From Sulfurovum sp. (lineage in GTDB: Bacteria; Campylobacterota; Campylobacteria; Campylobacterales; Sulfurovaceae), in assembly GCA_027046415.1 (NCBI GenBank), contig JALTYW010000070.1:1-17185 (forward strand): a DNA stretch of 17,185 nt. The letters run 5' to 3'. Both the position numbers and the translations under genes were made by a program. The notes below the pieces were generated by a model. It saw only the letters and a program-made list of their open reading frames with translations. It did not search any database and was not told the origin of the DNA. Positions 1 to 17,185 of this stretch are shown here, piece after piece; positions within the stretch are counted from its first letter, which is position 1; each line of letters begins with the position of its first letter.

Positions 1-505
1 CATAGATACAGGACGGATGTGCCGGTTTGAATGCCTGCATCAAGGCAATATCTTCCTCGATGCGCTGCTCACAGATATAGCAATTCTCTTCAGGATACAA
101 ACGTCCTTCAAACATGAGCATCTGTACATAGCTTTCGCAGATAATGCGTTTGGGGTTTTGCCTGTCCCATTTTCTGGCAGCATTCAGCAGAAGATCAAAA
201 TAGAATGGGTCGAGTTCATCGGTATCTTTGAGATGCGGTTCGAACTTCTGAATGAAGTTGTGCCAGAGCATCAGGCGGTTTCTCTCAAAGAGCCATGGAA
301 AACCGATGTGAGAGAGGGAACGCATACGTGGTAAAAATCGTCCATCTTCCCCTTCCACTTCAAAGTCAACGAGGTTTCCAAGTTGCAAAATAGAGTGCCG
401 TGCTCCGAAAAAACGGTAATAGGTACGGATATGCTTCCGTGTGAGTACGGTTGCAATGGAGTCTTCGTTCTTTGCTTTGCGGACTTGAAGTATGAACCCT
501 TTGAT
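1..505 (-). CDS. recO: DNA recombination/repair protein RecO, 5' part (runs off the left edge)
   Basis: RecO works with RecR to load RecA on SSB-coated single-stranded DNA in recombinational repair. The minus-strand frame is open from 505 to base 2 (168 codons). It resembles Campylobacter RecO as I recall it: an N-terminal stretch IKGFILQVRKAKNEDS, then YYRFFGARHSIL, HLKDTDELDPFYFDLL, and a zinc-knuckle CYIC at residues 142-145 followed by HPSC. The family is about 200 residues, so roughly the last 35 are missing. The start is odd. An in-frame stop lies upstream and no ATG, GTG or TTG occurs in this frame before the conserved N-terminus. The codon matching Met1 of relatives is ATC (505-503), with AAGGA (516-512) six bases upstream. 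An ATG at 512-510 is in another frame. Function is confident; the start is inferred. Confidence 0.85.
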   Translation of the reverse strand, partial: MKGFILQVRKAKNEDSIATVLTRKHIRTYYRFFGARHSILQLGNLVDFEVEGEDGRFLPRMRSLSHIGFPWLFERNRLMLWHNFIQKFEPHLKDTDELDPFYFDLLLNAARKWDRQNPKRIICESYVQMLMFEGRLYPEENCYICEQRIEEDIALMQAFKPAHPSCIY

Positions 506-526
506 GCAACATCCTTTTTTGTAAAA

Positions 527-532
527 ATTATA
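527..532 (-). promoter_or_regulatory. Probable -10 box for recO
   Basis: Read on the minus strand this is a perfect TATAAT. Transcription would begin near 520, leaving a leader of about 15 bases that contains the AAGGA ribosome site (516-512) and then the ATC codon at 505. No good -35 box is seen. Such a short leader would exclude any recO start further upstream. Confidence 0.4.
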
Positions 533-595
533 TTCAAACTTGGGTTAAACCCGCAATGACACGCCGATTAGAGCGTGGCTTAATGTCTGATTAAT

Positions 596-623
596 TTGAT
601 TATAACCGATTTTTAAGTATAAT
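596..623 (+). promoter_or_regulatory. Sigma-70 type promoter of gltB
   Basis: TTGATT (596-601), a 16-bp spacer and a perfect TATAAT (618-623). Predicted transcription start is near 630, giving a leader of about 50 bases before the ATG at 681. A CACGC...GCGTG inverted repeat (about 560-577) lies just upstream of the -35 box and might be an operator. That role is speculative. Confidence 0.7.
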
Positions 624-680
624 CGACCCCATTTTAGGCACGCGTATATGTGCATATTTATTCATTTTAAGGTTGGAAAC

Positions 681-3600
681 ATGCAAGATCTTTATACTTC
701 ATTCAAAGACAACTGTGGGTTTGGGCTCTTATGCTCCATTGACAATACACCTACACACCAGAATCTCGAAGATGCGGTCACATCTCTCTCCCGTATGATG
801 CACAGAGGGGCGATTGCAGCAGACGGGAAGACAGGTGACGGCTCTGGGCTGCTGCTCTCCATGCCCAAAAGCTTCTTTGCAATGAAAGCTGCCGAGGCAG
901 GCGTAGAGCTTCCGGAGCAGTATGGTGTGGCGATGGTCTTCTCCCGTAATGAAAGTGATTTCGATGTCATAGCAAAAGTCTGTGTAAACAACGATCTTGA
1001 CGTCCTTTATACCCGTACTGTACCGGTCGATACCAACGCACTCGGTGAACAGGCCCTGTCTACCCTTCCAACCATCAAACAGGTCTTTGTCGCACCCAAG
1101 GGTGTGGTCGCCTCCGAGCGTTTCGATGCACTGCTGTACCTCTCCCGCAAAGAGATAGAGCATGCACTCAAAGATGACGAAGATTTCTACATTCCATCCT
1201 TCTCTTCCAAAGTGATCTCCTACAAAGGGCTGGTTATGCCGACACACATTAAGGAGTTCTATCAGGATCTTGCCGATGAGAACTTCAAGATCTCTTTCTG
1301 TCTTTTCCATCAGCGTTTCTCTACCAACACACTGCCAAAATGGCGTCTGGCACAGCCGTTTAGGATGATCGCCCACAACGGTGAGATCAACTCTGTTACT
1401 GCCAACCGTTTCAACGTCAAAGCCAAAATGGCAGCGGTTAAATCGACTGTCTTTACTGACGAAGAGATGGCACGTTTGACTGATGTCATCCAAGATGGCA
1501 TGAGTGACTCTGCAAGCCTTGACAACTTCATGGAGTTCCTGCGCATTAACGGTGTTGACTTCTTTAAAGCGGCACGTTCACTCATCCCGGCACCATGGCA
1601 CAACGCACCGCAGATGGACAGTGAACTCAGAGCCTTCTATGAGTACGCAAGTACCTGTTTCGAACCGTGGGACGGTCCTGCGGCAGTGAGTATGACAGAT
1701 GGGCGTTACATCGGATGTGTCCTTGACAGAAACGGTCTGCGTCCTTCCAAGTACATCATCACAACCGACAACCGCCTGCTGATCTCTTCGGAGTATGGTG
1801 TGCTTCAGATGCCTGAAGAGAAGATTGTAGAGCGCGGTCGTCTGCAGTCAGGTGAGATGATGGGGGTTGACCTCAAGTATGGCAAGGTACTCAAGTCCAA
1901 AGATATCGACGATTATATCAAGTCAATGCATCCGTATGATAAATGGCTGAGTCAAAATATGAGTTACCTGCAGGAGTTCGTGCCTAACACCAAAGTCGAT
2001 GAGGTTTCAACCGACCACAAAGAGATGGAAGCAAAACAGCGCTATTTCAATTTTACTCTTGAGGTGATGCGTGAAGTGATCAAGCCTATGGTTCTTGAGG
2101 GCAAGGAGACCACGGGTGCAATGGGTGACGATACGCCGATTGCAGCCTTCTCTACCCATCAGCGTAACTTTACTGACTTCTTCAAGCAGAAGTTCGCGCA
2201 GGTGACCAACCCGCCGATCGACCCGATCCGTGAAAAGACCGTTACCAGTCTCAATACGGGGTTTGGAGAAGTACGCAATGTGCTCTCTGACGATGCAGAA
2301 CACGCAAAGCGTCTTAAAACCGTACTGCCGGTGATGTCTGCGGAGAAGTTTGCCATTTTGCAGGAGTTTGGTACAGAAGGGAACGAGAAGTATGACCCTG
2401 CCTACAAAGTGGCTTCGTACGATACCACCTACACGCATGATCTCAAAAAGAGCCTCAATGCACTTGTAGAGAAGATCGTTGCCGATGTACGTGAGAACGG
2501 TATAAGAACTGTCATTCTCGATGACAGAAACCTCTCTGTAGAGACCAAAGTTATACCGATGCTGATGGTCATTGGACGTCTCAGTCAGGTACTGCTTGAA
2601 GAGAAACTCAGACATCTTGTCAGTATTGTTGCAGCAACGGGTGAAGTGTTCGACCCTCACTCAGCTGCATGTATGATCGGTTACGGTGCTGCAGCAGTCT
2701 ATCCGTACCTGCTCTACTACACAGTCGAGCAGCTGATGAAAGAGGAGACAGACGATATGCCGGGTACGCTTAGACGTGTTAGACGCGCTATGGGTGCCGG
2801 ACTGCTCAAGATCATGTCCAAGATGGGTATCTCTACCATCTCATCCTACCGTAACTCCAAACTCTTTGATGTGATCGGGTTGGATGATGAGATCGTCAGT
2901 GAGTGTTTCGACGGTTCTGTAGGATTGCTTAAAGGGCTTGGATATGAAGATATCGACCAGCGCCTCAACACCTATCATGACCGTGCCTATACCGATGCCT
3001 TTGAAGGGAAGAAGAACGCACTCTACAAGGGTGGTTTCTACAAGTACAAAAAAGGTGAAGAGTATCACGACTTTTCAAGACCGGTCATTTCTGCTATCCA
3101 AAAGGCAGCTGAGACAGGCAGCAAAGAGGACTACAAAGTACTCTCCGATATGATCGACAAGCGTGACAAGAAGTTCATCCGTGACTTCTATGAGCTTAAC
3201 TCGCCAAGAGAGCCTATCAGCATCGATGAGGTGGAGCCAATTGAGGAGATATTTAAACGCTTCTCCTCTGCGGCAATGTCTATGGGATCTATCTCTCAGG
3301 AGGCACACGAAGTGCTTGCCGAAGCGCTCAACACCCTTGGCGGAAAATCCAACTCCGGTGAGGGCGGGGAAGATCCTGCACGTTACGGCACTATCAAAAA
3401 CTCCAAGATCAAACAGATCGCATCGGGACGTTTTGGGGTAACTCCGGAGTATCTGCGTTCGGCTGAAGAGATCCAGATCAAAGTCGCACAGGGTGCAAAA
3501 CCGGGTGAGGGCGGACAGCTTCCGGGAAGCAAAGTCTCTCCGCTCATTGCGAAGCTGCGTTATACCAAGCCGGGTGTGACACTCATTTCACCACCGCCAC

Positions 3601-5099
3601 ACCATGACATCTACTCCATCGAAGACCTTGCGCAGCTTATCTTCGACATGAAACAGGTCAACCCCAATGCCAAAGTAGCGGTTAAACTGGTTTCCACTGC
3701 GGGTGTTGGTACCATTGCGGCAGGTGTTGCCAAAGCCTATGCAGACAAGATTATCATCTCCGGTGGTGACGGCGGTACGGGTGCAGCGCCTATCGGCTCG
3801 ATTCGTTTTGCGGGGAACCCGTGGGAGCTTGGACTGGTAGAAGCACACAATGCGCTTAAAGCAAACAACCTGCGTCAGCTTGTTACAGTGGAGACTGACG
3901 GTGGTCTCAAAACGGCACTTGACGTGGTTAAAGCAGCGATTTTTGGTGCAGAGCAGTATGCGTTTGGTACCGGTGCACTGGTCATCGTAGGCTGTATGAT
4001 GCTGCGTGTCTGTCACCTGAATACCTGTGGTGTCGGTGTTGCAACACAAGATCCGCATCTGCGTGCCCGCTTTAAAGGAAATGTACAGAAGGTGATCAAC
4101 TACTTCACACTGCTTGCCGAAGAGGTACGTGAAATTCTTGCACAGCTTGGGTACAGAAGCCTTGAAGAGATCGTAGGAAAAACTGAACTGCTCAAAGTCA
4201 TAGATGATGAGTTTGCCAAGAAGTTCGACTTTGAACAGCTGCTGCAAAAAGTCGAAGGTATCGACACCTGTCAGGTACCGTTCAACGAGCCGTATGACAA
4301 AAATGAGTATGAAAAAGCGATTGTTGAGGAGCTGATGCCGACCATCGAAGACCCAAGCAAACCGGTTGTGATCGAAAAAGAGATCAGCAACCTGAACAGA
4401 AGTTTCGGTACACGCATCTCAGGAGAGATCGCAGCCCGTCACGGTAACAAAGGACTGCCTGAAGATACCATCACCATCAACCTTACAGGAGTAGCAGGTC
4501 AGTCTCTGGGAGCATTCCTCTCTGAGGGTGTGACCATCAACCTTAGAGGTGCGGGGAACGACTATATCGGTAAAGGGATGAACGGCGGACGCATTGTCAT
4601 CACCTCAAGCAAGAGCGGTCCGGAGTTTGCCCTGGGTGGAAATACCTGTTTGTATGGTGCGACAGGCGGTACACTCTACATCAGCGGACAGGTCGGTGAG
4701 CGTTTTGCAGTACGTAACTCCGGTGCGACAGCAGTTGTCGAAGGCACGGGAGACCATCCGTGTGAATATATGACCGGCGGTGTCGTTGTCATTTTGGGTA
4801 ACACCGGTATCAACTTTGGTGCAGGGATGACCGGCGGTAAGGCATTTGTTTATGACGAAGAGGGAACCTTCTACGAAAAACTCAACCCTGAGCTTGTCGA
4901 GGCGATCCGTATCGACACAGACGAATGGGACTTCGAAATGTTCGAACTCAAGCGCCTGCTTAAAGACTATGTTGCCAAAACCGGCAGCAAAAAAGCACAG
5001 GAGATCCTTGATAATGCCAGAACAGCCGTACGCAAGTTCTGGATGGTCGTACCGCGTGGTGCAAGACCAACCCTTGAGATGAACAAAAAAGGGGAATGA
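681..5099 (+). CDS. gltB: Glutamate synthase, large (alpha) subunit
   Basis: GltB hydrolyses glutamine in its amidotransferase domain and passes ammonia through a channel to the FMN site, where 2-oxoglutarate is converted to glutamate; it is the second step of GS-GOGAT ammonia assimilation. Length is 1472 residues, normal for the family. The N-terminus has an 11-residue propeptide before Cys12 in DNCGFG, the catalytic nucleophile exposed by processing. The FMN domain shows SSAAMSMGSIS and GGKSNSGEGGED. The 3Fe-4S cluster cysteines are C1105, C1111 and C1116 (CX5CX4C in CMMLRVCHLNTC). The C-terminal glycine-rich beta-helix is intact. I chose ATG 681, not the in-frame ATG at 648, because AAGG (669-672) is well spaced to 681 and the short propeptide is typical. 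The small subunit gene gltD, which supplies electrons from NADPH, is not adjacent. Confidence 0.97.
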   Translation: MQDLYTSFKDNCGFGLLCSIDNTPTHQNLEDAVTSLSRMMHRGAIAADGKTGDGSGLLLSMPKSFFAMKAAEAGVELPEQYGVAMVFSRNESDFDVIAKVCVNNDLDVLYTRTVPVDTNALGEQALSTLPTIKQVFVAPKGVVASERFDALLYLSRKEIEHALKDDEDFYIPSFSSKVISYKGLVMPTHIKEFYQDLADENFKISFCLFHQRFSTNTLPKWRLAQPFRMIAHNGEINSVTANRFNVKAKMAAVKSTVFTDEEMARLTDVIQDGMSDSASLDNFMEFLRINGVDFFKAARSLIPAPWHNAPQMDSELRAFYEYASTCFEPWDGPAAVSMTDGRYIGCVLDRNGLRPSKYIITTDNRLLISSEYGVLQMPEEKIVERGRLQSGEMMGVDLKYGKVLKSKDIDDYIKSMHPYDKWLSQNMSYLQEFVPNTKVDEVSTDHKEMEAKQRYFNFTLEVMREVIKPMVLEGKETTGAMGDDTPIAAFSTHQRNFTDFFKQKFAQVTNPPIDPIREKTVTSLNTGFGEVRNVLSDDAEHAKRLKTVLPVMSAEKFAILQEFGTEGNEKYDPAYKVASYDTTYTHDLKKSLNALVEKIVADVRENGIRTVILDDRNLSVETKVIPMLMVIGRLSQVLLEEKLRHLVSIVAATGEVFDPHSAACMIGYGAAAVYPYLLYYTVEQLMKEETDDMPGTLRRVRRAMGAGLLKIMSKMGISTISSYRNSKLFDVIGLDDEIVSECFDGSVGLLKGLGYEDIDQRLNTYHDRAYTDAFEGKKNALYKGGFYKYKKGEEYHDFSRPVISAIQKAAETGSKEDYKVLSDMIDKRDKKFIRDFYELNSPREPISIDEVEPIEEIFKRFSSAAMSMGSISQEAHEVLAEALNTLGGKSNSGEGGEDPARYGTIKNSKIKQIASGRFGVTPEYLRSAEEIQIKVAQGAKPGEGGQLPGSKVSPLIAKLRYTKPGVTLISPPPHHDIYSIEDLAQLIFDMKQVNPNAKVAVKLVSTAGVGTIAAGVAKAYADKIIISGGDGGTGAAPIGSIRFAGNPWELGLVEAHNALKANNLRQLVTVETDGGLKTALDVVKAAIFGAEQYAFGTGALVIVGCMMLRVCHLNTCGVGVATQDPHLRARFKGNVQKVINYFTLLAEEVREILAQLGYRSLEEIVGKTELLKVIDDEFAKKFDFEQLLQKVEGIDTCQVPFNEPYDKNEYEKAIVEELMPTIEDPSKPVVIEKEISNLNRSFGTRISGEIAARHGNKGLPEDTITINLTGVAGQSLGAFLSEGVTINLRGAGNDYIGKGMNGGRIVITSSKSGPEFALGGNTCLYGATGGTLYISGQVGERFAVRNSGATAVVEGTGDHPCEYMTGGVVVILGNTGINFGAGMTGGKAFVYDEEGTFYEKLNPELVEAIRIDTDEWDFEMFELKRLLKDYVAKTGSKKAQEILDNARTAVRKFWMVVPRGARPTLEMNKKGE

Positions 5100-5100
5100 T

Positions 5101-5177
5101 TGTTATCGCTTTGCGATAACAGTTAAGAGTGAATAGTGAATGGTGAATAGTTTTGGTATGCTTTTCTGTTGAAAAGC
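5101..5177 (-). repeat. Modular heptamer-hairpin repeat, copy A (intergenic)
   Basis: Read on the minus strand from 5177: a hairpin GCTTTTC-AACA-GAAAAGC, the core ATACCAAAACT (5159-5149), four 7-base units ATTCACC, ATTCACT, ATTCACT, CTTAACT (5148-5121), and a second hairpin GTTATCGC-AAA-GCGATAAC (5120-5102; one further A-T pair extends it to 5101). Copy B at 12515-12595 has the same parts in the same order. Its hairpin bases differ but pairing is kept, and its core is identical. It fills the gap between gltB and the phosphatase gene. The family is inferred from two copies; its mobility and function are unknown. Confidence 0.75.
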
Positions 5178-5182
5178 TTTTG
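5160..5182 (+). terminator. Possible weak terminator after gltB
   Basis: Read on the plus strand: a 7-bp stem GCTTTTC / GAAAAGC with loop TGTT, followed by TTTTG. The stem is AT-rich and the T run is short. It is also one arm of the repeat described at 5101-5177, so termination may be incidental. Transcription could well continue into the phosphatase gene. Confidence 0.3.
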
Positions 5183-5196
5183 TTGAAAGGTGAGTT

Positions 5197-5943
5197 GTGG
5201 ATCCGTTTGTCAAAGCCTGTATTGGTGCCAATGAGGAGATCGCCAAAGCGATCGAAGCAGGTTTTGATGCATCGTGGTATGAAAAGACCGATATTGGTGC
5301 GGGTGGTGATGTGAGTTCACGGCTCGATCTCTTTGCCGAAGCTGTTTTTGTCAAACACCTCTCACCTTTTGGTTTTATAGAGTCTGAAGAGTCGGGGATC
5401 ATCGGTGAGGGGGACGCCCATATTATCATTGATCCCATCGACGGCTCTGCCAATGCACTTTCTGCGTTTCCCTATTATGGTACTTCTGTTGCGCGGGTCA
5501 ATGCAGACGGCGTGCTCGATGCAGCGGTGGTGTGTCACCTTGCCAACGGTGACATTTTTCTAAAAACCCCCTCTGCAACACTGCTGCAGGGAAAACTCTT
5601 TGCAGATACCTTCAAACCTGTTTCTTATGTACCCAATGCAGAAATTGGGCTTTTTGAAAAAGCCTATGCCAACCCGAAAGTGGTTTCTTTGCTCGATGAA
5701 GCCGGGTTGAAGTTTAGATCACCCGGTGCCGTTGCCCTTTCGCTTGCCTATGCCCACAGTGTCAGGTTTGTACTATTTGTCGGCACATTCCGCATTTACG
5801 ATTTTGCGGCAGGTTTGGCACTTTGTGAAGGACTTGAAGTGGTCGTTGAGCAAGATTATGTTATAGTATCGAAAGAAAAAAGTGTGGTCGATTTGATCGA
5901 GGGTATCATTGTCAAGACCAAAACCGTAGAAGAGGAAGCATAA
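5197..5943 (+). CDS. Inositol monophosphatase family protein
   Basis: This 248-residue protein belongs to the Mg2+-dependent, Li+-sensitive sugar-phosphatase superfamily (IMPase, FBPase and CysQ types). Visible metal-site motifs are E64/E65 in SEESG, D79-P-I-D82-G-S in IIIDPIDGSAN, and D202 in YDFAAG. The last corresponds to the family WDxAAG motif with Tyr in place of Trp. The start is GTG at 5197, with AAGG (5187-5190) six bases upstream. The stop TAA abuts the ATG of accD, so the two are probably co-transcribed. I recall the same phosphatase-accD pairing in Campylobacter, which suggests a long-lived association. The substrate cannot be told from sequence; inositol phosphate, fructose bisphosphate and phosphoadenosine phosphate are all possible. 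Confidence 0.85.
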   Translation: MDPFVKACIGANEEIAKAIEAGFDASWYEKTDIGAGGDVSSRLDLFAEAVFVKHLSPFGFIESEESGIIGEGDAHIIIDPIDGSANALSAFPYYGTSVARVNADGVLDAAVVCHLANGDIFLKTPSATLLQGKLFADTFKPVSYVPNAEIGLFEKAYANPKVVSLLDEAGLKFRSPGAVALSLAYAHSVRFVLFVGTFRIYDFAAGLALCEGLEVVVEQDYVIVSKEKSVVDLIEGIIVKTKTVEEEA

Positions 5944-6792
5944 ATGGAGTTCAGCAGTATGTTCAGCAGTCTGTTTGGGAAAGAGAAACAAAAAGAAGAG
6001 CAGCCAAACCAGTGGATCAAGTGTCCGAAATGTACATCATTGATGTACTATAAAGAGGTAGAGGCAAAGCAGAATGTTTGCCCAAAGTGTAACCATCATT
6101 TCCGTATCAGTGCGGAGAAACGTATCGCCTCTATTGTTGATGAGGGGAGTTTTGAAGAGAAGGATGCAACCCTTGCTCCGATAGACCCGTTGAAATTTAC
6201 AGATAAAAAGTCCTACAAAAAACGTCTGGAAGAAGCAAAAGCAAAAACAGGGAAAACTTCTTCTGTTGTCAGCGGAAGCTGTACAATCGGTGGTATTCCT
6301 GCTGAACTTGTAGTGTTTGACTTTGCCTTCATGGGCGGAAGTCTTGGGTCAGTTGAAGGGGAGAAGATCGTCCGTGCGGTCAATCGTGCCATTGAAAAAG
6401 AGTGTGGTGTTATTATTGTCTCTGCTTCAGGTGGTGCGAGAATGCAGGAGAGTACTTACTCACTGCTTCAGATGAGCAAAACATCAGCGGCACTCAAGCG
6501 TCTTAGTGACAAAGGACTTCCATACATCTCTGTACTGACTGACCCGACCATGGGTGGTGTTTCCGCTTCTTTCGCGATGCTGGGTGACATTATCATGGCT
6601 GAACCGGGTGCACTCATCGGGTTTGCAGGACAGCGTGTGATTAAGCAGACGGTAGGGGTTGACCTGCCCGAAGGCTTCCAGCGTTCAGAATTCCTGCTTG
6701 AGCATGGACTTATTGATATGATCGTCAACCGAGGCGACATGCACCAGACACTGGCAGATATGCTAAAACTCTTTAACAAACAGGCAAGCTGA
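5944..6792 (+). CDS. accD: Acetyl-CoA carboxylase carboxyltransferase, beta subunit
   Basis: AccD pairs with AccA to form the carboxyltransferase that moves CO2 from biotin-BCCP to acetyl-CoA, giving malonyl-CoA for fatty-acid synthesis in the cytoplasm. The 282-residue length is typical. An N-terminal zinc ribbon is formed by C27-P-K-C30 and C46-P-K-C49. The crotonase-like core contains FAFMGGSLGSVEGEK, SASGGARMQE, LTDPTMGGVSASFA, GFAGQRVI and the near-C-terminal LPEGFQRSEFLLEHG, all AccD hallmarks. The ATG follows the phosphatase stop with no gap; an AGAGGAAG ribosome site lies inside the end of the upstream gene, which implies translational coupling. accA is not in the window. Confidence 0.97.
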   Translation: MEFSSMFSSLFGKEKQKEEQPNQWIKCPKCTSLMYYKEVEAKQNVCPKCNHHFRISAEKRIASIVDEGSFEEKDATLAPIDPLKFTDKKSYKKRLEEAKAKTGKTSSVVSGSCTIGGIPAELVVFDFAFMGGSLGSVEGEKIVRAVNRAIEKECGVIIVSASGGARMQESTYSLLQMSKTSAALKRLSDKGLPYISVLTDPTMGGVSASFAMLGDIIMAEPGALIGFAGQRVIKQTVGVDLPEGFQRSEFLLEHGLIDMIVNRGDMHQTLADMLKLFNKQAS

Positions 6793-6854
6793 TTTTCGGT
6801 TTGTTTGCTCTCCTTTCACTTTTCTATCTTTTGTTTTATAGGGTGATGTTTGCT

Positions 6855-6883
6855 TTGTAAAAACATATTTTTTTAGATAGAAT
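6855..6883 (+). promoter_or_regulatory. Probable promoter of the hybrid histidine kinase gene
   Basis: TTGTAA (6855-6860), a 17-bp spacer and TAGAAT (6878-6883) precede the kinase start by about 40 bases. The intergenic gap 6793-6922 otherwise holds only a weak AT-rich inverted repeat (AACAAAC 6775-6781 with GTTTGTT 6799-6805) at the end of accD, which I do not consider a convincing terminator. Confidence 0.5.
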
Positions 6884-6922
6884 AGACAACAAAAAGGTAC
6901 GAAGTATCGAGAGGGGTTGTCT

Positions 6923-8359
6923 ATGTTCAAAAAAATTCTTTTCTTTTTTTCTCTGGCACTGCTTGTTACATTGACAGTTGAACATTACTTTTCATTTACA
7001 AAGCTTCAAGCAGCTCTTTTCGGTATAGCGGTCTTTTTATTTTTTGTACTGTCAGGTAATGTGAAAAAAGAACCTCTGATCGAAGTGACCGAAAAATCTT
7101 CCAACGAAGAGAGTGAAGCATACCGCCTGCTTGAACAAAAATTCAAGGCTGTATCTCAAAAGGCAGAAAAACTTGAACATGAAAAAAAGATGACGGAGCT
7201 CTTTCTTGCAAGTATGTCGCATGAGATCCGTACACCGCTTAATGGGATTATAGGCTTGACAGAGGTACTTGACGGTACAGAGCTTAATGCAGAGCAAAAG
7301 GAGTTTGTTTCTCTCATTCGTGACAGTTCAGACAATCTACGTGTCATTGTCAATGATATTTTGGAAATTTCCAAACTTAACTCCGGAAAGATGGAACTTG
7401 AGTGCATCCCTTTTGATGTGGTTAAGAAAATTCAATCATCCGTTGAGCTTTTTCGACCACGTTTTGATGAGAAGCAGATAACACAAACCCTTACTATAGA
7501 TCCGCAGATACCACATGAAGTCAAGGGTGATCCTACACGTCTGTCGCAAGTTATAACCAATTTGGTCAGTAATGCCATCAAATTTACTGAATCAGGAGGA
7601 AGTATTGATATCTGTGCACAGTTTGTTGAGAATAAAGAGGGACGAGTTGTTCTGAAAATTGCTGTGAAAGATTCCGGTATTGGACTGAGTAAAGAACAAC
7701 AGACAAAGATTTTTGATGCTTACGCACAAGCGAGTGCCAGTACCACGCGAAAGGCTGGTGGTACAGGACTTGGGTTGACGATATCACAAAAGATCGTTCG
7801 CTCAATGGGTGGAGACCTTGCAGTTGAAAGTGAAGAAGGAAAGGGAGCTACATTTTACTTTACGGTTGCACTGAAAGAGTCAGACCAGAGAGAACACCGG
7901 AAAGTAGCTGTTGAAGAGCATCTATCCACTGAGTCTGAAGCAGTAGACAAGAGAGCAATAGAAGCCTCTGAAGTAGAAATGAAACCGCTTGAAATTTTGG
8001 TTGCCGAAGATAATCCTATTAACCAGAAACTCATCCGGATTGTACTGGAGAAGTTAGATCTTAATGTTACCCTCGCCAATAATGGTGAGGAGGCACTTGA
8101 GGCGCGTAAAGCTAATGATTACGATATGATCTTCATGGATGTACAGATGCCTGTAATGGGTGGTGTGGAGGCGACCCATAAGATTTTAGCATATGAAAAA
8201 GAGAAAAATCTTACCCATATCCCTATTATCGCATTGACCGCCAATGCTCTTGCTGGTGACCGTGAAAAGTATATTGGTGAGGGTATGGATGATTATACGA
8301 CAAAGCCACTTGATGTAAAAGTTATTGAAGAGCTTGTCGACCAATACTGTAAACAATGA
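6923..8359 (+). CDS. Membrane hybrid sensor histidine kinase with C-terminal receiver domain
   Basis: The 478-residue protein should autophosphorylate on His and transfer the phosphate to its own receiver domain. From the N-terminus there are two hydrophobic segments (about 5-21 and 27-43) joined by only a few residues, and a charged probable coiled coil (about 60-92). HisKA follows with H100 in SMSHEIRTPLNG, then HATPase_c with NLVSNAIKFTESGG (N box), DSGIGLS (G1) and GGTGLGLTISQ (G2). A receiver domain (about 361-478) has the EDN acidic patch, phospho-acceptor D406 in MDVQMP, and KP in TTKPLD. No periplasmic, PAS or GAF sensor domain is present, so the signal is probably membrane-borne or comes through a partner. 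No separate response regulator or HPt gene is nearby. ATG 6923 was chosen over TTG 6917 because AGGGG (6912-6916) is six bases upstream. Confidence 0.93.
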   Translation: MFKKILFFFSLALLVTLTVEHYFSFTKLQAALFGIAVFLFFVLSGNVKKEPLIEVTEKSSNEESEAYRLLEQKFKAVSQKAEKLEHEKKMTELFLASMSHEIRTPLNGIIGLTEVLDGTELNAEQKEFVSLIRDSSDNLRVIVNDILEISKLNSGKMELECIPFDVVKKIQSSVELFRPRFDEKQITQTLTIDPQIPHEVKGDPTRLSQVITNLVSNAIKFTESGGSIDICAQFVENKEGRVVLKIAVKDSGIGLSKEQQTKIFDAYAQASASTTRKAGGTGLGLTISQKIVRSMGGDLAVESEEGKGATFYFTVALKESDQREHRKVAVEEHLSTESEAVDKRAIEASEVEMKPLEILVAEDNPINQKLIRIVLEKLDLNVTLANNGEEALEARKANDYDMIFMDVQMPVMGGVEATHKILAYEKEKNLTHIPIIALTANALAGDREKYIGEGMDDYTTKPLDVKVIEELVDQYCKQ

Positions 8360-8415
8360 GATGGCACAATATAGTACACTCATTTTTATGATTTTCCAAA
8401 AATAGAAGGTTTTGT

Positions 8416-9174
8416 ATGGATGCTGCCTCTTTTATAAAACGTGGAACGATTTTAGTGTATGGGATCTTTGCCTATCTGCTTGCATTGGGGGCTCAGATAT
8501 GGTTTATCCTCTATCTTGGTGAGTGGGAGTTCATGTCTCGTACGATCTATGCTCCTCAGCAACTGCCGACATGGCAGGCAGTGATGATTGACATTGTGCT
8601 GGTAACACTTTTTGGACTGCAACACACAGGTATGGCACGTATGTGGTTCAAACGGTATTTGCTCCACATCATTCCTGTATCGGCAGAGCGAAGTACCTAT
8701 GTACTGCTTTCTGGGATTGTGATGCTCATAGTCGTCTACTTCTGGCAGCCTATTGACGGGATGCTGTGGCAGATCTCCGATGAACCATGGTATACACTAC
8801 TGACAGCAGGCTACCTGTTTGGATGGTTTTTTTCAGTAGTGGCAAGTTTTGTCATCAACCATTTCGAGTTGTTTGGGCTGCAGCAGGTTTGGTTGCAGTT
8901 TAGAAACAGACCGGAACCTGACAGTGTATTTCAGGAAAAACTCTTTTACCGGTTTGTCCGCCACCCCATTCAAATTGGTGTGCTGGTGGGCATCTGGGTG
9001 ACACCGGTTATGAGTTATGGACACCTGCTGTTTACATTGCTGTTTACAATCTACATTGTCGTTGGTCTTTATTATGAAGAGAAAGATATGCAGAGACATT
9101 TTGGAGATATCTACCGTGATTATCAAAAGAGGGTAGGTATGCTTTTCCCAAAAAGAAAAGCAGAGAACCGTTAA
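8416..9174 (+). CDS. mddA: MddA-like methanethiol S-methyltransferase (NnrU/ICMT-fold membrane methyltransferase)
   Basis: The family best matching this 252-residue membrane protein, as I recall it, is MddA, which uses SAM to methylate methanethiol to dimethyl sulfide. It belongs to the larger NnrU and isoprenylcysteine carboxyl methyltransferase group. About five to six hydrophobic segments are visible (roughly 9-31, 54-72, 92-111, 126-148, 187-223). MddA-type landmarks are LQHTGMAR, ERSTYVLLSG, FVINHFELFGLQQV, YRFVRHP with R182-H183-P184, WVTPVMSYGHLLF and GDIYRDYQKRV near the C-terminus. The RHP...EE arrangement is the usual SAM-site signature of this fold. AAGG (8406-8409) precedes the ATG. 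The next gene encodes a secreted rhodanese, which supports a sulfur role by context only. A general NnrU/ICMT-like methyltransferase with another substrate is the main alternative. Confidence 0.68.
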   Translation: MDAASFIKRGTILVYGIFAYLLALGAQIWFILYLGEWEFMSRTIYAPQQLPTWQAVMIDIVLVTLFGLQHTGMARMWFKRYLLHIIPVSAERSTYVLLSGIVMLIVVYFWQPIDGMLWQISDEPWYTLLTAGYLFGWFFSVVASFVINHFELFGLQQVWLQFRNRPEPDSVFQEKLFYRFVRHPIQIGVLVGIWVTPVMSYGHLLFTLLFTIYIVVGLYYEEKDMQRHFGDIYRDYQKRVGMLFPKRKAENR

Positions 9175-9218
9175 CCTTTCTTATGTAGACTTCTGCAAAA
9201 CAGATTGAAGGATTGAAT

Positions 9219-9620
9219 ATGAAAAAAATATGGCTGATGACAGCACTTCTGAGTGTATCACTCTTTGCAGAGTTTAAAACGGTTGATGCAGATACTTTTG
9301 CCAAGCTTCAGGCAAAGGGGTATCCTGTAATTGACATTCGTACCCCGATGGAGTGGAAACAGACAGGCATCATCAAAGGGGCGCATAAGATGATGTTCTT
9401 CGCACCCAACGGGCAGCCTGACATTGCAAACTGGTTCTTTGAACTTGGACATCTTGTCAAGAGCAGAAAAGATCCTATCCTTATCTACTGTGCGCATGCC
9501 AACCGTTCCAAAGCACTGGGACAGGGACTTGAGCAGATGGGATTTGAAAATGTCTATGAGCTCAAAGGCGGCATAGAGAATGGTTGGATCAAAGCAGGCA
9601 GAAAAACGGTAAGAGAGTGA
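9219..9620 (+). CDS. Secreted single-domain rhodanese-like protein
   Basis: Rhodaneses move sulfane sulfur through a cysteine persulfide. This 133-residue protein has a Sec signal peptide (MKKIW, hydrophobic stretch, SLFA then EF; predicted cleavage after residue 17), so it should act in the periplasm. The domain shows VIDIRTPMEW at 37-46, the family's DxR substrate-site motif, and active-site C91 in IYCAHANRS. The loop is CAHANR, a six-residue loop of sulfurtransferase size, although the usual CRxGxR pattern is not kept. The C-terminal GGIENGW is typical. ATG 9219 is preferred over TTG 9213 because GAAGGA (9207-9212) is six bases upstream of the ATG. It lies 44 bases after the MddA-like gene with no clear promoter between, so co-transcription is likely. 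Confidence 0.87.
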   Translation: MKKIWLMTALLSVSLFAEFKTVDADTFAKLQAKGYPVIDIRTPMEWKQTGIIKGAHKMMFFAPNGQPDIANWFFELGHLVKSRKDPILIYCAHANRSKALGQGLEQMGFENVYELKGGIENGWIKAGRKTVRE

Positions 9621-10134
9621 TCTTGTGAGGCAGCCATTTCCGATCTCAATCTCTATCGGATTTGGTTGCAGCCGTTGATAATTCATTTTCTATCTTTTTT
9701 GTTAGATTTGTGTATCCTCATAGTCTCTACCGTTTCTAAATCTCTCTGTGCTCCTCGTTTGAGCAGGTTGTAGAAGATCATCCAAAACTTTCATCGCTCA
9801 AAATCTGCCTAAATTTAAACTTACAGCTCATTTCCCATATCGATATTTTCACAACGGCAGTCGTTTTGACGGGTATATCGTAGGCTTTATCGTTAAAGGG
9901 TTTGTTGTCGCCTTTGGTTGGAGCTTTTGCATCGGTACTTCAAAGACGTTGGCTTTCTTGTTGTCCGTAAGGTTTTGAAGCTTAGGGGTACATCATTAAA
10001 GGAGTTTGACTAGCAAAGCTGCAGAGATTGGCAGAAAAAGAGAGTATTGCCATCCATCTTTCCAAAGAGCACATTGGTACGGTATTTGAAGCAGTGCGTG
10101 TTTTTGCCAAAGTGTGCTTTGAGGTTCATTATAC
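9621..10134. other. Long gap without a convincing gene; possible decayed coding DNA
   Basis: About 510 bases hold no ORF with both a good start and length. A short inverted repeat (TCCGAT / ATCGGA around 9638-9660) follows the rhodanese gene but lacks a T run. On the minus strand 9939-9778 is open for 53 codons with protein-like composition (for example PTKGDNKPFNDKAYDIPVK), then stops; a neighbouring frame continues it as WMIFYNLLKRGAQRDLETVE (about 9783-9724). A further minus-strand ORF of 39 codons (10129-10010) starts MNLKAHFGKN. On the plus strand 10013-10138 is open for 41 codons with a helical look. These broken frames fit a decayed gene, but I recognise no family. Confidence 0.35.
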
Positions 10135-10162
10135 TTGAGATGTGGTAAGCTACTGCTATAAG
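10135..10162 (+). promoter_or_regulatory. Promoter of the methyltransferase-like gene
   Basis: TTGAGA (10135-10140), a 16-bp spacer and TATAAG (10157-10162). Each box differs from consensus at one base. The predicted start is near 10169, just before the AAGGA ribosome site at 10175-10179. Confidence 0.6.
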
Positions 10163-10185
10163 TTAACGATATAGAAGGATAATTG

Positions 10186-10863
10186 ATGAAATTGGAAAAC
10201 ATTGTCCCTTGGGGACGGAGCAAAAAAGAGTATATGGAGATGTTCAATCTTAGCAAGGAGGATGTGTTAAGCAAGCGAATCCTTGGCTGCGGCGACGGAC
10301 CGAGCAGTTTCAACACTGAAGTGGACTATGACGGGGGAAGGGTGGTCTCCATCGATCCGCTCTATGCCTACACGAAAAAAGAGATCATGCAGCGCATCGA
10401 TGAGGTAGCTGAAGAGGTGATGTCTCAGGTACGTGCCAATGCGGACAGCTTTGTCTGGAAGAACATCCCCGATGTAGAGTCTTTGGAGCATATACGTATC
10501 GAAGCGATGATGGAGTTTTTGATGGATTATGAAGATGGTTTGGAGGAGGAGCGTTACATTGACGCTGAACTTCCTAACCTTCCCTTTGAGGATAACAGCT
10601 TCGATATGGCGTTAAGTTCCCATCTGCTCTTTCTCTACAGTGATCATCTGGATGAAGCATTTCACAAAGCGGCGATCGATGAGATGCTGAGGGTGGCTAA
10701 AGAGGTGCGTATCTTTCCGCTGCTGACACTCGATAACAAGCCTTCGCCGCATCTGGAGACTGTGATAGATCATCTGCGCAACAACGGATACAAAGCCGAG
10801 GTTGTTCCAACGGGCTATGAGTTCCAAAAGGGAGCAGACGAGATGCTCCAGATCAGTCGATGA
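10186..10863 (+). CDS. Class I SAM-dependent methyltransferase-like protein
   Basis: The 225-residue protein has a Rossmann-type methyltransferase pattern. Motif I is ILGCGDGPSSF (glycine loop at 34-39). The acidic end of strand 2 is D57 in VVSIDPLY. A post-core segment LPFEDNSFDMALSSHLLFLY (about 132-151) matches the LPFxDxSFDxV motif of UbiE/Methyltransf_11-type enzymes. An acidic helical insert (about 60-128) separates the motifs and is longer than usual. ATG 10186 is preferred to TTG 10183 because AAGGA (10175-10179) is six bases before the ATG. The gene ends convergently inside the nitroreductase gene (11-base overlap). The substrate is unknown. The fold is fairly sure; catalytic activity is inferred. 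Confidence 0.72.
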   Translation: MKLENIVPWGRSKKEYMEMFNLSKEDVLSKRILGCGDGPSSFNTEVDYDGGRVVSIDPLYAYTKKEIMQRIDEVAEEVMSQVRANADSFVWKNIPDVESLEHIRIEAMMEFLMDYEDGLEEERYIDAELPNLPFEDNSFDMALSSHLLFLYSDHLDEAFHKAAIDEMLRVAKEVRIFPLLTLDNKPSPHLETVIDHLRNNGYKAEVVPTGYEFQKGADEMLQISR

Positions 10864-11485
10864 ACTCTACCACCTCTTCAAACGGCAGCCGTATCTGCTC
10901 GCTTTGCGGGTTGACGCGGTAGCCGAATGCTGCCATCACTGCTACCTGATACTGTGCAGTATCGATCTCAAGCAGCGCTTCTACCTTCTCTTTTTCAAAG
11001 CCTTCGATGGGGCATGAGTCTATCTTTTCGTACGCAGCAGCGGTCATCATGTTTGCCAGTGCGATGTAGGTTTGTCTTGCTGTCCAGCAGTAGGTCTTTT
11101 CATCAGTTGAGAGTGTGTCGGCAAGAAAGTTGCCGTAGAGGTCAATGTATGCGTCTATCTTTTCAGGCGGCAGCGGGCGTCTGGCAAACCGTTTTTGGGG
11201 AATGCCGCTTTGGGGTCTGACACTCTCAATGGCTGCCAATATGATAACCAGATGCGAACAGGTGGTAATCTGCGGCTGATTCCAGCACAGCGGTCTGAGT
11301 TTTTCTTGGAGCGCATCGTTGCTTACGACCAGAAACTTCCACGGCTCCATTCCAAAAGAGGAGGGGGAGGTGCGTCCTGCTTCGAGGATGTAGTGCATGG
11401 TCTCATCAGGTATGGTTTTACTATCATCAAACAGTTTGCAGGCATGACGAAACTGCATCGCTTCGGTAAAGTGGTTTTGCAGCAT
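10853..11485 (-). CDS. Nitroreductase family NAD(P)H-dependent FMN oxidoreductase (RdxA/NfsB-like)
   Basis: Members are FMN-containing dimers that reduce quinones, flavins or nitroaromatics with NAD(P)H; epsilonproteobacterial RdxA is the enzyme whose loss gives metronidazole resistance. The 210-residue length is normal. Visible features are the N-terminal RHACKLFDDSKTIP (the R-S/A-x-x-x-F pattern that contacts FMN phosphate), SPSSFGMEPWKFLVV (the PSSxxxQPW-type FMN segment), and AAFGYRVNP near the C-terminus. The strong AAGGAG site ends five bases before the ATG at 11485. It is divergent from the CCA-enzyme gene and convergent with the methyltransferase gene. Which substrate it uses in the cell cannot be told. 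Confidence 0.9.
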   Translation of the reverse strand: MLQNHFTEAMQFRHACKLFDDSKTIPDETMHYILEAGRTSPSSFGMEPWKFLVVSNDALQEKLRPLCWNQPQITTCSHLVIILAAIESVRPQSGIPQKRFARRPLPPEKIDAYIDLYGNFLADTLSTDEKTYCWTARQTYIALANMMTAAAYEKIDSCPIEGFEKEKVEALLEIDTAQYQVAVMAAFGYRVNPQSEQIRLPFEEVVEFID

Positions 11486-11495
11486 GGGTACTCCT

Positions 11496-11524
11496 TTGTA
11501 TATGCATCTACGATAGGATATAAT
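11496..11524 (+). promoter_or_regulatory. Promoter of the CCA-adding enzyme gene
   Basis: TTGTAT (11496-11501), a 17-bp spacer and a perfect TATAAT (11519-11524). Transcription would start near 11531, so the ATG at 11536 is too close to be used and the ATG at 11560 is favoured. A weak minus-strand -10 (TATCCT, 11520-11515) for the divergent nitroreductase overlaps this box, so the two promoters may compete. Confidence 0.6.
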
Positions 11525-11559
11525 AAAAACGATAAATGTTCAGGGTTAAAAGGACAACC

Positions 11560-13080
11560 ATGTATCTACCCTCTATCCTTCTGAAAATCTCCTATGCCCT
11601 GCAGGCAAAAGATGCCAGTGCCGTAGTTGTCGGGGGTGCGGTGCGGGATATGCTGCTTGGTCTGCCGGTCAAGGACTACGACATTGAAGTGTATGGACTG
11701 CACAAGGTTGAGGAGCTTGAGGCAATACTTGGTGCATTTGGCAGTGTCAGCAGTGTAGGAAAGAGCTTTGGGGTGGTCAAGCTCAAAAGTGGCACATGGG
11801 AGTTTGACTTTTCGTTTCCAAGAACCGAACGCAAGACAGGCAAGGGGCATCAGGGATTTGATGTTTCGGTCGATGGTACACTTGATTTTAAAACAGCGGC
11901 AAGACGCAGAGATTTTACCATAAATGCCATCGGCTACGAGATGCAAAAGTGTTCTCTGATAGACCCGTACGGTGGTGTGGAGGACATTAAACAGGGGATG
12001 TTACGTCACATCGATGCCAATACCTTTGTCGAAGATCCGCTACGGGTCTACCGTGCCGTACAGTTTGCTGCACGTTTTGGATTTAACGTAGCTGAAGAGA
12101 CAGCTGCACTTTGCAAAAAGATGGTTGTCGAAGGGATGCTTGACGAGCTTCCCAAAGAACGTGTCTATGAGGAATGGAAGAAGCTCCTGCTCAAAGCAGA
12201 CAAACCCTCAATTGGACTGGAGCTGATGCGTGAGTGGGGAATAATAGAGCGCTATTTTCCGGAACTGCATGCGCTCATTGGCGTACCGCAGGATGCCAAG
12301 TGGCACCCAGAGGGGGATGTGTGGGTGCATACGATGATGGTTGTTGATGAAATGGGAGCAATAGGGAGTAGGGAGCAGGGAGCAGGGAGCAGTGGAGAGA
12401 AGGAGAGACTAAAGCTGCTCTTTGCAGCACTCTGTCACGACTTTGGCAAACCCCTTACCACCACTATCGAATATGAAGATGGCAGAGTTGAAAAGTGGAA
12501 TGAAATAAATAAAAGTGTTTCGCAAGAAACACATACCAAAACTCTTCACTCTTCACTCTTCACTCTTCACTCGAATGCGCGCATACGCGCACTTCGCCAC
12601 GAAAAAGCAGGGCTTGAACCTACCCGAAACTTTTTATACCGCCTTACCAACGAACATGATTTCATTGATAGCATTCTGCCATTGGTAGAACATCATCTCA
12701 AACTTTCACAGTTTTATGCGCAGGGGGCAAAGGATGGAGCCATCAGGCGGCTGGCGACCAAGGTTAACATCGAAGAGCTGGTACTAGTGGCAAAGGCGGA
12801 CTTTTTGGGGCGTACGACACCTGAAGCAAAGAGGGGGGAGTACCCTGCCGGAGAGTGGCTGCTTGAGAAAGCGCAGAAACTTTCTGTACGTACAGAGCCG
12901 CTTAAGCCGCTGGTGCAGGGGCGAGACCTGATCGCACTGGGGTTGCAGCCCTCACCACAATTTAAAACGATGCTTGATGATCTGTACGCTATGCAGCTTG
13001 ATGGCAAAATCGAAACAAAAGAAGCGGCAATTGACTATATTGTCTCCAAATACATCAAAAACAAAGAAGATGGTGTATAA
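11560..13080 (+). CDS. cca: CCA-adding tRNA nucleotidyltransferase with HD domain, carrying two repeat-derived inserts
   Basis: This class II nucleotidyltransferase adds or repairs the 3' CCA of tRNAs without a template. It has 506 residues. The head domain shows VVVGGAVRDMLLG (GG at 25-26) and catalytic D39-Y-D41. Then come RRRDFTINAIG, DPYGGVEDIKQGMLRHID and EDPLRVYRAVQFAARF, the nucleotide-selecting and neck motifs. An HD phosphohydrolase domain follows, with H293-D294 in ALCHDFGKP. Two stretches look foreign. One (GSREQGAGSS, from the GGGAGCA array) sits just before the HD motif. The other, about 30 residues around SVSQETHTKTLHSSLF, is encoded by repeat copy B and lies between DGR and RHEKAG. 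Both keep the frame. ATG 11560 was chosen because AGGA (11551-11554) is five bases upstream. A poly(A) polymerase is the alternative, but tRNA nucleotidyltransferase is favoured. Confidence 0.9.
   Translation: MYLPSILLKISYALQAKDASAVVVGGAVRDMLLGLPVKDYDIEVYGLHKVEELEAILGAFGSVSSVGKSFGVVKLKSGTWEFDFSFPRTERKTGKGHQGFDVSVDGTLDFKTAARRRDFTINAIGYEMQKCSLIDPYGGVEDIKQGMLRHIDANTFVEDPLRVYRAVQFAARFGFNVAEETAALCKKMVVEGMLDELPKERVYEEWKKLLLKADKPSIGLELMREWGIIERYFPELHALIGVPQDAKWHPEGDVWVHTMMVVDEMGAIGSREQGAGSSGEKERLKLLFAALCHDFGKPLTTTIEYEDGRVEKWNEINKSVSQETHTKTLHSSLFTLHSNARIRALRHEKAGLEPTRNFLYRLTNEHDFIDSILPLVEHHLKLSQFYAQGAKDGAIRRLATKVNIEELVLVAKADFLGRTTPEAKRGEYPAGEWLLEKAQKLSVRTEPLKPLVQGRDLIALGLQPSPQFKTMLDDLYAMQLDGKIETKEAAIDYIVSKYIKNKEDGV
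12354..12391 (+). repeat. GGGAGCA heptamer array inside cca
   Basis: One GGGAGCA (12354-12360), then ATA, GGGAGTA (12364-12370) and three perfect GGGAGCA units (12371-12391). Heptamer arrays of this kind occur as short tandem repeats between genes in many bacteria, so finding one in a coding region is unusual. It encodes a low-complexity Gly/Ser/Gln/Glu linker. Gaining or losing one or two units would shift the frame; three units would not. Confidence 0.85.
12515..12595 (+). repeat. Modular heptamer-hairpin repeat, copy B (in frame inside cca)
   Basis: In order: hairpin GTGTTTC-GCAA-GAAACAC (12515-12532), core ATACCAAAACT (12533-12543), four perfect CTTCACT units (12544-12571), and a second hairpin whose stem is TGCGCG / CGCGCA with loop CATA (12576-12591), extended by GAA / TTC across a bulged C. 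The 81-base span is a multiple of three. It has no stop in the cca frame. The same parts occur in reverse orientation at 5101-5177. Exact ends are uncertain, because the right hairpin overlaps codons that may be native to cca. Confidence 0.75.
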
Positions 13081-13081
13081 T
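13074..13081 (+). promoter_or_regulatory. Possible -10 box overlapping the cca stop codon
   Basis: TGTATAAT contains a perfect TATAAT (13076-13081) directly preceded by TG. It overlaps the TAA stop of cca and lies 26 bases before the ATG of the hypothetical gene. No matching -35 box was found, so this may be chance. Confidence 0.35.
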
Positions 13082-13106
13082 CCTGATTAAAACAGTGAGG
13101 TGAAGT

Positions 13107-13781
13107 ATGCAGGAGATCATTGCGCATGTTGAACAGTGTGTACGCAGTACCGTACCTTTTGACAAAGAGGCATTTTTAACGACGCTCGATGTCGATTCGC
13201 ATCTGCATTGGAAGGTGCATTTTCCTGTTGCGGTGGTACACCATAAAAGCAGAATGGATGCAGCGGCTGTTACACGCTTCGAAGATGAACATCTGTTGAA
13301 TGATGATGGTTTTACAGAGAAAACATACGATAAACAAGTGCTCAAAACACTTTGCAAAGAGGTGTCCAAAGCCTTTAAGCAGGTAGATGCACTCTGTATG
13401 TCCAAAGCGTATGACAGCTATCGTTACGAGCCGAAGCGTCCGGGTGACAAGTGGAAGAAAGTTGTTGATGATGGCAGTTTCAAAGCGGTTGTGGAGGTGT
13501 CTGTCTATGAAGGTAGTACAGATATCTGCCAGATTGAAACGCAGCTTCGCGACCTCATGCGCAGCAGTAAAGAGGTGCCGTCACTTAAGCCGATCGGGTT
13601 TGTCTGGGTGGCATCACTGCCTGCATCACAGAACATTGCCACACTGTTGTCACACTATTTTGGCGACTGCTTTCTTGAAGTTGAACATGAGCAGACCCAT
13701 ACTTACATAGGTTGGAGCGAAACACTGGGTGGTGTGGATATGCGGCATTTTGTCTGTCCGCCGGCAAAGGAGCAAAAATGA
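13107..13781 (+). CDS. Hypothetical protein, first gene of a pair with a DUF2237 gene
   Basis: I do not recognise this 224-residue protein. It lacks a signal peptide or membrane segment and looks cytosolic. The N-terminal half is rich in His and Asp (SHLHWKVHFPVAVVHHK at about 30-46). The middle has a Lys-rich segment YRYEPKRPGDKWKKVVDDG, and the C-terminal part alternates predicted strands and helices, ending DMRHFVCPPAKEQK. The ribosome site GTGAGGTGA lies just before ATG 13107. Its TGA overlaps the ATG of the DUF2237 gene (ATGA), so translation of the two is probably coupled and their functions linked. Base composition and codon choice look like the neighbouring genes, so it is a real gene with no assignable function. 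Confidence 0.75.
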   Translation: MQEIIAHVEQCVRSTVPFDKEAFLTTLDVDSHLHWKVHFPVAVVHHKSRMDAAAVTRFEDEHLLNDDGFTEKTYDKQVLKTLCKEVSKAFKQVDALCMSKAYDSYRYEPKRPGDKWKKVVDDGSFKAVVEVSVYEGSTDICQIETQLRDLMRSSKEVPSLKPIGFVWVASLPASQNIATLLSHYFGDCFLEVEHEQTHTYIGWSETLGGVDMRHFVCPPAKEQK

Positions 13782-14152
13782 ATGGAACAAAAGCCAAAAA
13801 TGTACTTGGTGAACCGCTTGAGCCTTGCAGTCTCAAACCCTTGACTGGATTTTATCGTGACGGTACATGCTATTCAGGCGCGAACAATCCGGGAGTGCAT
13901 GCCGTCTGCATCTATGCAACAAAAGCGTTTTTGGAATACTCCAAACGGGTAGGCAATGATCTCTCCACACCACGTCCGGAGTTTAATTTTGCCGGTGTGA
14001 AGCCGGGACAGAGCTGGTGCCTGAGCGGTCCGCGCTTTGTACAGGCGCATAAAGACGGTATGGCACCCCATATTTTTATCCATGCGACACATGAACGCAT
14101 GCTGGAACTGATTGATCTGGAAACTCTCAAATCCTACGCTATCGACCTTTAA
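13778..14152 (+). CDS. DUF2237 family protein
   Basis: This 124-residue protein fits DUF2237 (COG3651), a small family of unknown function. Recognisable landmarks are NVLGEPLEPCS, the TGFYRDGTC segment, GVHAVCIYATKAFLEYS, the strongly conserved GNDLSTPRPEFNF, LKPG-like VKPGQSWCL, and the ending ATHERMLELIDLETLKSYAID. Four cysteines (C17, C31, C44, C81) sit in conserved blocks and could bind metal or form a redox site; that is inference. ATG 13778 was chosen because AAAGGAG (13766-13772) is five bases upstream and relatives begin with this segment. The upstream in-frame ATG at 13712 lies inside the previous gene. The end overlaps the convergent hydrolase gene by 14 bases. Confidence 0.88.
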   Translation: MNGTKAKNVLGEPLEPCSLKPLTGFYRDGTCYSGANNPGVHAVCIYATKAFLEYSKRVGNDLSTPRPEFNFAGVKPGQSWCLSGPRFVQAHKDGMAPHIFIHATHERMLELIDLETLKSYAIDL

Positions 14153-15014
14153 TGGCCGATACGGTATCCTCTTCTATAAATGCTATTGACTCTCGTATGA
14201 CCTCCTGATCATCGAGGATTTTTCGATGTCCCAGTCCTTTGGTAATAATCAGTTTCGCCCATGGCCACCTTTGGCACAGTCTGTGGCTGTGGGCAATGGG
14301 TACAAAACTGTCGTCTTGATCGTGAAAGACCAGTGTGGGAAGATGGCAAGAGGAGTTGAAGAGATCTTCCCAGTCTCTACCGTACGCTTCAAAATTTTTC
14401 CTGTTTTGAATCCATGTATGCGTTTGCATTGCTTTGACGATCTGGTCGGGGATACAGAGCTTCTGTGCAAAACGCTCAGCGATGGAGATGACATCCTGTA
14501 TGGGGGCAAAGAAGAGCAGTTTGTCGCTATTTAGTCTCTGTTTGGAAGCGACAGTTACTGCCGCAGCACCAAAAGAGTGTGCAGCGATGCACCGGACATG
14601 CCCTATGTGTGCAAGCACAGCGCGCACACTGTTCGCCCAGTCAGCAAGGTCTGCACGTTTTGCCTTGCTCTTGCCGTGTCTGAGTGCATCATAGCTGATG
14701 ACACGGTAGCCTCTTTGAAGCAGTGCATCGATAAGGTGGCTCATACTTCTGGCATTGGTCGACCAGCCGTGTACCAGCAGCACTGCAGGTGCATGCTCAT
14801 CGCCCCATGCATAGCACTGCAAAACATTTCCGTTATCAAGCGATACGGTAAAGTCTTTGGGTGTTGGCAGTGGTTTTTCATTCCAGTGTTTCCGTTTGGT
14901 ATCTACCGGATAGTGAAAGAGCCTATAGGCACAGCGTGCGGCAAAATCGTGTGCAACAGGGCTGATGAGTTTGAAGTAGATGCAGATGAGTCTCTGTTGC
15001 CACTTGCTGTGCAT
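14139..15014 (-). CDS. Alpha/beta hydrolase family protein
   Basis: A 291-residue serine hydrolase of unknown substrate. The oxyanion segment is LVHGWSTNARS (80-90). The nucleophile elbow is A-H-S147-F-G, with Ala in place of the usual first Gly. The likely acid is D235 in FHDQDDSFVP, and the base is H263 in GLGHRKIL. The N-terminal 40 residues are hydrophobic and basic (QQRLICIYFKLISPVAHDFA) and may associate with the membrane, but this is not a clear signal peptide. A very strong ribosome site AAGGAGGAGT precedes the ATG at 15014. A possible minus-strand -10 (TATACT, 15042-15037) lies just upstream. It is divergent from the HD-GYP gene and convergent with the DUF2237 gene. It may be an esterase or lipase-like enzyme. 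Confidence 0.87.
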   Translation of the reverse strand: MHSKWQQRLICIYFKLISPVAHDFAARCAYRLFHYPVDTKRKHWNEKPLPTPKDFTVSLDNGNVLQCYAWGDEHAPAVLLVHGWSTNARSMSHLIDALLQRGYRVISYDALRHGKSKAKRADLADWANSVRAVLAHIGHVRCIAAHSFGAAAVTVASKQRLNSDKLLFFAPIQDVISIAERFAQKLCIPDQIVKAMQTHTWIQNRKNFEAYGRDWEDLFNSSCHLPTLVFHDQDDSFVPIAHSHRLCQRWPWAKLIITKGLGHRKILDDQEVIRESIAFIEEDTVSAIKGR

Positions 15015-15049
15015 GCGGTACTCCTCCTTTCCTTATAGTATAGCAAAAA

Positions 15050-15089
15050 TGGTATACTTCACACAGTTACACAAGATGTATGCTATACT
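15050..15089 (+). promoter_or_regulatory. Two extended -10 boxes upstream of the HD-GYP gene
   Basis: TGGTATACT (15050-15058) and TGCTATACT (15081-15089) are near-identical and 31 bp apart, about three helical turns. Each carries the TGn extension that can replace a -35 box. Starts would fall near 15065 and 15096; the second coincides with the A of the gene's ATG. Confidence 0.5.
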
Positions 15090-15095
15090 TTTTGT

Positions 15096-16400
15096 ATGTC
15101 TTTTCTTCATAGCATTCAAAAGTTGCGTGCACACCATGTTCGAAGTTCTTCGCCAAGTTTGGCGTATACCAGAGAGAATGTGCTTTTTGGTATTATCCTG
15201 ATTTCTGCTGCGGTAGGTTTTATTGCCTATATACCCAGTCTTATCGGGGCAGTGAGTATAGGGTATTATGATACTGCATTGATCGATACAGTTTTTTATA
15301 TATGGATTCTGGTACTTCTTTTTAACCCAAAACTGAGTTATACCCAACGTGTCATTGGTTTTGTTGCACCCATATGGCTGCTTTCGGTCTATTTGATTTT
15401 ACGTTTTGGTATTGAGGGGGCAGGGTTTTTATGGCTGCTTGTCGCACCTGTAATGGCGGGTATTTTACTGGGACTGAAAGAGGGGTTGGTGACGCTTTTG
15501 TTGACAGTTGCAATGCTTTTTGGGATTGGGATTGCAATGAGCGCATTAGATCTCATACCCAACCTGTTTGGCGGACATCCAATACTTTTCTGGTCTGTAA
15601 TGTCAGGGAATACGATCGTATTGACCATACTGCTGATGGTATCTGCATCGATCATGATCGATTCATTGAGTCGTACCATCGAAAGACTCAACCGTAACAT
15701 CAAAGAACTTGCCGATACGAAAGATGCGACAATCGAGACGGTTGCCAATCTTGCAGAGTGTAAGGATACTGAAACAGGGCACCATATTGAACGCACCAGG
15801 GAGTATGTGCGAATCATCGCTCAGACGCTCAAGAACCATGGCAAATATACAGAGGTACTCACATCGGAGTATATTACACTGCTCTACAAGTCTGCACCGC
15901 TGCATGATATTGGCAAGATTGGTATCCCTGACAGTATCCTGCTCAAAGAGGGACCGCTGAGTTTTGAAGAGATGGAGATCATGAAAACCCACACAACCAT
16001 AGGCAGAGATGCGTTGCTGCGTTCAGAGCACAAACTGGGCTCCAACACCTTTCTTCGCCTTGCTGCCGAGATTGCCTACAGCCATCAGGAGCGTTGGGAC
16101 GGCTCTGGGTATCCGCTTGGGTTGAAAGGGGAGGAGATACCCCTTTCCGGGCGTATTATGGCGGTGGCGGATGTCTATGATGCACTACGAAGCGAGAGAC
16201 CCTACAAGGCGGCACTCAGCCATGAAAAGGCAGTGAGCTATCTCAGAAAGCAGAGCGGTATTCTGTTTGATCCGAAAATTATAGCGTTGCTACCGGAGTT
16301 CGAGAAGAGGTTTGAAGCTGTTTATGAAACGATGCACTCTGCAAAACGGTGTAGTATTGAGTTTATAGAGACCATGGAAGCAGATAAAGGAAATCAATGA
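15096..16400 (+). CDS. Membrane HD-GYP domain protein, probable cyclic-di-GMP phosphodiesterase
   Basis: HD-GYP enzymes hydrolyse cyclic di-GMP and so favour motility over biofilm. The 434-residue protein begins with about six membrane segments (roughly 28-190), then a short helix-forming linker (SRTIERLNRNIKELADTKDA) and the catalytic domain. HD-GYP hallmarks are ECKDTETGHHIERTREYV, H270-D271 in LHDIGKIGIPDSILLK, the HxxxxGxDALL-type stretch, and H-Q-E-R-W-D-G-S-G338-Y339-P340, followed by GRIMAVADVYDAL. All metal ligands expected for activity appear present. The membrane part is a sensor of unknown type. No Shine-Dalgarno site precedes ATG 15096 and a -10 box ends six bases before it, so the mRNA may be leaderless. 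The stop overlaps the start of the next gene. Confidence 0.92.
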   Translation: MSFLHSIQKLRAHHVRSSSPSLAYTRENVLFGIILISAAVGFIAYIPSLIGAVSIGYYDTALIDTVFYIWILVLLFNPKLSYTQRVIGFVAPIWLLSVYLILRFGIEGAGFLWLLVAPVMAGILLGLKEGLVTLLLTVAMLFGIGIAMSALDLIPNLFGGHPILFWSVMSGNTIVLTILLMVSASIMIDSLSRTIERLNRNIKELADTKDATIETVANLAECKDTETGHHIERTREYVRIIAQTLKNHGKYTEVLTSEYITLLYKSAPLHDIGKIGIPDSILLKEGPLSFEEMEIMKTHTTIGRDALLRSEHKLGSNTFLRLAAEIAYSHQERWDGSGYPLGLKGEEIPLSGRIMAVADVYDALRSERPYKAALSHEKAVSYLRKQSGILFDPKIIALLPEFEKRFEAVYETMHSAKRCSIEFIETMEADKGNQ

Positions 16401-17185
16401 TGAAAAAGTTATGTATAGGATTGTGTACAACAGTGTTGCTTTATGCCCAAAGCTTCTATGTGCTCACCGGCGTTGACAGCTATGACCCGATCGTGGCAAA
16501 TATGTCTGCAAAGACAGAGAAATACAGCAGTGACATCAAAATGCTCATGATTGAAACCTCAAAAGAACTCGGCATTGATATTTCCGGACACCCCTCCCGT
16601 GTGCTTGCTTTTGTAATCAAAGATGTGTCGTTGGGAAATACTGTTGGTCTCAAAGTTGATTTGGCAGTTGGAGAGTATGTGCGAAGAGAGGGGTCAGCCC
16701 AGCCTGTTTTTGGCGAGACCTATATGCAGAGCCGTCTTATTGCTCCGGATTTTAAGGATGCCGATGATGTCGAGGAACAGCTTGCCGATACCGTCGAGGA
16801 GATGCTCGACAGCTTTAAGCGTCAATGGCTTGCTGACAACAAACGGCTCTCTAAAAAGAAGCGTACGGTTACCCATGAGATCTTTGCAAAAGTGATGGGG
16901 TATGAGACCGACTATGCCAAGGCAAAAAAGAAGGCACTGCAAGCAAACAAGCCTCTGATGGTGTTCATGACAACAAGCTACTGCCCATGGTGTCGAAAAC
17001 TCGAAAACCGCATCCTCTCTCAGCTTGATATCGATGAGAAGATTAAGCAGCGCTATGTGCCTGTGATGCTCAACCTTGACAAAGACCGCTACCCCTCACA
17101 GCTTGGCAAGACACGGTTTACGCCGATCATCTACATTGTAGATCCCGCGACCGAGAAGGTACTGCATCAGTTTACCGGCTACAGC
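16397..17185 (+). CDS. Secreted thioredoxin-fold protein with unknown N-terminal domain (runs off the right edge)
   Basis: The frame is open from 16397 to the window end (263 codons, no stop). A short signal peptide (MMKKLCIGLCTTVLLYA) suggests periplasmic export. Residues about 20-165 form a domain I do not recognise, including an acidic helix DADDVEEQLADTVEEMLDSF. From about 185 a thioredoxin-like domain begins: KPLMVFMTTSYC196-P-W-C199-RKLE, then VPVMLNLDKD and the cis-proline segment RFTPIIYIVD. CPWC is a plausible redox pair. Its ATG overlaps the HD-GYP stop as ATGA, and AAGGA (16387-16391) sits five bases upstream; the ATG at 16400 is an equally usable start. The overlap implies one transcript. 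A disulfide reductase or SoxW-like role is possible, but the partner is unknown. Confidence 0.85.
   Translation, partial: MMKKLCIGLCTTVLLYAQSFYVLTGVDSYDPIVANMSAKTEKYSSDIKMLMIETSKELGIDISGHPSRVLAFVIKDVSLGNTVGLKVDLAVGEYVRREGSAQPVFGETYMQSRLIAPDFKDADDVEEQLADTVEEMLDSFKRQWLADNKRLSKKKRTVTHEIFAKVMGYETDYAKAKKKALQANKPLMVFMTTSYCPWCRKLENRILSQLDIDEKIKQRYVPVMLNLDKDRYPSQLGKTRFTPIIYIVDPATEKVLHQFTGYS

What the first reader, a model, noticed from the sequence alone, without database searches (positions are those of the whole stretch)
5101..5177. Modular repeat with paired hairpins, an invariant core and four heptamers, shared with copy B inside cca
Copy A (minus strand) and copy B (12515-12595) share one architecture: a 7-bp stem with 4-nt loop, the 11-nt core ATACCAAAACT, exactly four 7-nt units of type (A/C)TTCACT, and a second GC-richer hairpin. 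The stem sequences differ but pairing is preserved in both copies, which suggests selection on structure in DNA or RNA. I cannot name this family. It could be a small non-autonomous mobile element or a processed RNA motif.
Basis: partly seen in the sequence, partly recalled or inferred. Interest (0 to 1): 0.8.

Follow-up and report, generated by a model that had tools for sequence, protein, structure and literature searches.

The report
Hairpin-and-heptamer repeats at gene edges
Bacteria of the Sulfurovum group carry dozens of copies of a small repeated DNA module (a hairpin, about four 7-letter repeats, and often a second hairpin) that sits mostly right at the starts and ends of genes, and its layout suggests how genes survive such insertions.

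Summary
Both copies are real and belong to a family: 38 model hits in this genome, hits in 31 of 60 genomes searched, own included, all seven hairpin-1 pairs covarying over 124 copies. Anatomy: hairpin 1, CATACC core, usually four 7-nt units, then in about half of the copies a second hairpin that differs from site to site yet starts within 2 nt of the array end (58 of 126 against 0.8% of control positions). The heptamer side faces a gene start in 54 copies, a gene end in 61, undetermined 11. Empty sites in relatives show insertion at cca (copy B), ubiX/coaD and gltB/cysQ (copy A). At gene starts an upstream ORF usually reads through the element and stops on the gene's start codon; hairpin 2 often holds the Shine-Dalgarno and/or start codon. 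At gene ends the reversed heptamers give stop codons and hairpin 1 with its T-run resembles a terminator. Best reading: a non-autonomous, anciently mobile element tolerated at gene edges, with translational coupling at starts. The mobilising enzyme is unknown. Heptamer quartets with the same strand rule are published for Xanthomonas and Nostoc; the hairpin-framed form was not found in the searches made.

The parts
5160..5177 (-). Copy A hairpin 1 (GCTTTTC-AACA-GAAAAGC), 7 bp; read on the + strand it is followed by TTTTGTT (terminator-like)
   Evidence: covariation of the family
5149..5159 (-). Copy A core ATACCAAAACT
5121..5148 (-). Copy A four heptamers (ATTCACC, ATTCACT, ATTCACT, CTTAACT)
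5101..5121 (-). Copy A hairpin 2 (TGTTATCGC-AAA-GCGATAACA on the element strand), directly after the array, next to the gltB stop codon
648..5099 (+). gltB, glutamate synthase large subunit; its 3' end faces copy A
5197..5943 (+). inositol-monophosphatase-family gene (called cysQ here; NCBIfam matches are all below their cut-offs) on the hairpin-1 side of copy A
12515..12532 (+). Copy B hairpin 1 (GTGTTTC-GCAA-GAAACAC)
12533..12543 (+). Copy B core ATACCAAAACT
12544..12571 (+). Copy B four CTTCACT heptamers
12572..12596 (+). Copy B hairpin 2 (CGAATGCGCG-CATA-CGCGCACTTCG); the gene-side arm corresponds to native cca codons, the array-side arm to inserted codons
11536..13080 (+). cca (CCA tRNA nucleotidyltransferase-like; NCBIfam matches below their cut-offs), interrupted in frame by copy B

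Best explanation
Both copies belong to a family of small non-autonomous insertion elements (about 66-75 nt: hairpin 1, CATACC core, four heptamers; plus, in about half of the copies, a site-made second hairpin) that spread long ago through Sulfurovum and relatives and persist where genes can survive them, at gene edges. SHOWN: family, hairpin-1 covariation, empty sites, orientation pattern, hairpin 2 abutting the array, leader reading frames. INFERRED: how it works. At a gene start, the pyrimidine-rich orientation is usually free of stop codons, so a ribosome that starts at an upstream Shine-Dalgarno/ATG reads through hairpin 1 and the heptamers and stops at a codon overlapping the gene's ATG. 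Hairpin 2, which often holds the gene's Shine-Dalgarno and/or start codon, is opened by that ribosome, so the gene is translated by coupling. At a gene end, the opposite orientation supplies stop codons at once, and hairpin 1 with its T-run acts as a terminator (copy A, after gltB). Inside a gene an in-frame copy can survive (copy B in cca). Hairpin 2 is either made at insertion by inverted copying of the flank or made and kept by selection. The mobilising enzyme is not identified.
For: Family and structure: 38 hits in the own genome, 31 of 60 genomes, own included, 27 of 298 genomes of the phylum, own included; hairpin 1 paired in 98.1% of cells with double changes at 7 of 7 pairs over 124 copies. 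Insertion: of 22 cca loci aligned across the site, 13 have no insert and 4 an intact in-frame element; in 13 of 33 coaD loci coaD directly follows or overlaps ubiX (read by eye), while loci with the element have the insert; gltB and cysQ lie 4-12 nt apart, stop codon included, in 10 of 24 loci where they are neighbours. Hairpin 2: 58 of 126 copies have a stem scoring 7 or more abutting the array against 0.8% of random positions. At coaD 9 of 13 loci with an array have such a stem against 2 of 20 without (one of the two, L281, carries a decayed element). At the priA 3' end 7 of 7 element-bearing sequences have it and the one without does not; at the tsaD start 5 of 5 have it and 0 of 2 element-free. 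Translation, with genes re-scored by codon usage: of 49 gene-start copies with an ATG, 36 have an ORF of at least 75 nt stopping -5 to +7 from it, 30 with a leader up to 200 nt; in G016 the figures are 205 and 54 of 810 ATG starts. Where the start reads ATGA, its TGA closes a frame open through the element in 21 of 25 against 9.0 expected, p 1e-6. 16 of 19 nearby in-frame leader ATGs have a Shine-Dalgarno-like motif. Of 27 gene-start copies (first classification) with a strong hairpin 2, the Shine-Dalgarno lies in arm or loop in 22. Orientation: hairpin-1 type ATTGC-like/TTT-like is 36/8 at starts and 15/44 at ends, p 1e-8; TAA in the forward array in 10 of 54 against 34 of 61, p 5e-5.
Against: No enzyme fits: RVT_1 is absent from element-rich, near-complete G014, G016, G020 and G024; Y1_Tnp is absent from the incomplete own genome and from near-complete G020 and G033. 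Very close strains were not compared, so no recent insertion is shown; no target-site duplication was seen by eye at the three sites; the sharing of sites between species speaks for old, mostly vertical copies. In cca about 27 nt upstream of hairpin 1 are also absent from empty relatives, so the left boundary is unclear. 13 of 49 gene-start copies lack the leader ORF, and ATGA itself is not enriched (22 of 44 in the first classification against 53% of ordinary starts). 25% of ordinary starts also have such an upstream ORF, mostly longer than 200 nt. Hairpin 2 is also found at 25 of 61 gene ends (32 of 54 starts, p 0.06; first classification 28 of 62 and 27 of 50, p 0.45), so masking of the ribosome site cannot be its only reason. 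About half of the copies lack a strong hairpin 2. In copy A both arms of hairpin 2 appear to be new DNA, so plain copying of the gene edge does not explain that copy. The terminator-like site of copy A is one hit where 0.4 are expected by chance. Orthologous copies are not independent, so the p values are too favourable.
Confidence: 0.55

Rival explanations
1. Host-evolved regulatory or insulating gene-boundary module (translational attenuator at starts, terminator plus stop cassette at ends), no longer or never mobile.
For: Same genes carry it in several species with different but pairing hairpin 2 (coaD, tsaD, priA, gltB); hairpin 2 arms change together, e.g. gltB own against G009; leader ORF coupling.
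Against: Closely similar sequence at many unrelated genes; copy B inside cca; patchy presence within one genus, no hit in 9 of 36 other same-genus genomes and up to 86 in others; no common function evident among the ten neighbouring genes named (tsaD, murI, apaH, ppk, hisA, aat, coaD, ubiX, priA, gltB; an eleventh, in L004, matched no family).
Confidence: 0.25
2. Mutational by-product: polymerase slippage makes 7-nt tandem arrays at gene edges and template switching makes palindromes beside them; no element and no function.
For: In 1.2 Mb of G016, period-7 arrays number 54 against 0-9 for the other periods from 4 to 12 and have many unit sequences, many without hairpin 1; a second site in cca has heptamers of different sequence in several species.
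Against: Does not explain the shared hairpin 1 and CATACC core, the fixed order of parts, four units in 92 of 129 copies, or the orientation pattern.
Confidence: 0.12
3. REP/REPIN-type element mobilised by a RAYT (Y1 tyrosine transposase).
For: Hairpin plus flanking short motif, head-to-head pairs; Y1_Tnp is present in 31 of 41 same-genus genomes; GTAG and CGTC REPs are reported for Sulfurovum NBC37-1 (PMC3733652, passages read).
Against: No GTAG or CGTC tag at the foot of hairpin 1 in 22 of 23 aligned copies (L010 has GTAG there, by eye); Y1_Tnp absent from near-complete element-bearing G020 and G033; REPs as described have no heptamer array.
Confidence: 0.05

Closest known systems
GGGNATC / GGGGA(C/T)T heptamer repeats of Xanthomonas and Nostoc (Rehm et al. 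2015, PMC4692102; abstract, sections 13, 14, 16 and passages read)
   Same: 7-nt unit, preference for four units, closeness (within 50 bp) to gene edges, purine-rich strand antisense upstream of ORFs and sense after stop codons, inverted pairs, same gene neighbours kept between species while the repeat varies.
   Different: They are G-quadruplex formers and the authors link the four-unit bias to that; the main units here (AGTGAAG, AGGAATG, GATTGAG) have no run of three G. No hairpin 1, core, site-specific hairpin 2 or leader ORF was mentioned in the parts read. In the three such arrays of viral contigs that I could look at, none had an abutting hairpin (0 of 3).
TAACTGA heptamer repeats of Beggiatoaceae, Cyanobacteria and Bacteroidetes (MacGregor 2015, PMC4679880; abstract, sections 9, 10, 15 and passages read)
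   Same: Heptamer arrays of 2-6 units in the Beggiatoa genome, mostly just upstream of start codons, stop codons in all frames in one orientation, insertions tolerated at protein ends, suspected horizontal spread.
   Different: No hairpins flanking the arrays were mentioned in the parts read; the stop-rich orientation faces the start there, the stop-poor one here.
Rickettsia palindromic elements (recalled; mentioned in a passage of PMC3733652)
   Same: Small hairpin repeats that can sit in frame inside genes, as copy B does in cca.
   Different: No heptamer array or site-specific second hairpin as far as recalled; sequences were not compared here.
REP/BIME and REPIN elements (PMC3733652 passages; otherwise recalled)
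   Same: Short dispersed hairpins, inverted pairs, possible terminator role after genes.
   Different: Defining GTAG/CGTC tag and RAYT partner not met here; heptamers and hairpin 2 added.
Cyanobacterial STRR heptanucleotide repeats (recalled; search listing only)
   Same: Tandem heptamers in intergenic regions.
   Different: Structure around them was not examined here.

Membership tests
REP/REPIN (RAYT-associated) | GTAG (or CGTC) tag beside the hairpin | tested here: not met
   22 of 23 aligned copies have no such tag at the foot of hairpin 1, L010 has GTAG (by eye); tag definition from PMC3733652 passages and recall.
REP/REPIN (RAYT-associated) | Y1 transposase (RAYT) in carrier genomes | tested here: not met
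   PF01797 absent from own genome (66% complete) and from near-complete element-rich G020 and G033; present in 31 of 41 genomes, with no relation to element number apparent.
Retroelement with target-primed synthesis | Reverse transcriptase in carrier genomes | tested here: not met
   PF00078 absent from G014, G016, G020, G024; present in 14 of 41.
MITE / DNA transposon derivative | Terminal inverted repeats and target-site duplication | tested here: inconclusive
   None seen by eye at the cca, coaD and gltB sites, but the empty sites are from distant species and the left boundary is unclear; head-to-head pairs, which are inverted, occur.
Known structured RNA | Match to an Rfam family at the gathering score | tested here: not met
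   0 matches in the window; only the gathering threshold was used.
Gene-edge heptamer repeats (Rehm 2015 type) | 7-nt unit with preference for four units | tested here: met
   Four units in 92 of 129 copies; the model behind many of the loci was built on four-unit copies.
Gene-edge heptamer repeats (Rehm 2015 type) | Purine strand antisense near starts, sense near stops | tested here: met
   54 gene-start and 61 gene-end copies of 126, 11 undetermined.
Gene-edge heptamer repeats (Rehm 2015 type) | G-quadruplex-forming unit (three or more consecutive G) | tested here: not met
   Main units of the hairpin-framed copies have no GGG.
Rickettsia palindromic elements | Sequence relationship to RPE families | not tested
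   No RPE sequences were compared.

The most novel reading that the evidence does not exclude
Gene-edge heptamer quartets are a general class of bacterial insertion whose geometry is set by translation, not by G-quadruplexes. The 7-nt period (7 mod 3 = 1) makes one strand readable in every frame and the other full of stops, so the same element can be read through at a gene start and can stop reading at a gene end. In Sulfurovum the class carries a REP-like hairpin and makes its own second hairpin at many sites by inverted copying of the gene edge, which yields a ready-made coupled start site. This would be a new kind of mobile element and a new route to translational coupling.
Probability: 0.25. 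Interest if true: 0.88.

Novelty: new variant of a known kind. Interest (0 to 1): 0.7.

Why it matters
Heptamer repeats at gene edges have been reported without explanation in distant bacteria. Here the same geometry appears with units that lack G-runs, which weakens the published reason for the four-unit rule and points to reading frames and translation. The site-specific hairpin and leader ORF make testable predictions for genes such as coaD, tsaD and murI, and the filled and empty sites make the element's origin tractable.

Tried and rejected
RAYT and reverse transcriptase as mobilising enzymes: presence does not track element number. Known RNA family: none at the gathering score. Terminator-only explanation: fails for gene-start copies and for copy B. 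Pre-existing hairpins as insertion targets: not favoured, because element-free sequences lack a comparable hairpin at coaD (18 of 20 loci without an array; 18 of 19 if L281, a decayed element, is set aside), tsaD (2 of 2) and priA (1 of 1). Pure Shine-Dalgarno masking as the reason for hairpin 2: weakened, because gene-end copies have it too. mRNA 5'-3' panhandle through complementary heptamers at the two ends of a gene: considered, not tested. First classification by longest ORF (50 starts, 62 ends, 14 undetermined) put at least four gene-start copies among gene ends; one search repeats it with codon-usage scores and moves 10 of 126. Spread on phages: the scan of viral contigs found CTTCACT arrays (51 stretches), but a strong abutting hairpin in only 2 of 55 arrays (19 of 55 have some hairpin of 6 or more upstream, no matched control), so these are mostly bare arrays. 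Plasmid and phage BLAST with copy B gave short matches within the core and heptamers, and one element on a Sulfurovum mangrovi record. The MAFFT alignment of the gltB sites (A3) used a wrong range or strand for L308 and was not used. Literature: no earlier description of the hairpin-framed element found in the searches (open-licence library only; listings seen; one search searched three literal strings and found 0 papers).

Full report
What is there. Copy A (5101-5177, minus strand) and copy B (12515-12596, plus strand) are as described: a 7-bp hairpin 1, the core ATACCAAAACT, four 7-nt units and a second hairpin. The shared 18-nt pattern occurs twice in the window against 0.04 expected with up to 3 mismatches. 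That the genome is a Sulfurovum is inferred from its relatives: 52 of 65 named stretches with the pattern are labelled Sulfurovum, the other 13 carry other Campylobacterota labels.

It is a family. The pattern search of the own genome (a 1.44-Mb assembly, 66% complete) gave 30 hits with up to 3 mismatches against 9 for the reversed control pattern; 25 were judged real by eye. From 23 copies I built alignment A2 and model R1; R1 finds 38 places in the own genome at E up to 0.001, the weakest near 3e-4. Hairpin 1 pairs in 98.1% of cells in A2, with double changes at 6 of 7 pairs. Over 124 copies it again pairs in 98.1% of cells, with double changes at all 7 pairs and covariation 0.47 against 0.12 shuffled (that alignment was fitted to the model, but the slid controls are at most 0.13; 73 chosen loci were searched). 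Of 60 genomes (own included) 31 have hits, very unevenly: 9 of 36 other same-genus genomes have none, while G002, G009 and G035 have 86, near the 87 candidates scored. Of 298 genomes of the phylum (own included; only 17 candidates scored each) 27 have hits; outside the family I find only G039 convincing (13 hits). Of the copies read there, most keep hairpin 1 and four heptamers, some with a hairpin 2, with a GC-richer hairpin 1. Hits elsewhere outside the family, with E of 1e-6 or weaker, are doubtful.

Heptamers. Four units in 92 of 129 copies (many of the 24 counted as five look like phase artefacts that include the core). Copies with a similar hairpin 1 and CATACC carry other heptamers, such as CATTCCT, CCTCAAT and ATCACTC. 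In cca the own species has CTTCACT four times and G009 has CATTCCT four times at the same insertion. So the unit sequence turns over as a block. In 1.2 Mb of G016, period 7 stands out: 54 arrays against 0-9 for the other periods from 4 to 12, many without hairpin 1.

Hairpin 2. It differs from site to site yet begins at the array end. In 58 of 126 copies a stem scoring 7 or more starts within 2 nt of the array end, against 0.8% of random positions and 0.2% of shuffles; a positional profile peaks at offset 0. From 129 detected copies, 3 were dropped as reversed detections or repeats. Its gene-side arm is often the gene edge itself. At the priA 3' end the last codons vary synonymously between species and the non-coding arm follows; 7 of 7 element-bearing sequences have the stem and the one without hairpin 1 and core does not. 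At the tsaD start 5 of 5 with and 0 of 2 without the element have it, with different stem sequences. At the gltB end the own copy and G009 differ by paired changes on both arms. At coaD 9 of 13 loci with an array and 2 of 20 without have a stem of 7 or more; of these two, L281 carries a decayed element and L302 a different GC-rich repeat.

Empty sites. cca: 30 loci were fetched, 22 align across the site; 13 have the short uninterrupted form, 4 (own, G009, G035, G025) an intact in-frame element with differing hairpin-1 sequences (own and G009 share theirs), 4 other or decayed insertions, 1 is disrupted. ubiX/coaD: in 13 of 33 loci coaD starts at or next to the end of ubiX; in species with the element a head-to-head pair or a single copy lies between (read by eye). 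gltB/cysQ: of 24 loci where the two are neighbours (30 fetched), 10 have 4-12 nt between the last gltB codon and the cysQ start, stop codon included; the element is present in the own genome, G009 and G016, and partly in G002; the other 10 have 31-181 nt of other or unassigned sequence.

Gene-edge rule. A first classification by ORF length gave 50 gene starts, 62 gene ends and 14 undetermined, with at least four evident errors. Re-scored by codon usage learnt from G016 it is 54, 61 and 11. Hairpin 1 is ATTGC-like in 36 and TTT-like in 8 of the gene-start copies, against 15 and 44 of the gene-end copies (p 1e-8). Read from the gene end, the TTT-like hairpin followed by a T-run resembles a terminator; copy A is detected as one at 5160-5177 on the + strand, where 0.4 are expected by chance. 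The forward array contains TAA in 10 of 54 against 34 of 61 (p 5e-5). Reversed arrays have no open frame in 52 of 54 and 35 of 61. Strong hairpin 2 occurs in 32 of 54 and 25 of 61 (p 0.06) (first classification p 0.45). These copies include orthologues, so they are not independent.

Leader ORF. Of 49 gene-start copies whose gene starts with ATG, 36 have an ORF of at least 75 nt that stops between -5 and +7 of the start, 30 of them with a leader up to 200 nt (first classification 33 and 28 of 44). In G016, 205 and 54 of 810 ATG starts do (these include starts that carry the element). A stop-free array makes an open frame easier, so I also asked whether the TGA of ATGA starts closes the particular frame that is open through the element: 21 of 25, against 9.0 expected from the number of open frames (first 19 of 22 against 8.0). 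16 of 19 nearby in-frame leader ATGs have a Shine-Dalgarno-like motif. In 27 gene-start copies (first classification) with a strong hairpin 2, the Shine-Dalgarno is in the left arm in 11, the right arm in 7, the loop in 4, beyond in 1, not found in 4; the start codon is within the hairpin in 18, two of them doubtful picks. ATGA as such is not enriched.

Mechanism. The simplest reading is an old mobile element tolerated at gene edges because of its frame properties, with translational coupling rescuing genes at their starts. Coupling and termination are inferred, not shown. Hairpin 2 could arise by snap-back copying of the flank at insertion or by selection and palindrome correction; its presence at starts and ends favours a structural or templated origin, and its paired changes favour upkeep. 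Neither Y1 transposase nor reverse transcriptase tracks the element.

What is known. Rehm et al. 2015 (PMC4692102) describe heptamer repeats in Xanthomonas and Nostoc with a four-unit preference and the same strand rule at starts and stops, and tie four units to G-quadruplexes. The main units here have no run of three G, so the shared geometry needs another reason. The three arrays of their type found in viral contigs have no abutting hairpin, so hairpin 2 is not shown beyond Campylobacterota. MacGregor 2015 (PMC4679880) describes TAACTGA arrays upstream of starts, with stops in all frames in one orientation. The hairpin-framed form and the leader ORF were not found in the searches listed under Tried and rejected.

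Noticed in passing
window 12363-12397: A second, purine-rich heptamer array (AGGGAGC) lies inside cca; at the same linker several relatives carry heptamer-like repeats of a different sequence (AAAAATT, GCGTTCA, GGAATTA and others, by eye).
   Followed up: partly
L386-L436 (viral contigs): CTTCACT arrays in environmental viral contigs; 32 of 55 have exactly four units, and 19 of 62 arrays are preceded directly by AGCAAATT or AGCAAACT. Abutting hairpins in 2 of 55.
   Followed up: partly
L217-L276 (G016): Period-7 tandem arrays of many unit sequences, many without hairpin 1, far exceed arrays of any other period from 4 to 12.
   Followed up: partly
L381 (NZ_CP087125.1, Sulfurovum mangrovi): An element sits next to folP on a 395-kb linear record labelled plasmid that also carries DNA polymerase III delta' and HobA-family genes; it may be a piece of the chromosome.
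   Followed up: no
L121, L140, L151, G000 contigs C24, C55, C117, C155, C185: Head-to-head pairs of elements in one intergenic space; at ubiX/coaD one faces the upstream gene's end and one the downstream gene's start.
   Followed up: partly
L302, upstream of coaD: A different GC-rich hairpin repeat (GTGGGCA...TGCCCAC) lies upstream of coaD in G007.
   Followed up: no
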